Shown here in pieces: positions 1 to 64,000 of a stretch of 64,000 nt of DNA. The notes under the pieces were generated by a model. That model did not search any database. It saw only the letters and a list, made by a program, of their open reading frames with translations, and was not told the DNA's origin. The position numbers and the translations under genes are program-made. The stretch lies in assembly GCF_000018425.1 (NCBI RefSeq), contig NC_010424.1:1504501-1568500 (forward strand), in the 5' to 3' direction. Position 1 is the stretch's first letter. Each line of letters begins with the position of its first letter. This DNA is from Candidatus Desulforudis audaxviator MP104C (GTDB taxonomy: Bacteria > Bacillota > Desulfotomaculia > Desulfotomaculales > Desulforudaceae).

Positions 1-1338
1 CCCCAACAATTCCTGCAACGCCGCGACGGCGTTGGCTTCCCCGTGCACCAGGAAGATCCGGCGCGGGCGCACTTGGAATTTGGCCACCCACTCCAAAAGC
101 ATTTTCTGGTCGGCGTGGGCCGAGAACCCGTTCACGTTCACGATGTCGGCCTTGACCATGATGTCCTCACCAAAGAGCCTTACCCTCTGCGCCCCTTCCA
201 CCAGGTACCGGCCCAGGGTGCCCTCGGCCTGATATCCTACAAACAAAACGGTGGATTCCGGACGCCAGAGGTTGTGTTTCAAGTGGTGCCTGATCCGGCC
301 GCCGTCACACATGCCGCTGCCAGCGATGATGATGTTCGGACCGGGCGACTCGTTCAGGGCCCGGGACTCTTCCACCGTCCGGGCTAACTTCAGGTGCGGC
401 GCGCCCAGGGGATCGATCCCGCTGGCTACGAGATTACTCGTTTCCTCGTCGAAGCATTGCGGATACCGGCCGAAAACCCGGGTAATGGCCACGGCCAGGG
501 GACTGTCCAGCCAGACGTCCACCGGCGGCAGTTCCCCGTTCCGGTCCAAGGTAAAAATATAGTAGATAAGGTCTTGGGTGCGCTCCACGGCGAAGGCGGG
601 AATCAACAGGTTGCCGCCCTTGTTGTACGTATTCCAGATCGCCCTCTTCAGGGCTTCCCGGCCCGCCTCCTCGCTGGGCAGGTGCATCCGGTCCCCGTAG
701 GTCGATTCCATGACCAGGTAATCGGCATCCAACACGCTGGTTGGATTGCGAACAAACGGCTTGCCCTGATTCCCCAGATCACCGGAGAAAACAAGCTTGG
801 TTTCCCCCGCTGGTCCGGCGACCCGGACCTGGATCAGGGCACTGCCCAGGATGTGGCCGGCATCGCGGAAACAGCAGTCCACACCGTCGGCCAGAGTGAT
901 CGTCCGGTCGTAGTCGACCGGCGCGAAGTACTCGAGGCACCTGTAGGCGTCGTCCTCGGTGTAAATCGGTGAGAGCTGGGGCTGCCCCGACCGTTTGGCC
1001 TTTCGGTTTTTGAAGGCCACCTCTGATTCCTGGATAGAGCCGCTGTCCGGCAACAGCACGCGGCACAGTTCCACGGTACACCTGGTGGCCAGGATGCGGC
1101 CGCGGAACCCGTGCTTGACGAGTTTCGGCAAAAGTCCGCTGTGGTCGATGTGGGCGTGGGTCAACAGTACCAGATTGATACTGTCCGGGGCGAAGGGGAA
1201 CGGTTCGTAGTTTCTTTTTCGAATTTCCTTGCGGCCCTGGAACAAGCCGCAGTCCACCAGGAGCCGCAGCTTGCCCGTGTCCAGCAGGAAACAGGACCCG
1301 GTAACCGTGTCGGTGGCACCGTAGAAAGTCAGACGCAA
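1..1338 (-). CDS. MBL-fold metallo-hydrolase with beta-CASP domain (RNA-nuclease type), C-terminus cut by window edge
   Basis: A long open frame runs from a TTG at 1338 off the left end of the window (446 codons visible). The protein begins LRLTFYGATDTVTGSCFLL and carries the metal-binding motif THAHIDHSGLLPKL near residue 55, a second metal site near HILGSALI, and downstream GSGMCDGGRIRHHLK and FSAHADQ motifs typical of the beta-CASP/RMMBL family (CPSF73/YsnA-like). Family knowledge makes it a cytoplasmic zinc-dependent RNA exo/endonuclease; the substrate is not visible here. TTG was chosen because GGGAGG lies 10 bases upstream and a good promoter sits just behind it. An in-frame TTG at 1356 has no ribosome site. 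Confidence 0.85.
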   Translation of the reverse strand, partial: MRLTFYGATDTVTGSCFLLDTGKLRLLVDCGLFQGRKEIRKRNYEPFPFAPDSINLVLLTHAHIDHSGLLPKLVKHGFRGRILATRCTVELCRVLLPDSGSIQESEVAFKNRKAKRSGQPQLSPIYTEDDAYRCLEYFAPVDYDRTITLADGVDCCFRDAGHILGSALIQVRVAGPAGETKLVFSGDLGNQGKPFVRNPTSVLDADYLVMESTYGDRMHLPSEEAGREALKRAIWNTYNKGGNLLIPAFAVERTQDLIYYIFTLDRNGELPPVDVWLDSPLAVAITRVFGRYPQCFDEETSNLVASGIDPLGAPHLKLARTVEESRALNESPGPNIIIAGSGMCDGGRIRHHLKHNLWRPESTVLFVGYQAEGTLGRYLVEGAQRVRLFGEDIMVKADIVNVNGFSAHADQKMLLEWVAKFQVRPRRIFLVHGEANAVAALQELLG

Positions 1339-1378
1339 CGCCGACGCGCCTCCCAACTGGTCTTCGACAACTGACTAG

Positions 1379-1408
1379 ATTATAGCCGTTTATCCCGTTA
1401 GACAGCAA
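1379..1408 (-). promoter_or_regulatory. sigma-A type promoter of the MBL-fold gene
   Basis: On the minus strand TTGCTG (1408-1403), an 18-base spacer and a perfect TATAAT (1384-1379) give a near-consensus housekeeping promoter. Transcription would start near 1372, leaving a leader of about 34 bases before the TTG start. This is the best promoter in the 316-base gap between this gene and the divergent zinc-ribbon gene. Confidence 0.6.
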
Positions 1409-1599
1409 CCGGATTCAGGGGGACATCACGACAGGGATAGTGGTGTCTTCAAACGGGCGTAAAAGAAGCCGGCCGCCGCTGTTTTCTGGACGACCCTTTA
1501 CCCGCCGCGACCGGGGGACTTGCTCCTTTTTCCGGCCGCTACCTTGTCGCTTGCAGACACAGCTGACTTCCGGAAAAAGGTGCCTGTCTCCTTTGGACC

Positions 1600-1628
1600 T
1601 TGACAGCCGCAGGGCGGTAGGCTTAAGC
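1600..1628 (+). promoter_or_regulatory. candidate promoter of the FmdB-like gene
   Basis: A perfect TTGACA at 1600-1605 is followed after 17 bases by TTAAGC (1623-1628), a weak -10. It is correctly placed 27 bases before the GTG start of the zinc-ribbon gene. The -10 is poor, so confidence is moderate. The rest of the 1339-1654 gap shows nothing recognisable. Confidence 0.35.
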
Positions 1629-1654
1629 TTAGGAACGAAAGGAGCGGTCTTATT

Positions 1655-1867
1655 GTGCCGGTATATGAATTTAGATGCCCCTGGTGTCAGAAGAAATTTG
1701 AGAAACTGTGCCGCCTCGGTGAAACCGGAGAGCACCTCGCCTGCCCGGAATGCGAGATTCCCGGCGCGGTCCGGATCGTTTCCGGGTTCAGTTCACCGGG
1801 CACGGAGGGCGGGAAGGGAGACGCCTGCGGGCCCTGCACCAAGTCCAGCTGTGCCGGGTGCCGTTGA
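1655..1867 (+). CDS. FmdB-family zinc-ribbon protein
   Basis: A 70-residue protein starting MPVYEFRCPWCQKKFEKL, the hallmark of the FmdB/CxxC_CxxC_SSSS regulatory zinc ribbon. Two CxxC knuckles (CPWC near residue 8 and CPEC near residue 30) should bind one zinc ion. The tail after residue 55 adds a further Cys-rich stretch (CGPCTKSSCAGC) of unknown role. The GTG start is fixed by AAAGGAG 8 bases upstream. The founding member was described as a putative regulator of a formamidase operon, but for most homologues the function is unknown, and the neighbours give no hint. Confidence 0.75.
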   Translation: MPVYEFRCPWCQKKFEKLCRLGETGEHLACPECEIPGAVRIVSGFSSPGTEGGKGDACGPCTKSSCAGCR

Positions 1868-1944
1868 CGGGCGTCGTTTTGGGGGCATGGAGGGCAAAGG
1901 CAACGCCTGGTTGATCGGGGATTCGCTTTCCTATCCGCCGCCTG

Positions 1945-2208
1945 CTATCTGCGCGCCGGGAAGCGTTCGGTGTAATCGGGCACTTCTACCAGGATTACGT
2001 CCACTCCGATCTTGACGATCTTTTCCCAGGGGACTACGATTTCCTCGTCACGCCCAAAAAAGCCGAGTACCCGGGAGGAGCCGGCCAGGATGAGGGCGCT
2101 GATCCGCCCGTTGTCGAGGTCGATATCGATATCCTTGATCAACCCCATGCGCCGGCCGTCGATAACATTCACGATTTCGCGCATCCGGAGCTCGGACACC
2201 TTGAGCAT
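1945..2208 (-). CDS. YlmC/YmxH-family PRC-barrel sporulation protein
   Basis: An 87-residue PRC-barrel protein reading MLKVSELRMREIVNVIDGRR, with GLIKDIDID and the DEEIVVPWEKI segment typical of YlmC/YmxH. In Bacillus the family is sporulation-associated with an ill-defined role. It follows spoIIR and sigG on the same strand, as in many Clostridia, so it probably belongs to the sigG transcript. The ATG at 2208 is preferred because AGGGTG lies 6 bases upstream; a GTG at 2217 in the same frame is the alternative and lacks a good ribosome site. Confidence 0.8.
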   Translation of the reverse strand: MLKVSELRMREIVNVIDGRRMGLIKDIDIDLDNGRISALILAGSSRVLGFFGRDEEIVVPWEKIVKIGVDVILVEVPDYTERFPARR

Positions 2209-2301
2209 CTGGATCACCCTGTAAATTATATGCCCCGTGCCGTCCGGAAGAACAAAAACCGCCCCGAACCGGGACGGCCCTGGATGCTTACTTGGGAGAG
2301 T

Positions 2302-2946
2302 CTAGGTCCGCTTCTCTTTTTCTTTGCCGTTCAGGTGCCCGGCCAGGTTCGCCGCAAAGGCCGTGGACCTTTCCCAAAGCTCGGCGGCTTTGAACCTGAC
2401 TTCCAGCCGGTCGGGCCCGGCGGCGGCGAGAGCGCCTGCCGGGGTGTCAACCGGCCCCGCTTGGGGCTCGGCATTCACGAAGCAAAGCGGCGGGAAGAGC
2501 ACGCACCACCAGTTCGCGCCGTTTCCGGCGCCGAGCGTGACCTGGACCGCCTGATACTCACCGGCGGCTAGGGTCAGGTCTCCATAAGTCCGGGTCGGAA
2601 ACGGGAAGATGCCGTAACGCACCTCGACAGGATATTCCTTGCCGGCTTTTGCCACTTCCGCCTCACTGACCTGTTGGATCATGACCAGGTTTTCGCCGAT
2701 CACCCGCCCGGCCTCCCGGGCGTCGCTCACCCCAAGCACGAGGGGACGTACATTTTCGACCACCGCCCCCCGTACCCGGTGCTTCAAAACCTGGTCGGCC
2801 TCATCGTCGCTGTTGGGCACGATGTGAATCCGGATCAGGTTGTCCTGGTTATATGCGATTACGGCCGCCTCCTGGTGCCAGTGCATCGCGACGGCTCCCG
2901 CCAACAGCGCGCCCACGATCATCAGCTTTGCTATATGCATTTCCAC
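2302..2946 (-). CDS. spoIIR: Stage II sporulation protein R (SpoIIR)
   Basis: A 214-residue protein with an N-terminal hydrophobic segment (about residues 7-22) followed by the SpoIIR core, recognisable by IRIHIVPNSDDEADQVLKH and the YGIFPFPTRTYGDL segment. SpoIIR is secreted from the forespore and triggers SpoIIGA in the mother-cell membrane to cut pro-sigma-E. It starts 21 bases after the sigG stop, so the two forespore genes are probably co-transcribed. GAGGTG lies 5 bases before the GTG start. Having the signal gene directly downstream of sigG, within reach of spoIIGA-sigE, puts the whole cross-membrane switch in 3.7 kb. Confidence 0.9.
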   Translation of the reverse strand: MEMHIAKLMIVGALLAGAVAMHWHQEAAVIAYNQDNLIRIHIVPNSDDEADQVLKHRVRGAVVENVRPLVLGVSDAREAGRVIGENLVMIQQVSEAEVAKAGKEYPVEVRYGIFPFPTRTYGDLTLAAGEYQAVQVTLGAGNGANWWCVLFPPLCFVNAEPQAGPVDTPAGALAAAGPDRLEVRFKAAELWERSTAFAANLAGHLNGKEKEKRT

Positions 2947-2967
2947 AACAGCACCTCACTTTGAGGG

Positions 2968-3735
2968 TCAGATGTATTTGCGCATGTGGCTTAAGGCCGC
3001 TTTTTCCAGCCTGGACACCTGCGCCTGGGAAATGCCGATTTCCTCGGCCACCTCCATTTGCGTCTTCCCCTCGAAAAACCGCAGGGTTAGAATGAGTTTT
3101 TCCCGTTCGTTCAGTTTGCGGATCGCGTCCCGGATCGCGATGTCCTCCAGCCAGTTGGCATCGGCGTTCCTTTCGTCTGAAACCTGATCCATCACAAAGA
3201 TCGGGTCGCCGTCGTGGTAGATCGGTTCGAAAAGTGAGATCGGTTCCTGAATGGAGTCCAGGGCGAACACGATTTCCTCGCGGGGGATATTCAATTCTTG
3301 GGCGATCTCGCTCACCGACGGCTCGCGCGAAAACCGGTTGGCCAGGTTGTCCCGGATCTGGAGTGCCTTGTACGCCACGTCGCGCAAGGAACGCGAGACC
3401 CGGATGGGGTTGTTGTCCCGGAGGTAGCGTCTGATTTCGCCGATGATCATCGGCACGGCGTAGGTGGAGAACTTGACGTTCTGGCCCAGGTCAAAGTTGT
3501 CAATCGCCTTGATCAAGCCGATACAGCCGACCTGGAACAGGTCGTCCACAAACTCACCGCGGTTGGTGAACCTTTGGATCACGCTCAAGACCAGCCTGAG
3601 GTTGCCGTTGATGAGTTTGGACCGGGCCGAGGGATCTCCGGCTTGCATCTCCTGGAACAACTGCCGCATTTCAGCGGCGGTCAAGACGGGGAGCTTGGAT
3701 GTATTGACCCCGCAAATCTCCACCTTGTTGACCAC
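2968..3735 (-). CDS. sigG: Forespore RNA polymerase sigma factor SigG
   Basis: A 255-residue sporulation sigma-70 family factor. Region 2 reads NGNLRLVLSVIQRF and GCIGLIKAIDNFDL; region 4 ends with the helix-turn-helix KTQMEVAEEIGISQAQVSRL. The N-terminal segment MVNKVEICGVNTSKLPVL is diagnostic for sigma-G rather than sigma-F. It directs late forespore transcription. It lies 168 bases downstream of sigE, with a candidate sigma-F/sigma-G promoter in that gap, so it can be expressed separately from sigE, as expected for compartment-specific control. Confidence 0.95.
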   Translation of the reverse strand: MVNKVEICGVNTSKLPVLTAAEMRQLFQEMQAGDPSARSKLINGNLRLVLSVIQRFTNRGEFVDDLFQVGCIGLIKAIDNFDLGQNVKFSTYAVPMIIGEIRRYLRDNNPIRVSRSLRDVAYKALQIRDNLANRFSREPSVSEIAQELNIPREEIVFALDSIQEPISLFEPIYHDGDPIFVMDQVSDERNADANWLEDIAIRDAIRKLNEREKLILTLRFFEGKTQMEVAEEIGISQAQVSRLEKAALSHMRKYI

Positions 3736-3768
3736 AACCCGGCCTCCCTACATTATTTGATTGTCCTC

Positions 3769-3797
3769 ATTATTGCCGTGTCCGAATGCGTTTATAC
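3769..3797 (-). promoter_or_regulatory. candidate sigma-F/sigma-G dependent promoter of sigG
   Basis: On the minus strand GTATAA (3797-3792) and CAATAAT (3775-3769) are separated by 16 bases. This resembles the GNATA(A/G) -35 and CATNNTA -10 consensus used by sigma-F and sigma-G. It sits 34 bases before the sigG start. The match is by eye and would explain forespore-specific autoactivation. Confidence 0.4.
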
Positions 3798-3903
3798 CCG
3801 CGCCGCGGCCCGCCCGGCCGCCTGGCGGCCAGAAAAAACCAACGCCCCGGTCGGCACCGGAGCAGGTCTTGTTTGACTGATTGGCGGGCTTGGGAGGTCT
3901 TTC

Positions 3904-4629
3904 TTACCCGAAGCGGTAGATTTCTTTCTTGAGGCGGTTGATGATCCGTTTTTCGAGGCGCGAGATGTAGGACTGGGAGATGCCCAGCAGGTCGGCCACT
4001 TCTTTCTGCGTCTTTTCTTCACCGTTGTTCAGGCCGAAGCGCAGTTCCATGATCTTGCGTTCACGCTGGGACAGCTTCTGGAGAGCCAAGCGGAGTAACT
4101 TGTGATCCACTTCCATCTCCAGGTCTTTATAGATGATGTCGGAGTCGGTGCCCAACACGTCCGAAAGCAAGAGTTCGTTGCCGTCCCAGTCTATGTTCAG
4201 CGGTTCCTCGAAGGAGATTTCCCCGCGGACCTTGCTGTTGCGGCGCAGGTACATCAGAATCTCGTTTTCGATGCAGCGTGAAGCATAGGTGGCCAGCTTG
4301 ATTCGTTTCCGGGGGTCGAAGGTGTTTACGGCCTTGATCAGGCCGATGGTGCCGATTGAAACCATATCCTCGATGCCGACACCGGTGCTCTCAAACTTGC
4401 GCGCGATATACACCACCAGGCGTAGGTTGCGCTCGATCAGGGTGCTGCGCACCCCGTGGTCGCCGGCCTCCAGACGGCTGATCAACCCCGTCTCCTCGTC
4501 CACCGTGAGCGGTGGCGGCAATGTCTCGCTGCTGCCGACATAGTGACCCTCGGGATGATAACCGACGCTCCGCAGGAGCCTGACCGCCAGTAATCGCAGG
4601 TAAAGCCTGATTTGCCAGGCTTGACGCAC
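3904..4629 (-). CDS. sigE: Mother-cell RNA polymerase sigma factor SigE (pro-protein)
   Basis: A 241-residue sigma factor with an N-terminal pro-sequence of roughly 30 residues (basic, amphipathic) followed by [18 protein letters not shown], which aligns with the SpoIIGA cleavage region of pro-sigma-E. Region 2 ([21 protein letters not shown]) and region 4 ([20 protein letters not shown]) are intact. It runs early mother-cell transcription. The GTG start has GGGGGG 7 bases upstream and lies 15 bases after the spoIIGA stop, so protease and substrate are one operon. Confidence 0.95.
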
Positions 4630-4644
4630 ACTGATCCCCCCTTG

Positions 4645-5565
4645 TCAGAGTCCGGCTGCTGTCTCCAGAAGCCGCGGATTGACGAGCGCCCGGTAGGTGG
4701 CTTCCGGACACAATTGCCGCTGGTATACCCCGACCACCACTTTTCGGACCCGGATGTTTTCTGAACCATACAAGATTTCCACCTCGTCCGGCCGGAAGCC
4801 CAGCAACAAACCGCTGCTGCGCCCCAGGGACTGGAAGGGTATCACCCTGAGCCTGCCGGCCCACCGGCTATTGCCCAGGCTCTCCAGCACTTTGGCGAAA
4901 TCCGGTTCTTCGCCGGCTTCGAAGGCCGAGCACAATTCGGCGGGCAAAAGCTCTCGCACCGCGTTGAACTCCACCACCAGCACCGGGTGATTGGTCAGCG
5001 GGTCGGAGAGCTGGTTGCCGGTATCGAGCAGGGCGTTCACAGAGAGGCTTCTTCCGCAGGTATGAATGCGCACCGGAATGTGAAAAAGCCCTTTCAATCG
5101 TCGGCGTTTTAGAAAAGCACCCCCGGTGCGTCCCACCAGCCACACTACCGCCAAGGCGGTCACCACGGCCGGCCAGAAATAGCCCCGGGGCACCTCCAGG
5201 AAACCGGACGGTCCGCTCAACCCGCCGCTCCCCAAAAAGTAGGTCAGTCCGAACACCAATCCCCCCAAGCCGAATGAGGCCAGGTAGAAAATGGCGAAGC
5301 AGGCCCCCAGCTTGCGGACCGGCTGCGGGTAGAACGCGGCGGCCAGCATCAGCAGGGAAACGCCGACCTTGGCCGGGATTCCCGCCACCCAGGCCGGAAC
5401 CGGGAAAAACAATACTACGGCGTAGGCGGCGCCGAGCGCGGCGGCGCTCAGAAGCCGCCGGAAGGTCGTGGGGACCAGGGCAAACCGGGCGGTGAACCAG
5501 AGGATGGCGAAGTTCATAAGCACGTTGCCCAAGAGGACCTCGTCCAGGTAAACGGTGTACACCAC
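4645..5565 (-). CDS. spoIIGA: Sporulation sigma-E factor-processing peptidase SpoIIGA
   Basis: A 306-residue membrane aspartic protease. About five hydrophobic helices fill residues 1-155, then a soluble domain carries the catalytic motif LLDTGNQLSDPLTNHPV near residue 180. It cuts the pro-sequence from sigma-E at the asymmetric septum after activation by SpoIIR. It heads the spoIIGA-sigE pair. GAGGTG precedes two adjacent GTG codons; the first is used here. A factor-independent terminator upstream separates it from ftsZ, so it needs its own promoter, which could not be recognised with confidence. Confidence 0.92.
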   Translation of the reverse strand: MVYTVYLDEVLLGNVLMNFAILWFTARFALVPTTFRRLLSAAALGAAYAVVLFFPVPAWVAGIPAKVGVSLLMLAAAFYPQPVRKLGACFAIFYLASFGLGGLVFGLTYFLGSGGLSGPSGFLEVPRGYFWPAVVTALAVVWLVGRTGGAFLKRRRLKGLFHIPVRIHTCGRSLSVNALLDTGNQLSDPLTNHPVLVVEFNAVRELLPAELCSAFEAGEEPDFAKVLESLGNSRWAGRLRVIPFQSLGRSSGLLLGFRPDEVEILYGSENIRVRKVVVGVYQRQLCPEATYRALVNPRLLETAAGL

Positions 5566-5626
5566 GCACGCCGCACCTCGCCCCCAATCCCTACCACTTT
5601 ATATGACCCGGACCGGGGATTATGCC

Positions 5627-5663
5627 AAAAACAAAACCCCGGTTCCTATTATAGCAACCGGGG
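5627..5663 (-). terminator. Rho-independent terminator downstream of ftsZ
   Basis: On the minus strand an 8-bp stem CCCCGGTT/AACCGGGG (5663-5637) with an 11-base loop is followed by TTTTGTTTTT. It lies about 190 bases beyond the ftsZ stop and about 60 bases before spoIIGA, separating the division cluster from the sporulation sigma operon. Confidence 0.8.
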
Positions 5664-5849
5664 CTGGAAAAACCTGTAAAACAGTGGTCCGGCGTTCAGT
5701 TTTTTCTCGACGGTATCGGCTATTCCAAATCAGGAAGCAAGTAAAAGGCCCAAGAACCGAAGAATCCCGAAGCGCTCCCCTGTTTCCTTACTCCCACATT
5801 CCGTGGTGATGCTTCTGGTCCCCATTCCCCTGACCTGTCTGCTGCCCCC

Positions 5850-6902
5850 TCAGCGTCTCCGCAAAAACTCGGGAATATCCAGATCCTCATGACTGGTAAA
5901 AGGCCGCAGTTCATCCTCGGGTGCCGCGGCGGCGACCTGCCGCGCCGTTTCCACCTCAAAACCAGTGGCGATGACCGTCACCCGGACCTCGTCATTCATT
6001 GCTTCGTCGATGACGGCCCCGAAGATAATGTTCGCCTCCGGATCCACCGCCTGGGCGATGATCTCGGCTGCTTCATTGACTTCAAACAGCCCCAGCGAAC
6101 TGCCGCCGGTGATGTTCAAAAGCACTCCGCGCGCTCCATCCACCGAGGTCTCCAGGAGCGGGCTGGAGATCGCCATCCGGGCCGCCTCCGCCGCCCGGTT
6201 GTCGCCGGTCGCCGTACCGATGCCCATCAGGGCCGATCCCGTTTCCTTCATAATTGTCTTTACATCAGCGAAGTCCAGGTTGATGAGCCCCGGTACCGCA
6301 ATCAGGTCCGAAATCCCTTGGACCCCCTGTCTCAGAACGTCGTCGGCGATACGGAAGGCCTCAATAATCGACGTGTTCTTTTCTATCACCTGCAAGAGCT
6401 TATCGTTCGGAATCGTGATCAGGGTGTCCACCCGGGTCCTGAGATTCTCAATCCCCACATTGGCCTGCTGATACCGTTTCCGGCCTTCAAAGGTGAAGGG
6501 GCGGGTGACCACGCCCACCGTGAGCGCTCCCAACTCCCGGGCCACCTCGGCCACAATGGGCGCCCCGCCGGTACCGGTACCCCCACCCATACCTGCGGTA
6601 ACAAACACCATGTCCGCGCCCTTCAAGCCCTGGACCAACTCGTTCCGGCTCTCCTCAGCCGCTTTCTGCCCGATCTCGGGGTTGCCCCCCGCTCCCAAGC
6701 CTTTGGTGAGCTTGGTCCCGATCTGGATCTTATAGTTACACAGAGATACGGCCAGTACTTGTGCGTCTGTATTGATGGCGATGAACTCCACGCCTTTAAG
6801 TCCCGCGCTGATCATCCGGTTCACGGCGTTATTACCGCCTCCGCCGACACCCACTACCTTGATGTTGGCAAAACTGTTAGTTTCCAGTTCTAGTTCTATC
6901 AC
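5850..6902 (-). CDS. ftsZ: Cell division protein FtsZ
   Basis: A 350-residue bacterial tubulin. It has the GTP-binding signature [10 protein letters not shown] at residues 106-115, the N-terminal [18 protein letters not shown] motif, the T7-loop region around [11 protein letters not shown], and a C-terminal tail ending [11 protein letters not shown], the peptide that binds membrane anchors and regulators. It polymerises at mid-cell and at the polar septum. The GTG start at 6902 is chosen from AGGGGGAG just upstream and family length; an upstream in-frame ATG at 6956 would add 18 atypical residues. It follows sbp by 74 bases. No ftsA precedes it. Confidence 0.97.
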
Positions 6903-6976
6903 GCGGCTCCCCCTTTCGCACGCGCGGCGTACGGTTCTAGTCAACCTAAGATTCAACGCACACGCAAAAATTCCCT

Positions 6977-7333
6977 TTAAGCGGCTTCATTTTTTCTGCC
7001 AACCACGTACCGGCGGATGATGCCCAGGTTTTGAAAGAGGCGTACACCAAAGGCGACCACCGCGGCGATGTAGATGTCCACCCCAAGCCGGTCTCCGATA
7101 AACACCAGGAGTGCCGCCATGAGGGCGTTACCTACAAAACCCGACAGGAACACGATGTTGTCGAACTTCTCTTCCATGGCGGCCCTGATTCCGCCGAACA
7201 CCGAGTCCAGTGCGGCCAGGATGGCAATTCCCAGGTACTTGGCGTATGCCGCCGGCAAGAACACGGGGAGGTTCAGCCCGATTCCGAAACCGATAATTAA
7301 ACCGATCACCGCCAGCCAGACGCTAACCCACAC
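6977..7333 (-). CDS. sbp: Small basic protein (Sbp, DUF1290)
   Basis: A 118-residue membrane protein with three or four hydrophobic helices and the conserved stretch [18 protein letters not shown], matching the DUF1290/Sbp family found just upstream of ftsA-ftsZ in Firmicutes. Its role is unknown, probably envelope or division related by location. The GTG start has AGAAGGAG upstream. It begins 4 bases after the preceding DUF881 gene, so it is translationally close to it. Confidence 0.88.
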
Positions 7334-7337
7334 GCGA

Positions 7338-8042
7338 CTACACTCCTTCTCTTAATGGTCGGGCGTATTCCAGGCGGGGGCGGCCCTGGTACGCTGGCAG
7401 CACCAGTTCATCCCTGGTTTCAATGACCACGTCGATCCCCCACTCCCGCAGGGTTTCGGCCAGCCCCCCTGGAAACTCCAGTGCTTTGACCAAGTCGTCG
7501 GGGTTACCGATCGCCTGGATCCGGTAGGGAGTAGAAATGCGCTCCTGGTTGACATTGATGAACGGTCCCGCCTGCCGGATCTCACTGGTGGCGGTCAGCC
7601 TCTGGTCATTGACCGCGATCGCCTCCGCTCCGGCCGCGCGAAGTTCATTCACCACGCGCAGGAGGTCTTCGTCACGCATCGCAAACAGAATACCCCCGGG
7701 TCGGTCGATACCGGCGGCGTTCTCCAGGTGAAGCTCCACACCGGGCCCGGCAACTCTGGTCAGGCCGGCCAGAACCATATGCTTTTCAATCTCGGCACGC
7801 AGGGCGGACTCAGCCTGTTCATTGCCCTGACGGGCGGTTTGCACCTTATCCTCCATTTCCCGGACCTCCGCCCTCAGGCTCTCTTTTTCCTGAGTCAGTT
7901 CCTTCAACTCCGCCGTCAGGATCCGGCCGCGGTCACCCGGGGGCAGCGGCGGTTCCGGAAGCTCAAGCAGCCGTACCTGGAATCCCACCAGGAGACCCAG
8001 GAGCAGTCCCACCACGGCAATGGATATGTATCCAGGGTGCAA
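7338..8042 (-). CDS. DUF881-family division-cluster protein (second copy)
   Basis: A 234-residue protein with one N-terminal membrane helix (ISIAVVGLLLGLLVGFQV), a coiled coil of about 50 residues, then the DUF881 core with GPGVELHL, NELRAAGAEAIAVN and ALEFPGGLAETLREWGI. These correspond to YlxW/YlxX of the Bacillus dcw cluster; function unknown, likely a bitopic envelope protein. The TTG at 8042 is favoured by a GGAAGGGGGG site. An in-frame start at 8081 would overlap the upstream paralogue by 35 bases and is the alternative. Confidence 0.82.
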   Translation of the reverse strand: MHPGYISIAVVGLLLGLLVGFQVRLLELPEPPLPPGDRGRILTAELKELTQEKESLRAEVREMEDKVQTARQGNEQAESALRAEIEKHMVLAGLTRVAGPGVELHLENAAGIDRPGGILFAMRDEDLLRVVNELRAAGAEAIAVNDQRLTATSEIRQAGPFINVNQERISTPYRIQAIGNPDDLVKALEFPGGLAETLREWGIDVVIETRDELVLPAYQGRPRLEYARPLREGV

Positions 8043-8046
8043 AGCC

Positions 8047-8763
8047 TCAAGACCCCCCTTCCTGGAAGAGCGGGCGCGCATACTTGAAGGCGGTCGGCCC
8101 GGTATACGCCGGCACCACGGCCTCCGCCACCCGGCGTACCGATACCTGGATACCCCAGTACTTTAGGGTATCCATCACGCCGTCCCGCATTTCCAGCGCC
8201 GATATCATCGTGTCCTGGTTCCCGATCGCCGTGATCACGTATGGGGGGGTCAGCCGCTTGGTTTTGTTTACCCGGACGGCCGGACCGATGCACAGGACCT
8301 CGCTCGTGGCCACGATCCGTTCCCCGTTGATCGCCAGCGCCTCCGCTCCGGCGGCGCGCAATTCGTTTAACACCCTCACCAAGTCCTCATCGTGCAGAAC
8401 GTAGAAGTTCGGGTTCTGTCCCGACTGTGAAGGCAGACTGCTGTCACTCAAAATTACCTCGATCCCCGGTCCGGTCACCGACAGCATGCCGGACTGGATG
8501 CGCACCGTCTCCAGTTCGGTACGCAGGCGCTCATGTTGCGACTCCCCGGCCACCTGGTCTAACTCTTTCCGCAGTTCACGGATCCGAACCCGCAAGGCGT
8601 CCCGCTCCGAACGGGTCGCCTCCACCTCCTGGGCCAACTGCTCGATCCGTTTAACGGTGGTGGTCTGAACCTTTTCCTGTTGCACCCGGAACTGGGTGGA
8701 AAGCATCAAGCCCAGGACGAGGCCGACGATAATCAGGGCCCAGTGAAACTTACTCTTCAACAT
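8047..8763 (-). CDS. DUF881-family division-cluster protein (first copy)
   Basis: A 238-residue relative of the next gene with the same layout: an N-terminal membrane helix (ALIIVGLVLGLMLSTQFR), a coiled coil to about residue 95, and a DUF881 domain containing GPGIEVIL, NELRAAGAEALAIN and AYTGPTAFKYARPL. The pair look like a tandem duplication that has diverged. The ATG at 8763 has GGAGG 8 bases upstream and overlaps the end of ftsQ by 14 bases, so translation is probably coupled. The shared AAGAEA(I/L)A(V/I)NxxRIxATSE motif marks the family. Confidence 0.85.
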   Translation of the reverse strand: MLKSKFHWALIIVGLVLGLMLSTQFRVQQEKVQTTTVKRIEQLAQEVEATRSERDALRVRIRELRKELDQVAGESQHERLRTELETVRIQSGMLSVTGPGIEVILSDSSLPSQSGQNPNFYVLHDEDLVRVLNELRAAGAEALAINGERIVATSEVLCIGPAVRVNKTKRLTPPYVITAIGNQDTMISALEMRDGVMDTLKYWGIQVSVRRVAEAVVPAYTGPTAFKYARPLFQEGGS

Positions 8764-9460
8764 CGCCGCCACCTCCGGCATACTTCACCACAGGCTTGTC
8801 AGGTTCGGAAAGGTCGATGTACTCCACTTTCCGGCCGTCATCCCGGACCAAAGCCAGCACTTCCAGCAACAGCACACCCTTTTGTTCCAAACGTTCCAAC
8901 TGCCCCAGGCGAATTTCAATTCCGTCAAAGGTGTACAGGATAAGCCGGAGATCATTTCCAAACCAGACTTCCGAAAGACCGGCCACCACTTCTTTCGGCA
9001 GTTTTTCGACGGCCTCCAGGGTTCGCTGCAAGTTGGGATTCCCGAACTGAACTCCTGTGATTACGGGTAGTCCGTCCCATCCCTTCCCTTTCTTACGCAC
9101 CGGAACCCCTTCCACATCCACCTCCCAAAATTCCCCGTGGATGTTTAGCAGGGCTACCGGCACCCTTTCCTCCACAATGATCCGGACCGTCGAAGGAAAC
9201 TCCCGGACCAATTCCGCTTTCCGGATTGCAGGCAGTGCTTCCAGGCGGTCTTCGGCCTCCCTCGTCTGAGCCTGGAAGATGTTGGTCCCGGGCACGATTC
9301 CACTGGCGGAACGGATCTCCTCGGCCTGCAGGTGCAGGTTGCCCTCCACCGTGATGGTATCGATCTCAAACAGCGGCGAACTAACGAGAATGAACCCTGC
9401 AACGAGAATGATGATCGAAAAAATAATAGTCTCCCACCAGTTGAGCCTGGGTCCCGGCAC
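8750..9460 (-). CDS. ftsQ: Cell division protein FtsQ/DivIB
   Basis: A 236-residue bitopic protein: short cytoplasmic N-terminus, one membrane helix (IIFSIIILVAGFILVSS, about residues 12-28), a POTRA domain starting FEIDTITVEGNLHLQAEEI, then the FtsQ/DivIB beta domain (WEVDVEGVPV, VWFGNDLRLILYT). It bridges FtsL and the septal synthase during division. The position between murA and ftsZ is the standard one. The GTG start is the only good choice. Confidence 0.93.
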   Translation of the reverse strand: MPGPRLNWWETIIFSIIILVAGFILVSSPLFEIDTITVEGNLHLQAEEIRSASGIVPGTNIFQAQTREAEDRLEALPAIRKAELVREFPSTVRIIVEERVPVALLNIHGEFWEVDVEGVPVRKKGKGWDGLPVITGVQFGNPNLQRTLEAVEKLPKEVVAGLSEVWFGNDLRLILYTFDGIEIRLGQLERLEQKGVLLLEVLALVRDDGRKVEYIDLSEPDKPVVKYAGGGGDVEE

Positions 9461-9536
9461 GGTTCAAACCCCCTGAATACGATATTATAACTCCGTTACC
9501 GGGACTTGTCCAAATCTTAACCAAATAAAGGGCGGG

Positions 9537-10790
9537 CTATGCCCGCGCCCTTATGATCTCTGCTCCCAAATTACGGTATTTTTCTTCCAGTTTCTCGTAA
9601 CCCCGGTCGATGTGCTCGATCTGTTCCACGACGGTGGTGTTCTCGGCACCGAGCCCGGCAAGTACCAGTGCTGCCCCCGCCCGCAGGTCGGAAGCTTCCA
9701 CGAGGGCCCCACTCAAGCTCTTTTTGCCCTTGATGATCGCCGTGTTGCCTTCGAGACGGATGTCCGCCCCCAGACGCCTAAGTTCGGAAACGTGTTTGAA
9801 ACGGTTCTCGAAAATGGTTTCGGTCACCGTGGACGTCCCGTCAGCCAGACTCAGCAGGGCCACGAACTGGGGCTGCATGTCGGTGGGGAAACCGGGGTAA
9901 GGCAGCGTCCTGACATCTATGGCCCTCAGCCGCTCGGGGCAGCGGATGTGTACGGCGTCCCCGGTCACCTCAAATTCGGCTCCGGCCTCCCGGAGTTTGG
10001 CCAGGACCGGTTCCACGTGTTCCGGGATGATGCTCTCCACCGTCACCTCGCCCCCGGTAATAGCGGCGGCCACCAGGTAGGTGCCGGCCTCGATCCGGTC
10101 GGGTATCACCGTGTGCCGACAGGGATTAAGGCTTTCCACTCCTTCGATGCGGATCACATCGGTGCCCGCCCCGCTGATCTTCGCGCCCATCTGGTTCAGG
10201 TAGCTCTGCAAATCCACGACTTCGGGCTCCCGGGCCGCGTTCCGCAAGGTGGTCCGGCCACGGGCCAGGCTTGCGGCCATCATAATGTTTTCGGTGGCGC
10301 CCACGCTGGGCACATCAAGATAGATGTCGGCGCCGACAAGCCGTGCGGCGTCAGCCTTGATGAAGCCTGCCCGTTCCTCGATCCTGGCTCCTAGGGCACG
10401 CATTCCCCGCAGGTGTAGGTCCATAGGCCGGGAGCCGATGTTGCAGCCCCCGGGCTGTGAAATGAGCACGGTGCGGAACCGTCCGAGAAGCGGGCCGAGC
10501 ACCAGGTTGGAGGCGCGCATTTTGCGCATCAAGTCCTCACCGATTTCCCGGGACGCCACGTTGCGATTGTCGATCCTGAGACAGTGGTCCTCCCGGTTGA
10601 TGCGGGCCCCGAGGTACTCCAGAAGCTCGACCATCACCTCTACATCCTGCAGATTGGGCACATTTTTGATGAAGGACTCTCCCCCGTACAAAAGGCTGGC
10701 CCCCAAAATCGGGAGTACGGCATTTTTGGCACCGCTGACCGTAATGGTCCCTTTAAGGCGGTTTCCCCCCTTGATGATAATACGCTCCAT
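9537..10790 (-). CDS. murA: UDP-N-acetylglucosamine 1-carboxyvinyltransferase MurA
   Basis: A 417-residue EPSP-synthase-fold enzyme catalysing the first committed step of peptidoglycan synthesis, transfer of enolpyruvate from PEP to UDP-GlcNAc. The catalytic loop [19 protein letters not shown] contains the reactive Cys at residue 116, so the enzyme should be fosfomycin-sensitive by family rule. The substrate motif [10 protein letters not shown] is near residue 20. It starts 13 bases after murB, and the dcw order murC-murB-murA-ftsQ is continuous. Confidence 0.96.
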
Positions 10791-10803
10791 ATGTCACCCC
10801 GCC

Positions 10804-11706
10804 TTAGAAATCACCCATCAAATTCACCTCTAGTCCCAACTCGATCCCGAATTTATCACCTACTAACTGGCGGACCTGCCTGATCAACTCCATAATGTCC
10901 CGTGCCGTGGCTCCGCCCGTATTTAACACGAAATTCGCGTGCTTGTATGATACTTCGGCGCCCCCCACCCGCAGGCCTTTGCCGCCCGCGGCCTCAATCA
11001 GCCGCCCGGCCGAATCACCCGGCGGATTCTTGAATACGCAACCCGCACTCGGCTGCTCAAGCGGCTGGGTTTCCCGGCGCCGGTTCAAAAACCGCTCGAT
11101 TTCGCGGCCGATTTCGTCCCTGTCTTTCGGAAAACACCGCAAGGCCACCGCAGTAACGATTTCCTTTCCGGCCTGGATATTGCTCCACCGGTATCGGAAA
11201 CCGAGTTCGCCTGCCGACCGCCGCTGGACTGTTCCCGAACGGTCGACCATCGTTACCTCTTCCACCCGGTCACCCATGCACAGTCCGTTGGCACCGGCGT
11301 TCATTACCACCGCCCCGCCCAACGAAGCCGGAATTCCGGCCATAAATTCCAGTCCCCCCAGACCGGACTCCCACGCCGTCCTGAGCAAACGGGAAAGCCT
11401 GACTCCACCCTGTGCCAGAATTACGTTCCCGTCGAGCACCACCCGGTCCATACCGGAACCCATCCGGACCACGACCCCCCGCAAGCCCGCGTCACTTACC
11501 AGCAGGTTGGAGCCGTTGCCCATCACGGTCAGCGGCAGCCCCCGCTCGGCGGTGAAACGCAGCACGAACTGCAGGTCTTCAATTACGGCTGGCTCCACGA
11601 AATAATCGGCCGGACCGCCGACCCGCCAGGTGGTGTGGGCCCCTAGCATCTCGCCGACGCGGATCGAACCTCGGATCCCTGCTTTCAGGTCCAGGTAAAC
11701 TTCCAT
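10804..11706 (-). CDS. murB: UDP-N-acetylenolpyruvoylglucosamine reductase MurB
   Basis: A 300-residue FAD- and NADPH-dependent reductase that converts the MurA product to UDP-MurNAc. The FAD-binding segment TTWRVGGPADYFVEP, GNGSNLLVSDAGLRGVVVR, the GIPASLGGAVVMNAGANG motif, catalytic Ser in PSAGCVFKNP and the C-terminal HANFVLNTGGATARD are all present. It lies 6 bases after murC, with GGGGGG upstream of its ATG. Confidence 0.95.
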   Translation of the reverse strand: MEVYLDLKAGIRGSIRVGEMLGAHTTWRVGGPADYFVEPAVIEDLQFVLRFTAERGLPLTVMGNGSNLLVSDAGLRGVVVRMGSGMDRVVLDGNVILAQGGVRLSRLLRTAWESGLGGLEFMAGIPASLGGAVVMNAGANGLCMGDRVEEVTMVDRSGTVQRRSAGELGFRYRWSNIQAGKEIVTAVALRCFPKDRDEIGREIERFLNRRRETQPLEQPSAGCVFKNPPGDSAGRLIEAAGGKGLRVGGAEVSYKHANFVLNTGGATARDIMELIRQVRQLVGDKFGIELGLEVNLMGDF

Positions 11707-11712
11707 AAAATA

Positions 11713-13080
11713 TTAACCCCCCAGGATCTGGAGCAGCGCCCGCCCACTCTTCCAGATGTCCCCGGCGCCCAGGGTGATCACCAGGTCGCCCTCCCGGACC
11801 ACCGACGCCAGGTGGGCCACCAACTCGTCCTGCTCTTCAAACAGTAAGGGTTCGACCCGCTGCTGCTTCTGAATCTCGTCTCTGATCAACCGGGCGGTCA
11901 CGCCCGGAATTGGTTTTTCCCCGGCCGGGTAAATCCTGCTTAAAAGCACCTGGTCGGCGGCCGTGAAGGCCTTGCCGAACTCCGCGTGCAGGAACTTGGT
12001 GCGCGTATAGCGGTGCGGCTGAAACACGGCGATCAGGCGCTTCGGCCTGGTCTGGCGCGCTGCTTCCAGCGTGGCTTTGATTTCCGTGGGGTGGTGGGCG
12101 TAGTCATCAACCACCCGCACCCCCCGGCTCTCCCCTACGAGTTCGAACCGCCGCCGGACTCCCCGGAAGTCCCTAAGTGCCCGGGCAATCTCCGGAAACT
12201 CCAATCCCAGGTGCCGGCCCACGGCCACCACCGCCAACGCGTTCAAAAGGTTGTGACGGCCCGGAATGGTCAGTTCGAACCGGCCCAGAAGCTCCCGTCT
12301 CCAGTAAACCTCGGCGCTTGAAACTGCACAGTTCAGGTGGAATCCGGCCAGACGGTAGTCGGCATCGGGCGCACAGCCGTAGGTAATGACCGGAAAAGGC
12401 AACTCATGCGCCATCTGCCGTAGAAAGGGGTCGTCATAGTTTAAGACGGCCACCCCATCCCGCGGCACTTTGAAGATAAACTCCCGGAAGGCCCTCCGAA
12501 TGGCATCCACCGTCCGGTAGTAGTCCAGGTGATCGTCCTCCACGTTCGTGACGATCACAATGGAAGGGTGAAGGAGGGAAAAAGACCCGTCACTTTCGTC
12601 GGCCTCTGCGACCAGATACTCCCCGCCGCCCGCTTTGGCGTTTCCGAAGCCGTTCATTTCGCCACCGATAATCACCGTGGGGTCCAATCCCGTCCGTTCC
12701 AGCAGGAAGGCCACCAGTGAGGTAGTGGTGGTCTTACCGTGGGCTCCGGCGACCGCGATCCCCTTCCACTGGTGCATCAGACGCCCCAACATCTCCGCCC
12801 GGGGGATAACGGGCAGGCCCCGTTTGCGCGCAATCACCAGTTCCGGATTGTCGGGCGGTATGGCGGACGAATACACCACCAGTTCGGCTGCGCCCACATG
12901 AGACGGGGAATGCCCGTAGAAAACCCGGGCCCCCAGCATCTGCAACTTGTCGGTGACTTCCGACTTCTTGAGGTCCGAGCCGCTTACCATGTACCCGTGG
13001 TCCAGAAGCACCATGGCGATACCACTCATTCCAGCCCCGCCGATACCGACGAAATGTACGCGTTCGGGTGTTAGAGGCAT
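11713..13080 (-). CDS. murC: UDP-N-acetylmuramate--L-alanine ligase MurC
   Basis: A 455-residue Mur ligase that adds L-Ala to UDP-MurNAc. The N-terminal Rossmann motif FVGIGGAGMSGIA, ATP loop GAHGKTTTT at residues 112-120, central NVEDDHLDYY and C-terminal DDYAHHPTEIKATL with FQPHRYTRT fix the assignment. It is preceded by a 119-base gap after murG, one of the few breaks in the cluster, containing an imperfect GACAGG/CCTGTC inverted repeat of unknown role. Ribosome site GGAGGAAGGAG precedes the ATG. Confidence 0.96.
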   Translation of the reverse strand: MPLTPERVHFVGIGGAGMSGIAMVLLDHGYMVSGSDLKKSEVTDKLQMLGARVFYGHSPSHVGAAELVVYSSAIPPDNPELVIARKRGLPVIPRAEMLGRLMHQWKGIAVAGAHGKTTTTSLVAFLLERTGLDPTVIIGGEMNGFGNAKAGGGEYLVAEADESDGSFSLLHPSIVIVTNVEDDHLDYYRTVDAIRRAFREFIFKVPRDGVAVLNYDDPFLRQMAHELPFPVITYGCAPDADYRLAGFHLNCAVSSAEVYWRRELLGRFELTIPGRHNLLNALAVVAVGRHLGLEFPEIARALRDFRGVRRRFELVGESRGVRVVDDYAHHPTEIKATLEAARQTRPKRLIAVFQPHRYTRTKFLHAEFGKAFTAADQVLLSRIYPAGEKPIPGVTARLIRDEIQKQQRVEPLLFEEQDELVAHLASVVREGDLVITLGAGDIWKSGRALLQILGG

Positions 13081-13199
13081 ATAAACTTGCTCCTTCCTCC
13101 AGGGCGTCTGTTCTTTGTATACTATGCGTACTCCAGACAGGGTGTTACGTTAGCCTGTCCGGGACCGTAAGAATTCAATGCCGTGTGAACATGTTTCAA

Positions 13200-14321
13200 T
13201 TATCTCGTTCCTTTTCCTGCAAGCTTCTCGATGATGTCGAGAATACTGTCCAGTGCGCGCGGTTTACCCAGGGCTTTGCTGGCCTGACGCATCGCTGCCA
13301 GTTTCCGGGGGTCGTTCCAAAGGGCGGCGACCGCGGCCAGAAGACCCTGTCCGGTCAATTCCCGGTCCAGAATCAATACCGCCGCACCCCGCTCGGAAAG
13401 TGCCCGGGCGTTGTACTCCTGGTGGTTTCCGGTGGCGAACGGATAAGGCACCAGAATGCTCGGGAGCCCGAGCGCCGTGAGTTCCGCGATGGTCGAAGCG
13501 CCGGACCGGCAGATCACCAGGTCCGCCGCGCCCAGGAGGGCGGCGATTTCGTGGAAGTAGGGGGCGACCACAATGTTGCCGGGCGCCTTCGCCGTGGAGC
13601 CGGTACCCTTCAACAGCGGGGCGAACTCGTCGTATCCGGCCGTTCCGGTGGCGTGAAACAACCGTACACCGGGGTGTTCACGGAAGGCCTGTACAACCGG
13701 TATCATGGCCTGATTGAGGCTCCTGGCACCACGACTGCCCCCGAAGGACAGCAGCACGAAGGCGTGGTCCGGAATGCCCAGGTGCCTGCGCGCCTGTTCC
13801 CGGCGCGTGTTTAGGATTTCCGGCCGTACCGGCAGACCCGTGAGAATGATCCGGGCCCGGGCCGGAAAGTGCCCGGCGGCCTCCACAAAGGTCACCGCCG
13901 TACGGCTGGCATAGCGGGACAGCATCCGATTGGTCAGACCGGGCAAGGCATTCTGCTCGTGAATCAGGGTCTTGATCCCCCGCAGCGCCGCGGCCAGCAC
14001 CACCGGTCCGCACACGTAACCGCCGGTGCCCACCACCACTTGCGGGCGGAAGCGGCGCATCAGGGACAACGACGCCCCCAGGCCGCGCCCCGCCCGCAGC
14101 ACCGCCGCCAGGTTCGTGGGGCTTAAACCCCGCTTTAATCCTGCCGCCGGAATGGCGTGAAACGGCAAGCCCGTGCGCGGGACGATTTCAGTTTCCAGTC
14201 CCCGGCTTGTCCCGACGTAGAGCAGGTCGGCGTCAGGATGACGCCGCTTGATTCCCTCCGCAATCGCCAGCGCCGGGTAGATGTGGCCGCCGGTACCGCC
14301 TCCGGCAATAATCACGCGCAA
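13200..14321 (-). CDS. murG: UDP-GlcNAc:undecaprenyl-PP-MurNAc-pentapeptide GlcNAc transferase MurG
   Basis: A 373-residue GT28 glycosyltransferase converting lipid I to lipid II at the inner face of the membrane. N-terminal MRVIIAGGGTGGHIYPALAIAEG, G-loop GTGGYVCGPVVLAA, HEQNALPG and the C-terminal donor site ADLVICRSGASTIAEL and PYPFATGNHQEYNA are diagnostic. A TTG codon at 14321 is the start. Located between ftsW and murC as in Bacillus-type clusters. Confidence 0.96.
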   Translation of the reverse strand: MRVIIAGGGTGGHIYPALAIAEGIKRRHPDADLLYVGTSRGLETEIVPRTGLPFHAIPAAGLKRGLSPTNLAAVLRAGRGLGASLSLMRRFRPQVVVGTGGYVCGPVVLAAALRGIKTLIHEQNALPGLTNRMLSRYASRTAVTFVEAAGHFPARARIILTGLPVRPEILNTRREQARRHLGIPDHAFVLLSFGGSRGARSLNQAMIPVVQAFREHPGVRLFHATGTAGYDEFAPLLKGTGSTAKAPGNIVVAPYFHEIAALLGAADLVICRSGASTIAELTALGLPSILVPYPFATGNHQEYNARALSERGAAVLILDRELTGQGLLAAVAALWNDPRKLAAMRQASKALGKPRALDSILDIIEKLAGKGTR

Positions 14322-14350
14322 AAAGCCCAGACCTCACTTCGTGGTGTTAT

Positions 14351-15454
14351 TCACTTAGCAGTGGCATACTTGGAAATATTCAGCAAGATTCCCACGCCGA
14401 TCAGGGAAAAAACAAGGGAGTTGCCCCCGAAACTGATAAAAGGCAGTGTAATCCCAGTTACCGGCATGCTCCCGGTGACCACCCCGATGTTAATGATGGC
14501 CTGCAAGGAAATACCCACCGTCAACCCGGTGGCCATGAGGCTGGAAAAAGCATCGGGCGCGGAAACCGCGATCCTCAACCCCCGCCACACGAAGACCGCA
14601 AAAAGACAGATGATTAGAAAGGCCCCGATGAAACCCAATTCCTCGCCCACCACCGCGAAAATGAAGTCGGTGTGTTGCGCGGGCAGGTACAGGAATTTTT
14701 GCTTGCCCTGACCGAGACCGGTGCCGAAGAGCCCGCCCGAGCCCAGGGCGTAAAGCGACTGGATGATGTGGAACCCGCTGCCCTGCGGGTCCTGCCAGGG
14801 ATCCAGGAAGGCAAACAGCCGCTGCAGCCGGTACGGGGCGACGGCGATGGCCACTCCGACACCTGCCAGGCCGACCACACCGAGGCCCGCCAATACACTG
14901 AGCCGGGCTCCGGCCGCAAAGAACATCATGAAGATGGTCCCAGCCAGGGTAACCGCAGTGCCCAGGTCGGGCTGGAGCAGGATCAGGCCGCAAGCGGCCC
15001 CCAGCATGACCAGGAACGGGAGAAGTCCACGGGTAAAATTCTGCACCAGCTCGCCCTTCCGGCTCAGGCCGTAAGCGGTGAACACAACGAGGCACAGCTT
15101 TATGAACTCGGACGGCTGGAAGGTGACCGGGCCGACCCCGATCCACCGCCGCGCCCCGTACGCCTCCATTCCGATCCCCGGGATGACCACCAGGATCAGC
15201 AGGACAAAGGCCGCGGCAAGCATCGGCAGAGCCCAGCGCCGCCAGTTCCAGTAGTCCCAGTTCATAACCAGGAACATCGCCGTCAGGCCGATCAGGGCCC
15301 AGAGCAGTTGACGCTTAAAGTAATAGAAACTGTCGTTGTAGTGCACGAGAGAGCTGTATTCGCTGGCGCTCAAGATCATGACCAGGCCGATGCTCAACAT
15401 CATGAACACGGTCAGGAAAAGCAGGAAATCAGGCGCCCGGCTGGTTTTCGGCAA
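14351..15454 (-). CDS. ftsW: FtsW/SpoVE-family peptidoglycan glycosyltransferase
   Basis: A 367-residue SEDS protein with about ten membrane helices. The conserved segments RRWIGVGPVTFQPSEFIKL (with the catalytic-type Asp region), LQPDLGTAVTLAGT, AQHTDFIFAVVGEELGF and the C-terminal GITLPFISFGGNSLV are present. It polymerises glycan strands with a class B penicillin-binding protein, here most likely SpoVD. The dcw position equals spoVE/ftsW. As only one dcw copy exists, it may serve both vegetative division and cortex synthesis (inference). TTG start with GGGAGG upstream. Confidence 0.9.
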   Translation of the reverse strand: MPKTSRAPDFLLFLTVFMMLSIGLVMILSASEYSSLVHYNDSFYYFKRQLLWALIGLTAMFLVMNWDYWNWRRWALPMLAAAFVLLILVVIPGIGMEAYGARRWIGVGPVTFQPSEFIKLCLVVFTAYGLSRKGELVQNFTRGLLPFLVMLGAACGLILLQPDLGTAVTLAGTIFMMFFAAGARLSVLAGLGVVGLAGVGVAIAVAPYRLQRLFAFLDPWQDPQGSGFHIIQSLYALGSGGLFGTGLGQGKQKFLYLPAQHTDFIFAVVGEELGFIGAFLIICLFAVFVWRGLRIAVSAPDAFSSLMATGLTVGISLQAIINIGVVTGSMPVTGITLPFISFGGNSLVFSLIGVGILLNISKYATAK

Positions 15455-15481
15455 CTAACCCGCCTCCCTTGCCTCTCACCT

Positions 15482-16840
15482 CTATTCATTTGCCAGCTCC
15501 CGTACCAGACTGCGAAAGAGGTCGCCTCGCTCCTCGTAGTTCCGGAACATATCCCAACTGGCGCACGCCGGGGACAAAAGCACCACCTCGCCGGGCCGGG
15601 CAGCATCCCGCGCCAGTTGTACCGCACCGGGCAGGTCTTTCGCCCGCAGGACCTCCCCCAGGCCCGCCCGGGCAGCGGCGGCCGCCATCTCCGCGGCGCA
15701 CTCCCCGATAATGACCAGAACCCGCACCTTTTCCCGGGCTTTCTCCATAAAGGCGGTAAAATCGTTGCCCTTGTTGCGCCCGCCGGCGATCAGAACCACC
15801 GGGCCCGCGTACGCGTCAAGAGCTCGGATGGCCGCGTCCGGATTGGTGGCCTTGGAATCGTTGACGTACTCCACCCCACCGACCCAGCCGACCGTCTCCA
15901 GCCGGTGCGGGACACCCTGGAAAGAAGTCAGCGCTCGGCCCAGGGCGGACGGCCCGATACCCAGCACCCAGCCAGCCGCCGTTGCCGCGAGCGCATTCTC
16001 GACGTTGTGCGCGCCCGGGATGGACAGGGTCCGGACCGGGCAGACGGCCGCTTCCTTTCCCCCGGCCCGTGCCATAATCTGGCCGTCCTGGATAAACACA
16101 CCTTGCTCTAATTTATGCTGGCGGCTGAAGAATATGACCTCGGCCCGCGTCCGGGAGGCCAGTGCCCTGGTGCGCGGGTCGTCGAAATTTAATACGGTCC
16201 AATCGGACGCTTGCTGGTTGGCGAAGATGGCGGCTTTGGCTTCGATGTAGGCTTCCATGGTGCCGTGTCGGTCCAGGTGATCAGAAGTTAGGTTTAGGAT
16301 GACCGCCACCCGGGGACGGAAATCGCGGGTGGTTTCGAGCTGGAAACTCGACACCTCGGCCACGATTACGTCTTGGGGGCCGTAGTTCTCGACCTCCGTA
16401 ATCAGGGGCACCCCGATGTTCCCGGCGACCAGGGTGCGGCGGCCGGCTTGCCGGAACAACTCCCCCAGCAAGGCGGTGGTGGTGGTCTTCCCGTTGGTGC
16501 CCGTTACGGCCACGACCGGGGAGCGCGTGAACCACCAGGCCAATTCCAGTTCCCCGATCACGGGGATGCCAAGCCGCCGGCCCTCGGCCACGGGCGGAAC
16601 GTCCAGGGGCACACCCGGACTGACCACGATCAGGTCCCAGCGCCCGGGAGAAACCCGGGGGTAGAAGCCCAGGCTCAGAATCACGCCGTTTAAAGCACCC
16701 AGTTTGAGGTCCTCCAGCTTTTTGATGTCGGTCAGGGTTACCGCCACGCCCTGCGACGTGAGAAACCGCGCCGCCGCTTGGCCGCTTTTCCCCGCGCCGA
16801 CCACCAGAACGCTCTTTCCTGCCAGCTGCACTTCCTTCAC
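15482..16840 (-). CDS. murD: UDP-N-acetylmuramoyl-L-alanine--D-glutamate ligase MurD
   Basis: A 452-residue Mur ligase adding D-Glu. N-terminal SVLVVGAGKSGQAAARFL, ATP loop VTGTNGKTTTTALLGEL, NLTSDHLDRHGTMEAY and C-terminal DSKATNPDAAIRAL with LLSPACASWDMF are present. The GTG at 16840, 7 bases after the mraY stop, gives family length; a longer frame reaching 16942 would overlap mraY by 95 bases and encodes an atypical Trp-rich N-terminus. Confidence 0.95.
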   Translation of the reverse strand: MKEVQLAGKSVLVVGAGKSGQAAARFLTSQGVAVTLTDIKKLEDLKLGALNGVILSLGFYPRVSPGRWDLIVVSPGVPLDVPPVAEGRRLGIPVIGELELAWWFTRSPVVAVTGTNGKTTTTALLGELFRQAGRRTLVAGNIGVPLITEVENYGPQDVIVAEVSSFQLETTRDFRPRVAVILNLTSDHLDRHGTMEAYIEAKAAIFANQQASDWTVLNFDDPRTRALASRTRAEVIFFSRQHKLEQGVFIQDGQIMARAGGKEAAVCPVRTLSIPGAHNVENALAATAAGWVLGIGPSALGRALTSFQGVPHRLETVGWVGGVEYVNDSKATNPDAAIRALDAYAGPVVLIAGGRNKGNDFTAFMEKAREKVRVLVIIGECAAEMAAAAARAGLGEVLRAKDLPGAVQLARDAARPGEVVLLSPACASWDMFRNYEERGDLFRSLVRELANE

Positions 16841-16847
16841 CCCATGT

Positions 16848-17852
16848 CTAACCAAGACCTTTAAGGCCAGCAAGGCCCAAGACGGCCAGCACCAGCCCCA
16901 CCGTCCAGAAAGTGAGCACCACCCGGGTTTCGGACCAACCAACCAGTTCGAAGTGGTGGTGCAGAGGACTCATCCGGAATACACGCCGCCCGGTGAGCTG
17001 ATACCAGATCACCTGGATGATCACGGACAGCGTTTCGATCACGAACACCCCGCCGATGATCAAGAGAAAGAGTTCACTCTTGGTGATCACGGCCGCCGCG
17101 GACAAACCGCCCCCAAGGGCCAAGGAACCGGTGTCCCCCATAAAGACCCGCGCCGGGTAAAAGTTGTAGCACAAAAAGCCGACACAACCCCCGACCAAGG
17201 CACCCAGCACGATCCCGACCCACGTTTTGTCCATTACCAGCGCAATCATGGCAAAAGCCAGCGCTGCGACCGCAAACGTTCCGGCCGCCAAGCCGTCCAG
17301 CCCGTCGGTAAGGTTGACGGCGTTGGCCGTGGCCAGAACCACGAACACGGTGACTCCCAGAAAAAACCACCAGCCCAGGTCCAGGGCCAAGCCTCCGTGA
17401 ACTACTATTCCGGAAAACGGAACGAGGAAATCGGTACCGCGCTCCAGCACGAAAACGGCCGTCACCGCCAGGGCAACAGCAATGAGCACCTGGCCCAGCA
17501 GTTTCTCCCGGGCCCGCAAGCCCAGAGACCGCTTATGCACTACTTTTGCAAAATCATCCATAAAGCCGAGCACGCCGAACCCCAGGGCAACGGCCAGCAC
17601 CAACAAACCCTCGATCCAGCCGGCCCGTACCCCCCCCGGCAGAAAGGCGACCACGAGCACGGCTGCCGCCGCCCCGAAAAGAAAGATCACGCCGCCCATC
17701 GTGGGTGTTCCCGTCTTTTGCAGGTGCCGGGTCGGACCGTCGGAACGTACCCGCTGGCCGAATCGCAGGCGGTGCAGAAGCGGGATTACGACGGGACCCA
17801 GGACCAGCGTCACCAGGAAAGCCACCCCGGCGGCTACCAGTACCGGAATCAA
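16848..17852 (-). CDS. mraY: Phospho-N-acetylmuramoyl-pentapeptide transferase MraY
   Basis: A 334-residue polytopic enzyme making lipid I from UDP-MurNAc-pentapeptide and undecaprenyl phosphate. About ten membrane helices, with the catalytic motifs TPTMGGVIFL, GFMDDFAKVV (aspartate pair), NAVNLTDGLDGLAAG, VFMGDTGSLALGG and MSPLHHHFEL. A TTG start overlaps the murF stop by 4 bases, indicating coupled translation. Confidence 0.96.
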   Translation of the reverse strand: MIPVLVAAGVAFLVTLVLGPVVIPLLHRLRFGQRVRSDGPTRHLQKTGTPTMGGVIFLFGAAAAVLVVAFLPGGVRAGWIEGLLVLAVALGFGVLGFMDDFAKVVHKRSLGLRAREKLLGQVLIAVALAVTAVFVLERGTDFLVPFSGIVVHGGLALDLGWWFFLGVTVFVVLATANAVNLTDGLDGLAAGTFAVAALAFAMIALVMDKTWVGIVLGALVGGCVGFLCYNFYPARVFMGDTGSLALGGGLSAAAVITKSELFLLIIGGVFVIETLSVIIQVIWYQLTGRRVFRMSPLHHHFELVGWSETRVVLTFWTVGLVLAVLGLAGLKGLG

Positions 17853-19261
17853 CGACCGTCCCTCCTCGTACCGCCCGCGGCCGGCGTGGCCGCTTCCGCA
17901 AGACCTTTCACAATCCGCTCCATCTGGAACGCGCGTGAGCCTTTGACTAAAATCACCACGTTTTCCCCCGCCAACCGGCGGGCGGTGTCAACGGTTTCTT
18001 CAAGTGTGTGGCATGCCCAGATCCGGGAGGCAGGCAACCCGGCTTCACGGGCGCCGTCAGCGATTCCCACCGCCAACTCACCCATCGTCACCAGTTGACC
18101 TACACCGGCGTGGGCACAGGCCATCCCTACCTCCCGGTGCGCTTCCGAAGAACGCGGGCCCAACTCCAGCATGCCGCCGAGGATCGCCACCGTAGATCGC
18201 CCAGCGGCAATCTCGGCTAGAACCTCGAGCGCAGCCTTGACCGAAGCGGGGCTGGCATTGTAAGTGTCGTTGATAATAGTCAGACCGCCGGCCTTAACAA
18301 TGGCCTGCCGCAGGGATGAAGCGCGGGCCTGCTCCAAACCGGCGCGGATTTCACTCACCGCCAGGCCCAGTTCCAACCCGACCGCGATCGCCGCCAGGGC
18401 GTTCAGCGCCGTGTGTCGGCCGAAAAGCGGCAGATAGTACTCTTCGTCCCCCCCCGCGGACCGCACCCGGAAGACAGAGCCGTCCGGTAGGGCACGGTAG
18501 TCAAGAAGCCGGAAGTCGGCGGATTCAGATTCCCCAAAGCGCACCACCCGCCCCCGGCACCGTCGGGCCTGCTCATCCATTCCAGGGCTCTCGGCGTGCA
18601 GTACGGCGAACCCGGAAGGGGGAATATGGTCCAGAAGCTCTCCCTTGGCCCGGGCGATATTCGCCACCGAGCCCAGGAGTTCCAGGTGGGTCTCGCCGAT
18701 GTTGGTGATCACGCCTCCCGTAGGCTCACAAATCCGGGCCAGGAGATCGATTTCGCCCGGAGCCCGCATTCCGAGCTCGACCACCGCCACCTCGTGAACG
18801 GGGTCTACATCCAGGAGCGTCAAGGGCAGGCCGATCTCGTTGTTCAGGTTCTCGCGGGTGGCCAAGACCCGAAAGCGGGCCGCAAGCACGGCCGTCAGCA
18901 GATCCTTGGTGGTGGTTTTCCCCGTGCTGCCGGTGACGGCAATCACCGGGAGGCCGCAGCGCCGCCGGTTGTCCAGCGCCAGCGCCTGCAGCGCCGTCAG
19001 CGTGTCGGCGACTTTCAGCACGGCGACGCCGGAGGGAACAGACACCTCCCGGCTGACCAGCAGCCCGCAAGCCCCGCGGTCCACCGCCTGCCCAGCGAAA
19101 TCGTGCCCGTCGAATCGGGAACCCCGCAGCGCGACAAACAGTTCGCCGCCGGCAAGCACTCTGGTGTCGGTCGTCACCCGCTTCACCCGGGCGGACGGCT
19201 CCCCCTGAATTATCTCGGCCCCGGTCACAGCCCTAATCTCTGCGATCGTGATCGTTCTCAT
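17849..19261 (-). CDS. murF: UDP-N-acetylmuramoyl-tripeptide--D-Ala-D-Ala ligase MurF
   Basis: A 470-residue Mur ligase that adds D-Ala-D-Ala to the tripeptide. ATP loop VTGSTGKTTTKDLL, NEIGLPLTLL, ELGMRAPGEIDLL, ITNIGETHLELLGS and C-terminal INDTYNASPASVKAALEVL identify it. The N-terminal domain has SRFDGHDFAGQAVDRGA. It overlaps the end of murE by 29 bases and mraY by 4, so murE-murF-mraY form a tightly coupled unit. Confidence 0.95.
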   Translation of the reverse strand: MRTITIAEIRAVTGAEIIQGEPSARVKRVTTDTRVLAGGELFVALRGSRFDGHDFAGQAVDRGACGLLVSREVSVPSGVAVLKVADTLTALQALALDNRRRCGLPVIAVTGSTGKTTTKDLLTAVLAARFRVLATRENLNNEIGLPLTLLDVDPVHEVAVVELGMRAPGEIDLLARICEPTGGVITNIGETHLELLGSVANIARAKGELLDHIPPSGFAVLHAESPGMDEQARRCRGRVVRFGESESADFRLLDYRALPDGSVFRVRSAGGDEEYYLPLFGRHTALNALAAIAVGLELGLAVSEIRAGLEQARASSLRQAIVKAGGLTIINDTYNASPASVKAALEVLAEIAAGRSTVAILGGMLELGPRSSEAHREVGMACAHAGVGQLVTMGELAVGIADGAREAGLPASRIWACHTLEETVDTARRLAGENVVILVKGSRAFQMERIVKGLAEAATPAAGGTRRDGR

Positions 19262-20732
19262 CTGCGCCCCCGTAGCCCATAGCGGCCAGAATCGCGGCAG
19301 CCTCCCGGCGGTCGTCGAACTTCAGACGCTTGGTGCCGATGATCTGGTAGTCCTCGTGACCCTTACCCGCAATGATCACCACGTCCCCGGGCCGGGCCCT
19401 CTCGAAAGCATGCCGGATAGCCTCCCGGCGGTCGGGCACCACCGCGTATCCATCCGGACGCACCCGTCGGTAGCCTTCCTCGATATCCATGATAATGGCC
19501 AACGGATCCTCCGTGCGCGGGTTGTCCGAGGTAAGCACTGAGTAGTCGGCGCCGCGGGCGCTGATCGCCCCCATCAGCGGGCGTTTGGTGCGGTCCCGGT
19601 CGCCGCCGCAGCCGAAGACCGAAATTAGCCGCCCCGGAGCGATTTCCCGCGCCGCCCGGAGCAAGTTTTCCAAGCCGTCCGGGGTATGGGCGTAGTCTAT
19701 GATTACCGTATATTCTTGCCCCTGATCAACACGCTCAAACCGGCCGGGAACGCCCCGGACCCGTCCCAGGACACCGGCGATCTCCTCCGGCGTAAACCCG
19801 CGGACCAGCCCGACGCAGGCCGCGGCCAAAGCGTTGTACACGTTGAACAGCCCGGACAGCCGGAGCGCCACCGGTGCGGACCCCCATTCGCTCTCCAACA
19901 GGAATTCCACTCCACCGGGAACCGGGCGGACCCCGGCGGCCCGCACATCGGCGGCCTGATGTACCGCGTACGTGATACGGCATCCCCGGGTCAAATCAAG
20001 AAGGCGCACGCCGTAAGGGTCGTCCCGGTTGATTATGGCGGCGGCTTCTTCGCCCAGACCAGTGAACAGTTGGGCCTTGGCTGCAAAATAGTCTTCGAAA
20101 TCGGTGTGGAAGTCCAGGTGATCCTGAGTGAGGTTGGTGAACACGGCGGCCTCAAAAGAAAGCCCGTGCACCCGGGACAGGCGCAGTGCGTGTGAGGAAA
20201 CCTCCAGCACCACATCCGTCACCCCGGCATCGGCCATCCGGCGCAGGAGACGTTGCAGATCCAGTGATTCAGGGGTGGTGTGCCGCACGGGCACCACTTC
20301 GTCTCCGATAAGGTTGTGAATGGTGCCGATCAACCCCACGCCCGGCCGGCGCGCCCGGAACAGGGCCGCAATCAGGTGGGTGGTGGTGGTTTTCCCGTTG
20401 GTTCCCGTCACCCCGACCAGGCGCAGCGCCCGGCCCGGTTCCCCGTAAAAACGGCTGGCCGCCAGAGCTAGGCCCTTGCGGGTGTCGGGTACCACCGCCC
20501 AGGCCACTCCCTCCGGCACCGGCACCTTTTGCTGGAGCAAAACGGCCGCCGCACCCCGCGTCACGGCGTCGGGCACAAACCGGTGGCCGTCGGTGATCAG
20601 GCCGCCGATGGCCACAAACATAAAACCCGGCTGGGTCTGCCGCGAATCATAGGCGATCCCGGTTACCGGAACATCCAGAACCGGGCTGTGTTCCAATACG
20701 TTAAGATGGTTGATCAAATCCCTGAAATTCAA
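19233..20732 (-). CDS. murE: UDP-MurNAc-tripeptide synthetase MurE, meso-DAP type
   Basis: A 499-residue Mur ligase. ATP loop VTGTNGKTTTTHLIA, NLTQDHLDFHTDFEDY and the specificity motif DNPR (SDNPRTEDP) indicate that meso-diaminopimelate, not lysine, is added; this is family knowledge for that motif. The TTG at 20732 with GGAGG 8 bases upstream is the start. It lies inside the last 32 bases of spoVD. Extending to 20816 would add an unlikely Arg-rich leader. Confidence 0.95.
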   Translation of the reverse strand: MNFRDLINHLNVLEHSPVLDVPVTGIAYDSRQTQPGFMFVAIGGLITDGHRFVPDAVTRGAAAVLLQQKVPVPEGVAWAVVPDTRKGLALAASRFYGEPGRALRLVGVTGTNGKTTTTHLIAALFRARRPGVGLIGTIHNLIGDEVVPVRHTTPESLDLQRLLRRMADAGVTDVVLEVSSHALRLSRVHGLSFEAAVFTNLTQDHLDFHTDFEDYFAAKAQLFTGLGEEAAAIINRDDPYGVRLLDLTRGCRITYAVHQAADVRAAGVRPVPGGVEFLLESEWGSAPVALRLSGLFNVYNALAAACVGLVRGFTPEEIAGVLGRVRGVPGRFERVDQGQEYTVIIDYAHTPDGLENLLRAAREIAPGRLISVFGCGGDRDRTKRPLMGAISARGADYSVLTSDNPRTEDPLAIIMDIEEGYRRVRPDGYAVVPDRREAIRHAFERARPGDVVIIAGKGHEDYQIIGTKRLKFDDRREAAAILAAMGYGGADENDHDRRD

Positions 20733-22923
20733 GCGCCATCCCTCCGGGGGCTTGGTCGCGATCGCCTGTACCGTTGGTCTCCTGACCGGGCGGGCCTCCC
20801 GCCGCCGGACGTTCAAACTTTACCTTTATTACGGTACCCTTGTCAACCTTTTGCCCCGGTGCTACGGACTGTTCCGCGGCCACCCCGCTTCCGGACGGTT
20901 TCAGCAAAAGGTCCAGGCTTTCCAGCAGGGTGCCGGCCTGCTTGATGGTCAGTCCGGTAAGATCGGGCACGGTCACCGGCCGGCGCTTATCCACCGGTTC
21001 GGGCCGGAGGTTCAAAATCACGGTGGTGCCCTCTTTGACGGTAGCCCCGGTTTCAGGCACCTGCTCGTGAACGATGTTCCCCTCCCCGCGGGTAATAAAG
21101 TTCAGGTTGGCGGCACGGAGTTCCAGCACCGCTTCGTCCAGGGGCAGGTTGACCACCTGCGGCACTTTAACGTCCTTGGGTTCCTCCGGTTCCACCCAGA
21201 TCCACTGTCTCTCGGGGCGCGGCAGATCCTCCCGGGCCTGAAGGCCCATGTACCGCAGCACATCCTGCATCACGTTCCGGAAGGCCGGGGCCGCCACCTG
21301 GCTACCGAAGTAGATCCCGCCCTGCGGTTCCACAACCAAGACCAGGGTAACCGCCCGCGGGTTCTCAACCGGCCCGAAACCAACGAATGAGGAAACGTAC
21401 CGGCCGGACACGTAGCCCCCGCTCGGCCCCACGACCTGAGCCGTGCCGGTCTTGCCGGCCACCCGGTAGCCGTCCACGTAAGCGTTCATCCCCGTCCCCC
21501 GGAGCACCACGCTCTCCAGGAGCGCCTGCATCTCTTGCGCCGTCTCGTTGGAGACGACCCGGCGCACCACTTTAGGTTTTGACTCGCGGACCACCTTGCC
21601 GTCGTGATCGACGACTTTCTTAACCAGTTGCGGCTGTAGAAGTTCACCCCCGTTGGCCACCGCCGCCACCGCCGTAGTCAGTTGGATCGGTGTCACGGCA
21701 ATGGATTGGCCGATGGACATGGTGGCCAGGTTCAGGTTGGTGGCCTGCTTCTGCGGAATCATGATCCCGTGGGCCTCACCGGGCAAGCTGATCCCCGTGG
21801 GTGTGCCGAAGCCGAAGCCGTGGAGATACTTGTAAAAAGGGTCAATGCCCACACCCAGGCCGATTTCGATAAAGCCCGGGTTGCAGGAGTGCTGAATCAC
21901 TTCTTCGAAGGTCTGGCTACCGTGACCGCCGTCTTTCCAACACCTGATGTTCCGGTCCGCCACCTTGATGTAACCTGGATCGTAGAAGCGGCGGTTTTTG
22001 TTCACGGCACCCTCTTCCAGGGCCGCGGCGAGGGTGATGATCTTGAAGGTCGACCCGGGTTCGTAGTTGTACCAGATCGCCGGGTTCCGGTCCCAGACGG
22101 ACTGGGGCTGGTCCGCCCAGCGGTTGGGGTCGAAGGTGGGACGGTTCCCCATCCCCAGAATTTCCCCTGTCTGCGGGTCCATGACAATGATGACCGCATA
22201 CTTGGGCTGGTAGGTGTCCACCAGTCTGTCCAGCTCACGTTCCACGAAGTACTGGATTGTCTCGTCCAAAGTCAGAAACAGAGCGTGCCCCTGCACCGGC
22301 GGGTAGTACTTGTGCACGGCGGTGGGGATCTGACGCCCGACGGCGTCGTACTCCATTACGATCCGCCCGGGAATCCCGCGCAGGTCGATGTCGCAGGTGT
22401 TCTCAATCCCGGTCAGGCCCTGGTTGTCGATCCCCACGAAACCCAGAACGTGCGCAGCGAGGCCGTTTTTCAGATAGCCGCGCCGGCTCTCCTCTACGAA
22501 TTCAATGCCGGGGAGTTTTAAGGACTTCAGTTCCTGGGCCGTCCGGAAATCGACTTTGCGTTTGATCCAGACAAATGATTCCGGCTTGGTGATCAACCGG
22601 TAGACGCGGTCCACGTCCATATCCAGCACCACGGCCACCTTCTGGGCGGTTTCTCTCGGGTTCTTGATCTGGGAAGGAATGGCGAATACCGAGTCGACGC
22701 TGATGCTGATCACGAGTTCTTTTCCGTTGCGGTCGTAGATGGTTCCCCGCTTGGCCTCCACCGGGATATCGCGCATCCGGTTCTCCAGGGCTTCCTTCCG
22801 TAGTTGCTCCCCCAGGAAGAACTGGATGTATACCAGGCGCAGGGATAGAAGAAAAAGCACAGCCGCACTCGCCAGGAGGAGAAAAATTATGCGCTTGCGC
22901 ATGATAATTCTGGTGGGCTGCAT
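20701..22923 (-). CDS. spoVD: Class B penicillin-binding protein SpoVD with two PASTA domains
   Basis: A 740-residue transpeptidase: one membrane helix (about residues 13-33), a PBP dimerisation domain (GTIYDRNGKELVIS), then the transpeptidase domain with STFK (Ser about 291), SCN (about 346) and KTGT (about 490). Two PASTA repeats follow (VPQVVNLPLDEAVLEL and VPDLTGLTIKQAGTLL). The family cross-links septal or spore-cortex peptidoglycan with its FtsW/SpoVE partner, which lies downstream. No separate pbpB/ftsI is in the cluster, so this protein may fill both roles (inference). ATG at 22923 has AGGAGGGG 6 bases upstream. Confidence 0.93.
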   Translation of the reverse strand: MQPTRIIMRKRIIFLLLASAAVLFLLSLRLVYIQFFLGEQLRKEALENRMRDIPVEAKRGTIYDRNGKELVISISVDSVFAIPSQIKNPRETAQKVAVVLDMDVDRVYRLITKPESFVWIKRKVDFRTAQELKSLKLPGIEFVEESRRGYLKNGLAAHVLGFVGIDNQGLTGIENTCDIDLRGIPGRIVMEYDAVGRQIPTAVHKYYPPVQGHALFLTLDETIQYFVERELDRLVDTYQPKYAVIIVMDPQTGEILGMGNRPTFDPNRWADQPQSVWDRNPAIWYNYEPGSTFKIITLAAALEEGAVNKNRRFYDPGYIKVADRNIRCWKDGGHGSQTFEEVIQHSCNPGFIEIGLGVGIDPFYKYLHGFGFGTPTGISLPGEAHGIMIPQKQATNLNLATMSIGQSIAVTPIQLTTAVAAVANGGELLQPQLVKKVVDHDGKVVRESKPKVVRRVVSNETAQEMQALLESVVLRGTGMNAYVDGYRVAGKTGTAQVVGPSGGYVSGRYVSSFVGFGPVENPRAVTLVLVVEPQGGIYFGSQVAAPAFRNVMQDVLRYMGLQAREDLPRPERQWIWVEPEEPKDVKVPQVVNLPLDEAVLELRAANLNFITRGEGNIVHEQVPETGATVKEGTTVILNLRPEPVDKRRPVTVPDLTGLTIKQAGTLLESLDLLLKPSGSGVAAEQSVAPGQKVDKGTVIKVKFERPAAGGPPGQETNGTGDRDQAPGGMALEFQGFDQPS

Positions 22924-22983
22924 ACCGCCCCTCCTGTCCAATAAGCCACGGCCTTCAATTGCGATCAGTTTTTGCCCTTCCGG

Positions 22984-23490
22984 CTAGCGGATGACCAGAT
23001 CCAAGAAGGCCTGGAGTATTCCCGGATCGCTCGTTTCCCCCTCCGGCAGCCCACGCTCCTCCGGGGTTGGGTCGGAGGCAACGGCGGGTTTGGTCGGTTC
23101 CGGGTCAACGGCGCCAGACACTGCAGCCGGGCCGGGATCACCGATGGCCACAAAAAGCATGTCGTTCGGAGTAGGGCGAATCATCCCGAGTTGGTTTACG
23201 GCCAGAATTTCAACCCGGGGCAGGGAATCCAGCCTGTCGATCGCCGCCTTCAGGCTCTGGTTTTCCGCTTCCAGTATCGCGATGTCCTTCTTAAGGCTTT
23301 CGGCCTGATAGCTTACATTCATGGCATAGGTATTTGCATAGCTGAAGGCAGCCCCGAGCAGGAACGCAATCACCACCATGACCATCAGGGAAAGACGCGC
23401 CCTTTTCTCCGCGCTGGACCGGACTTCGACCGGAACGGTGCGCCGGTGTTCCTCCAGGCCGTAATCAGTCCTTTCCCGCGCTACTATCAA
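22984..23490 (-). CDS. ftsL: FtsL-like septum formation initiator
   Basis: A 168-residue bitopic protein: basic cytoplasmic N-terminus of about 33 residues, a membrane helix (LSLMVMVVIAFLLGAAFSYA), then a leucine-zipper-like coiled coil (ESLKKDIAILEAENQSLKAAIDRL) as in FtsL/DivIC. The C-terminal 50 residues are Pro/Glu-rich and look disordered. Sequence similarity to FtsL is weak, as always in this family; its place between rsmH and the septal PBP makes the call. It begins at a TTG 2 bases after the rsmH stop. Confidence 0.8.
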   Translation of the reverse strand: MIVARERTDYGLEEHRRTVPVEVRSSAEKRARLSLMVMVVIAFLLGAAFSYANTYAMNVSYQAESLKKDIAILEAENQSLKAAIDRLDSLPRVEILAVNQLGMIRPTPNDMLFVAIGDPGPAAVSGAVDPEPTKPAVASDPTPEERGLPEGETSDPGILQAFLDLVIR

Positions 23491-23492
23491 GC

Positions 23493-24467
23493 CTATTTCA
23501 CCCCTTTGTCCTTTAGAACGTCGGCCCGCTTCCGGGCCGCCCGCAATTTAGCGCTCCGGGCCCGCGGGTTGGCCGCGATCTCATCCTCTCCCGGCACCCG
23601 TGGGCGGGAGGTCAGGATGTCCAGCCGGGGCACCACCCCGCAACGGCACTCCGGCAGTCCCGGGGGGCACTTACAGTGCACCGCGAACTCCCGGAAAGTA
23701 TCCTTCACCAGCCGGTCTTCCAGCGAGTGATAACTCAGCACCACGACCCTGCCTCCCGCATCCAGCAAATCAACCGCTTGGTGCAATGAGGTTTTCAGGG
23801 CTCCCAATTCATCGTTCACGGCGATGCGCAGGGCCTGGAAGGTACGCCGGGCGGGGTGCGGTCCGGTGCGCCGCGCCCGCGCCGGAACGGCCTCTTTGAT
23901 CACTTCCGCCAGCCGTCCGGTTGTCAGAATCGGCTCCCTCTTCCGCTCCCGAGCGATGAAGGCCGCAATGCGCCGGGACCAGCGTTCCTCGCCGTATGCT
24001 TTTATCAAGTCGGACAACTCATCTTCAGGCAACCGGTTCACCAGGTCGGCCGCGGTGACGCCCCCGCCGGGGTCCATCCGCATGTCCAGGGGCGCATCCT
24101 GCTGGTACCCGAACCCACGTGATGCCGTGTCCAGTTGGTGCGAGGACACCCCCAGGTCATAGAGGATCCCCTGTACCGGGCCGGTCTCGAGCCGCCGGAG
24201 CACCGCCGCAAGCTCCCGAAAATCGGCCTGCACCAGGCGTACCCCGTCACCGTATCCGGCCAGCCGGAAGGCTGCGGCAGCCAGCGCGTCCGCGTCCCGG
24301 TCTATTCCGACCAGGAGGCCCCGCCCTCCGATCCGTTCCAGGACACCCAGCGCGTGCCCGCCTCCCCCGAGTGTACAGTCCACGTAGGTCCCGCCTGGCT
24401 TCGGGTCCAGCCACTCCAGGACCTCCCGGAGCATCACCGGTTGGTGGCGAAAGCCAGTCAGAGTCAT
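23493..24467 (-). CDS. rsmH: 16S rRNA (cytosine(1402)-N(4))-methyltransferase RsmH
   Basis: A 324-residue SAM-dependent methyltransferase (formerly MraW) modifying C1402 in the ribosomal P site. N-terminal [18 protein letters not shown] motif [45 protein letters not shown] and [15 protein letters not shown] are all conserved. The ATG at 24467 matches the family start; a longer frame to 24617 covers the end of mraZ in another phase and is rejected. Confidence 0.95.
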
Positions 24468-24495
24468 GGGTTTATTTACCCCGCAGTGCATTTTG

Positions 24496-24933
24496 TTACA
24501 GGTCCAGGTCGTAGTCGACGATCTTCTCGGCGATTTCCTCGTAGGCCGCCGCCGCCCCTGAGCTGTACCGCTCCCATTCCTCGCGCGCCCAGATTTCCAC
24601 CCGGGACGAAACACCAAGGACCATTACGTCCTTTTCCAGCTGTGCGTAGTCGCGCAGCGCGGCCGGCAGCAAAACCCGGCCTTGCTTGTCGGCTTCCAGT
24701 TCCGCCGCGCCCGAAAAAAACAACCGCGTGAAAGCCCGGGCCTCCGCCCTGGCAAACGGCAGCTTCCGCAGTTTTTTCTCCATCAGTTCCCACTCCGGCC
24801 GGGAATACAGAAAGAGGCAGCGGTCCAGTCCCTTGGTGGCGATGAAACTCGATCCCAGTCCCTCACGGAAGCGAGCCGGTATGAAGAGGCGCCCCTTGTT
24901 ATCCAGCGTGTGCAGGTACTCGCCAATGAACAC
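24496..24933 (-). CDS. mraZ: Transcriptional regulator MraZ
   Basis: A 145-residue AbrB-fold DNA-binding protein with two repeats, each carrying the DxxGR signature ([16 protein letters not shown] near residue 10 and [15 protein letters not shown] near residue 85). It represses the dcw promoter in bacteria where tested. The GTG at 24933 gives the canonical [14 protein letters not shown] start; AAGGGG lies 8 bases upstream. The extension to 25020 would translate the operator. The four phased boxes upstream indicate autoregulation. Confidence 0.95.
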
Positions 24934-24951
24934 CACGGCCACCCCTTGCAC

Positions 24952-24991
24952 GCGGTACTGTTCACCACTTTCCCCCACTTTAAACCACACG
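24952..24991 (-). promoter_or_regulatory. MraZ operator: four 10-bp direct repeats
   Basis: On the minus strand four consecutive 10-base units read CGTGTGGTTT, AAAGTGGGGG, AAAGTGGTGA and ACAGTACCGC. The middle two match the known MraZ box AAAGTGNNNN and the outer two are degenerate. Direct repeats at one helical turn are how the ring-shaped MraZ octamer is known to read its site. They cover the predicted -10 and start site of mraZ, so binding would block transcription. Confidence 0.75.
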
Positions 24992-25006
24992 CTCGGTGTT
25001 TGACAA
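24979..25006 (-). promoter_or_regulatory. candidate dcw (mraZ) promoter
   Basis: TTGTCA (25006-25001), a 16-base spacer and TTTAAA (24984-24979) on the minus strand form a plausible sigma-A promoter. Its -10 overlaps two MraZ boxes and the start site would fall near 24972. No better promoter is seen between mraZ and the terminator at 25065-25092. Confidence 0.45.
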
Positions 25007-25064
25007 GAGAAACCCTGCAATTAATCCCTAAAAATATAAAAGTTCTTGTTTCTGCCCAATGCAG

Positions 25065-25092
25065 AAAGGGTCCTCCCGCGGGAAGACCCTTT
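25065..25092 (-). terminator. Hairpin/terminator between the LolA-like gene and mraZ
   Basis: AAAGGGTC/GACCCTTT with an inner GC-rich palindrome forms a strong hairpin 25 bases after the stop at 25117. A second hairpin TTTCTGC/GCAGAAA (25049-25067) overlaps its far arm by three bases and is followed on the minus strand by a T-rich stretch, so together they could terminate, or act as two alternative folds. Confidence 0.6.
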
Positions 25093-25116
25093 GAGAACGA
25101 ATTTGTTTTTGAACGC

Positions 25117-25860
25117 TTAGCGCTTTGCGTCGTCGCCGTAGTCGCTCGGTGCCTCTTCCTCCCAGAAATCGGCGACTTCCACCCCGGTGGGCAGGGCGAA
25201 GACGTCATCGGGCACCAACCCGACTTGCAGTTCTTTGAACTCAACTACGGTGGCACAACCGTCCGCCACGCTCTCCACCCGCAGGGGCAAGCCGAACTCC
25301 TCCCACAGGTAAAGCACCGTCGCCCCCCGGACTTCCTCCCGGGAGAATTTTCGGCAGCGCAGGCCGTCCAGGAAAGTTACCTCGCCGGGAATCCATTCGG
25401 CCGGGTTCAGGTCTCGCACGTAGTCCAGCGGCGTCTCCGGGACACCCGGTTCACCTTCACCAAGCCTCATCCGGGTCGCCGTGTTTTCGGCGGCGTCGTA
25501 GGACAAAAGTTCGCCCCGAGCGGTGTCCACCAACAGAACTAGGCTCTGCCCGTCAACCACCGTTTCGGTCTTCATCCAGTCCCCCTGCAGCCAAACGCGC
25601 ATTTCGTACGACCATAGGGGGTAGTTGGTTACCTGCCGGTACTGGAGTCCGTCGACGCCGGCGCTCTTGACCAGCAGTGCCTCCAGTTCACGCTGCGGCC
25701 GTTCACGCGCTTCTTCCGGGTATCCGCCGGGAGCTCGGGACGTGGTACGGTTGAAGGCGCTGTAACCCACCAGTCCCACCAGCATGAACCCCGCGAACAT
25801 CAGCACCGTCATCCGCCGCCAACCCAGCCTTCCCGCCGCCCTTCGGCTTTGCCGCTTCAT
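25117..25860 (-). CDS. Membrane-anchored LolA/RseB-like protein of unknown function
   Basis: A 247-residue protein: Arg/Lys-rich N-terminus, one membrane helix (MTVLMFAGFMLVGLVGYSAF, about residues 17-36), then an extracytoplasmic beta-rich domain with WSYEMRVWLQGDWMKTET, GELLSYDAAENTATRM and FLDGLRCRKFSREEV. The alternation resembles LolA/LppX/RseB-type lipoprotein-sorting folds, but the similarity is by feel only. A general role in sensing or carrying lipids at the membrane would be speculation. ATG at 25860 has GGTGGTGGG upstream. It sits directly upstream of mraZ but is separated by terminator hairpins. Confidence 0.6.
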   Translation of the reverse strand: MKRQSRRAAGRLGWRRMTVLMFAGFMLVGLVGYSAFNRTTSRAPGGYPEEARERPQRELEALLVKSAGVDGLQYRQVTNYPLWSYEMRVWLQGDWMKTETVVDGQSLVLLVDTARGELLSYDAAENTATRMRLGEGEPGVPETPLDYVRDLNPAEWIPGEVTFLDGLRCRKFSREEVRGATVLYLWEEFGLPLRVESVADGCATVVEFKELQVGLVPDDVFALPTGVEVADFWEEEAPSDYGDDAKR

Positions 25861-25884
25861 ATCCGCCCACCACCACCTCAACAT

Positions 25885-26213
25885 TTGCTAACAATAAATA
25901 ATACGGGATACGGGAGAACAATATGCCCCGAGCTGGTGGCAAGCGCGGAAAAAGCACGAGCCTTGCTCATGGCGTGCCATACTGCAGTGAACTGTTCGGA
26001 CAGGGCACGGAAAGGCTGACCGCCGGGGAAGCCAAGCGGCCTGTTTTCGTCGGGCGTCTGGGTCCACCTGCTTCACAGCTGCCCGGGGATGAACACCCTG
26101 CTGGAACGAGGGAACAAAAAGGCGGTTTTAGGTTCTGGGGCCCGGCTTAAATTGAGAAGTTAGCCGCCGCATCCTTCCCATTTTAATGGGGAGTCAAGGC
26201 GGCCAGAGATTTT
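25885..26213. other. Non-coding interval with no recognised gene
   Basis: No convincing coding frame: a 75-codon plus-strand frame (25923-26150) has no ribosome site and no family resemblance. The stretch is GC-rich with several local stems, including a perfect CCCATT/AATGGG hairpin at 26177-26190 set inside GCCGCC/GGCGGC arms (26163-26168 and 26198-26203). No riboswitch, tRNA or SRP RNA signature could be recognised. It separates the dcw-side gene from the insertion-sequence remnant. Confidence 0.4.
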
Positions 26214-26246
26214 GTTAGTGTAAAGTTAGTGTAAAGTTACTGTAGG
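26214..26246 (+). repeat. Three tandem 11-bp repeats at the left side of the ISLre2 remnant
   Basis: GTTAGTGTAAA occurs twice in direct succession (26214-26224, 26225-26235) and is followed by the degenerate GTTACTGTAGG (26236-26246). It lies about 110 bases before the transposase start in sequence that suddenly turns AT- and purine-rich, so it may mark the end of the insertion sequence or a transposase binding site. Confidence 0.55.
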
Positions 26247-26288
26247 AATTTTTAGAAGGAGTTGGGGAGAAAGAGAAAGAGAAAGAAG

Positions 26289-26358
26289 AGAGACCTCACC
26301 GTTCTTGTAACGGACGAGCAGCTGATAAAACAACCACTCAAGAGAGGGTGAGGTCTCT
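26289..26358 (+). promoter_or_regulatory. Long-range 12-bp inverted repeat sequestering the transposase ribosome site
   Basis: AGAGACCTCACC (26289-26300) is perfectly complementary to GGTGAGGTCTCT (26347-26358), separated by 46 bases. The right arm contains the only Shine-Dalgarno sequence (GAGG at 26350-26353) and ends exactly at the ATG (26359). In an mRNA entering from outside, the stem would hide the ribosome site. This is a known protection strategy of insertion sequences; that it works here is inference. Confidence 0.6.
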
Positions 26359-26673
26359 ATGCAGATTGTAAAACAGATTTGGGAAAAGTTCCAGAGGGTA
26401 GCGGAGTTAACGTTTGAGGTATTAGAGAACGGGATTGACTTTATAAGCTTCCAGGAGAAGCTCCGGCGGGAACTCGACGGCTTAGGGCAAGAGATCCTGA
26501 AGGAGGTTTTAGAGGCGAAAGACGCCTATTTACGGGAGCACCGGGAGAAGCGGCCTGGCTGGCAGATAGAGCGGCGGGATGACCCCAAAGAAATGCCATG
26601 GTACAATGAAGCCATGGCAGGTGAAGAAAATGCCCGTGCTCAAAAACGTAATTTCAAGCAAACAACGCATTAA
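26359..26673 (+). pseudogene. ISLre2/UPF0236-family transposase, N-terminal remnant
   Basis: The first 78 or so codons (MQIVKQIWEKFQRVAELTFE through GWQIERRDDPKE) match the N-terminal domain of ISLre2 (UPF0236) transposases, normally about 400-450 residues. After codon 78 the frame turns into unrelated sequence belonging to the TnpB element and stops at 26673, overlapping the tnpB start by 44 bases. The catalytic part is missing and no continuation is found right of the TnpB element. It is a fragment, not a functional transposase. Confidence 0.75.
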
Positions 26674-28012
26674 GAGATTTATCACCGGCACCCCGGAGAT
26701 GATCCGGCAGACGGAAGAAATCTACCGGGCAGTTTTGGGCTTTTACCTGAACGTCATTCACGACAACCTCGATAAGCTGCCCGAATGGGACAGGAATTCC
26801 GGCACGAGGGCACTGGAAAAACTGACCGTCAGGACCGAACCCCGCACGAACAGGAAGACCGGGGAAAAATTCGGCGGCAACCCCAACCCGCCTTACCCGA
26901 TAGACACCGTTTGGCCCAAGTTTCCCGCATATTTGCGCCGGGCAATTATTGCCAAGGCTATCGGGATGGCACAGAGCTGGTATTCCAACTACCGGCGGTG
27001 GCTTAGGAAAAAAGAAAGGATGCAGGCCAGGAACGAAAGGCGTGTCGCCGAAGGCAAAAAGCCGATACCTTTCGACGAGCACCCGCCAAAGTACCCTACG
27101 GCGGGGAACGTTGGCATGACCTTCTACAAGGGTGACTTTAAAAACCTTTCGCTGAAAACCAACACCATCCAGCTGAAAGTCTGGGACGGCTATGACTGGC
27201 GGTTCATCACCGTGGAGGTTGAGTCCACCAGTCACTCTAGAAAGCTCCATCTGGATGATTCCTGGGAGATGACCGTGCCCTCCATTTACGAAAAAGAGGG
27301 CATCTTCTGCCTGGTGACCGCTTTCGAGAAGAAGTCCAACGTCATCAAGTTCGCCGACTACTACCTGTCTAAGAACCCGAAAGTGCTTGCCGTGGACTTG
27401 AACCTGGGTCGCAGGAACCGGGCGGTGTGCGCCCTGGTGGGCAAGGGCGGTACGGTTCACAAAGTCAGACACGTCAGCCTGGCGGCGTGTAACACGACGG
27501 ACGTCCACCGTCTGCTGGGGCTCATTGCCCGGGACGTGAGCGGTCTGGGGATAGTCCCGAAGGGCCACCGGCCCTGCAAGAGGCTCTGGCGCAAGGTCCG
27601 CGCGGTGAATGACAATTATGCCCACCATTTAAGCAAACAGTTGGTTGACCTTGCCGTGGAGTGGGGTGCAAGGGTCATCGTCTTCGAGAACCTGAAACGC
27701 TTCAGGCCGGACAGGGACAAGCACGGTTCGGCCAGGATGCGCCGGAGGATTGGTTACTGGCTGCACCGAAGGGTGATTAAGTATACCGCGTACAAGGCAA
27801 AAGTGCGGGGTATACTAATTGCTCTTGTTTCTCCGGAGAACACCAGCAACCGGTGTTCTCTGTGCGGTTCACTGGAAACTGTGCGCAATGGCAACGTTTT
27901 GAAGTGCAGGAACTGTAGCATTGTTCACAACAGCCACATCAACGCCGCCATTAACACCGGGACGGCCTGGTTCATTCGGGAGGAAAAGCGGTTGCAACAA
28001 AAAACCGCTTAA
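26630..28012 (+). CDS. tnpB: TnpB-family RNA-guided nuclease-like protein (IS605 OrfB), RuvC-III substituted
   Basis: A 460-residue TnpB homologue. RuvC-I is VLAVDLNLGRRNRAV with Asp256; RuvC-II is VIVFENLKRF with Glu353; the zinc ribbon has CSLC (409-412) and CRNC (426-429). RuvC-III, normally DRDxNAA, reads NSHINAA (434-440), so both usual Asp positions are Asn434 and His436. TnpB proteins cut DNA guided by an RNA from the element's right end; here cleavage may be lost or the active site moved. ATG 26630 has AGGTGA 5 bases upstream; an earlier in-frame ATG (26579) lies in ISLre2 sequence. TACAAT at 26602-26607 may be a -10. Confidence 0.85.
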   Translation: MPVLKNVISSKQRIKRFITGTPEMIRQTEEIYRAVLGFYLNVIHDNLDKLPEWDRNSGTRALEKLTVRTEPRTNRKTGEKFGGNPNPPYPIDTVWPKFPAYLRRAIIAKAIGMAQSWYSNYRRWLRKKERMQARNERRVAEGKKPIPFDEHPPKYPTAGNVGMTFYKGDFKNLSLKTNTIQLKVWDGYDWRFITVEVESTSHSRKLHLDDSWEMTVPSIYEKEGIFCLVTAFEKKSNVIKFADYYLSKNPKVLAVDLNLGRRNRAVCALVGKGGTVHKVRHVSLAACNTTDVHRLLGLIARDVSGLGIVPKGHRPCKRLWRKVRAVNDNYAHHLSKQLVDLAVEWGARVIVFENLKRFRPDRDKHGSARMRRRIGYWLHRRVIKYTAYKAKVRGILIALVSPENTSNRCSLCGSLETVRNGNVLKCRNCSIVHNSHINAAINTGTAWFIREEKRLQQKTA

Positions 28013-28140
28013 CCGTTTTGCGAAAGCCTGCGACTCCCGAAAGGGAGGGGTCGCCGCCGGGACGACGTTCCCGGTTGGCGTCCGGGAATCCAGGAACCCG
28101 TCCAGCCTAAGGGGTCAGGCAGGTCTTCAGTGGAGGGAGG
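28013..28140 (+). ncRNA. Putative omega-RNA (right-end RNA) of the TnpB element
   Basis: Immediately after tnpB comes a GC-rich stretch without coding potential but with stable stems: CTCCC-GAAA-GGGAG with a GNRA loop at 28033-28046, CGGGA/TCCCG around 28058-28073, and GTCCGGGAATCC near 28080. This location and makeup match omega-RNAs, which overlap the tnpB 3' end and use the flanking host DNA as guide. The exact 3' end, hence the guide, cannot be fixed. The following 95 bases (28141-28235) show nothing recognisable. Confidence 0.5.
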
Positions 28141-28235
28141 ATTCACCTGAGTTGTCTGCGCAACAGCCCTGGGTCAAGACGGAACCTATTACAGCGGAGG
28201 GCAAGGACAGGCGGGGATCACCCGGTGAGGTAACC

Positions 28236-29039
28236 TTACAGGGGTATCAGGCGCCTCTCACGCTCTCGGAAGACAGCTAGCTGATCGTACCCGGCCCGCC
28301 GCAACAGCGCCACGGCTTCAGGATAGCCGAAACCGACTTCCTCCGGGTCGTGGGCGTCAGAGCCCAGCGTGACCGGAATGTTCAACTCGCGGCAGGCGGC
28401 CAGGAAAGCCGGATGCGGGTAGATCTCCGCGGCAGGGGCCCTTAAGCCCGCCGTATTCACTTCAACGCAGGCGCCAGCCCCGGCAATGACCAACGCCGTT
28501 TCCCGGTAGAGCCTGGTGAGGTCGCCGCGTGGCCGGTAGTCGAATTTTTTCAACAGGTCCGGGTGGGCCAGGACGTCGAAAAGGCCGGAACGGGCCGCCT
28601 CCTGGACCAGCAGGAAATAGCGCCGGTACAGCGCGTCGGGGTCCCAATTCCGGTAGCCGGCCCGCAGCCCAGGCTGGTCGAAGCCCCAGCCATCGATATA
28701 GTGGATCGAGCCCAGGACATAGTCAAAAGGGTACTTCGACAGCAGCGCCGCCAGTTCCGCCTCCCGGCCCGGCACGTAATCGGCCTCGATACCGAGCCTG
28801 ACCGGCAGATCTGGGTTGGCCGCCCGCAGGGCCAGGACGTCGTCCACGTACTGCGGCAGTTCGGATTCGGTCATAGCCAGGGCGGGGGGGCGCCGTTGGA
28901 GAGGGCAAAAATACAGCGGAATGTGGTCGGCGAACCCGATTTCACGCAAACCACGCTCCCGGGCCGCCCGGACATAGTCGGCCATCCGGCCCCGGGCATG
29001 CCCGCAACGGAAAGTGTGAAGGTGATAGTCAATCGGCAA
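28236..29039 (-). CDS. PHP-domain histidinol-phosphatase family protein
   Basis: A 267-residue PHP phosphoesterase. N-terminal DYHLHTFRCGHA (metal His pair), FADHIP, GIEADYVPG, DYVLGSIHYIDGWGFDQP, DVLAHPDLLKKF and the C-terminal GSDAHDPEEVGFG give the full trinuclear metal-site pattern of HisK/HisJ-type enzymes. The likely reaction is dephosphorylation of L-histidinol phosphate in histidine synthesis, but no his genes are near, so substrate is inferred. TTG start; it begins 6 bases after the MetE-like gene, suggesting co-transcription. Its 3' end abuts the mobile patch. Confidence 0.82.
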   Translation of the reverse strand: MPIDYHLHTFRCGHARGRMADYVRAARERGLREIGFADHIPLYFCPLQRRPPALAMTESELPQYVDDVLALRAANPDLPVRLGIEADYVPGREAELAALLSKYPFDYVLGSIHYIDGWGFDQPGLRAGYRNWDPDALYRRYFLLVQEAARSGLFDVLAHPDLLKKFDYRPRGDLTRLYRETALVIAGAGACVEVNTAGLRAPAAEIYPHPAFLAACRELNIPVTLGSDAHDPEEVGFGYPEAVALLRRAGYDQLAVFRERERRLIPL

Positions 29040-29045
29040 CGTTCA

Positions 29046-30131
29046 TCAAAACCCCTCTACCGGCGCAGTCCCCGCACCGCCGGAGCGTACCACTTCCGAA
29101 ACACCGGCCGTTAACCGGTAAATCCTTTCCGCCAGTGCCACTGTCAGTGTCCCGGCGCCGCAACTCGGGGTGATCAGGCATTGCCGCCGGAGCCTGTCCG
29201 CGGGGATCCCCCGGTCGGAAAGCTCTTTCCAGTGTGCTTCCAACATGGCGGTCAGGCTCTCCACGGTTTCCGTCTCCACCCGGTCCGAGGTGGGCACTAT
29301 TCCCCAGGCCACGACCCCGCCTCGAGCCAGAAAGGCATCAAGTTCCGCACGGTAAGGCAGGAGGGAATCGAAGTACCCGTACGCGTCCAGGCTCAGCACC
29401 TCGGCGCCGGTGTCCATCAGGATGCTCCAGTCGACAGCCGCGCACGAGTGGATAGCGGCCTTCGCCCCCACGGCCCGAATGCCGGCGACGACCGCTTCCA
29501 GGTCTTCCACAATCATCTCGCGGGTCACCGTAATGTACGTCGACTGCCCGTAGATGCTCACCCCCGGCTCGTCCACGAAGACCAGCACCTTGCCGCCGCT
29601 CCCGCCGAGCGCTTCCGCCTGCCAGCGGCCCTGGAACGCCAGGTTTTTGACCACCAGGTCGCGCAATTGCTCGTCATAGTAAGCGGGACGGCCCCCGGCG
29701 TCGGTTAGTTGAAAAGCGGCGGTCAGCGGCCCGACGACCTGTCCCTTCACAAAAGCGGCCGGTCCGGCCGGGGCTCGTTCCAGGAAGGCGTAGAATCCCG
29801 AGGCCGCCTCCCGCGGGATGGCGAACCGCTCCAGGGCCTCCCGGTCCCCTTCCTCCGCCGCCAGGTAGAGCGCATAGAAAGCGGCCAGCCGTTCGGGCCA
29901 GTCAGTGGCGCCGGTGGCGAAGTAGACCTTGTCCCCGTCCCGCTCCAGAAGCCCGGTTTCCAGCAAGGGATACAGGAACTGGAGGACGAAACCCTCCTGC
30001 GGGCCCAAAAGCGGCAACTGCGGCCAGTGGGGCATGGCCGGTAAGTACGCCCCGATCAGATTCAGAGCCGGCTCCGGTTCCGTGTACGGCAGGCTGCCGA
30101 TACCGGTCGCGAGCCCTCCCGGTGCCCACAT
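29046..30131 (-). CDS. MetE C-terminal-like (cobalamin-independent methionine synthase family) protein
   Basis: A 361-residue TIM-barrel protein of the UROD/MetE superfamily, about half the size of full MetE and lacking its N-terminal barrel. GGLATGIGSLPY opens it; VFVDEPGVSIYG, IHSCAAVDWSILMDTGAEVLSLDAYGY and TPSCGAGTL supply His and two Cys suited to a zinc thiolate site. Short homologues in archaea and Clostridia are thought to transfer methyl groups, with corrinoid-protein donors suggested. No met genes are near. ATG at 30131 has GGAGGGG 6 bases upstream and follows the rpmA terminator closely. Confidence 0.7.
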   Translation of the reverse strand: MWAPGGLATGIGSLPYTEPEPALNLIGAYLPAMPHWPQLPLLGPQEGFVLQFLYPLLETGLLERDGDKVYFATGATDWPERLAAFYALYLAAEEGDREALERFAIPREAASGFYAFLERAPAGPAAFVKGQVVGPLTAAFQLTDAGGRPAYYDEQLRDLVVKNLAFQGRWQAEALGGSGGKVLVFVDEPGVSIYGQSTYITVTREMIVEDLEAVVAGIRAVGAKAAIHSCAAVDWSILMDTGAEVLSLDAYGYFDSLLPYRAELDAFLARGGVVAWGIVPTSDRVETETVESLTAMLEAHWKELSDRGIPADRLRRQCLITPSCGAGTLTVALAERIYRLTAGVSEVVRSGGAGTAPVEGF

Positions 30132-30145
30132 ATTCAACCCCTCCG

Positions 30146-30176
30146 AAAACAAAAGCCAGCCCGGTTAAAGGCTGGC
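30146..30176 (-). terminator. Rho-independent terminator of rplU-rpmA
   Basis: On the minus strand GCCAGCC/GGCTGGC (30176-30155) forms a 7-bp stem with an 8-base loop followed by TTTTGTTTT. It lies 17 bases after the rpmA stop and ends 15 bases before the MetE-like start, so that gene is read through or has a promoter inside rpmA. Confidence 0.85.
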
Positions 30177-30192
30177 CTTGGAATAGACATCG

Positions 30193-30456
30193 CTACAGGG
30201 TGGCGGCGGGAACCACGTTGACTGTCTTACGGTCCTTACCCTTGCGCTGGAAACTGACATACCCGTCCGTCTTGGCGAACAGGGTGTCGTCGCCGCCGAT
30301 CCCCACGTTGCGCCCGGGGTGGACCTTGGTCCCCCGCTGCCTAATGATAATGCTCCCGGCCGTGACAAACTGCCCGTCGCCCCGCTTGACTCCCAGGCGC
30401 TGGGCCCTCGAGTCCCGACCGTTCCTTGAGCTGCCTACTCCCTTCTTGTGGGCCAT
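30193..30456 (-). CDS. rpmA: 50S ribosomal protein L27
   Basis: An 87-residue L27 ([38 protein letters not shown]). The N-terminal tail reaches the peptidyl-transferase centre. Unlike many Firmicutes, the protein starts directly at AHKKG and has no LNLQFFA-type cleavable leader. Accordingly no prp (ysxB) protease gene lies between rplU and rpmA; the gap is 22 bases. No obgE follows, although rplU-rpmA-obgE is the usual order. Confidence 0.97.
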
Positions 30457-30478
30457 CGAACGTCACCTCCCCAATGGT

Positions 30479-30790
30479 CTATAGCTCAATCTTCTCTATA
30501 ACTACCTGCGTGTATGGCTGACGGTGTCCCTGTTTGCGCCGGTAGTTCTTTTTTGCTTTGTATTTGAAAACAATAATTTTCCTTGCGCGCCCTTGCTTCT
30601 GCACCCGGCCGGTCACCCTGGCGCCCAGGACCAGCGGCCGGCCGATCTTCAAACCTTCCTCCGTGCTGACCAGAAGCACCCGGTCGAATACGACTTCCGC
30701 GCCGTCTTCAACCGCGAGTTTCTCAACCCGCACCGTATCTCCTTCGCGGACGCACAACTGTTTGCCGCCGGTTTCGATAATCGCGTACAT
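30479..30790 (-). CDS. rplU: 50S ribosomal protein L21
   Basis: A 103-residue L21 with [35 protein letters not shown] and the C-terminal [20 protein letters not shown]. It binds 23S rRNA. It heads the rplU-rpmA pair, has its own promoter overlapping the end of the RNase G gene and a 98-base leader with L21-leader-like sequence. Confidence 0.97.
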
Positions 30791-30888
30791 GTTTACCCCC
30801 TTTATTACTCAATTACTCAAGGACTCGCCGGAAAGGGGTGGGTGCCCGTCACACCGCTTTGAAAACCCCTTCCGTGCGGTTATGCACG
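30791..30888 (-). ncRNA. Candidate ribosomal L21 leader
   Basis: The rplU 5' leader on the minus strand contains GCGGTGTGACGGGCACCC followed by CACCCC and GGCGAGTCC, a pattern I recall from Firmicute L21 leaders. It can pair GGTG/CACC and CCGCACGG/AAGG segments into stems. By analogy L21 would repress its own operon through this RNA. A covariance-model search is needed for proof. Confidence 0.5.
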
Positions 30889-30894
30889 AATTAC

Positions 30895-30923
30895 ATTGTA
30901 CCATTCACACAGTGGAAGATCAA
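30895..30923 (-). promoter_or_regulatory. Promoter of rplU-rpmA overlapping the rng stop codon
   Basis: TTGATC (30923-30918), exactly 17 bases, TACAAT (30900-30895) on the minus strand: a near-consensus sigma-A promoter whose -35 overlaps the TGA stop of the RNase G gene. Transcription would start near 30888. Confidence 0.7.
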
Positions 30924-32170
30924 GCCCAATCTTTCCGTTGGCCCTGAATCTTGCCGGTTCCGCCGCACTGCGGGCAGTTGGTCAGCAATAGCTCGGCCAG
31001 GCTCGGGTGGACCTTTTTTCTGGTCAGTTCCACCAGGCCCAGCCGGGTCAGCCCCATGATGTGGGTCCGCCGACGGTCCTTCTTGATTTCCTCGCCCAAC
31101 ACTTCGAGGACCCGGTTCCGATGCTCCTCGTGGCTCATGTCGATGAAGTCGATAATGATGATCCCGCCCAGGTTGCGCAACCGCAACTGCCGGGCGATCT
31201 CCACCGCCGCTTCCAGGTTCGTCTTGTAGACGGTGTCCTCCAGGTCCACCCGCCCGGTAAACCGGCCGGTATTCACGTCGATCACGGTCAGCGCCTCGGC
31301 CTGGTCGAAGATCAGGTATCCGCCGCACCGTAGCCAGGTCTTTCGCTGTAATGCTTTGTTGATCTCCTGGTTGACGTTGTAGGCCTCAAAAATATCCGGC
31401 TTGTCTTCCCAAAACACCCGGGACTTCAGTTGCGGGTTCACGGTGTCCAGGATGGTCAGGGACCGCGCGTAGCTGGTGAAGGAATCGAGCACCAGGCGCT
31501 CGATTTCTTCCGTGAACAGGTCCCGGATGATCCGCGGCAGGAGCCCGCATTCCCGGTACAGTAGTGACGGCGCCGCGGCGCCGGCCTCCCGTTTCTGAAT
31601 GTCGCGCCAGAGCTTCTCCAGCTCCCGGATGTCGTCCGCCAGCACCTCCGCGGCGATCCCGCGGGCGGCGGTGCGCACGATCGCACCCATCCCCTCGGGC
31701 CGCGCCCGGTGCACCACTTCCCGGAGACGTTCCCGTTCGGACTCGTCCTCGATGCGCCGGGAGATGCCGACGTGGTTCACCGTCGGCATCAGCACCGTGT
31801 AATGTCCGGGCAAATTCACCCGCATGGTCACCCGGGGCCCCTTGTTCCCCAGGGGATCCTTGGCCACCTGCACGATGACCTCCTGGCCCGGGTGCAGAAG
31901 ATCCCTGATTCCGGCGGCAGACTGATCCGCACGGGCGGACTGCGGCAACACGTCGTTCACATAAAGAAACGCGTTCCGGTCCAGCCCAACGTTTACGAAC
32001 GCCGCCTCGATCCCGGGCAGCACATTCTCGACCACGCCTTTGAAAATGCTCCCGACCAGGCAAATCTCTTCATCCGGCTCAATATATACCTCCATCGGCA
32101 CCCGGTTTTCCAGCAGCGCCACCCGCGTGGCGTTATCCCGAGTACTGACTATTATCTCTCTTTTCAGCAC
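30920..32170 (-). CDS. rng: Ribonuclease G/E
   Basis: A 416-residue endoribonuclease for rRNA and mRNA processing. It has an N-terminal S1 domain (GSIFKGVVENVLPGIEAAFVNVG), the FLYVNDV segment, the catalytic region with LTVIDVNTGRFTG and IIIIDFIDMSHEEHRN (metal Asp residues) and the zinc-link CPQC near residue 400. It is somewhat shorter than E. coli RNase G (489) because it lacks the C-terminal tail. GTG at 32170 has GGGGGG 6 bases upstream; the longer frame to 32257 reads a low-complexity leader and is rejected. Confidence 0.93.
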   Translation of the reverse strand: MLKREIIVSTRDNATRVALLENRVPMEVYIEPDEEICLVGSIFKGVVENVLPGIEAAFVNVGLDRNAFLYVNDVLPQSARADQSAAGIRDLLHPGQEVIVQVAKDPLGNKGPRVTMRVNLPGHYTVLMPTVNHVGISRRIEDESERERLREVVHRARPEGMGAIVRTAARGIAAEVLADDIRELEKLWRDIQKREAGAAAPSLLYRECGLLPRIIRDLFTEEIERLVLDSFTSYARSLTILDTVNPQLKSRVFWEDKPDIFEAYNVNQEINKALQRKTWLRCGGYLIFDQAEALTVIDVNTGRFTGRVDLEDTVYKTNLEAAVEIARQLRLRNLGGIIIIDFIDMSHEEHRNRVLEVLGEEIKKDRRRTHIMGLTRLGLVELTRKKVHPSLAELLLTNCPQCGGTGKIQGQRKDWA

Positions 32171-32322
32171 TGGCTGCCCCCCTTTAGAGGCTGGAAGTCG
32201 GATGCCGGAAGTCGGAAATCCAAAGCCGTCTTTCCCCCCTCGCGTGCTCGTCGGCACTGCCCCTCAAACTCCAATCGGTTCTCCGACCTCTGACCTCTGG
32301 CCTCTCACCTCTATATTAAATT

Positions 32323-32997
32323 TCATAGGTCCCAGAGAAGAAAGCCCTCCCGGGACAATACTGCGGTTCGTAAAACGGCAAAGTTTTCCGCATCCAGCCC
32401 CAGGTCAACCCCCAGGGCCTGCAAAACCTCATCCGGACGAACGTTCCGCGCCGAGCCGGCCTCAAGTTCCATAGTCAGTTCCAGTCGGTCACCATCGCTG
32501 CGGGCCCTCAGGCGGTGGATGCCCGGGCGGATGTTTTTCCGCCTGGTTCCCTTGGCAGTTTTCCGTTCGGTGACAATCTCCCCGCGGGCCAGGAAGCGGG
32601 CGAGTCCCTCCTCCACGTGTTCCGGTGACAACCCCCGGGGGAGTTTTCCTGCCGCCAGGTAGCAGGCCCGGCCCACCAGACTCATCAGGGGCGGGCCTGC
32701 GGCGCTGCGGGCCGCGACGGGCACGAGCCCGCCTGGCAGGTTCCGCCGCAACCGGTCCAACACTTCATCCGGAGATAGGTCGCCCTCCAGTTCCATGTCG
32801 ACGTATTCCCGGCATCCACTGGTGCCGACCGGCAGGGGAGCGGCGAAGACCAGTTTCGGCCGCGGGTTGAACCCCTGACTGTACGCCAGCGGCAGGCCGG
32901 CCCGCCGGGCCGCGCGCTCAAAGGCCCGCATCACGTCTAAGTGCGACACGAAGCGTGCCTGCCCCTCCTGGCGGTATACGAGCCTAACCCGCGGCAC
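32323..32997 (-). CDS. TIGR03936/DUF2344 radical-SAM-linked protein
   Basis: A 224-residue protein beginning VRLVYRQEGQARFVSHLDVMRAFERAARRAGLP, with YSQGFNPRPKLVFAAPLPVG, the signature of DUF2344. This family is nearly always next to, or fused with, the large radical-SAM protein that precedes it here, and the two overlap by 14 bases. The function is unknown; proximity to RNase G and ribosomal protein genes hints at RNA or ribosome modification (inference). Confidence 0.82.
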   Translation of the reverse strand: MPRVRLVYRQEGQARFVSHLDVMRAFERAARRAGLPLAYSQGFNPRPKLVFAAPLPVGTSGCREYVDMELEGDLSPDEVLDRLRRNLPGGLVPVAARSAAGPPLMSLVGRACYLAAGKLPRGLSPEHVEEGLARFLARGEIVTERKTAKGTRRKNIRPGIHRLRARSDGDRLELTMELEAGSARNVRPDEVLQALGVDLGLDAENFAVLRTAVLSREGFLLWDL

Positions 32998-34843
32998 CGC
33001 TGCCGGCCTCCGCCAGGCGGGGTTCTACTTCCAGCCTCGGACAGAGCCCGCACCCCGCACACTCCTGTCCCCGGCAGTCCGGCGTAGTCTCGCCCGCCAG
33101 GGCCCGCTGGTGCTCGGCCACCAGAAAATCCCGGTCCACCCCCGTATCCAGGTGATCCCACGGCAAAACGTCCGTGTACCGATACTCCCTGTAGGCGTAG
33201 GCACCCGGATCGATCCCGGTTTCGGAAAAGGCGCGCTGCCACAGGTCAAACCGGAAACACTCCCGCCACCCGTCCATGCGACAACCCAATTCCTGGGCCC
33301 GGGCCAGCGCGGGCCCCAACCTGCGGTCCCCTCGCGCGAATACGGCCTCCAGAAAACTTGCCTCCGGTTCGTGCCCGCGGTACACCAGGTTCTTGCCCTT
33401 GAGGGCGCCCTGCAGGAGGGTCTGCCTTTCCCGCAGTTCGGGCAGTGGGGTCTGGGCTTCCCACTGGAACGGGGTGTGTGGTTTGGGCACGAACGACGAA
33501 GTACTGACGGTGACGTTGAGGCGCCCTTTGGCTACCCCGCATTCCCGGCCCCGCTCCAAAACCCTCCGAGCCAGACGGGCAATCCCGGCGATGTCCTCCA
33601 GGGTCTCGGTCGGCAATCCCAACATGAAGTACAGTTTGACCCGGTACCACCCGGCCGTAAAAGCCGCCCCGACGGTCCGCAAAAGGTCCTCTTCCGTCAC
33701 CTGCTTGTTGATCACGTCCCGCAGGCGCTGGCTTCCGGCCTCCGGAGCGAAGGTGAGACTGCTCTTGCGCACGACCTGCACCGCCCGGGCCAGCTCGACG
33801 GCGAAGGCGTCCACCCGCAGTGACGGCAGGGAAACGTTAACCTGTTCGCCTTGGTGGCGGTCCACCAGGGCCCCGACCAACTCCGGGATGCGGGAATAGT
33901 CGGTGGTGCTCAACGAGGTGAGGGAGAGTTCGTTATACCCGGTGTTTTTGAGCAGTTCCGCGGCCTGGACCAGGAGAGTCTCCGGGTTCTTTTCCCGCAC
34001 CGGACGGTAAATCACCCCGGCCTGGCAAAAGCGGCACCCGCGGGTACAGCCCCGGAAGACCTCCAGCATCGCCCGATCGTGCACCACCTCCAGATAGGGA
34101 ACAATTGGTCTGGTCGGGAAAGGCACCCGGTTCATGTCCTGCACCACCCGCTTTCGGACGCGGTCCGGGATCCCGGACTCGACGGGGCGAACCCCCGCGA
34201 GGGTGCCGTCGGGCGCGTACTCAGGCCGGTAAAACCGGGGTACGTACACCCCCGGAATGCTGGCCAGGGCCCGGAGTAATTCCTCACGGGATCTGCGGGC
34301 TTGATTGTGCTTCTGCACCACCTCGATCAGGTCGTGCAGGCCTTCTTCCCCTTCACCCAGGAACACCGCATCCAAAAAAGCCGCCAGGGGCTCCGGGTTG
34401 AAGGCACAGGGTCCGCCGGCGACGACCAGGGGCATTCCCGCCCGCCGGTCACGCGCGGCCAGTGGTATGCCCGCGAGGTCCAGCATGTTCAGGACGTTGG
34501 AGTAGCTTAGTTCGTATTGGAGGGTAAAGGCCACCACGTCGAAATCAGCCAGGGAACGGTGCGACTCCAGGGTAAAAAGGGACAAACCCTCCCGGCGCAT
34601 CTCCCGCTCCATGTCGATCCAAGGAGCAAAGACGCGCTCCATCAGGGCATCCTCCCGGCTGTTCACCACGTGGTAGAGGATGTGGAGCCCCAGGTGGGAC
34701 ATGCCCACCTCGTATATGTCGGGAAATGCAAAGGCGATCCGAACCGGTGTTTTGTCCCAGTCCTTGACGACCGCGTTGAACTCGCCCCCCACATAGCGGG
34801 CCGGTTTTTCGACCCGGGCCAAAATACGCTCCAGACTGGTCAT
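32984..34843 (-). CDS. TIGR03960-family B12-binding-type radical SAM protein
   Basis: A 619-residue radical-SAM enzyme. An N-terminal domain resembling cobalamin-binding radical-SAM proteins (DIYEVGMSHLGLHILYHVVN, VVAGGPCAFNPEPLAAFLDAVFLGEGE) precedes the cluster motif FRGCTRGCRFCQAG (CxxxCxxC), then ELSLTSLSTTDYS and a C-terminal Cys-rich end with CRGQECAGCGLC that may hold another iron-sulfur cluster. The family's reaction is unknown. It is always paired with the DUF2344 protein and usually lies beside rng and rplU, as here. Confidence 0.85.
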   Translation of the reverse strand: MTSLERILARVEKPARYVGGEFNAVVKDWDKTPVRIAFAFPDIYEVGMSHLGLHILYHVVNSREDALMERVFAPWIDMEREMRREGLSLFTLESHRSLADFDVVAFTLQYELSYSNVLNMLDLAGIPLAARDRRAGMPLVVAGGPCAFNPEPLAAFLDAVFLGEGEEGLHDLIEVVQKHNQARRSREELLRALASIPGVYVPRFYRPEYAPDGTLAGVRPVESGIPDRVRKRVVQDMNRVPFPTRPIVPYLEVVHDRAMLEVFRGCTRGCRFCQAGVIYRPVREKNPETLLVQAAELLKNTGYNELSLTSLSTTDYSRIPELVGALVDRHQGEQVNVSLPSLRVDAFAVELARAVQVVRKSSLTFAPEAGSQRLRDVINKQVTEEDLLRTVGAAFTAGWYRVKLYFMLGLPTETLEDIAGIARLARRVLERGRECGVAKGRLNVTVSTSSFVPKPHTPFQWEAQTPLPELRERQTLLQGALKGKNLVYRGHEPEASFLEAVFARGDRRLGPALARAQELGCRMDGWRECFRFDLWQRAFSETGIDPGAYAYREYRYTDVLPWDHLDTGVDRDFLVAEHQRALAGETTPDCRGQECAGCGLCPRLEVEPRLAEAGSGAAG

Positions 34844-34951
34844 GCGGCCCCCCGGTGCTTAGAAACTGGTGCCCATGGTTTGCCTTAAGGGACACTAACT
34901 AGTAGTATATCCGAAACTGCAGTTGGTTCCCACTTTATTCTAGGCCCCGGG

Positions 34952-35830
34952 TCAAAAACCCTTTCGGATCCGGTCCAGGGACACGTTCGCTCCTTGCTCC
35001 AGGAGGGTCTTCACGATCTCCGTCTCGTCCACGACACCGGTGTGGCGGCCGTGCTCGTCCACGGTGTATACAAGGTGGTACCGCTGCGGCACGAAGAGCC
35101 GGGTGACGCGCCACACCGAAAGGTCCTGTCGGGCCACCAACATCTCACCTGGCAAAATCCCGTGCCGGTCCAGATCCCGGTTTTTTGTGGCCAGGTGCTG
35201 CGCGTACAGGTACGGTGCTTCCTGTTTTTCCCGGCGGGCAGCATAGTAAAGAAAGAGCCCGGTGGCAATAATGTCGAGCCCGGTGAATCCCCCCAGAAGG
35301 CCGGCTGTCCCCAAGACCGCAATCAGCCCCCCCCAGAACTGGCCGCAGACCGCCGTCCGGTGGGTGGCCGCCGGCAGGTTCATATTACGGGCTAGGTAAG
35401 CCCGATGCACGTGACCCCCGTCCAGGGGCAGTCCGGGAAGCACGTTGAAAAAAAACACCTGCAGATTACACTGGATGAAGAACGGGCCGTACATTTCGTG
35501 CCAGATGCCGTAGTGTCCGCACCCCAACGCCAGCGCGCAAAGCACCAGGTTGGCCATGGGGCCGGCGACCGCCACCACGATTTCTTTCCGGGGCTCAATG
35601 ACCAACTCCCCGCTCATCCTAGCCACACCGCCGAAGGGCATCAGCTCTACTTCCTGCACGGGAATGCCATGGCGGCGGGCCATCCAGACGTGGGCCAGCT
35701 CGTGGGCAAGAACCACGACAAAGGCGATTAGGCCCTTGCCGAGAACCCCGGCGGCGAAATATACCCCTAGGAGCGCTAGAAACCAGTTATTGATGGAAAA
35801 TACAATCCCGCTCACCCGGCAGATCCGCAT
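34952..35830 (-). CDS. spoIVFB: SpoIVFB-type site-2 intramembrane metalloprotease
   Basis: A 292-residue M50 protease. The zinc motif HELAH is at residues 43-47 in the second membrane helix, and the third ligand lies in FFFNVLPGLPLDGGH (Asp about 137). After the membrane domain a C-terminal CBS-like domain (residues about 220-290, LSVWRVTRLFVPQRYHLVYTVDEHGRHTGVVDE) probably senses nucleotide. In Bacillus it releases sigma-K from its pro-form in the mother cell. It follows spoIVFA by 50 bases. Confidence 0.9.
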   Translation of the reverse strand: MRICRVSGIVFSINNWFLALLGVYFAAGVLGKGLIAFVVVLAHELAHVWMARRHGIPVQEVELMPFGGVARMSGELVIEPRKEIVVAVAGPMANLVLCALALGCGHYGIWHEMYGPFFIQCNLQVFFFNVLPGLPLDGGHVHRAYLARNMNLPAATHRTAVCGQFWGGLIAVLGTAGLLGGFTGLDIIATGLFLYYAARREKQEAPYLYAQHLATKNRDLDRHGILPGEMLVARQDLSVWRVTRLFVPQRYHLVYTVDEHGRHTGVVDETEIVKTLLEQGANVSLDRIRKGF

Positions 35831-35880
35831 GGGCGTCCCACTCCCCTTGCCTGTCCGTATAAAGTCGACTGCTACGGGTT

Positions 35881-36606
35881 TTAGGGGAAGGTGATTTTCT
35901 CCAGGGGATTAACCAGTGCCCCCTGCTCACGGAACTCGAAGTGCACACCCGGTCCCGGAAAGTCGCCTTTGTTGCCGACCTCAGCCAGAACCCGGCCTGC
36001 TTCAACCCGGTCGGCCTTGCGCACCTGGATGTTCTGCAGTTGGGCGTACAGGGTGTAAACTTCACTGCCATGGTCGATAAGAACATAGGGCCCGTAAGTC
36101 GGATTTTCCCCCACCTGCGATACCAATCCAGACATGACCGCCCGGACCGGTGTGCCGGCGGGCGCGCTGATATCCACTCCGGGATGGAAACGCTCCCGGT
36201 TGTCCACCGGGTCGACCACCCAGCCGAATTCGCGCACCACGGTACCGGGGACGGGGGGCAAGAGCCCGTTCGCCGGTACCGTCACCATCTCGGTGTCCCC
36301 GTCCGGCCGCTGCGGTACGGTGTCCAGGAACGGAAGATCGACGCTTACCGTCTGCAATCCCAGGCGGACCACCCGGTCCACCACCGGTTGGTAGTTCCAT
36401 TCCGTAGTCAAAACGTACTGCAGTCCTTCCCGGACCTGAACCCCCAGCGGTACCTGGGTCTCCCGGATGGCCAGAAAAACCAGGAACAGAACTACCGCCG
36501 CCGTCACCCGGAAAAACCATTTTTGTTGGCTCCGGCCCGCCCGTGACCTGGGAGCGGCCGGTGGCAGAGGCCAATCCAGCCTCTTCTCGCGCGTGAACAG
36601 TCTCAA
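35881..36606 (-). CDS. spoIVFA: SpoIVFA-like LytM/M23 domain membrane protein
   Basis: A 241-residue bitopic protein with a membrane helix near residues 33-48 (VTAAVVLFLVFLAI) and a C-terminal LytM domain (FHPGVDISAPAGTPVRAVMSG, GPYVLIDHGSEVYTLYAQL, GPGVHFEFRE). The usual HxH of active M23 peptidases is GVH here, so one zinc ligand is missing and peptidase activity is doubtful. In Bacillus SpoIVFA anchors and restrains SpoIVFB, the next gene. TTG start. Confidence 0.85.
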   Translation of the reverse strand: MRLFTREKRLDWPLPPAAPRSRAGRSQQKWFFRVTAAVVLFLVFLAIRETQVPLGVQVREGLQYVLTTEWNYQPVVDRVVRLGLQTVSVDLPFLDTVPQRPDGDTEMVTVPANGLLPPVPGTVVREFGWVVDPVDNRERFHPGVDISAPAGTPVRAVMSGLVSQVGENPTYGPYVLIDHGSEVYTLYAQLQNIQVRKADRVEAGRVLAEVGNKGDFPGPGVHFEFREQGALVNPLEKITFP

Positions 36607-36694
36607 CCTGTTCCCCTCCCCTTACTGAAGCTGTTATATCATATGAAGGTAATATCCAGATAATGACAAGCTTTGGGGGTGATGAAAAACGTCG

Positions 36695-37492
36695 TTAACG
36701 CACTTCTTTGACCTGTGTCACTCGAGATTCCCGGGGACTAATTTCAGTGATGGTCCGGGAGCGGAAGGTGACCGGGACCGGTATCGGCTGCACCACCGGC
36801 AGCCGTTCGGCCCGCATTACAATCAGGGCGCCGAAGGGCTTAAGGAATGGGCGGGCGATCCGGTCCAGGGTGGCGGCCATGTTGATCGAGAGGGAACCGG
36901 TCCAGGGAGGGAAGAACACACAAGTGCTCCAGACCAGGCGGCTCTGGCTCGTGTTCGCGGTCAGAACCGCTTTCATGCTCCAGGGGGAAAAGAACTGCGC
37001 GTGCGCGAAAACGCTCTCGCCGGTCCCGGCCCGCCGCCGGCGCTGCCACGCCCAGGGACTCCACGAATTCAAAACCCCTACCACCAGGCGGCCGCCCGGT
37101 TTCACCAGGCGCCACAGTTCCCGGACGGCGGCCTCCGGGTTGCCGGTGAACTCCAGGACCGTGAATGCGGTCACCAGGTCAAAAGAGAGGCTCGGAAAGG
37201 GCAAATTCTCCACGTCTGCCTGCATCAGGGTGATGTTCGCGTGTGACCGGGTCCGGTTACGGGCCACTTCCAGCATCCGGGGGGAGAGGTCCACACCGGT
37301 GACCACCAGCCCCTTTTCGGCCAACGCCAAGCTGAGCCGCCCGGTACCGCAACCCCCGTCCAGCGCCCTTTCTCCCGGCTTGGGCGCGGCGAGCCGCATG
37401 AAAAGACACATTTCCAGCTGGTCCACCTTGCGGCCCAGCGGGGTCTCGTACCAGGCATCATAGTCTTCGGCCACCCGGTCAAAGAGGGCCAT
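36695..37492 (-). CDS. Class I SAM-dependent methyltransferase
   Basis: A 265-residue methyltransferase. SAM motif I is ALDGGCGTGRLSLALAEKG (residues about 43-61), followed by VTGVDLSPRMLEVARNR, ADVENLPFPSLSFDLVTAFTVLEF and the KPGGRLVVGVLN strand, as in the UbiE/Methyltransf_11 group. The substrate is not predictable. It lies between rodA and spoIVFA on the same strand, a common clostridial arrangement. Confidence 0.85.
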   Translation of the reverse strand: MALFDRVAEDYDAWYETPLGRKVDQLEMCLFMRLAAPKPGERALDGGCGTGRLSLALAEKGLVVTGVDLSPRMLEVARNRTRSHANITLMQADVENLPFPSLSFDLVTAFTVLEFTGNPEAAVRELWRLVKPGGRLVVGVLNSWSPWAWQRRRRAGTGESVFAHAQFFSPWSMKAVLTANTSQSRLVWSTCVFFPPWTGSLSINMAATLDRIARPFLKPFGALIVMRAERLPVVQPIPVPVTFRSRTITEISPRESRVTQVKEVR

Positions 37493-37518
37493 GCAAAACC
37501 ACTTCTATCCCATAAACA

Positions 37519-38685
37519 TCAAAAGACAATGGTCTGTCGCCGCACCCACACGTTGCACAGAAGACCCAGCGCCGCCAGGGTGAACATCATGGAACTCGGT
37601 CCGTAACTGAAAAGCGGCAGCGTGATCCCGGTAACCGGCATTATCCCCGCCGCCATGCCCACGTTGGTCAGGATGTGGAAGGCCAGCATCGACACCACGC
37701 CGGTAGCCATCAGGGTGCCGCACAAATCCTTGGACTGCCCGGCGATCCGCAAACCCCGGTACAGAACGACGAAATAGAGCGTCAACAGGAAAACCACACC
37801 AACGAAGCCAAGTTCTTCGGCCAGCACCGAAAAAATGAAGTCGGTATGCTGTTCGGGCAGGAAGTTCAGCTGGTTCTGAGTGCCGCTGAAAAGCCCCCGG
37901 CCCCAGAGGCCCCCGGCGCCGATGGCGATCTGGGACTGGATCATGTGATAACCGTCCTTGTGCCAGTCGCTCCAGGGATCAAGAAAAATCGTCAACCGCG
38001 TGATCTGGTAGCTTTTGAGGGGAATCCAGATCCCGTAGTTCAAGTGCGCCCAGATCCAGAGCACCATCCCCGACAGCCCCGCCAGCGTCAGTCCCCCCAG
38101 CAGCAGCGGGCGGGCACCGGCGACGAAGAGCATTCCCAGGGTGATGGCAATGAATACGAGCGCTGTGCCCAGGTCGGGCTGCGCCAGAATCAACAACATC
38201 GGCACCCCGACGTAGGCGAAGGCCGGCAGGAGATCCCGGAAGCGGCTGAGCTGCCCCTCGCGCTCGGAAAGAAACACCGCCAGCCCAATGATCACCACCA
38301 GCTTGGCGAATTCTGACGGCTGGAACATCAACGGTCCGAGCTGTATCCACCGCCGAGCGCCTCCGGCCGAATGACCGACCGCGAACACCGCCAGGAGCAA
38401 GGCTAGGTTTACCACGTAGAGCAACCGCGTGTACCGGGCCAACTCCTCATAACGCCAGAAAAGGAAAAAACCAAACGCCGTCACTCCCAGGGTAATGCCC
38501 AAGAGCTGCTTCCACAAAAACCCGAAACCGGCTTCTCCTGGAAGGCTGGTCACCTGGGTGGCGCTGGTGACGGTGACCAGACCCAGCGCAATGATTGCCA
38601 TCGCGGCCAGAATCAGGGTGTAATCGAGATTTTTAAGTATCTTCCTGTTGCGGCTGATTTCCCACACCCCGGCTTTTTCCCCCAT
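37519..38685 (-). CDS. rodA: Rod shape-determining SEDS glycosyltransferase RodA
   Basis: A 388-residue SEDS protein with about ten membrane helices: RRWIQLGPLMFQPSEFAKL, LAQPDLGTALVFIAI, EQHTDFIFSVLAEELGF and GITLPLFSYGPSSMM. It makes side-wall glycan with PBP2, encoded upstream by mrdA. A strong terminator separates it from minE, so it should have its own promoter. Assignment to RodA rather than FtsW rests on position next to mre-min. Confidence 0.92.
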   Translation of the reverse strand: MGEKAGVWEISRNRKILKNLDYTLILAAMAIIALGLVTVTSATQVTSLPGEAGFGFLWKQLLGITLGVTAFGFFLFWRYEELARYTRLLYVVNLALLLAVFAVGHSAGGARRWIQLGPLMFQPSEFAKLVVIIGLAVFLSEREGQLSRFRDLLPAFAYVGVPMLLILAQPDLGTALVFIAITLGMLFVAGARPLLLGGLTLAGLSGMVLWIWAHLNYGIWIPLKSYQITRLTIFLDPWSDWHKDGYHMIQSQIAIGAGGLWGRGLFSGTQNQLNFLPEQHTDFIFSVLAEELGFVGVVFLLTLYFVVLYRGLRIAGQSKDLCGTLMATGVVSMLAFHILTNVGMAAGIMPVTGITLPLFSYGPSSMMFTLAALGLLCNVWVRRQTIVF

Positions 38686-38707
38686 TATAGCGGATACCCG
38701 GACAGCT

Positions 38708-38728
38708 AAAAAGGGGGGTTGCCCCCCC
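38708..38728 (-). terminator. Rho-independent terminator after minE
   Basis: On the minus strand GGGGGG-CAA-CCCCCC is followed directly by TTTTT (38712-38708). It lies 16 bases after the minE stop and closes the mreBCD-mrdA-minCDE unit. Confidence 0.85.
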
Positions 38729-38743
38729 TGTTCTTTTCTCCGG

Positions 38744-39016
38744 CTAGATATTGGCGGCCCTTTTCATCTTCCTGATCGGAATGTTGGCCACCAGGGCCAC
38801 TTGCTTGTCCACGTGTTCGAGGCTTACTTCCAATCCTTTGTCGTCTATTTCCATATACTTGGAAATCACTTCAACGATCTCGTTTTTCAGAAGTTGCAGC
38901 AGTTGTGGGGAAATGTCGGCCCGGTCGTGGATCAGCACCAGGCGCAACCGCTCTTTGGCAACATTCTTGCTGCCGGGACTTTCCCTGCCTAAAAGGCGGG
39001 CCAGGAAATCCAACAC
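38744..39016 (-). CDS. minE: Cell division topological specificity factor MinE
   Basis: A 90-residue MinE: amphipathic N-terminus MLDFLARLLGR, the MinD-stimulating stretch AKERLRLVLIHDR, and the C-terminal dimer domain (LLKNEIVEVISKYMEID). It activates the MinD ATPase and confines MinCD to the poles. Bacillus lacks it, but spore-forming Clostridia often keep it. GTG start. Confidence 0.95.
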   Translation of the reverse strand: MLDFLARLLGRESPGSKNVAKERLRLVLIHDRADISPQLLQLLKNEIVEVISKYMEIDDKGLEVSLEHVDKQVALVANIPIRKMKRAANI

Positions 39017-39038
39017 TGCCGTTCCTCCTTCCCGTAGC

Positions 39039-39839
39039 TTATCTAAATCCTATGATCTTCCGCAGTCGGTTGAAGAATCCTTCCCGGCCGTCCAAATTCA
39101 TCAAGGGGACCGCCTCGCCCTGCATCCGGCGCACAATATTACGAAAGGCGCGCCCGGCTACCGATTGCTCGCTCACCACCACCGGTTCTCCCCTGTTGGT
39201 GGCTACAACCACGGCCTCATCATCCGGAATCACACCCAGAAGTTCGAGCCCGAGAATGTCGTGCATGTCCTCCAGGGTCATCATATCCCCGCGCTGAACC
39301 ATTTGAATCCGCAGGCGGTTGATGATCAGTTTCGGATCCCTGATTTCGGCCTTGGATTCCAAGAGTCCCACCACCCGGTCGGCATCCCTGACCGCGGCGA
39401 CCTCGGCGGCGGTAACCACGATCGCTTTTTCGGCCCCGGCGACCGCACTCTGGAAACCCTGTTCGATACCCGCCGGACAGTCGATAATCACGTAGTCAAA
39501 GTGCTCCCGCAGCTGCCCGCAGATATTACGAAGGTCATCCTCACTCACCGCCGACTTGTCCTTGGTCTGGGCAGTCGGAAGCAGGAACAGCAATTCACCA
39601 AACCGGCGGTCCTTAATCAGGGCTTGCCGCAAGCGGCACTTCCCCTCGATCACGTCGGTCAGGTCAAAAACGATCCGGTTTTCCATTCCCAGGACCACAT
39701 CCAGGTTTCGGAGACCGGTGTCGGCATCGATCAGTACCACCTTATGCCCCAACATCGCCAACCCGGCCCCGATGTTGGCGGTGACCGTCGTCTTGCCAAC
39801 CCCTCCCTTGCCCGAAGTCACCACAATAACTTCGCTCAT
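39039..39839 (-). CDS. minD: Septum site-determining ATPase MinD
   Basis: A 266-residue ParA-type ATPase with deviant Walker A GKGGVGKTTVTANIG (residues 10-24), DADTGLRNLDVVLG, VIIDCPAGIEQGF and a C-terminal membrane-targeting helix FFNRLRKIIGFR. It binds the membrane in the ATP state and recruits MinC. Sits between minC and minE with gaps of 24 and 22 bases. Confidence 0.97.
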   Translation of the reverse strand: MSEVIVVTSGKGGVGKTTVTANIGAGLAMLGHKVVLIDADTGLRNLDVVLGMENRIVFDLTDVIEGKCRLRQALIKDRRFGELLFLLPTAQTKDKSAVSEDDLRNICGQLREHFDYVIIDCPAGIEQGFQSAVAGAEKAIVVTAAEVAAVRDADRVVGLLESKAEIRDPKLIINRLRIQMVQRGDMMTLEDMHDILGLELLGVIPDDEAVVVATNRGEPVVVSEQSVAGRAFRNIVRRMQGEAVPLMNLDGREGFFNRLRKIIGFR

Positions 39840-39863
39840 TCCTCTAAGCTCCTCCCTTGGCCT

Positions 39864-40250
39864 CTAGTTTTTGCCCTGGCGCTCCCCGCCGGGCAGGAAG
39901 GTTTCAATAACCACAGTCCCGTCTCTTACCCTGGCAATCTCCGGTTGGTTGGGGTTGAATACTTCCCCGTCGGGTGAACGGGAAATGTGATCGGCAATAC
40001 GCAACTGAGTGGGACGCAGGCGGAAAGCAACGATGACCGCCCGCTCGTCGCCCGCGGCACCCGCCTGTACCGTTCCCCGCAACACTCCCATCACGATCAC
40101 GTTGCCGGCGGCCGTCACTTCAGCCCCCGGGTTGACATCACCCAGAATTACCACATTGCCCTCAAAACGTACACTCTGACCTGAGCGGAGAGTACCCTCC
40201 ACCATTTTGGTCGGGGGCTCGATACCACCAAGCGCGTATTGCCGGGCCAT
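39864..40250 (-). CDS. minC: MinC C-terminal domain protein (N-terminal domain absent)
   Basis: A 128-residue protein equal to the C-terminal beta-helix of MinC (TLRSGQSVRFEGNVVILGDV, VMGVLRGTVQAGAAGDERA, LRPTQLRIADHISRSPDG). That domain dimerises and binds MinD. The roughly 100-residue N-terminal domain that inhibits FtsZ in other MinC proteins is missing: only 113 bases separate it from mrdA, a stop codon lies in frame directly before the ATG, and GAGGTGG 6 bases upstream supports initiation there. So this is a genuine short form, not a frameshift of a full gene. Confidence 0.8.
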   Translation of the reverse strand: MARQYALGGIEPPTKMVEGTLRSGQSVRFEGNVVILGDVNPGAEVTAAGNVIVMGVLRGTVQAGAAGDERAVIVAFRLRPTQLRIADHISRSPDGEVFNPNQPEIARVRDGTVVIETFLPGGERQGKN

Positions 40251-40363
40251 TCACTTCCACCTCACCATCTAGAAGAGAGGTTCTACGGTGAAAAACCAAA
40301 TCCTGCTGAATCACCCGCTGTATTTTCCCTGTTATTTTGCCGAAAGCTCTCATTCTCGGCCGC

Positions 40364-42337
40364 TTATTCTCCGTTTTGTGTCAAAAAACCAAAATAGGCG
40401 TCCATGATCGTCCGGGCTACCGGAGCCGCGGCCCGGCTGCCCGGCCCGCCGTGTTCCACGACTACGGCGATGGCGATTTCCGGCTCCTCATATGGGGCAA
40501 AGGCCACGTAGAGCCCGTGGCTATCCCGTCCCCATACCTCAGCGGTGCCGGTTTTGCCGGCGGTGGTCACCGGAAAGTCGAAAAATGATCCGTAAGCCGT
40601 GCCGCCGGGCTGGTTTACCAGGCGCATCCCCTCCCGGAGAATATCCAGGTTCTCGGGAGAGACCGAAACCCTTCTCCGGAGTTCGGGCACGGCCTCTTTG
40701 ACGACCCGGCCGTTCGGGTCGGTCACCCGCTGCACCAGGTAAGGCCGGTAAAGGTAACCCCCGTTCGCGATTGCCGCTACATAGTTGGCCAGCTGCAGGG
40801 GCGTATAGTTGTTCAGGCCCTGACCGATCGACATATTAAGGGTATCGTAGTCCCGCCACAAAAGGTCCCAGGCGTAGCGGTCGTACTGTGCTTGAATCTT
40901 GGCCCTTTCCCGCTCCCGCTCCCGCTTGAGTTCCTCCCGCCGGGCCTCATCGGTGCCCGGTAGTTGCGACCGGTAATGTTCTTCAATCGCTTCGAACTGC
41001 GGCCCGAAGCGCCGGTCCAGCTCCGCTTGAACCATCTTTCGCTTGTACTCCGCCGTGGGCAACACGCCAGCGGCTTCCGCGGCAAGTTCAATGCCGGTCC
41101 GCTCACCCAATCCGAAGTCGTGGGCCATGCGGAAGATGTTCTCCGGACCGGTGCGCAGGCCGGCAGCCAGGAAGAAAGTATTGCACGAAACTTGAATCCC
41201 GCGGACCACGTCCACCCGGCCGTGGGCACCGAGACAATTGTACCGCTGCCCCTGGTGGTAGAAGTAGCCCGGGTCGGTGACCGCGAACCGGCGGTCGATC
41301 TTCCCGCTTTCGAGCGCCGCGGCGGCAACCACCATCTTGAAGGTGGAACCCGGCGGGTAATCGCTCTGGATGGCCCGGTTCAAAAAGGGCCCTTCCGGAG
41401 ATGTCAACAGCACCCGCGCCTGTTCCGCGCTCAAGTCCCCGGCAAACATCCTCGGGTCGTAGGCGGGGTAACTGGCCAGGGCCAGGACCGCGCCGCTGCG
41501 CACGTCGATGACCACCGCCGAAGCCGCACGGCAGTCTCGGTACCCTTCTTTCTGCAGGCTTTCCACAATCCGGGCCAGCGCCTCTTCGGCCGCCCGCTGG
41601 ACTTCGAAATCGATGGTCAGGGTCAGGTCGTGACCGGGAACCGGGTTTTTCACGCCCAGACTGCGCACCGGCCGGCCCACCGCATCCACCTCCAACTGAC
41701 GTGCACCTGGTATTCCCCGCAATTCCCGCTCCATGGCGTGTTCCAGCCCAGCCTGACCGAAAACATCACCCCGGCGGTACCCGTCCGCTTGGTACCGCGC
41801 CAACTGGTCGGGCTGGATCTCCCGGATGTACCCCAACACGTGTGCCAGAAAGTTACCGTAGGGATACTCGCGCATTGGCTCGAAGTCGATCACCACGCCG
41901 GGCAGCTCCATCTGCGCCTCCTCGATGCGGGAGACGATTTCCAGGGAAACGTCCCGCGCCAGGCGGATCGGTTCATAACGCCTCAGGCTGTGGTTGTCGA
42001 TCGCGTCCCAGAGTTCTTCGGGCGTGCGGCCCAGAATGGCGGCGAGTTTTTCCACCACTGGTTCCAGTTCCTCGCGGGACTGGCCGAGGTTCACCAGGGA
42101 AACGGCGTACAGCGGCCGGTTTCCCACCAGTTTCACCCCGTTCCGGTCGTAAATCTCTCCCCGCGGCGCGCTGATCGTGATCAGGCGCAAGGAGTTCTCC
42201 CGGGCCAGGGTCCGGTAGTGTTCGGTTTCGATCAACTGCAAATAGGCCACCCGGCCGACAAGCACCAGAAAAACTAGGGCTATGATGACGACCAGTACGT
42301 TGGTTCTTTTGGCTATGCTTTTCTTATCCACGGACAT
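40364..42337 (-). CDS. mrdA: Penicillin-binding protein 2 (MrdA)
   Basis: A 657-residue class B transpeptidase for side-wall synthesis. One membrane helix (LVVIIALVFLVLVGRVAYL), dimerisation domain (PRGEIYDRNGVKLVGNRPLY), and active-site motifs STFK (Ser331), SCN (Ser384) and AGKTGTAEVWG (about 600). Between SCN and KTGT an Arg/Glu-rich coiled-coil-like insertion of about 55 residues (432-490) precedes NMSIGQGLNNYTPLQLANY. Partner of RodA. The mreD gap is 8 bases. Confidence 0.93.
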   Translation of the reverse strand: MSVDKKSIAKRTNVLVVIIALVFLVLVGRVAYLQLIETEHYRTLARENSLRLITISAPRGEIYDRNGVKLVGNRPLYAVSLVNLGQSREELEPVVEKLAAILGRTPEELWDAIDNHSLRRYEPIRLARDVSLEIVSRIEEAQMELPGVVIDFEPMREYPYGNFLAHVLGYIREIQPDQLARYQADGYRRGDVFGQAGLEHAMERELRGIPGARQLEVDAVGRPVRSLGVKNPVPGHDLTLTIDFEVQRAAEEALARIVESLQKEGYRDCRAASAVVIDVRSGAVLALASYPAYDPRMFAGDLSAEQARVLLTSPEGPFLNRAIQSDYPPGSTFKMVVAAAALESGKIDRRFAVTDPGYFYHQGQRYNCLGAHGRVDVVRGIQVSCNTFFLAAGLRTGPENIFRMAHDFGLGERTGIELAAEAAGVLPTAEYKRKMVQAELDRRFGPQFEAIEEHYRSQLPGTDEARREELKRERERERAKIQAQYDRYAWDLLWRDYDTLNMSIGQGLNNYTPLQLANYVAAIANGGYLYRPYLVQRVTDPNGRVVKEAVPELRRRVSVSPENLDILREGMRLVNQPGGTAYGSFFDFPVTTAGKTGTAEVWGRDSHGLYVAFAPYEEPEIAIAVVVEHGGPGSRAAAPVARTIMDAYFGFLTQNGE

Positions 42338-42345
42338 CCCCGTTT

Positions 42346-42840
42346 CTATGGAATCCGCAAGAGTCCCCTGGTGCTGGAAAGGTAAAACCGGCGGTGGAAC
42401 AGGAGAGCGACGGCAGCGTTATACACCCCGCTGGGAATGATCAATCCCCACCACGCCTCTCCCGGGAGGATGGTCACGCCCAGAAACAGCAGCAGTAGGT
42501 ACCGGATCCCCTCGACCAGGATGGTGGCCAGAAAGGCGATGCCGGCCACCACGAAATGATTTTCCTTGAACAGCCGGATGTGCCCCAGTCCGACCACATA
42601 GCCGGACGCGGCGACCGCCAGGGCATTCAACCCCAGGTAATAACCAGACAAGAAATCATGGGCCAACCCACCCAGAAAACCCAAAAAAGCCCCTTCCCTG
42701 GGGCCGTTGAAGATGGCGTAGTACACAACCAGAACCAGGACCAGGTCCGGCTTCACGCCCGCCACCCGAATGAACTCCAGCACCGTGGATTCCAGGAGCA
42801 ACGCCAGTCCCAGCAGCAATACCAGGATAAGAATACGCAA
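42346..42840 (-). CDS. mreD: Rod shape-determining membrane protein MreD
   Basis: A 164-residue protein with four to six hydrophobic helices, including PDLVLVLVVYYAIFNGPREGAFLGFLGGLAHDF cut short to the MreD-type PREGAFLGFLGGLAHDF segment. It is a membrane scaffold of the elongasome. TTG start 6 bases after the mreC stop; the order mreB-mreC-mreD is canonical. Confidence 0.88.
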   Translation of the reverse strand: MRILILVLLLGLALLLESTVLEFIRVAGVKPDLVLVLVVYYAIFNGPREGAFLGFLGGLAHDFLSGYYLGLNALAVAASGYVVGLGHIRLFKENHFVVAGIAFLATILVEGIRYLLLLFLGVTILPGEAWWGLIIPSGVYNAAVALLFHRRFYLSSTRGLLRIP

Positions 42841-42846
42841 AACGTC

Positions 42847-43671
42847 CTAGCCCCTCGGGACGGAATTGAGAATAATCAGCACCTCTTCTAGACGATTAAA
42901 ATCCACCAGCGGCGAAACCTCCGCGGTCTGAGTCAAACCCGCCGCATCTTTCTCGGTAGAAATAATGCAACCCACCGGAATACCCTTGGGCACCTCCCCC
43001 AGCCCGGAGGTCACCACGTATTGCCCGCGTTCCACCTTAGCGTCCCGGGAGAGATAGAACATCCTCAGCGGCTGTGTCCGGTCTAGCACACCCTTTACCA
43101 CTCCCGGGGTGCGGGTTTCCTGGACCATAGCCCCCACCCCGCTGCGAGGGTCGGTGATCAGAAGCACATCGGACGTATTGGGGGCCACCGCGATTACGCG
43201 GCCCACCAACCCGGCCGGCAGGACCACCGCCATCCCCCGCTCGACACCGTGATTCGCACCCCGATTCACCTTAACCTCTCCGAACCAGTTGCCGGGGTTG
43301 CGGCCGATGACGTCGGCCACCAGCATTTTGTAGCGGGCATTCTCGTCCCGGTAGTCCAACAGCTCCCGGAGGCGCTGATTTTGGATCCGGTACTCCCGGA
43401 GGGCGACCACTTCCCCCTCCAGGTCGCGGATCTGTCGTCGCAGTTCTTCTACCTCCGGATCGCCGCCAAACAAAAAGATGCTCTGGAATAGGTCGCGCAC
43501 ATGGTTTCCGGCAAACGTGACTCCAGCCTGTACAAAACCCGAACCGTCCCGCAGACCCGTCTCCAGAACAGTTAGTTCCGCCCGTTCCAAACCGGTGAGT
43601 TGCATCATCACCAACAGGAATAACACCAGAATACCGGACGCCAGGAGTTTTCTTATCCGGGAGCGCTTCAA
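42847..43671 (-). CDS. mreC: Rod shape-determining protein MreC
   Basis: A 274-residue bitopic protein: N-terminal membrane helix (LLASGILVLFLLVMMQL), coiled coil (EELRRQIRDLEGEVVALREY), then the beta-barrel domain with VIGRNPGNWFGEVKVNRG, VVLPAGLVGRVIAVAPNTS and VTSGLGEVPKGIPVG. It links MreB to PBP2. TTG start directly after the mreB stop (1 base gap). Confidence 0.93.
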   Translation of the reverse strand: MKRSRIRKLLASGILVLFLLVMMQLTGLERAELTVLETGLRDGSGFVQAGVTFAGNHVRDLFQSIFLFGGDPEVEELRRQIRDLEGEVVALREYRIQNQRLRELLDYRDENARYKMLVADVIGRNPGNWFGEVKVNRGANHGVERGMAVVLPAGLVGRVIAVAPNTSDVLLITDPRSGVGAMVQETRTPGVVKGVLDRTQPLRMFYLSRDAKVERGQYVVTSGLGEVPKGIPVGCIISTEKDAAGLTQTAEVSPLVDFNRLEEVLIILNSVPRG

Positions 43672-43672
43672 A

Positions 43673-44704
43673 TCACACCACCTTCTTGGATGAGATCAAC
43701 ACCTTGCGTAAGACATCGATGTTCTCCAGCACCCGCCCGGAACCGTAGGCCACCGCCAACAGCGGCTCTTCGGCCAAGTGCACGGGCATCTGGGTTTCCT
43801 CGCTGACCAGGCGGTCCAGCCCCCGCAGGAGCGCCCCGCCACCGGCCATCATAATCCCGCGGTCCATGATGTCCGAGGCCAGTTCGGGCGGGGTCTTTTC
43901 CAGAGTTTGCCGGATGGCGTCCAGGATGGCACTCACCGGTTCGGAAAGCGCCCGGTAAATCTCGGCGGAAGTTACAGTCACTGTCTTGGGCAGGCCGGAA
44001 ACCAGGTCCCGGCCCCGCACCTCCTCGGTCTCCTGGTGTTCCAAGGGGTAGGCCGTGCCGATCTTGATCTTCAGTTCCTCGGCGGTACGCTCACCGATCA
44101 TCAGGTTGTAGTTGCGCTTAACATGTTGGATGATCGCCTCGTCCATCTCGTCGCCGGCCACCCGGATCGAACGGCTGGTTACAATCCCCCCCAAGGAGAT
44201 CACCGCCACCTCCGTCGTGCCCCCGCCCACATCGACGATCATTGTGCCGGTCGGTTCGTGCACCGGCAAACCGGCCCCGATGGCGGCCGCCATCGGCTCC
44301 TCAATCAGATAGCACTCACGGGCGCCGGCCGCGAGCGCCGCCTCCCGGACGGCCCGCTCCTCCACCGCGGTGACGCCGGACGGAACGCCGATCACCACCC
44401 GCGGCCGGATCAGAAAGGTCCTGCCGCGCAGCGCCTTGTTGATGAAGTACTTGATCATGCTCTCGGTAGTGTCGAAATCGGCGATCACGCCGTCCTCCAT
44501 CGGGCGGATGGCCACGATGTTGCCCGGGGTGCGTCCAATCATCTGCTTGGCCTCCTCACCCACGGCCAGGATCCGCCCGCTGTCCTTCTCAATCGCCACT
44601 ACAGACGGCTCGCGCATCACAATGCCCTTTCCTTTTACGTACACCAGGGTGTTCGCGGTACCCAAATCAATACCCATATCCCTGGAGAAAAACGCGATCG
44701 CCAT
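43673..44704 (-). CDS. mreB: Actin-like rod shape-determining protein MreB
   Basis: A 343-residue actin homologue with phosphate-1 motif [19 protein letters not shown], the DIGGGTTEV-type [17 protein letters not shown] and the adenosine motif [16 protein letters not shown]. It guides side-wall synthesis. It heads the mre-mrd-min unit; a gap of 25 bases separates it from radC, so the block could be read from further upstream. Confidence 0.97.
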
Positions 44705-44729
44705 GACTTACCCCTTTCACTCGTTCTCG

Positions 44730-45422
44730 CTAAAACAGTCCTTCCAGTTTCAAACTGGTGAACTTATTATCTCCGATGATGATATGATCTAGGACCTTGA
44801 TTCCGACTATTTCCCCGGCTTCAAAAAGCCTCTGCGTCAGCTCGATGTCCTGCGGGCTCGGTGCCGGGTCGCCGCTCGGGTGGTTGTGGACCAAAATCAG
44901 TGCGGCGGCGCTTCTCCGAATCGCGTTTTTGAACAACTCCCGTGGGTGGACGCTGGAAGAGTTCAGGGTGCCGACCGAGACCTTCTCCACCGCCAGCACC
45001 CGGTTCTTGGTGTTCAGGACCAGCGCCCAGAAGTGCTCCCGGTCGAAGTACCGCATCTCCTCCATTACCAGCCCGGCCGCCTCTTCCGGGGTCCGCACGG
45101 TCGGCTGCCACTCCCCAGGGCGGCAGGCGGCCCGCCGGCCCAGTTCGAAAGCCGCCCGGACCTCGGCCGACTTCGCCGGGCCGACTCCCTTGACGGCCTG
45201 CAACTCCTCGATCCCGGCCTCCGCCAGCCCCCGCAGGCCGCCGAATCGGCTCAGGATTTGGTTGGCCAGGTCGATCGCCGTGGTGGTGACCGTGCCGCTC
45301 CGGAGCAGGATCGCCAGGAGTTCGGCGTCCGAGAGGGACTGCACGCCGTGTGCCGCCAGGCGTTCACGCGGCCGGAGTTCCGCAGCCATTTCCTTTATCG
45401 TTAGGTGATATTCGACAGCCAA
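44730..45422 (-). CDS. radC: RadC/JAB-domain protein
   Basis: A 230-residue DUF2466 protein: N-terminal helix-hairpin-helix region (ELQAVKGVGPAKSAEVRAAFEL) and a C-terminal MPN/JAMM domain with HNHPSGDPAPSPQD, a probable zinc site. The historic link to DNA repair is disputed and the biochemical role is unknown. Its place between maf and mreB is conserved across Firmicutes. TTG start. Confidence 0.93.
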   Translation of the reverse strand: MAVEYHLTIKEMAAELRPRERLAAHGVQSLSDAELLAILLRSGTVTTTAIDLANQILSRFGGLRGLAEAGIEELQAVKGVGPAKSAEVRAAFELGRRAACRPGEWQPTVRTPEEAAGLVMEEMRYFDREHFWALVLNTKNRVLAVEKVSVGTLNSSSVHPRELFKNAIRRSAAALILVHNHPSGDPAPSPQDIELTQRLFEAGEIVGIKVLDHIIIGDNKFTSLKLEGLF

Positions 45423-45428
45423 GAAGCT

Positions 45429-46040
45429 CTACCTCCGTCCGGAGGAACTCCAATTCGTGCCAACAAGATTCAAAAGGTCCACCCCCTGCCGGCGGAAAAG
45501 CCCGCTCAGAAGCGGCAGGGGCAAGCCGACCACGTTGAACCAGCAGCCCTTAATACCCCGCACAAACAGGCCGCCCAGGCCCTGGATCGCGTAGGCCCCC
45601 GCCTTGTCGAGCGGTTCCCCGGTCGCCACGTACCAGTCGATTTCTTGCGCGGTCATGGCCCGGAAGTGAACGCGGGTGCGTTCGTGGTCGACAACCGCGT
45701 GCCCGTCCGGCATCCGGATCAGGCTCACCCCGGTGAGCACTTCGTGGGTGTCACCCTGCAGGGCCGTCAGCATCGCGGCGGCTTCTTCCGGTCCTTCCGG
45801 TTTCCCGAGAAACCGCCCCCGCTGGAAGACAACGATATCGGCCCCAAGAATCAGGCCGTCCCCGACCCGCCCGGCCACCGCCCGGGCCTTGCGTTCGGCC
45901 AGACTCTCCGCCATGTCCGCCGGGTCCCGCCCGGCGAAGTCCTCATTGACCCCGGCAGGAAGAACCTCGAACTCCAAACCCAGGCTTTGCAATAGTTCCC
46001 GCCGCCGGGGAGAAGCCGAAGCTAAAACAATCCGGAACAT
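45429..46040 (-). CDS. maf: Maf-family nucleoside triphosphate pyrophosphatase
   Basis: A 203-residue Maf protein: [54 protein letters not shown] and [20 protein letters not shown]. The family hydrolyses non-canonical or dTTP/UTP nucleotides and over-expression inhibits septation in Bacillus. It lies 6 bases before radC. Confidence 0.93.
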
Positions 46041-46044
46041 AGCC

Positions 46045-46290
46045 TCAAGTATTCCGGTAGACCAGATACCCCAACAGAAAACCGAGGAGGGTAAGTGGCC
46101 CGATCAACAGGGAAAATCCGAAGGTGATCGTCATAAACCGCAGATCCAAAACCCCGGGCGTCAATCCGGCGGTCACAATATTGTTCAGGAAGGGGAACGT
46201 CGGGCTCAATATCTGGCCCACCGCGCTGCCCGCCAGACCGCCAAGGACCATCAGCGCGATCAGGATCCACGGGTTCCTGCCTCTCGCCAT
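46045..46290 (-). CDS. DUF4321 small membrane protein
   Basis: An 81-residue protein with two hydrophobic helices ([20 protein letters not shown] and [21 protein letters not shown]). It matches the small DUF4321 family that precedes maf in Clostridia; function unknown. The ATG at 46290 has a textbook AGGAGGGA upstream; a GTG at 46311 would include that site and is rejected. It ends 4 bases before maf starts. Confidence 0.8.
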
Positions 46291-46343
46291 AAAATCCCTC
46301 CTATGTACCACAGTGTAGCATTCCCGGCAAACCCTGACAAGCG

Positions 46344-46817
46344 CTACCGCCGCCGGTCGTCCTGCAACTTGACGACCATTGTCAGTTCAACCGCTGCGCC
46401 GAGCGGCAGCTCCGCAACCCCCAGCGCGGCCCGGGCGTGCCGCCCGGCCTCCCCGAAGACCGCCAGTACCAACTCCGAAGCGCCGTTCACCACCCCGGGC
46501 TGTCCCTCGAAGCCGGGGGCGCTACGCACATAGCCGGTGATCTGAACCACCTGCTCCACCTGCTCCAGGCTACCGGCTACGCTCCGGATGACCCCCAGGC
46601 AGTTAAGTGCACAGAGCCGGGCCGCTTCATACCCGTCCGCTGGCGATAACTCGGCGCCGATGCGCCCCCGGAAAACGACTTCACCCCCGGCCACGGGAAG
46701 CTGCCCGGAGGTGAACAACAGTTGTCCGGCCCGCACCCCGGGCACATAAGCCGCCACCGGCGGCGGGGCTGCGGGAATCTCCAGGCCCAGGGCCCGACAC
46801 CTCTCTTCCACGGACAT
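46344..46817 (-). CDS. RidA/YjgF-family protein
   Basis: A 157-residue RidA-superfamily protein (GQLLFTSGQLPVAGG, ARLCALNCLGVIRSVAGSLEQV, VELTMVVKLQDD). RidA members hydrolyse reactive enamine/imine intermediates from PLP enzymes. The catalytic Arg of true RidA (in a conserved SARxxVxV-type region) is not obvious here: the matching segment reads RHARAALGV, so it may belong to the YjgH/YoaB-like side branch. ATG at 46817 has AAGGAGG 8 bases upstream; the longer frame reaching 47732 is a shadow of the exchanger gene. Confidence 0.85.
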   Translation of the reverse strand: MSVEERCRALGLEIPAAPPPVAAYVPGVRAGQLLFTSGQLPVAGGEVVFRGRIGAELSPADGYEAARLCALNCLGVIRSVAGSLEQVEQVVQITGYVRSAPGFEGQPGVVNGASELVLAVFGEAGRHARAALGVAELPLGAAVELTMVVKLQDDRRR

Positions 46818-46996
46818 AGGCTCGTCCTCCTTACGATAGAAGTGTGCTCCTACTAATATACACCTTTTTATACACCTTTTTGGCAGCAAAAAAGCGGCTG
46901 CAAAAAGACGCCGCGTTTGGGCGGCCTGCAGGCCACGTTTGGGGGTCTTCCTAAACAAATGAGATCGGGGATGGGTATCCCGGGACTGGGCCGCCT

Positions 46997-47989
46997 CTAA
47001 AACCCGCCCTTCACCGCCATCACCACGAAAAACAGATAGAATGAACCGCCGGTGGAGGCCAGGAACCAGCCGCCCACATGCCCGGCCCGCCGGGCGTAAA
47101 GGAAGGCCAGCCAGGCCGCCGTTAGAGCCAGCGCCGCGCTGGTGAGCGCCGCCGTAGTTAGCCGCCAGTCGGTGTAATAGATGCCGATGGCGGGTACCAG
47201 TGTGCTCTGAAAGACCATGGCCCCGGTGATGTTCCCGAGGGCCAGGGTGTCCTTCTTTTCCTTCAGCCAGATCAGGCTGTTGAAAAGCTCCGGCATCTCC
47301 GTAGCGATGGGGGCTACCAGAAGCGCGAACAGGAGCGGGGCCACTCCGAAATGGTGCGCCAGAAAACCGATCCCCTGCACGAACACCTTGGCGCCCCCGA
47401 GAATCAGTAGGAAAGCAAAGCAAACCTGGCCCATGATCAACACCAGGTGCGGGTCGGCGGACCGCGGGGCCACCAGCAGCGGCCCGGTGTCGTCCCCTGT
47501 CCCGCAGCGTTCGCCCTGGGTGACGGCCCGCACCAGAAAAGCTACGTAGGTCAGAATTAGGACCACCACCACGACCGGCTTGGCGGCCGGGGGCAGAAAG
47601 GCGGCGGTGATGGCCAACGTGTAGGCAGCCAGGAAAAACCCCAGGTCCCGGCGCAAAAGGTCCGGGTGGGGCCGCACGCGCGCCGACCCGCGGCGCCGGC
47701 TCAAAACCACGGCGGTGGTCCCGACCAGGCAAAAACCCACGGTGGCCAGCATGAACGGTGCCCCCAGGATCGCCCCGATACCGACCTCGTGGGCCTTACC
47801 GTGACCCATCAGGATGGCCACCACCGGGATCATCGTCTCCGGTAGGGCGGTGCCGATCGCGGCCAGCACGCTTCCCACCGCCCCTCTGGCCAGCCCGAGC
47901 CTCAAGCCCAGCCATTCCACCCCGTTGGTGAAGAACCGGGCTCCCATGAGAATGACCGCCAGGGCCGCCGCCAGGTACAGGTAGATCAA
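46997..47989 (-). CDS. Sodium/calcium exchanger family membrane protein
   Basis: A 330-residue polytopic protein with about ten helices and two inverted alpha-repeats: ALIGTALPETMIPVVAIL-like (AAIGTALPETMIPVVAIL) in the first half and VAPIATEMPELFNSLIWL in the second, with the conserved Glu residues that bind cations. Probable Na+ or H+ coupled Ca2+ antiporter. The TTG at 47989 follows GGGAGGAG; an earlier TTG at 48013 lacks a site. The 179 bases to RidA hold a direct repeat of TATACACCTTTTT. Confidence 0.8.
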   Translation of the reverse strand: MIYLYLAAALAVILMGARFFTNGVEWLGLRLGLARGAVGSVLAAIGTALPETMIPVVAILMGHGKAHEVGIGAILGAPFMLATVGFCLVGTTAVVLSRRRGSARVRPHPDLLRRDLGFFLAAYTLAITAAFLPPAAKPVVVVVLILTYVAFLVRAVTQGERCGTGDDTGPLLVAPRSADPHLVLIMGQVCFAFLLILGGAKVFVQGIGFLAHHFGVAPLLFALLVAPIATEMPELFNSLIWLKEKKDTLALGNITGAMVFQSTLVPAIGIYYTDWRLTTAALTSAALALTAAWLAFLYARRAGHVGGWFLASTGGSFYLFFVVMAVKGGF

Positions 47990-48127
47990 AGCCCCAACTC
48001 CTCCCGCAGACAATCAAGCGTCATTTAATCTGTATGAGCTTGCCTGCGGGGAAATCACCGGGGCCGGAACGGGCCCTACCGCAACCCGGTGATAACGGTC
48101 ACAATAAACAGGCCGTACAGGGAGCCC

Positions 48128-48197
48128 TCCGGTAGCCACCAGTATCCGGCTACCGGATTCTCAGACGCAAAGGCTGACAACCTGAGGGGTTTGCGTC
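48128..48197. repeat. Two adjacent perfect stem-loops in an otherwise empty gap
   Basis: TCCGGTAGCC/GGCTACCGGA (48128-48137 with 48148-48157) makes a 10-bp stem, and GACGCAAA/TTTGCGTC (48164-48171 with 48190-48197) an 8-bp stem. They lie between folC and the exchanger gene (48014-48302), where I find no convincing gene. No T-run follows on either strand, so they are not standard terminators. They may be a leader RNA of the exchanger or an intergenic repeat. Confidence 0.45.
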
Positions 48198-48302
48198 GGT
48201 GGAGAATGCTTTTCAGGAGGAGCGCCGACCCGGCCTGTCAACGGTGGATGTCGTCGACCAGCATTTGGAGGCTGCTCGACTGAGCGGGGGTCCGAAACAG
48301 CT

Positions 48303-49580
48303 CTACGTAATGGCGGACCGGAGGGCACCGATGAGGTAAATCGATCCGGTGACCACGACTACGCCTCCCGCTCCGGCAAGTATTTGGGCACGGGTGAGGG
48401 CCGCGCGGCAATCCGGCACGGTTTCCACGCGGGCGCAGTGTTTACCGGCCTCCACCGCCACCCGCTCCCAGTCCCCGGCCCGCTCCGAAGGGGGCCTGGT
48501 CACCACCACGGCGCGGGCTGCAGGGGCCAGCACAGCGGCGATCCCCGCCCGGTCCTTGTCCCCCAGAACCCCCAAAACCAGGATTATTTCCCGGCCCGGA
48601 AAGCGCGCGACCAGTGTGTCCCGGAGCACGACGGCGGCGGCGGGGTTGTGGGCAGCGTCCAGTACCACCGTGGGCTGGCCTGCCAGCACCTCGAAACGGC
48701 CGGGCCAGTTTACCGCCGCCAAGCCCTCGCGGATGGCCCGGGGCCCCAGGGAAGGTGCATGTTCCCCGAGCACTTCGGCCGCAGCCACCGCGCAAGCCGC
48801 GTTGACCTGCTGATGCCGGCCGGCGAGCGGCAGTGCCAATCCCCGGTAAACAGCCCGCCGGCCGTAGATGTCCAGCCCTTGTTTTTCACCGGAGTCGTCT
48901 CGGGGTTCCCAACGGACGTCGGCGCCCACCCGGACCAGTGGCGCATCAAGCTCCCGGCAGGCACCGGCGATTACGTCCAGCGCCCCGCCCTCGGCCGCGG
49001 TCACCAGCGGCACCCCGGGCTTGATAATCCCGGCTTTTTCCCGGGCGATTTCAGCGATCGTTTCGCCGAGGTATTCCTGGTGATCGAGGGCGACGTTGGT
49101 AATTACGGCCACGGCGGGGCGGATTACGTTTGTGGCGTCCAGGCGCCCCCCAAGGCCCACTTCCAGCACGGCTACGTCCACCCGCTCCTCCCGGAAGAGT
49201 TGCAAGGCCAGGACGGTGTGCAGCTCAAACTCCGTGGGGCGGACCTGCCGGGCGACTGGAGCCAGCAGGTTCCAATGAGTGGTGATCAGCCCGGCTAGGC
49301 GCTCTCCCGTCACCGGCTGGCCGTCGATTAGAAAGCGCTCCGTATAGCTCGAGAGATGGGGAGAAGTGAAAGTGCCCACTTTGAGACCGCCCGCCCGTGC
49401 GATGGCGGACACCAAGGCGGCCACCGAACCCTTGCCGTTGGTGCCTCCGATGTGTGCCGCAAAAAGGCCCGCCTGAGGATCGCCAAGCACGGCCAGGAGT
49501 TCCCGCACCCGTTCCAGGCCGAAGTTCACCCCGGTGGCCGCCAGTCCGCGCACCGCCTCCAGAGCCTCTTCGTAATGCAC
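48303..49580 (-). CDS. folC: Bifunctional folylpolyglutamate/dihydrofolate synthase
   Basis: A 425-residue Mur-ligase-fold enzyme that glutamylates folates. ATP loop IGGTNGKGSVAALVSAI (residues about 43-59), TFTSPHLSSYTERFLIDG, EVGLGGRLDATNVIRP, ITNVALDHQEYLGETI and LDAAHNPAAAVVLRD. It follows valS, as in Bacillus and most Clostridia. GTG start. A perfect AGAGGCGC/GCGCCTCT hairpin (49597-49617) lies just upstream. Confidence 0.94.
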   Translation of the reverse strand: MHYEEALEAVRGLAATGVNFGLERVRELLAVLGDPQAGLFAAHIGGTNGKGSVAALVSAIARAGGLKVGTFTSPHLSSYTERFLIDGQPVTGERLAGLITTHWNLLAPVARQVRPTEFELHTVLALQLFREERVDVAVLEVGLGGRLDATNVIRPAVAVITNVALDHQEYLGETIAEIAREKAGIIKPGVPLVTAAEGGALDVIAGACRELDAPLVRVGADVRWEPRDDSGEKQGLDIYGRRAVYRGLALPLAGRHQQVNAACAVAAAEVLGEHAPSLGPRAIREGLAAVNWPGRFEVLAGQPTVVLDAAHNPAAAVVLRDTLVARFPGREIILVLGVLGDKDRAGIAAVLAPAARAVVVTRPPSERAGDWERVAVEAGKHCARVETVPDCRAALTRAQILAGAGGVVVVTGSIYLIGALRSAIT

Positions 49581-49686
49581 CTTTCCCTCACCTCAAAGAG
49601 GCGCCCAAGGCGCCTCTGTCCTTGCATCGTAACCGGCCGGCTTCGCCGGTACCCATGCCGGGAGTCCTATTCCGAATGACACCTGG

Positions 49687-49719
49687 CCTAAAAAAAGGGG
49701 CCTGGCCCCTTTTTTTAGG
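49687..49719 (-). terminator. Terminator embedding the valS stop codon
   Basis: A perfect 14-bp stem CCTAAAAAAAGGGG/CCCCTTTTTTTAGG (loop of five bases). The TAA stop of valS is part of the stem (49717-49715) and the minus-strand arm ends in a seven-T run. The hairpin is symmetric, so it could act in both directions. Confidence 0.85.
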
Positions 49720-52360
49720 GGCGGCGGAGCACCGCCAACCGGGCTGCTAGGGCCTCGCGCTTTTCGGCCAACTCGGCCCGCTTGCCCCGTTCCTTTTCCA
49801 CCACTTCGGGCGGGGCTTTTTCCAGGAAAGCGGGATTGCCAAGCTTGCCCTCCACCCGCGAGAAGTCCTTTTCGACCTGCTGCAGTTCCCGGGCCAACCG
49901 CCTGGCCTCTCGGTCGATATCAATCAGCCCGACCAGGGGCACGAAAACCTCCATCCCCCGCACCACCGCGTGAGCAGCCGTCTCCGGCCTGGTTTCCAGC
50001 GCCCCCGTCACCAGGACGTGCACGTTGGCCAAGTTCTCAATGTAGCCCCGCCACCGTTCCACAACGGCCCGTACGGACTCGTCCGGCACTACCAGAACCG
50101 CTTCCGCCCGGGCACTGGGGGGAACGTTCATCTCGCTGCGCAGGTGGCGCACCGCCCGCGTGGCTTCAACGATAAAAGCCATGTCCCGCTCCGCATCCGG
50201 ATCGGCAAGCCCGTGCTCCGCGGTCGGCCAGGCGGTCCGCATGATCGTCTCCCCCTCGTGGGGCAGGTGCTGCCAGAGTTCCTCAGTTATAAACGGCATA
50301 AACGGGTGCAGAAGTTCCAGGGTAGACCGGAGGACCCGGACCAGGACGTACTGCGCCACGGCCCGCTCCTCATCCGTTCCCTGGTAGAGCCGCGGCTTGA
50401 CCAATTCGATGTACCAGTCGCAGAACTCATCCCAGATGAACTCGTATAGCGCCCGCGCTGCCTCCCCCAGTTCATATGCTTCCAGTCCCGCCGTGGTCCT
50501 TGCAAGCGCCGCCCCAAACCGGCTGAGAATCCACCGGTCGGCCAACTCCAATGTCCCCGGCGCCGCCTTGTCCGGCCGGTAGTCCCCCAGGTTTAAGAGC
50601 ACGAACCGAGAGGCGTTCCAGAGTTTGTTCGCGAAGTTTCGGGAGCTCTCCAGTTTCTCGAAATGAAACCGCAGGTCGTTCCCGGGGGTGTTCCCAGTAA
50701 CCAGCATGAACCTCAGGCTGTCGGCGCCGTATTTCTCAATCACTTCGATCGGGTCGACGCCGTTGCCGAGTGACTTGCTCATCTTACGGCCCAGAGCGTC
50801 CAACACCAGCCCGTGGATGAACACCTCGGCAAACGGTTCCCGGTCCATGAACTTCAATCCGGAAAAGATCATCCGCGCCACCCAGAAAAAGATAATGTCC
50901 CGTCCGGTCACCAGCACTGAGGTTGGGTAAAAGCGGTCCAGATCGGCGGTTTTTCCGGGCCAGCCCAGGGTCGAAAACGGCCAGAGGGCCGAAGAAAACC
51001 AGGTATCCAGAACGTCCGGATCCTGCTCGATGTTTTCCCTCCCGCACGCCGGGCAAGCGGAGAGATCGGTGCCGGAGGCGACAGTTTCACCGCAGTCGTC
51101 GCAGTACCAGACCGGAATGCGGTGTCCCCACCAGAGCTGACGGGAAATGCACCAGTCCCGGATGTTCTCGAGCCAGTCCAGGTAGATCTTCGTAAACCGC
51201 TCCGGGACAAACCGGATCCGGCCTTCGCGCACGGCCTTGATCGCCGGTTCGGCCAGCGGCTTCATCCGTACGAACCACTGTCTCGAAAGGGTCGGCTCCA
51301 CCATGGTCTGGCACCGGTAGCAGTGGCCAACGGCGTGGTCCAGATCCTCGACCCGGACCAAAAGGCCCCGCTTTTTCAGGTCCGCAAGCACCTGCTGGCG
51401 GCAGTCCATACGGTCCAGCCCCTGGTACCGGCCGGCTTCCGCCGTCATGCGCCCGTCCGTGCCGATCACCTGGACTTGGGGCAGCCCATGGCGCCGGCCG
51501 ATCTCGAAGTCATTCGGGTCGTGCGCCGGGGTGATCTTCAGCGCCCCGGAGCCGAACGCGGGATCGACGTAGGGGTCGGCGATGATCGGAATTTCACGCT
51601 CCACGAGCGGCAGGAGCACCGTTTCCCCGACGAGGTGCAGGTAGCGGTCGTCTTCCGGGTGCACCGCCACCGCGGTGTCTCCCAGCATGGTTTCGGGCCG
51701 GGTGGTGGCGATCACCACCGCCCCCGCACCGTCTTTGAGCGGATATTTCAAGTGGTACAGGTGAGCCGGAACCTCCAGGTGCTCCACTTCGATATCGGAG
51801 ATGGTGGTGCTGCACCGCGGGCACCAGTTCACAATATAGTAATCGCGGTAAATCAGGCCTTCCTCGTACAGCCGCAGGAAAACCTCCCGCACGGCCGCCG
51901 AGCAGCCCTCGTCCATGGTGAAACGCTCCCGCGACCAGTCACAGGACGCGCCGAGGCGGCGGAGCTGGGTGGTGATCCGGTGGCCGTAATTCGCCTTCCA
52001 CTCCCAGACCCGCTCCAGAAACTTCTCCCGCCCGAGGTCATACTTGGTCAGGCCCTCCTGGGCCAACTGCCCTTCCACCCGGGCCTGGGTGGCAATCCCG
52101 GCGTGGTCGGTCCCGGGCAGCCACAGCGTTTCGAACCCCTGCATCCGGCGCCAACGGGTCAAAACGTCCTGCAGCGTATTGTTCAGGGCGTGACCCATGT
52201 GCAGCTCACCGGTGACGTTCGGGGGCGGCATCACGATGGAATAAGGCTCGCGGCCCGTACCCGGAAGCGGCCGGAAAAACCCGTGTTCTTCCCAGTACCG
52301 GTAGCGCCGCTCTTCAACCTGATGTGGATCGTATACTGAAGGAATGCTGTTGTGTCCCAT
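49715..52360 (-). CDS. valS: Valyl-tRNA synthetase
   Basis: An 881-residue class I synthetase. HIGH motif is MPPPNVTGELHMGHAL, KMSKS is GRKMSKSLGNGVDP, the editing domain has TTRPETMLGDTAVAVHPED, and a C-terminal coiled coil (REARRLARELQQVEKDFSR) binds tRNA. It charges tRNA-Val. No T-box leader can fit in the 161-base gap to the divergent gene, and none is seen. Confidence 0.97.
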   Translation of the reverse strand: MGHNSIPSVYDPHQVEERRYRYWEEHGFFRPLPGTGREPYSIVMPPPNVTGELHMGHALNNTLQDVLTRWRRMQGFETLWLPGTDHAGIATQARVEGQLAQEGLTKYDLGREKFLERVWEWKANYGHRITTQLRRLGASCDWSRERFTMDEGCSAAVREVFLRLYEEGLIYRDYYIVNWCPRCSTTISDIEVEHLEVPAHLYHLKYPLKDGAGAVVIATTRPETMLGDTAVAVHPEDDRYLHLVGETVLLPLVEREIPIIADPYVDPAFGSGALKITPAHDPNDFEIGRRHGLPQVQVIGTDGRMTAEAGRYQGLDRMDCRQQVLADLKKRGLLVRVEDLDHAVGHCYRCQTMVEPTLSRQWFVRMKPLAEPAIKAVREGRIRFVPERFTKIYLDWLENIRDWCISRQLWWGHRIPVWYCDDCGETVASGTDLSACPACGRENIEQDPDVLDTWFSSALWPFSTLGWPGKTADLDRFYPTSVLVTGRDIIFFWVARMIFSGLKFMDREPFAEVFIHGLVLDALGRKMSKSLGNGVDPIEVIEKYGADSLRFMLVTGNTPGNDLRFHFEKLESSRNFANKLWNASRFVLLNLGDYRPDKAAPGTLELADRWILSRFGAALARTTAGLEAYELGEAARALYEFIWDEFCDWYIELVKPRLYQGTDEERAVAQYVLVRVLRSTLELLHPFMPFITEELWQHLPHEGETIMRTAWPTAEHGLADPDAERDMAFIVEATRAVRHLRSEMNVPPSARAEAVLVVPDESVRAVVERWRGYIENLANVHVLVTGALETRPETAAHAVVRGMEVFVPLVGLIDIDREARRLARELQQVEKDFSRVEGKLGNPAFLEKAPPEVVEKERGKRAELAEKREALAARLAVLRRP

Positions 52361-52521
52361 TTTCTGTTTCCTCTCCAGTTTCTCTCAGTAAATCTTATTT
52401 AGTTTCCCCCGGTGTGTCAACAATCGCGCCCCTACAACGGCTGGACACGTAATATTCCACGTTCGCACCCCGTATTCATTATCCATGAACAATAAGCTTT
52501 GGCCGGAAGGGAGGAGCACCC

Positions 52522-53520
52522 ATGCACAGAATACTTTCAATCGCCGCCGCCATAACCGTCCTGGCTGCCGGAGCAGCGGCCGCCTGGTTCTTCACACATC
52601 ACCCGGAACCGGAGGTGCACCGCCTCTCAGTGCGGGAAACAGCACGCGAGATAGCCTACCTGCCCCACTACCTGGCGGCGGCCTTGGGCTACTTCGAGGA
52701 CAACGGCCTGCACCTGAGCCTGACCACCGCACCCCGGGGGATAGTGGACCCGGCCCAGGACAAAGCCGAACTCTACCTCACCCCTCTGGACCGGTTGATG
52801 GTCGACGGGCCGGTGGCCTTCGCGGCCCTGACCGGAAAAGACCCTAACTTCTTACTTGGCCGGGAAGCAAAACCGGACTTTAAGTGGGAGAATCTAAAGG
52901 AGTACACCGTGATCGGCGACCCGCCCGACACCGTCGGGGAGGTGGCGCTGGAGGAAATCCTGCGGCGCCTCGAACTGGTGCCCCAGACCCACGTCACCAT
53001 CATCCAGCACCTGCCGGTGCATCTCCGGGTGGGCGCTTTTCTGTCCGGGACAGGAAGTTTCATCATCCTGCCGGATCCCATGGCCGCCTACCTGGAGAAG
53101 TCCGAAACCGGCTACGTCCTGGTTTCGCTCGCGGAGGCCGGCGAGATTCCGTCCCGGGTCTGCGCGGCCACGCCAGAGTTTTTGCAGACCCACCCCGACG
53201 TCGCCCTGGGGTACTGCTTAGCCGTCTTCCAGGCCCAAGAATGGATCGCGCAAAAGAGTCCCGAGGAAATCGCCGTCGTCGCAGCGCCTTTCTTCCCCTA
53301 CCTCGACCTCGAAACTCTGACCCGGGTAATCGCCCGGAACAAGGAGACCAGGCTCTGGGCCCCAAACCCGCTGGTTGAGGAAAACGCCTACCAGAACCTG
53401 CAGAACTGGTTGATCCAGTCCGGGGAGTTGCCCCAGGCCGTGCCCTACCACCAGGCCGTGGAACCTTCGTTCGCCCGCGAGGCGGTGGAGGGGGGCGCAC
53501 TCCCAGTCCCCCAGCAATGA
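52522..53520 (+). CDS. Solute-binding protein of the NMT1/SsuA (nitrate/sulfonate/thiamine-precursor) type
   Basis: A 332-residue exported protein: N-terminal signal/anchor helix (ILSIAAAITVLAAGAAAAWFF, no lipobox Cys), then a periplasmic-binding fold with REIAYLPHYLAAALGYFEDNGLHLSL, which is the NMT1/SsuA opening, and FIILPDPMAAYLEK. It should present a small anion or pyrimidine-like substrate to an ABC importer, but no permease or ATPase is adjacent. GGGAGGAG precedes the ATG. It is the only plus-strand gene between tnpB and trm. Confidence 0.75.
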   Translation: MHRILSIAAAITVLAAGAAAAWFFTHHPEPEVHRLSVRETAREIAYLPHYLAAALGYFEDNGLHLSLTTAPRGIVDPAQDKAELYLTPLDRLMVDGPVAFAALTGKDPNFLLGREAKPDFKWENLKEYTVIGDPPDTVGEVALEEILRRLELVPQTHVTIIQHLPVHLRVGAFLSGTGSFIILPDPMAAYLEKSETGYVLVSLAEAGEIPSRVCAATPEFLQTHPDVALGYCLAVFQAQEWIAQKSPEEIAVVAAPFFPYLDLETLTRVIARNKETRLWAPNPLVEENAYQNLQNWLIQSGELPQAVPYHQAVEPSFAREAVEGGALPVPQQ

Positions 53521-53581
53521 AAAAGCCCCCCTGGTTTTCCGATCGGGGAGCTTCCGGCTGCATGAACGTAAGAGTCTGCGG

Positions 53582-54019
53582 TCAAGAAGCACTGACGATG
53601 ATGGCACGCGGGTCCAGGGTGGTGTCCGAAACCTTCATGACCGTTTCTTCCGGGCTCCAACCCAGGACGATTCTGATGCCGTCGTGGTAGTCGACCTGGT
53701 GCAAGTCAACCTTAAGTACCCGTTTTCCGAAAGGCCCTTGATGTTCAAACACAAACTCAAAGTTCTCGTTGCGTAGGATTCGAAAGTGGGAGGTGCCGAC
53801 AATCTTGTCAACGAGAATGACCTCCCGAACGTTCTGGTCGAAAAGTGACCGCTTTTTGGTTTCCCAAACCGCACCGCCCTTGACCTCGTTGAATTCGTCA
53901 ATAAGGTCACCCAGTGCCATTTCAATCACTTCCTCATGCCAGAGTCTTAGAGTCTTATGGTATTCTTCCAGATTGAAGAAAGAGGGCGCACATGTATTTT
54001 CGCCCTCTGCTTCAACCAT
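53582..54019 (-). CDS. Unrecognised 145-residue protein
   Basis: No family recognised. The protein is soluble and acidic with an N-terminal helical part (NLEEYHKTLRLWHEEVIEMA) and a C-terminal beta-rich half ending LGWSPEETVMKVSDTTLDP. There is one Cys (residue 10) and no membrane segment. It lies 49 bases downstream of lon on the same strand, so it may be read from the lon transcript. The reading frame has normal codon use for the window, and the start is an ATG. Confidence 0.6.
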   Translation of the reverse strand: MVEAEGENTCAPSFFNLEEYHKTLRLWHEEVIEMALGDLIDEFNEVKGGAVWETKKRSLFDQNVREVILVDKIVGTSHFRILRNENFEFVFEHQGPFGKRVLKVDLHQVDYHDGIRIVLGWSPEETVMKVSDTTLDPRAIIVSAS

Positions 54020-54068
54020 TCCTGCTTGGTCTCATCCTTTTTTGTTAAAACGCGGCGCCCCGACCGGT

Positions 54069-56462
54069 TTAAGGAACATTCTGGACGACGGTCTGGTAAC
54101 TGACCTCTGGCTGGGTCGAATCCGGCAGTCGGGTGTGGGATACGAAACCATCGGGGTAAAGCGCCGTTTCCAGCACTTCATCCATGTGCTCGACCAGCAC
54201 GAACTCCAGCTTTGACCGCACGTTGGCCGGGATGTCCTCCAGGTCTTTCTTGTTCTCCAGCGGCAGGATCACGGTCTTGATCCCCGCTCGGTGGGCCGCC
54301 AGGATCTTCTCCTTGAGCCCTCCGACCGGGAGTACCCGGCCGCGCAGGGTGATCTCACCCGTCATCGCGACATCGTGACGGACCAACCTTCCGGTTAATG
54401 CGGAAGCCAGGGCCGTGGCAATGGTGATACCCGCTGACGGACCGTCCTTCGGGGTCGCTCCTTCGGGAATATGAATGTGGATGTCTGTCTTTTCATAGAA
54501 CTGCCCGTCAATGCGCAGTTGTTCGGCGCGGCTGCGCACGTAGCTGTACCCGGCCTGAGCGGACTCGCGCATCACGTCTCCCAGCTTTCCGGTCAGAGTC
54601 AGGCCGCCCTTGCCCTTGCAGACGGTGACCTCGATCGACAGGGTATCCCCGCCGGCCTCGGTCCAGGCCAGCCCGGTGCCGACACCGACCTCGTCGTTCT
54701 TTTCAGCCATGCCGTAGCGGAACCGGGGAATTCCCAGGAACTGCTCGGTGTTCCGCTTGGTCACCCGAATTTGCTTGGCCTTCTTGGCCACGATCTCCTT
54801 GGCCGTTTTCCGGCACAGGGTGGCGATCTGGCGCTCCAGGTTCCGGACTCCGGATTCACGGGTATACTCGCGGATCAGTCTCCGGATGGCCCCTTCCGAA
54901 ATGGTCAGATTGCCGCGGTCCAGTCCGTGTTCCTTCAACTGCTTCGGAATCAGGTGCCGGATCGCAATCTGCACCTTCTCTTCCTCCGTGTAGCCGGAGA
55001 TGTAGATGACCTCCATCCGGTCCATCAGCGGCCGCGGGATGTTGTGTGCCAGGTTCGCCGTCGTGATGAACATCACGTTCGACAGGTCGAACGGCACTTC
55101 GATGTAGTGGTCGGAAAACGAGTTGTTCTGCTCAGGATCGAGCACCTCCAGGAGCGCCGCCGACGGGTCGCCCCGAAAGTCCATACTCATTTTGTCGACC
55201 TCGTCGAGCAGGAAGACCGGGTTCTTGGAACCGGCGGTCCGCATACCCTGGATGATCCGGCCTGGCAGGGCGCCCACGTAGGTGCGCCGGTGCCCGCGGA
55301 TTTCGGCCTCGTCGCGCACCCCGCCCAGCGAGATCCGCACGAACTTGCGCTCCAGCGCCCGGGCGATGGATTTGCCCAGGGAGGTCTTACCAACGCCGGG
55401 CGGGCCCACAAAGCACAGGATTGGCCCCTTCATCTTCTTTGCCAGTTTGCGGATGGCCAGGTACTCGATGATCCGGTCCTTGACCTTGTCCAGCCCGTAG
55501 TGGTCCTCGTCCAGGATCTGCTGGGCAGCGTTGATGTCTAGCCGGTCCCGGGTGCCCTTGGTCCACGGCAGGGCCAGAAGCCAGTCGAGGTAGTTGCGCA
55601 CCACCGTGGCCTCGGCGGCCATCGGCGGCATCTTCTCCAGGCGTTCCACTTCCTTGAGCGCCTTCTCCTCGACCTCCTTGGGGAGCTTAGCCTCGGCGAT
55701 CTTTTCGCGGTATTCCTCGCCCTCCGCCACCCGCTCGTCTTTTTCGCCCAGTTCGCGCTGGATGGCCTTCATCTGCTCGCGCAGGTAGTACTCCTTCTGC
55801 GTCTTCTCCATCTGCTTCCGGACCCGGACGTTGATCCGGCGTTCCAGTTCCACGATCTCCAGTTCCTTGGCCAGTAAAGCGCAAAGATTCTCCAGCCGGT
55901 CCGCGATCCTGATCGACTCGAGCACACTCTGTTTGTCCTCGATCCGCAGGGGCAAGTGGGACACGACGATATCGCTCAACCGGCCGGGGTCGTCGATGTT
56001 GACCACGGAAACCACCGTCTCGGGCGGAATCCGTTTGGACAGTTTGACATACTGCTCAAACTGGTATACCAGGTGGCGCATGAGCGCCTCCAACTCGGTT
56101 GTCTTCTGGAACTGTTCCAGGTACTGGTCCACCTCGACCAAGAAATACGGATCAGCGGCGATGTAGTTGACGACCTTGGCCCGGCCGATGCCTTCGACCA
56201 GCACCCGGATGGTGCCGCCCGGCAGCTTGAGCAACTGCTTTACCTCAGCCACCGTGCCTACATCGTAAATATCGTCTATGCCCGGGTCATCGGTTTGTGC
56301 TTCTTTCTGCGTGGCCAAAAAAATATGCCGTTCCTGGATCATGGCCTCCTCTATGGCCTTAACCGATTTATCACGACCTACGTCAAGATGAATTACCATA
56401 TATGGGAATACCAGGATCCCACGCAGTGGGAGCAAGGGTAACACCCTTCTGACCGAGTCCAT
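54069..56462 (-). CDS. lon: ATP-dependent protease Lon (LonA)
   Basis: A 797-residue LonA: N-terminal substrate domain ([21 protein letters not shown]), coiled coil ([22 protein letters not shown]), AAA+ module with [13 protein letters not shown] and FLLDEVDKM, and a protease domain with Ser in [15 protein letters not shown] and Lys in [12 protein letters not shown]. Degrades misfolded and regulatory proteins in the cytoplasm. The ATG at 56462 has GGAGG 7 bases upstream; a frame start at 56510 is rejected. The 237-base gap to lonB contains an AT run but no clear CtsR or CIRCE site. Confidence 0.96.
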
Positions 56463-56643
56463 AGGCGCACCTCCTTTGTCGTATACTGCTGCTACCAGAT
56501 CGCTATACAACTAACCATTTGACTATTGTAGTTATATATATATATTAACACATCGCGCGAGTGCCCCGCCAATAGCAATGATTGTATCGCTTCAGGCGGG
56601 ACACATGACAGTATAGCAGATGGACAAGGAAACGTCCAACAGT

Positions 56644-56668
56644 AAAAAGCGCCCGAAGGGGCGCTTTT
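56644..56668 (-). terminator. Rho-independent terminator of lonB
   Basis: AAAAGCGCCC/GGGCGCTTTT (56645-56668) is a perfect 10-bp stem with a GAAG loop (CTTC on the transcribed strand) followed by T residues on the minus strand. It lies 32 bases after the lonB stop and separates lonB from lon. Confidence 0.85.
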
Positions 56669-56699
56669 CAACCGCTGACAACCGGGGTTTCCTGATCTG

Positions 56700-58391
56700 T
56701 CAGAGTCCAGCGGAAACCGACCCGACTCCGTTCGGCAAAGCCACGCCGGCCATCGCCTCCAGGGGTCCTATCAGGGCCCCGGCCAACACCTCGCTTAAGT
56801 GTCCCACCGGAACCACTTCGGTCTCCCCGTAGGCGCGAAAAAGTTCCTGGAAGTTCTCTTCAGGGATGAAAACCCGTTTCGCTCCGGCCTTGGCCGCTGC
56901 TTCAATCTTGGCGACCACCCCGCCTACCGGCTTCACCACGCCCCGGATGGACACTTCCCCGGTCATGGCCACCTCGTTGGAAACGGGCACCCGGTACACG
57001 GCCGAGCAAATCGCGGTCGCCACGGCTACCCCGGCGGAAGGGCCGTCCACCGGCATCCCGCCCGGAAAGTTGATATGGATGTAGTAGTCTTCAGGATTGA
57101 ACCTGACCACCGATTTCAAGGCGGTGAGCACGTTCTCCACCGCGCTTTTCGCCAGGCTTTTGCGGCGGATCACCCGCCCGGCACCGTTCAGTTCCTCCTC
57201 GTCCACGAGCCCGGTGACGATCAGCCGTCCGGTCCCCTTCTTGACCGGGGTGGCAGTGGCCTCGATCTCCAGCATGATCCCGGCGTTCGGGCCGTACACC
57301 GCCAGGCCGTTCACCTGCCCGACCGCCGGCTTGTCCGGGATGCTCTGCTCGGGGCGCGGTGCGTACTGGCCGCTGTGAATCACCCATTCCACGTCCGCCA
57401 CCGAAATGCACTCCCGGGCTTCGGTAAGCACCAGTCCGGCCGCTAACTGGACGATGTTGACCGCCTCCCGTCCGTTGGTGGCGTACTTGGTGATTACTTT
57501 CAGCACCTGGGCTTCCAAGGGGAACCCGACCCGGGACCCCGCATTGGCCGCAATCCGCCCCACCTGATCCGGCACCAGCGGGCGGAAGAAAATCTCCAGG
57601 CAACGTGAGCGCAGGGCCGGCGAGATGTTTTCCGGCATGCGGGTGGTCGCCCCCACCAGGCGGAAATCCGCGGGAAGGCCGTTCTGGAAAATGTCGTGGA
57701 TGTGCTGGGGCACCTGAGTATCGTCGGGATTGTAGTATGAACTCTCCAGGAATACCTTGCGGTCCTCGAGCACCTTCAAAAGCTTGTTCATTTGGACCGG
57801 GTGCAACTCGCCGATTTCGTCGATGAACAAAATCCCGCCGTGCGCCCTGGTTACCGCCCCGGGTTTGGGCTGGGGCACACCGGCCATACCCAGGGGACCG
57901 GCACCCTGGTAGATGGGGTCGTGGACCGACCCGATCAGCGGGTCGGCGATGCCGCGCTCGTCAAAACGGGCGGTCGTGGCGTCGATTTCGATGAACCGGG
58001 CTTCCTCGCCGAACGGGGACTGGGGGTTCTTCCGGGCCTCCTCCAGCACCAGCCGGGCCGCCGCGGTCTTGCCGATTCCCGGCGGGCCGTAGATGATCAC
58101 GTGCTGCGGGTTAGGACCGCAGAGCGCGGCTCTCAATGCCTTCAGCCCCTCCTCCTGCCCCACGATTTCGCTGAAGCAGGTCGGACGGGTCCTTTCGGCC
58201 AGCGGCTCGGTCAGGGAAATGGAACGCAGCTTGCGGAGTTTTTCCACTTCACTGCGGGATCCTCTCTCCACCGCCACCTTGCTGCCTTGTTGCGCTTTCA
58301 GGAGATTCCAGAAGTACAGGCCGATGACCACGCCGAAGAACACTTGCAGTAACAGGATCACGCTGGAAAATCCCGGTCCGAATTCGCCCAC
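56700..58391 (-). CDS. lonB: Sporulation-type ATP-dependent protease LonB
   Basis: A 563-residue Lon-like protease lacking the large N-terminal domain of LonA. One N-terminal membrane helix (VILLLQVFFGVVIGLYFW), AAA+ with YGPPGIGKTAAARL and LFIDEIGELHPVQMNKLL, protease domain with Ser in PVDGPSAGVAVATAI and Lys in GVVKPVGGVVAKI. In Bacillus LonB is forespore-associated (sigma-F controlled). GTG start. The pair lonB-lon downstream of clpX is the Bacillus/Clostridia order. Confidence 0.94.
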   Translation of the reverse strand: MGEFGPGFSSVILLLQVFFGVVIGLYFWNLLKAQQGSKVAVERGSRSEVEKLRKLRSISLTEPLAERTRPTCFSEIVGQEEGLKALRAALCGPNPQHVIIYGPPGIGKTAAARLVLEEARKNPQSPFGEEARFIEIDATTARFDERGIADPLIGSVHDPIYQGAGPLGMAGVPQPKPGAVTRAHGGILFIDEIGELHPVQMNKLLKVLEDRKVFLESSYYNPDDTQVPQHIHDIFQNGLPADFRLVGATTRMPENISPALRSRCLEIFFRPLVPDQVGRIAANAGSRVGFPLEAQVLKVITKYATNGREAVNIVQLAAGLVLTEARECISVADVEWVIHSGQYAPRPEQSIPDKPAVGQVNGLAVYGPNAGIMLEIEATATPVKKGTGRLIVTGLVDEEELNGAGRVIRRKSLAKSAVENVLTALKSVVRFNPEDYYIHINFPGGMPVDGPSAGVAVATAICSAVYRVPVSNEVAMTGEVSIRGVVKPVGGVVAKIEAAAKAGAKRVFIPEENFQELFRAYGETEVVPVGHLSEVLAGALIGPLEAMAGVALPNGVGSVSAGL

Positions 58392-58484
58392 GATTTGCCT
58401 CCCCTATCCTCGCTTGTGCTAGCTCTAGTATGGTTTGCGGGGGAGAATTATAATCGCGGGAATCAGAATTTTTTGCCTTTGTTG

Positions 58485-58517
58485 CCAAAATAATAAGGCC
58501 GCCCGGTACGGGCGGCC
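58485..58517 (-). terminator. Rho-independent terminator of clpX
   Basis: GGCCGCCCG/CGGGCGGCC (58497-58517) is a perfect 9-bp stem with a 3-base loop, followed on the minus strand by TTATTATTTT. It starts 16 bases after the clpX stop. Confidence 0.8.
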
Positions 58518-58532
58518 GACCTCTTTGCGGCC

Positions 58533-59786
58533 TTACAAGGCACTTTCCTTTTTCTTCTTGCTGCGCTCCACGGTAATGATCAGCGGGTTCTCCCGGTTCA
58601 CGACCGTTTCCCTCGAAATGGTGCACTTGGCGACGTCGCCCCGGGACGGAATATCATACATGACGTTCAGCATGATCTCCTCCAGAATCGCCCGCAGGCC
58701 CCGGGCGCCGGTGTTGCGCCGGATAGCCTCCTCAGCGATGGCCTGGAGCGCTTCTTCCTGAAACTCCAGGGCGACCCCGTCGATTTCGAAGAGCTTCTCA
58801 TACTGCTTCACCAGGGCGTTGCGCGGCTCAACCAGGATCCTGACCAGGTCCTCTTGGTTGAGCGGGTCCAGCGTCACGATGACCGGCAGGCGCCCGACAA
58901 ACTCGGGGATCAGGCCGTACTTCAAGAGATCCTGGGGCAGGATGTTCCGCAGGATGTCACCCAGCTTGCGGTCCCGCTTCAGCGTCAGTTCGGCCCCGAA
59001 CCCCATAGTCTTCTTAGCCACCCGGCTCTGGATGATCTTGTCGATCCCCTCAAAGGCCCCGCCGCAGATGAACAGAATGTTTGTGGTATCCAGCTGGATG
59101 AACTCCTGGTGCGGGTGCTTGCGGCCGCCCTGCGGCGGCACGCTGGCCACCGTACCCTCCAGAATCTTCAGGAGGGCCTGCTGCACGCCCTCGCCGGAAA
59201 CGTCCCTGGTGATGGAAGGGTTTTCCGACTTACGCGCGATCTTGTCGACCTCGTCGATGTACACAATGCCCTTCTCCGCCTTCTCCACGTCGTAATCGGC
59301 GGCCTGGATGAGCTTCAGGAGGATGTTCTCCACATCCTCTCCCACATACCCGGCCTCGGTCAGCGAAGTGGCGTCGGCGATTGCAAAGGGCACGTTTAGA
59401 AACCGCGCCAGCGTCTGCGCCAGCAAGGTCTTCCCGGAACCGGTCGGCCCGAGCATGACAATGTTGCTCTTTTGCAGCTCCACGTCCTCAAGCTTGCCGC
59501 CGAGGTTTATCCGCTTGTAATGGTTGTAAACGGCCACGGCGAGGATTTTCTTTGCATACTCCTGGCCGATCACGTACTGATCCAGGTAATCCTTGATTTC
59601 CCGCGGCTTCGGAATATCCCGCAACTCCAGCCCCAGATCCTCGCTGAGTTCCTCCTCGATGATCTCGTTGCAAAGCTCTATGCATTCATCACAAATGTAT
59701 ACCCCGGGACCAGCCACCAGCTTCTTGACCTGATCCTGCAGCTTACCGCAAAACGAACATTTCAACTGGCCCTTCTCGTTAAACAT
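58533..59786 (-). CDS. clpX: ATP-dependent Clp protease ATP-binding subunit ClpX
   Basis: A 417-residue unfoldase. Zinc-binding N-domain with CSFC and CDECIELC (residues 10-38), AAA+ with [15 protein letters not shown] and VYIDEVDKI, and the IGF-type loop region around KTMGFGAEL, which docks ClpP. It unfolds substrates and feeds them to ClpP, the gene just upstream (15-base gap). Confidence 0.97.
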
Positions 59787-59801
59787 AGTCCCACACCTCT
59801 T

Positions 59802-60398
59802 CTACTTGGCCTTTTTGCGAACCGTAATCACTTCATCAATTATACCATATTCCCGAGCCTGTTCCGGAGACATGAAAAAGTCGCGTTCGGTGTCCCGTTC
59901 AATCTTCTCGACGGGCTGCCCGGTGTGCTTGGCCAGCAGTTCATTCAATACCCGTTTGGTCCGCAATATTTCCCGGGCGTGAATGTCAATTTCGGTGGCC
60001 TGACCCTGCACTCCACCCAGCGGCTGGTGCATCATAATCCGGGCGTAGGGCAGCGCAAACCGCTTCCCGGGAGTGCCGGCCGCCAGCAGAAAAGCCCCGA
60101 AACTGGCTGCCTGGCCCAGGCAGATGGTGGATACGTCGGGCCTAATGTACTGCATGGTGTCATAAATAGCCATTCCCGAAGTCACAAGTCCTCCCGGAGA
60201 GTTGATGTACAGGTGGATGTCCTTGTCCGGGTCCTCGGCTTCCAAAAAAAGGAGTTGAGCGATGATCAGGTTCGCCACATGGTCTTCTATCGGCCCCCCG
60301 ATAAAGACGATCCGGTCCTTCAACAGGCGTGAATAAATATCGTACGCCCTTTCCCCGCGGGCGGTTTGTTCAACCACGATCGGCACCAACGTATTCAT
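59802..60398 (-). CDS. clpP: ATP-dependent Clp protease proteolytic subunit ClpP
   Basis: A 198-residue serine protease forming a tetradecamer. Catalytic triad: Ser99 in [11 protein letters not shown], His124 in MMHQPLGG and Asp near 173 in [10 protein letters not shown]. The oxyanion region [16 protein letters not shown] is intact. Lies between tig and clpX, the common order tig-clpP-clpX. Confidence 0.97.
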
Positions 60399-60466
60399 TG
60401 ATTCTGCCTCCTACACAACATATGTTAAACGAAAGGCCGGCGATTTAAAAGGGGGAAGTTTTCGCC

Positions 60467-61783
60467 TTATTTTTCGGCCTCGGTCGACTCCTGTCCCACA
60501 ATTTCGGCATTAGCCACCAACAGATCAACCGCTTTGTCACGCTTGATCGCCGTCCGAATGGAATCGAGGTCATTGCGCTGTTCCAGTATTTCCCGCAGCC
60601 GGTCCGCCTCCAACCGGTAGAATTCGGCCATCTTTGCCAGTTCGGCGTCCACCTCTTCTTCGGTGGCTTCCAGGCCCTCAACCTCGGCGATGCGGTCAAT
60701 AACCAACTCCTTTTTCAGGGATTCCTCGGCCCGGGGTCTGATATCGGCTCGCATTGACTCTTCGGTCTGGTTGGTAAGTTTAAAGAAGTCTTCTTTAGTC
60801 ATGCCCTGTTCGATTACCGGACGCAGGACCTCTTCCATCATAGTTTCCAGCCGGGCGTCCACCATGCTCGCCGGAACTTCGACCTCGGCGCCGGCCACCG
60901 CCTCGGAAATCAGGGCATTACGCATGACGTACTCGATTTTTTTCTCCGCGGCGTTCTCCAGCTTCTTTCTGGTCTCGGCCCGCAGCGCCTCCAGGGTGTC
61001 GTGTTCGCTCACATCCTTGGCGAACTCGTCGTCCAGGTCCGCCAACTCCTTGCGTTTGATCTCCTTCACCGTGACCGTGATCAACGCTTCCTTGCCGGCC
61101 ACTTCCTTGTTGGGGAAGTCCTCGGGGATGGAAAGCGGAATCTCGCGGGTCTCTCCGGTCGACATTCCCACGAGGTGTGCGTCGAAGTCCTTCGCTACGA
61201 AGCCTTTGCCGACCTCCACGGACCGGTCGGTAGCGGAACCGCCCGCGAAAGGTTCCCCGTTGATGGTGCCCTCGTAATCGATGGTGATGATGTCACCCAT
61301 CTCCACCGTACCCTCTTCGATCGTCACCAGCTTGGCGTAGCGGTTCCGGAGTTTCTCCAGTTCTTCATCGACTTCACTATCGGAAACCTCGGCTACCTGC
61401 CTCTCCACCTTGAGGTTCTTGTACTCTCCCAGTACCACCTCGGGTTTGACGTCCACCTGAATTTTGAGGATGACCGGTTTACCCTCTTCCAACTGCACTA
61501 CGTCCACCTCCGGCTGGGAAACCGGCTGGATACCGGTATCCGCAACCGCCTCCAGGTAAGCCCTTGGGATTAGCTGTTCCATGGCTTCTTCATACAGGGA
61601 CTGCTTGCCGTAGAAGCGCTCAAATACCGGCCGCGGGGCCTTTCCGGGTCGGAAGCCGGGAATGTTCGCTTTGCGCACCAGCTTGCGGTAGGCCTGGTTC
61701 AAGACCTCATCAAGCCGCTCCGGCTCGACTTCCACCTGCAGTTCCACCCTGTTCTTGTCGATTTTTTCAGCCGACGCTTTCAT
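60467..61783 (-). CDS. tig: Trigger factor
   Basis: A 438-residue ribosome-bound chaperone and prolyl isomerase. Ribosome-binding signature GFRPGKAPRPVFERFYG (residues about 43-59), PPIase domain (GDIITIDYEGTINGEPFAGG) and helical arms at the C-terminus. It meets nascent chains at the exit tunnel. It heads the tig-clpP-clpX block; the AT-rich gap upstream (61784-62031) is shared with the divergent methyltransferase gene. Confidence 0.97.
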   Translation of the reverse strand: MKASAEKIDKNRVELQVEVEPERLDEVLNQAYRKLVRKANIPGFRPGKAPRPVFERFYGKQSLYEEAMEQLIPRAYLEAVADTGIQPVSQPEVDVVQLEEGKPVILKIQVDVKPEVVLGEYKNLKVERQVAEVSDSEVDEELEKLRNRYAKLVTIEEGTVEMGDIITIDYEGTINGEPFAGGSATDRSVEVGKGFVAKDFDAHLVGMSTGETREIPLSIPEDFPNKEVAGKEALITVTVKEIKRKELADLDDEFAKDVSEHDTLEALRAETRKKLENAAEKKIEYVMRNALISEAVAGAEVEVPASMVDARLETMMEEVLRPVIEQGMTKEDFFKLTNQTEESMRADIRPRAEESLKKELVIDRIAEVEGLEATEEEVDAELAKMAEFYRLEADRLREILEQRNDLDSIRTAIKRDKAVDLLVANAEIVGQESTEAEK

Positions 61784-62031
61784 TAAATTGGAACGCCTCC
61801 TCTAATAATTCCGAAGCCTGTTTGCCTGCTCGGGTTTCTTCCAATACTAAATATAACTCTTTCGGATGTAAAGTTTACATAAAGCAAAACACCAGGGGGA
61901 AGTCCCTAACCCTGGTAGGCAGAGCATATTATAGCACGCCGGTTTCCCGAAAGGCAAGCAAGGAAATTGTTGGCCCCTGGCGAAACAAATGGTTGGCCCA
62001 TAATACTATTCAGCAAAAGGTGTGTTCAGTA

Positions 62032-62892
62032 TTGGAGTTTCGTGAAGGAGAACTGGTCATTTTCCTCGACCACCAGGAACGGAGTTTTGTACAGCGCCTG
62101 CACCCGCAGGGGAAACTGCAGACCCACCGGGGATTTGTGCCTCACGCGGACGTCATCGGCTGCGTGCCCGGAACGGCATTCGTTACGACCAAGGGTAAGG
62201 AGTTGTTCGCCTTCCGGCCCACCCTGGTGGACTTCACCATGAATATGCCGCGCAAGAGCGGGATCATCTATCCCAAAGATACGGCGTATATCCTTCTCTG
62301 GGCCGATGTCCGCCCGGGCGGCAGGGTCGTCGCGGGCGGGGTGGGCAGCGGGGCGCTGCTGCTGGCCCTGGCCAGCCAAGTGGGCGCTTCGGGCTTCGTC
62401 TGGGGTTATGACGTCCGGCAGGACATGCTTGACTTCGCCGCCGCGAATCTGCGCCAGTTCCTCGGCGACCATCCGGCGAATACGGAGTTCAAGCTGGGAA
62501 ACGTATATGAGAACATTGACGAGCGGGATGTGGACAGTGTAATCTTGGACGTGCCCGAACCCTGGCAGGCCGTGGAGCCGTCCGCCCTAGCCCTGAAACC
62601 GGGCGGAATTATCATCGCCTACATGCCGACGATCAGACAGGCCGAAAGCTTCACCGGCGCCCTGCGCGGCAGTAACCGGTTCGGTCTGGTGCAGACGGTT
62701 GAGATTCTGGTCCGCGACTGGCACATCCGGGAGCGGAGTGTGCGGCCCAATCACCGGATGGTGGGGCATACTGGATTTCTGACGGTGGCCCGAAGAATCG
62801 TACGGCCGGAGGGACAGGCACCGCCGGAGGATCCGCCCACCGAGCCGGAAAGCGAAAGAGGCGCACCGTTCCCCAAAGAGACTCAAGACTAA
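62032..62892 (+). CDS. tRNA (adenine-N1)-methyltransferase, TrmI family
   Basis: A 286-residue SAM methyltransferase with an N-terminal beta domain, then YPKDTAYILLWADVRPGGRVVAGGVGSG in place of the family's KDxxxI...PG motif, the VWGYDVRQDMLDFAAANL motif and ILDVPEPWQAVEPS catalytic region (DxPxPW). It should make m1A58 (or 57/58) in the tRNA T-loop. The last 25 residues are Pro/Glu-rich. The TTG at 62032 follows AAAAGG; a much longer frame back to 61564 overlaps tig and is not believed. Divergent from tig. Confidence 0.85.
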   Translation: MEFREGELVIFLDHQERSFVQRLHPQGKLQTHRGFVPHADVIGCVPGTAFVTTKGKELFAFRPTLVDFTMNMPRKSGIIYPKDTAYILLWADVRPGGRVVAGGVGSGALLLALASQVGASGFVWGYDVRQDMLDFAAANLRQFLGDHPANTEFKLGNVYENIDERDVDSVILDVPEPWQAVEPSALALKPGGIIIAYMPTIRQAESFTGALRGSNRFGLVQTVEILVRDWHIRERSVRPNHRMVGHTGFLTVARRIVRPEGQAPPEDPPTEPESERGAPFPKETQD

Positions 62893-62940
62893 CGGCAACA
62901 CCACGGCCGGGGAAACCCCCTGGAACCTTGATGATCTTAG

Positions 62941-62970
62941 TTGCATTATATCATTCATAATATTTATAAT
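62941..62970 (+). promoter_or_regulatory. Promoter candidate of the Crp/Fnr gene
   Basis: TTGCAT (62941-62946), an 18-base spacer and a perfect TATAAT (62965-62970) lie in a 50-base AT-rich block, the most AT-rich stretch in the window. The start site would be about 40 bases before the coding region. Several overlapping TATATA elements make the exact hexamers uncertain. Confidence 0.5.
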
Positions 62971-63017
62971 TATTATACTATTATATATACAAGGTGACAA
63001 ACCGGAGGTAATGAAAG

Positions 63018-63725
63018 TTGCTGGATTACTGTGATGCGGTGAATCATCCGACCGGGTTCCTTTTCGACGAAAAGGAACTCCTCATTTCCGAGGAAGAAAA
63101 AGAACTGCTTCGTCGCGCCGGACGGACGCTCTCCTATCCCCGGGGCCAGATCATTTTTGCGGTGGGAGACAACGCCGATCAGGTTTATCTGCTTGAACGA
63201 GGCTGGGTAAGAATATACCGCCTGGACTTCGAGGGGCGGAAAATCACCGTTGGGGCAATGCGTAATCCCGGTGAACTGATGGGCCTTTCGGAGGCGCTTT
63301 ATGAAGGGGAACGGACCTGCTTCGCGGAGGCCGTTACCGATGTCGTCATGGTGAAACTGAACCGGACCAGTTTTCTGCAAATCTTGAAACACAACCAGAA
63401 TTTAGCCCTAAAGGTGGCTAGCCTGCTCGGCGTCCGGATGCGCGAAGCGGAAAGCAAAATCCACGAACTGGTGTCCATGCAGGTGCCCGGGCGTTTGGCA
63501 TTGCTGCTTTTGAAGATGGGAGAACGAAACGGCCATACGTCAAGCGACGGAATTCAGGTCAACCTGCGCCTGACCCACGAGGAAATCGCATCCATGATCG
63601 GCACGACGCGTCAGACAGTCACCCAGACCTTGAACCTCTTTAAGAAAGAAAAAAGCATTAAAACCCGCGGCCGCATGATCATCATTCTCGACTGCCGGAA
63701 ATTGGCCCGCTGGATTCACTCCTGA
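63018..63725 (+). CDS. Crp/Fnr-family transcriptional regulator
   Basis: A 235-residue regulator: cyclic-nucleotide-binding beta-roll (about residues 30-130; FAVGDNADQVYLLERGWVRIY, GELMGLSEALYEGER), dimer helix, and a C-terminal winged helix with recognition region LTHEEIASMIGTTRQTVTQTL. Only three Cys residues, not in the FNR iron-sulfur arrangement, so the sensor is not an FNR-type cluster. The ligand and targets are unknown. The TTG start has GGAGGT 9 bases upstream. Confidence 0.88.
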   Translation: MLDYCDAVNHPTGFLFDEKELLISEEEKELLRRAGRTLSYPRGQIIFAVGDNADQVYLLERGWVRIYRLDFEGRKITVGAMRNPGELMGLSEALYEGERTCFAEAVTDVVMVKLNRTSFLQILKHNQNLALKVASLLGVRMREAESKIHELVSMQVPGRLALLLLKMGERNGHTSSDGIQVNLRLTHEEIASMIGTTRQTVTQTLNLFKKEKSIKTRGRMIIILDCRKLARWIHS

Positions 63726-63799
63726 CGGGGAGTACGCTTCTTTAGACTAAAGTTGTACCGCCGGGGTGAAGACTTGAGAACAAACTTCACCAGACTGCC

Positions 63800-64000
63800 C
63801 TAAAAACCCTTGATCTTTACGTGCGCCGTTTCCGTCAGCAGACCGTCGATGAGTTTCTGCATTGCCGCCTCGTGACCCTTGGGCACGGCAACATAAAACG
63901 GAATCCAGGTCCCGTCCTTATCTTTTGCAGTTCCGAAAGCCTTCAATTTATTCCTGGTACGCTCGGTATCAAACTTGTCCGGGGTTTTGGCCTCTCCGTT
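63800..64000 (-). CDS. Unrecognised protein, C-terminal part only
   Basis: The last 66 codons of a minus-strand gene enter from the right edge: NGEAKTPDKFDTERTRNKLK, TWIPFYVAVPKGHEAAMQKL and the end THV-type TETAHVKIKGF. It is Lys-rich and has no recognisable motif. The frame is open to the edge and the stop is at 63802-63800, 75 bases from the convergent regulator stop. Family cannot be named from this piece. Confidence 0.5.
   Translation of the reverse strand, partial: NGEAKTPDKFDTERTRNKLKAFGTAKDKDGTWIPFYVAVPKGHEAAMQKLIDGLLTETAHVKIKGF

Follow-up and report, generated by a model that had tools for sequence, protein, structure and literature searches.

In most accounts, MinC is a single protein that links an FtsZ-inhibiting domain to a MinD-binding domain. 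The canonical two-domain form (TIGR01222; E. coli, T. maritima 1HF2, B. subtilis) combines the N-terminal inhibitory domain with a C-terminal domain of beta-helix fold that bears the motif RSGQ, and its gene sits beside minD and minE. According to the accessible text of PMC3618327, both domains act jointly: the N domain meets the H10 region of FtsZ, while the C domain meets MinD and the FtsZ tail. The C domain is also held in the solved MinC–MinD assemblies of Aquifex aeolicus (4V02) and Pseudomonas aeruginosa (6RIQ). A Gram-positive spore former with MinC, MinD and MinE is found in C. difficile, where MinCDE occurs with DivIVA, as set out in the available part of PMC4905992.

The window analyzed here, a stretch of 64,000 nucleotides, belongs to a genome of a single contig of 2,349,476 bases. 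Its min operon encodes a MinC that shares the C-domain sequence, the RSGQ motif and the company of minD and minE with the canonical protein, but it lacks the N-terminal FtsZ-inhibiting domain, and the genome has another MinC gene, at a separate site, whose product contains both domains. Unlike in 4V02 and 6RIQ, the C domain alone is here a natural gene product. The available part of the C. difficile account (PMC4905992) mentions neither an N-less nor a second MinC, in contrast to this case. In the open literature, covered as titles and abstracts and with subscription papers mostly outside it, no N-less operonic MinC or paired MinCs were described for these bacteria.

The short minC gene and its operon

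The features of the locus are as follows; the names mrdA, mreD, mreC, mreB and rodA are those that we take to apply, and mrdA was also named in the sequence-only reading.
43673-44704, minus strand: mreB (open reading frame; order conserved in related loci)
42847-43671, minus strand: mreC (open reading frame; order conserved in related loci)
42346-42840, minus strand: mreD (open reading frame; order conserved in related loci)
40364-42337, minus strand: mrdA, penicillin-binding protein 2 (open reading frame; position conserved in related loci)
40251-40262, minus strand: in-frame TGA and AGGTGG ribosome site (sequence)
39864-40250, minus strand: short minC, 128 aa, C-terminal domain only (open reading frame and PF03775)
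40176-40187, minus strand: MinD-binding motif RSGQ, residues 22-25 (translation; role according to the accessible part of PMC5548801)
39039-39839, minus strand: minD (TIGR01968, 381.3 bits, cut-off 212.9; sole over-cut-off match in this genome)
38744-39016, minus strand: minE (PF03776, 1.5e-27; TIGR01215, 84.2 bits, cut-off 49.3; one match in the genome)
37519-38685, minus strand: rodA (open reading frame downstream of minE; position conserved in most related loci)
C1:1401158-1401784 including the stop (L002:1198-1821), outside the window: long minC (MinC_N and MinC_C)

The span 39864-40363 consists of the short minC and an intergenic stretch. The sequence-only reading had described a minC without its N domain in an otherwise complete min set, preceded directly by a stop, provided with a ribosome site and separated by 113 bases from mrdA upstream, and all of this is borne out. 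On the minus strand, the sequence across the start reads ...AGGTGGAAGTGAATG. The TGA (40251-40253) is in frame and abuts the ATG (40248-40250), and the AGGTGG site (40257-40262) lies 6 nt ahead of it; with both signals in place, the start codon is firm. MinD and MinE are normal, as had been supposed.

The MinC_C profile (PF03775) matches residues 16-116 of the short protein at 6e-34, covering the whole profile, and TIGR01222 gives 105.3 bits against a cut-off of 95.25. PF05209 (MinC_N) was absent from the Pfam search of this protein, and 34 aligned short MinC proteins gave zero PF05209 matches at E up to 0.01. Since, according to PMC3618327 (2013), Gram-positive MinC escaped the Pfam MinC_N model then in use, an N-domain profile of the lineage itself was added; its best E against 65 short rows was 2.3. 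We therefore class the protein as a MinC paralogue that consists of the C domain only, and not as a full MinC.

An AlphaFold model built with 34 sequences (pLDDT 85.4, pTM 0.77) is all beta and takes the right-handed beta-helix form of a MinC C domain, with no C-terminal helix; residues 1-9 and 122-128 fall below 50. It matches 4V02 (Z 21.5, rmsd 4.4, 116 aligned), 1HF2 (Z 19.7, rmsd 3.4, 115 aligned), 5XDM (Z 18.6, rmsd 2.6, 109 aligned) and 6RIQ (Z 18.1, rmsd 1.9, 104 aligned), so the predicted structure resembles the C domains of both solved MinC–MinD assemblies. As modelled, the C-domain fold of the short protein is complete. Arg172 of E. coli MinC is an FtsZ-tail contact. It aligns with Thr60 of the short protein, and valine is the commonest residue at this position in short MinCs (0.69 of 65 rows). 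A contact of the short C domain with the FtsZ tail, the other suggestion of the sequence-only reading, is possible, and it would therefore have to bypass that residue.

Two further observations concern the window. In the gap between rodA and minE, positions 38712-38729 form a hairpin of a G-run and a C-run followed by T-rich sequence, on both strands, which is the strongest terminator-like site in the stretch scanned; the operon promoter scan returned 2 sites, against 2.0 expected. A sigma-E (sporulation) gene over the curated cut-off lies at 3913-4554 on the minus strand.

A second, two-domain MinC and the distribution of the pair

The MinC_C search of this genome yields two over-cut-off matches. 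One is the short minC; the other, at C1:1401461-1401760 on the plus strand, lies 143 kb from it within the long minC, whose product carries MinC_N (4.3e-15) and MinC_C (1.4e-21). The long protein measures about 208 aa from a TTG or 220 aa from the first GTG, and the corresponding frame of the sister genome likewise begins at TTG. The gene faces a neighbour which we take to be of NUDIX type. The same NUDIX-type gene lies within 1.5 kb of the long minC in 20/20 in-order stretches (L066:8836 onward, L067-L085), and clustering recovers it in 19/20.

Thus, the cell encodes a complete MinC, yet outside the min operon. The sequence-only reading had proposed that this organism may carry a MinC unable to poison FtsZ by the known route; with a two-domain MinC on the same chromosome, the FtsZ-inhibiting domain is not lost from the cell, and that interpretation therefore changes. 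The N domain present elsewhere in the genome is joined to a C domain. A stand-alone N domain is rejected more generally, as a C domain accompanies the N domain in 60/60 of the N-bearing rows located outside the operon.

Across 60 genomes (this one and relatives of the order), a short MinC_C frame is present in 57, MinC_N exceeds its cut-off in 57, and both MinCs occur together in 54, this genome being included in each count. The short frames measure 128-187 aa, apart from a 350-aa frame that gave no N-domain match. Relatives with a full-length minC at this locus had been named as what would overturn the reading of the gene; instead, the short copy recurs in 57/60 genomes, and a sequencing or assembly error is excluded on that ground. 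Only the long form is found in G031, G048 and G052, and only the short form in G001 (73% complete), G045 and G059. Wherever the flanks of a short row were inspected, minD adjoins the short minC, and the usual order is mreB-mreC-mreD-mrdA-minC-minD-minE-rodA.

A phylum sample of 149 genomes gives a wider view. Among the matches listed, 61 of 62 single-match genomes have a frame of at least 207 aa, the exception being G188 with 137 aa; 9 more single-match genomes have no row among those matches. Nineteen two-copy genomes, chosen from this sample for having a second match, all combine an N-less operonic copy with an N-bearing solo copy. A separate set of 20 loci was drawn from single-match genomes with long frames and is thus full length by choice.

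The N domain is absent from 46 of 80 named operonic loci (Desulforudaceae, Desulfotomaculaceae, Peptococcaceae, Desulfallaceae, Moorella, Sulfobacillus and others) and present in 34 (Syntrophomonadaceae, Heliobacterium, Natronincolaceae and others). Members of Desulforudaceae are among the named loci closest to the present one. The MinC_N survey covered 36 of the 46 short loci and 14 of the 34 N-bearing ones. A separate N-bearing MinC occurs in 33/36 of the short-operon genomes: 31 have one PF05209 match, necessarily outside the operon, while G265 (8.3e-8) and the Sulfobacillus genome G269 (5.3e-8) carry another MinC_C gene, with an N domain visible to our own profile only. The N profile derives from solo and full rows, which it then recognizes; for these rows, independent support comes from PF05209. 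In the search with the profile, rows L003_12, L083_10, L143_21 and L205_2 were dropped, as were rows with identical last 100 residues, which left 147 rows. The remaining three short-operon genomes are MAGs without an N-bearing MinC. All 14 genomes with the N domain in the operon copy match MinC_N, and a second match appears in only one of them. The genome sets overlap, some named genomes being identical to the handle-labelled relatives, and the less biased samples are the single-match set of the phylum and the MinC_N survey of named loci.

In some N-less operonic MinCs (genome rows of L158 and L172; L102 and L104), the N domain is replaced by a long N-terminal tail without conservation; in L102, L104 and L100 these tails measure 205-237 aa.

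MinD (TIGR01968) exceeds its cut-off once each in 13 of 16 genomes searched and is absent from 3; a second MinD serving the second MinC is rejected, as none was over cut-off in these 16. The long-only genomes G031, G048 and G052 have neither MinD nor MinE over cut-off. In G031 and G048, mreC is missing as well, so that the absence of the cluster could equally well be due to an assembly gap or to loss. Conversely, the short copy is the sole MinC_C match in seven genomes: G188, G059, G045, G078, G245, G260 and G267. G188 (loci L103 and L174; 1.5 Mb, 99% complete) has MinD, MinE and the short MinC only, with zero MinC_N matches, and may represent a Min system that lacks the N domain. Another genome, G115 (C133, C185), has two MinE genes, yet a single MinC_C match.

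Sequence constraint in the two copies

For comparison, the rows were classed as S (short operonic), L (long solo) and F (full operonic, a single full-length MinC). In 48 two-copy genomes, mean C-domain identity is 0.67 for S and 0.41 for L, and S exceeds L in 1127/1128 pairs; such pair counts are not independent, since the rows are related. Divergence was gauged by bands of MinD identity; the F rows represent lineages different from those of S and L. At MinD identity 0.6-0.7, C-domain identity is 0.63 in S, 0.54 in F and 0.34 in L, and N-domain identity is 0.41 in L and 0.26 in F. The corresponding values at 0.7-0.8 are 0.67, 0.58 and 0.41 for the C domain, with 0.43 in L and 0.29 in F for the N domain. 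At 0.8-0.95, where F provides 3 pairs, the C-domain values are 0.75 in S, 0.72 in F and 0.53 in L, and the N-domain difference is not seen (L 0.50 vs F 0.55). In 231/231 F pairs, conservation of the N domain is lower than that of the C domain; among the L pairs, it is higher in 613/1770.

Among individual residues, Q82, R84, R91, P93 and E104 stand at 1.00 in S, 0.91-1.00 in F and 0.30-0.52 in L, and core glycines such as G37, G55, G59 and G64 are still at 1.00 in L. The exact RSGQ motif is found in 63/65 S, 46/60 L and 20/22 F rows (S vs L, Fisher p 0.0008, with relatedness ignored).

A tree of 110 C-domain rows over 115 columns places the short copies among the full operonic ones, and most long copies apart from them, with exceptions. 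The free search needs 4 label changes for S and 5 for L. With three very long rows dropped, the AU test does not reject a single clade for S (p 0.905) or L (p 0.931), and holding either as one clade gives a likelihood above that of the free quick search. One duplication with one loss of the N domain is thus allowed by the tree, not proven.

Possible readings of the two MinC genes

The reading that we consider slightly better than an even bet is duplication followed by subfunctionalization, with the short protein as one half of a two-gene MinC that acts as a mixed short/long inhibitor. An ancestral full-length minC would have duplicated, and the copy in the mre-min operon would have shed its N domain to become a dedicated MinD-binding C-domain protein. 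The second copy would have retained the FtsZ-inhibiting N domain while its own C domain drifted. The long MinC may then reach the MinD-covered membrane by pairing with the short one, either as C-domain heterodimers or in mixed MinC–MinD assemblies or polymers. In such an inhibitor, a constant MinD-binding part would be joined by a separately encoded poison part, and their ratio would set its strength.

This proposal starts from the observed architecture, its wide conservation, at most one over-cut-off MinD per genome searched, and the complementary constraint. The constraint pattern is what subfunctionalization predicts, and it suggests that the poison job lies with the long copy and the MinD-side job with the short one. 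Two jobs apparently selected in two proteins, one MinD and a relaxed long-copy C domain make a mixed complex the simplest account. A stronger statement is more tentative, with chances a little under even: in a widespread group of Clostridia and relatives, the inhibitor would be bipartite, composed of a poison-free MinD-binding MinC and a MinD-weakened FtsZ-poisoning MinC, functional only when mixed.

An unlikely alternative treats the short MinC as a buffer, which would compete for MinD against the long MinC (and against MinE), damp inhibition and tune the oscillator; on this account, the long MinC alone would be the working inhibitor and would bind MinD via its own C domain. Exact RSGQ in 46/60 long copies suggests that many, even most, may bind MinD unaided, and the short copy lies in the minD-minE operon in every short row with its neighbourhood read. 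In the accessible part of PMC5548801, a lone E. coli C domain, when overproduced, lengthened cells slightly. A pure competitor, however, leaves the relaxed C domain of the long copy unexplained, as well as the genomes that seemingly keep the short copy alone.

A little less probable still are separate roles, in which the short MinC would serve vegetative division with MinD and MinE through an FtsZ-tail contact, and the long MinC would act elsewhere, for example at the sporulation septum. The two genes are unlinked, and the seven short-only and three long-only genomes constitute the main evidence for looser or separate roles. Sigma-E is over cut-off in 33/33 two-copy genomes examined vs 4/7 short-only ones. 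However, it is also found in 10/10 genomes examined with a full-length operonic MinC and in the short-only G188, G045, G245 and G260, so spore formers can do without a long MinC at a second site. Its presence in 2/3 long-only genomes (absent from G052) fits this role poorly, and a missing sigma-E proves little in incomplete MAGs; the sporulation link is weak and contradicted. Arg172 of E. coli is not retained at the aligned position, either.

Lastly, a decaying gene, or a frameshift, upstream relic or assembly error concealing the N domain, has a negligible chance. A 63-aa frame (40162-40353, minus strand) does overlap the short minC start in another frame, but no Pfam family matches it at E up to 1. 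Moreover, the short form is found again in 57/60 genomes and 46/80 named loci, with a C domain that shows stronger conservation than the one in full-length MinC.

The two copies also carry a warning for annotation. The short protein passes TIGR01222, whereas the long one, at 94.4 bits, falls just below the cut-off of 95.25. A name-based survey could therefore count the wrong gene as the only MinC, and automatic naming may miss the two-domain MinC of this very genome.

In these bacteria, selection appears to have split the two jobs of MinC while the operon keeps minD and minE. The short and long MinCs represent a natural separation-of-function pair, with which one could ask whether mixed MinC–MinD assemblies are relevant in vivo and what share of the inhibition comes from each MinC domain. 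If the tentative bipartite inhibitor is real, the cell would tune inhibitor strength by the ratio of two unlinked genes.
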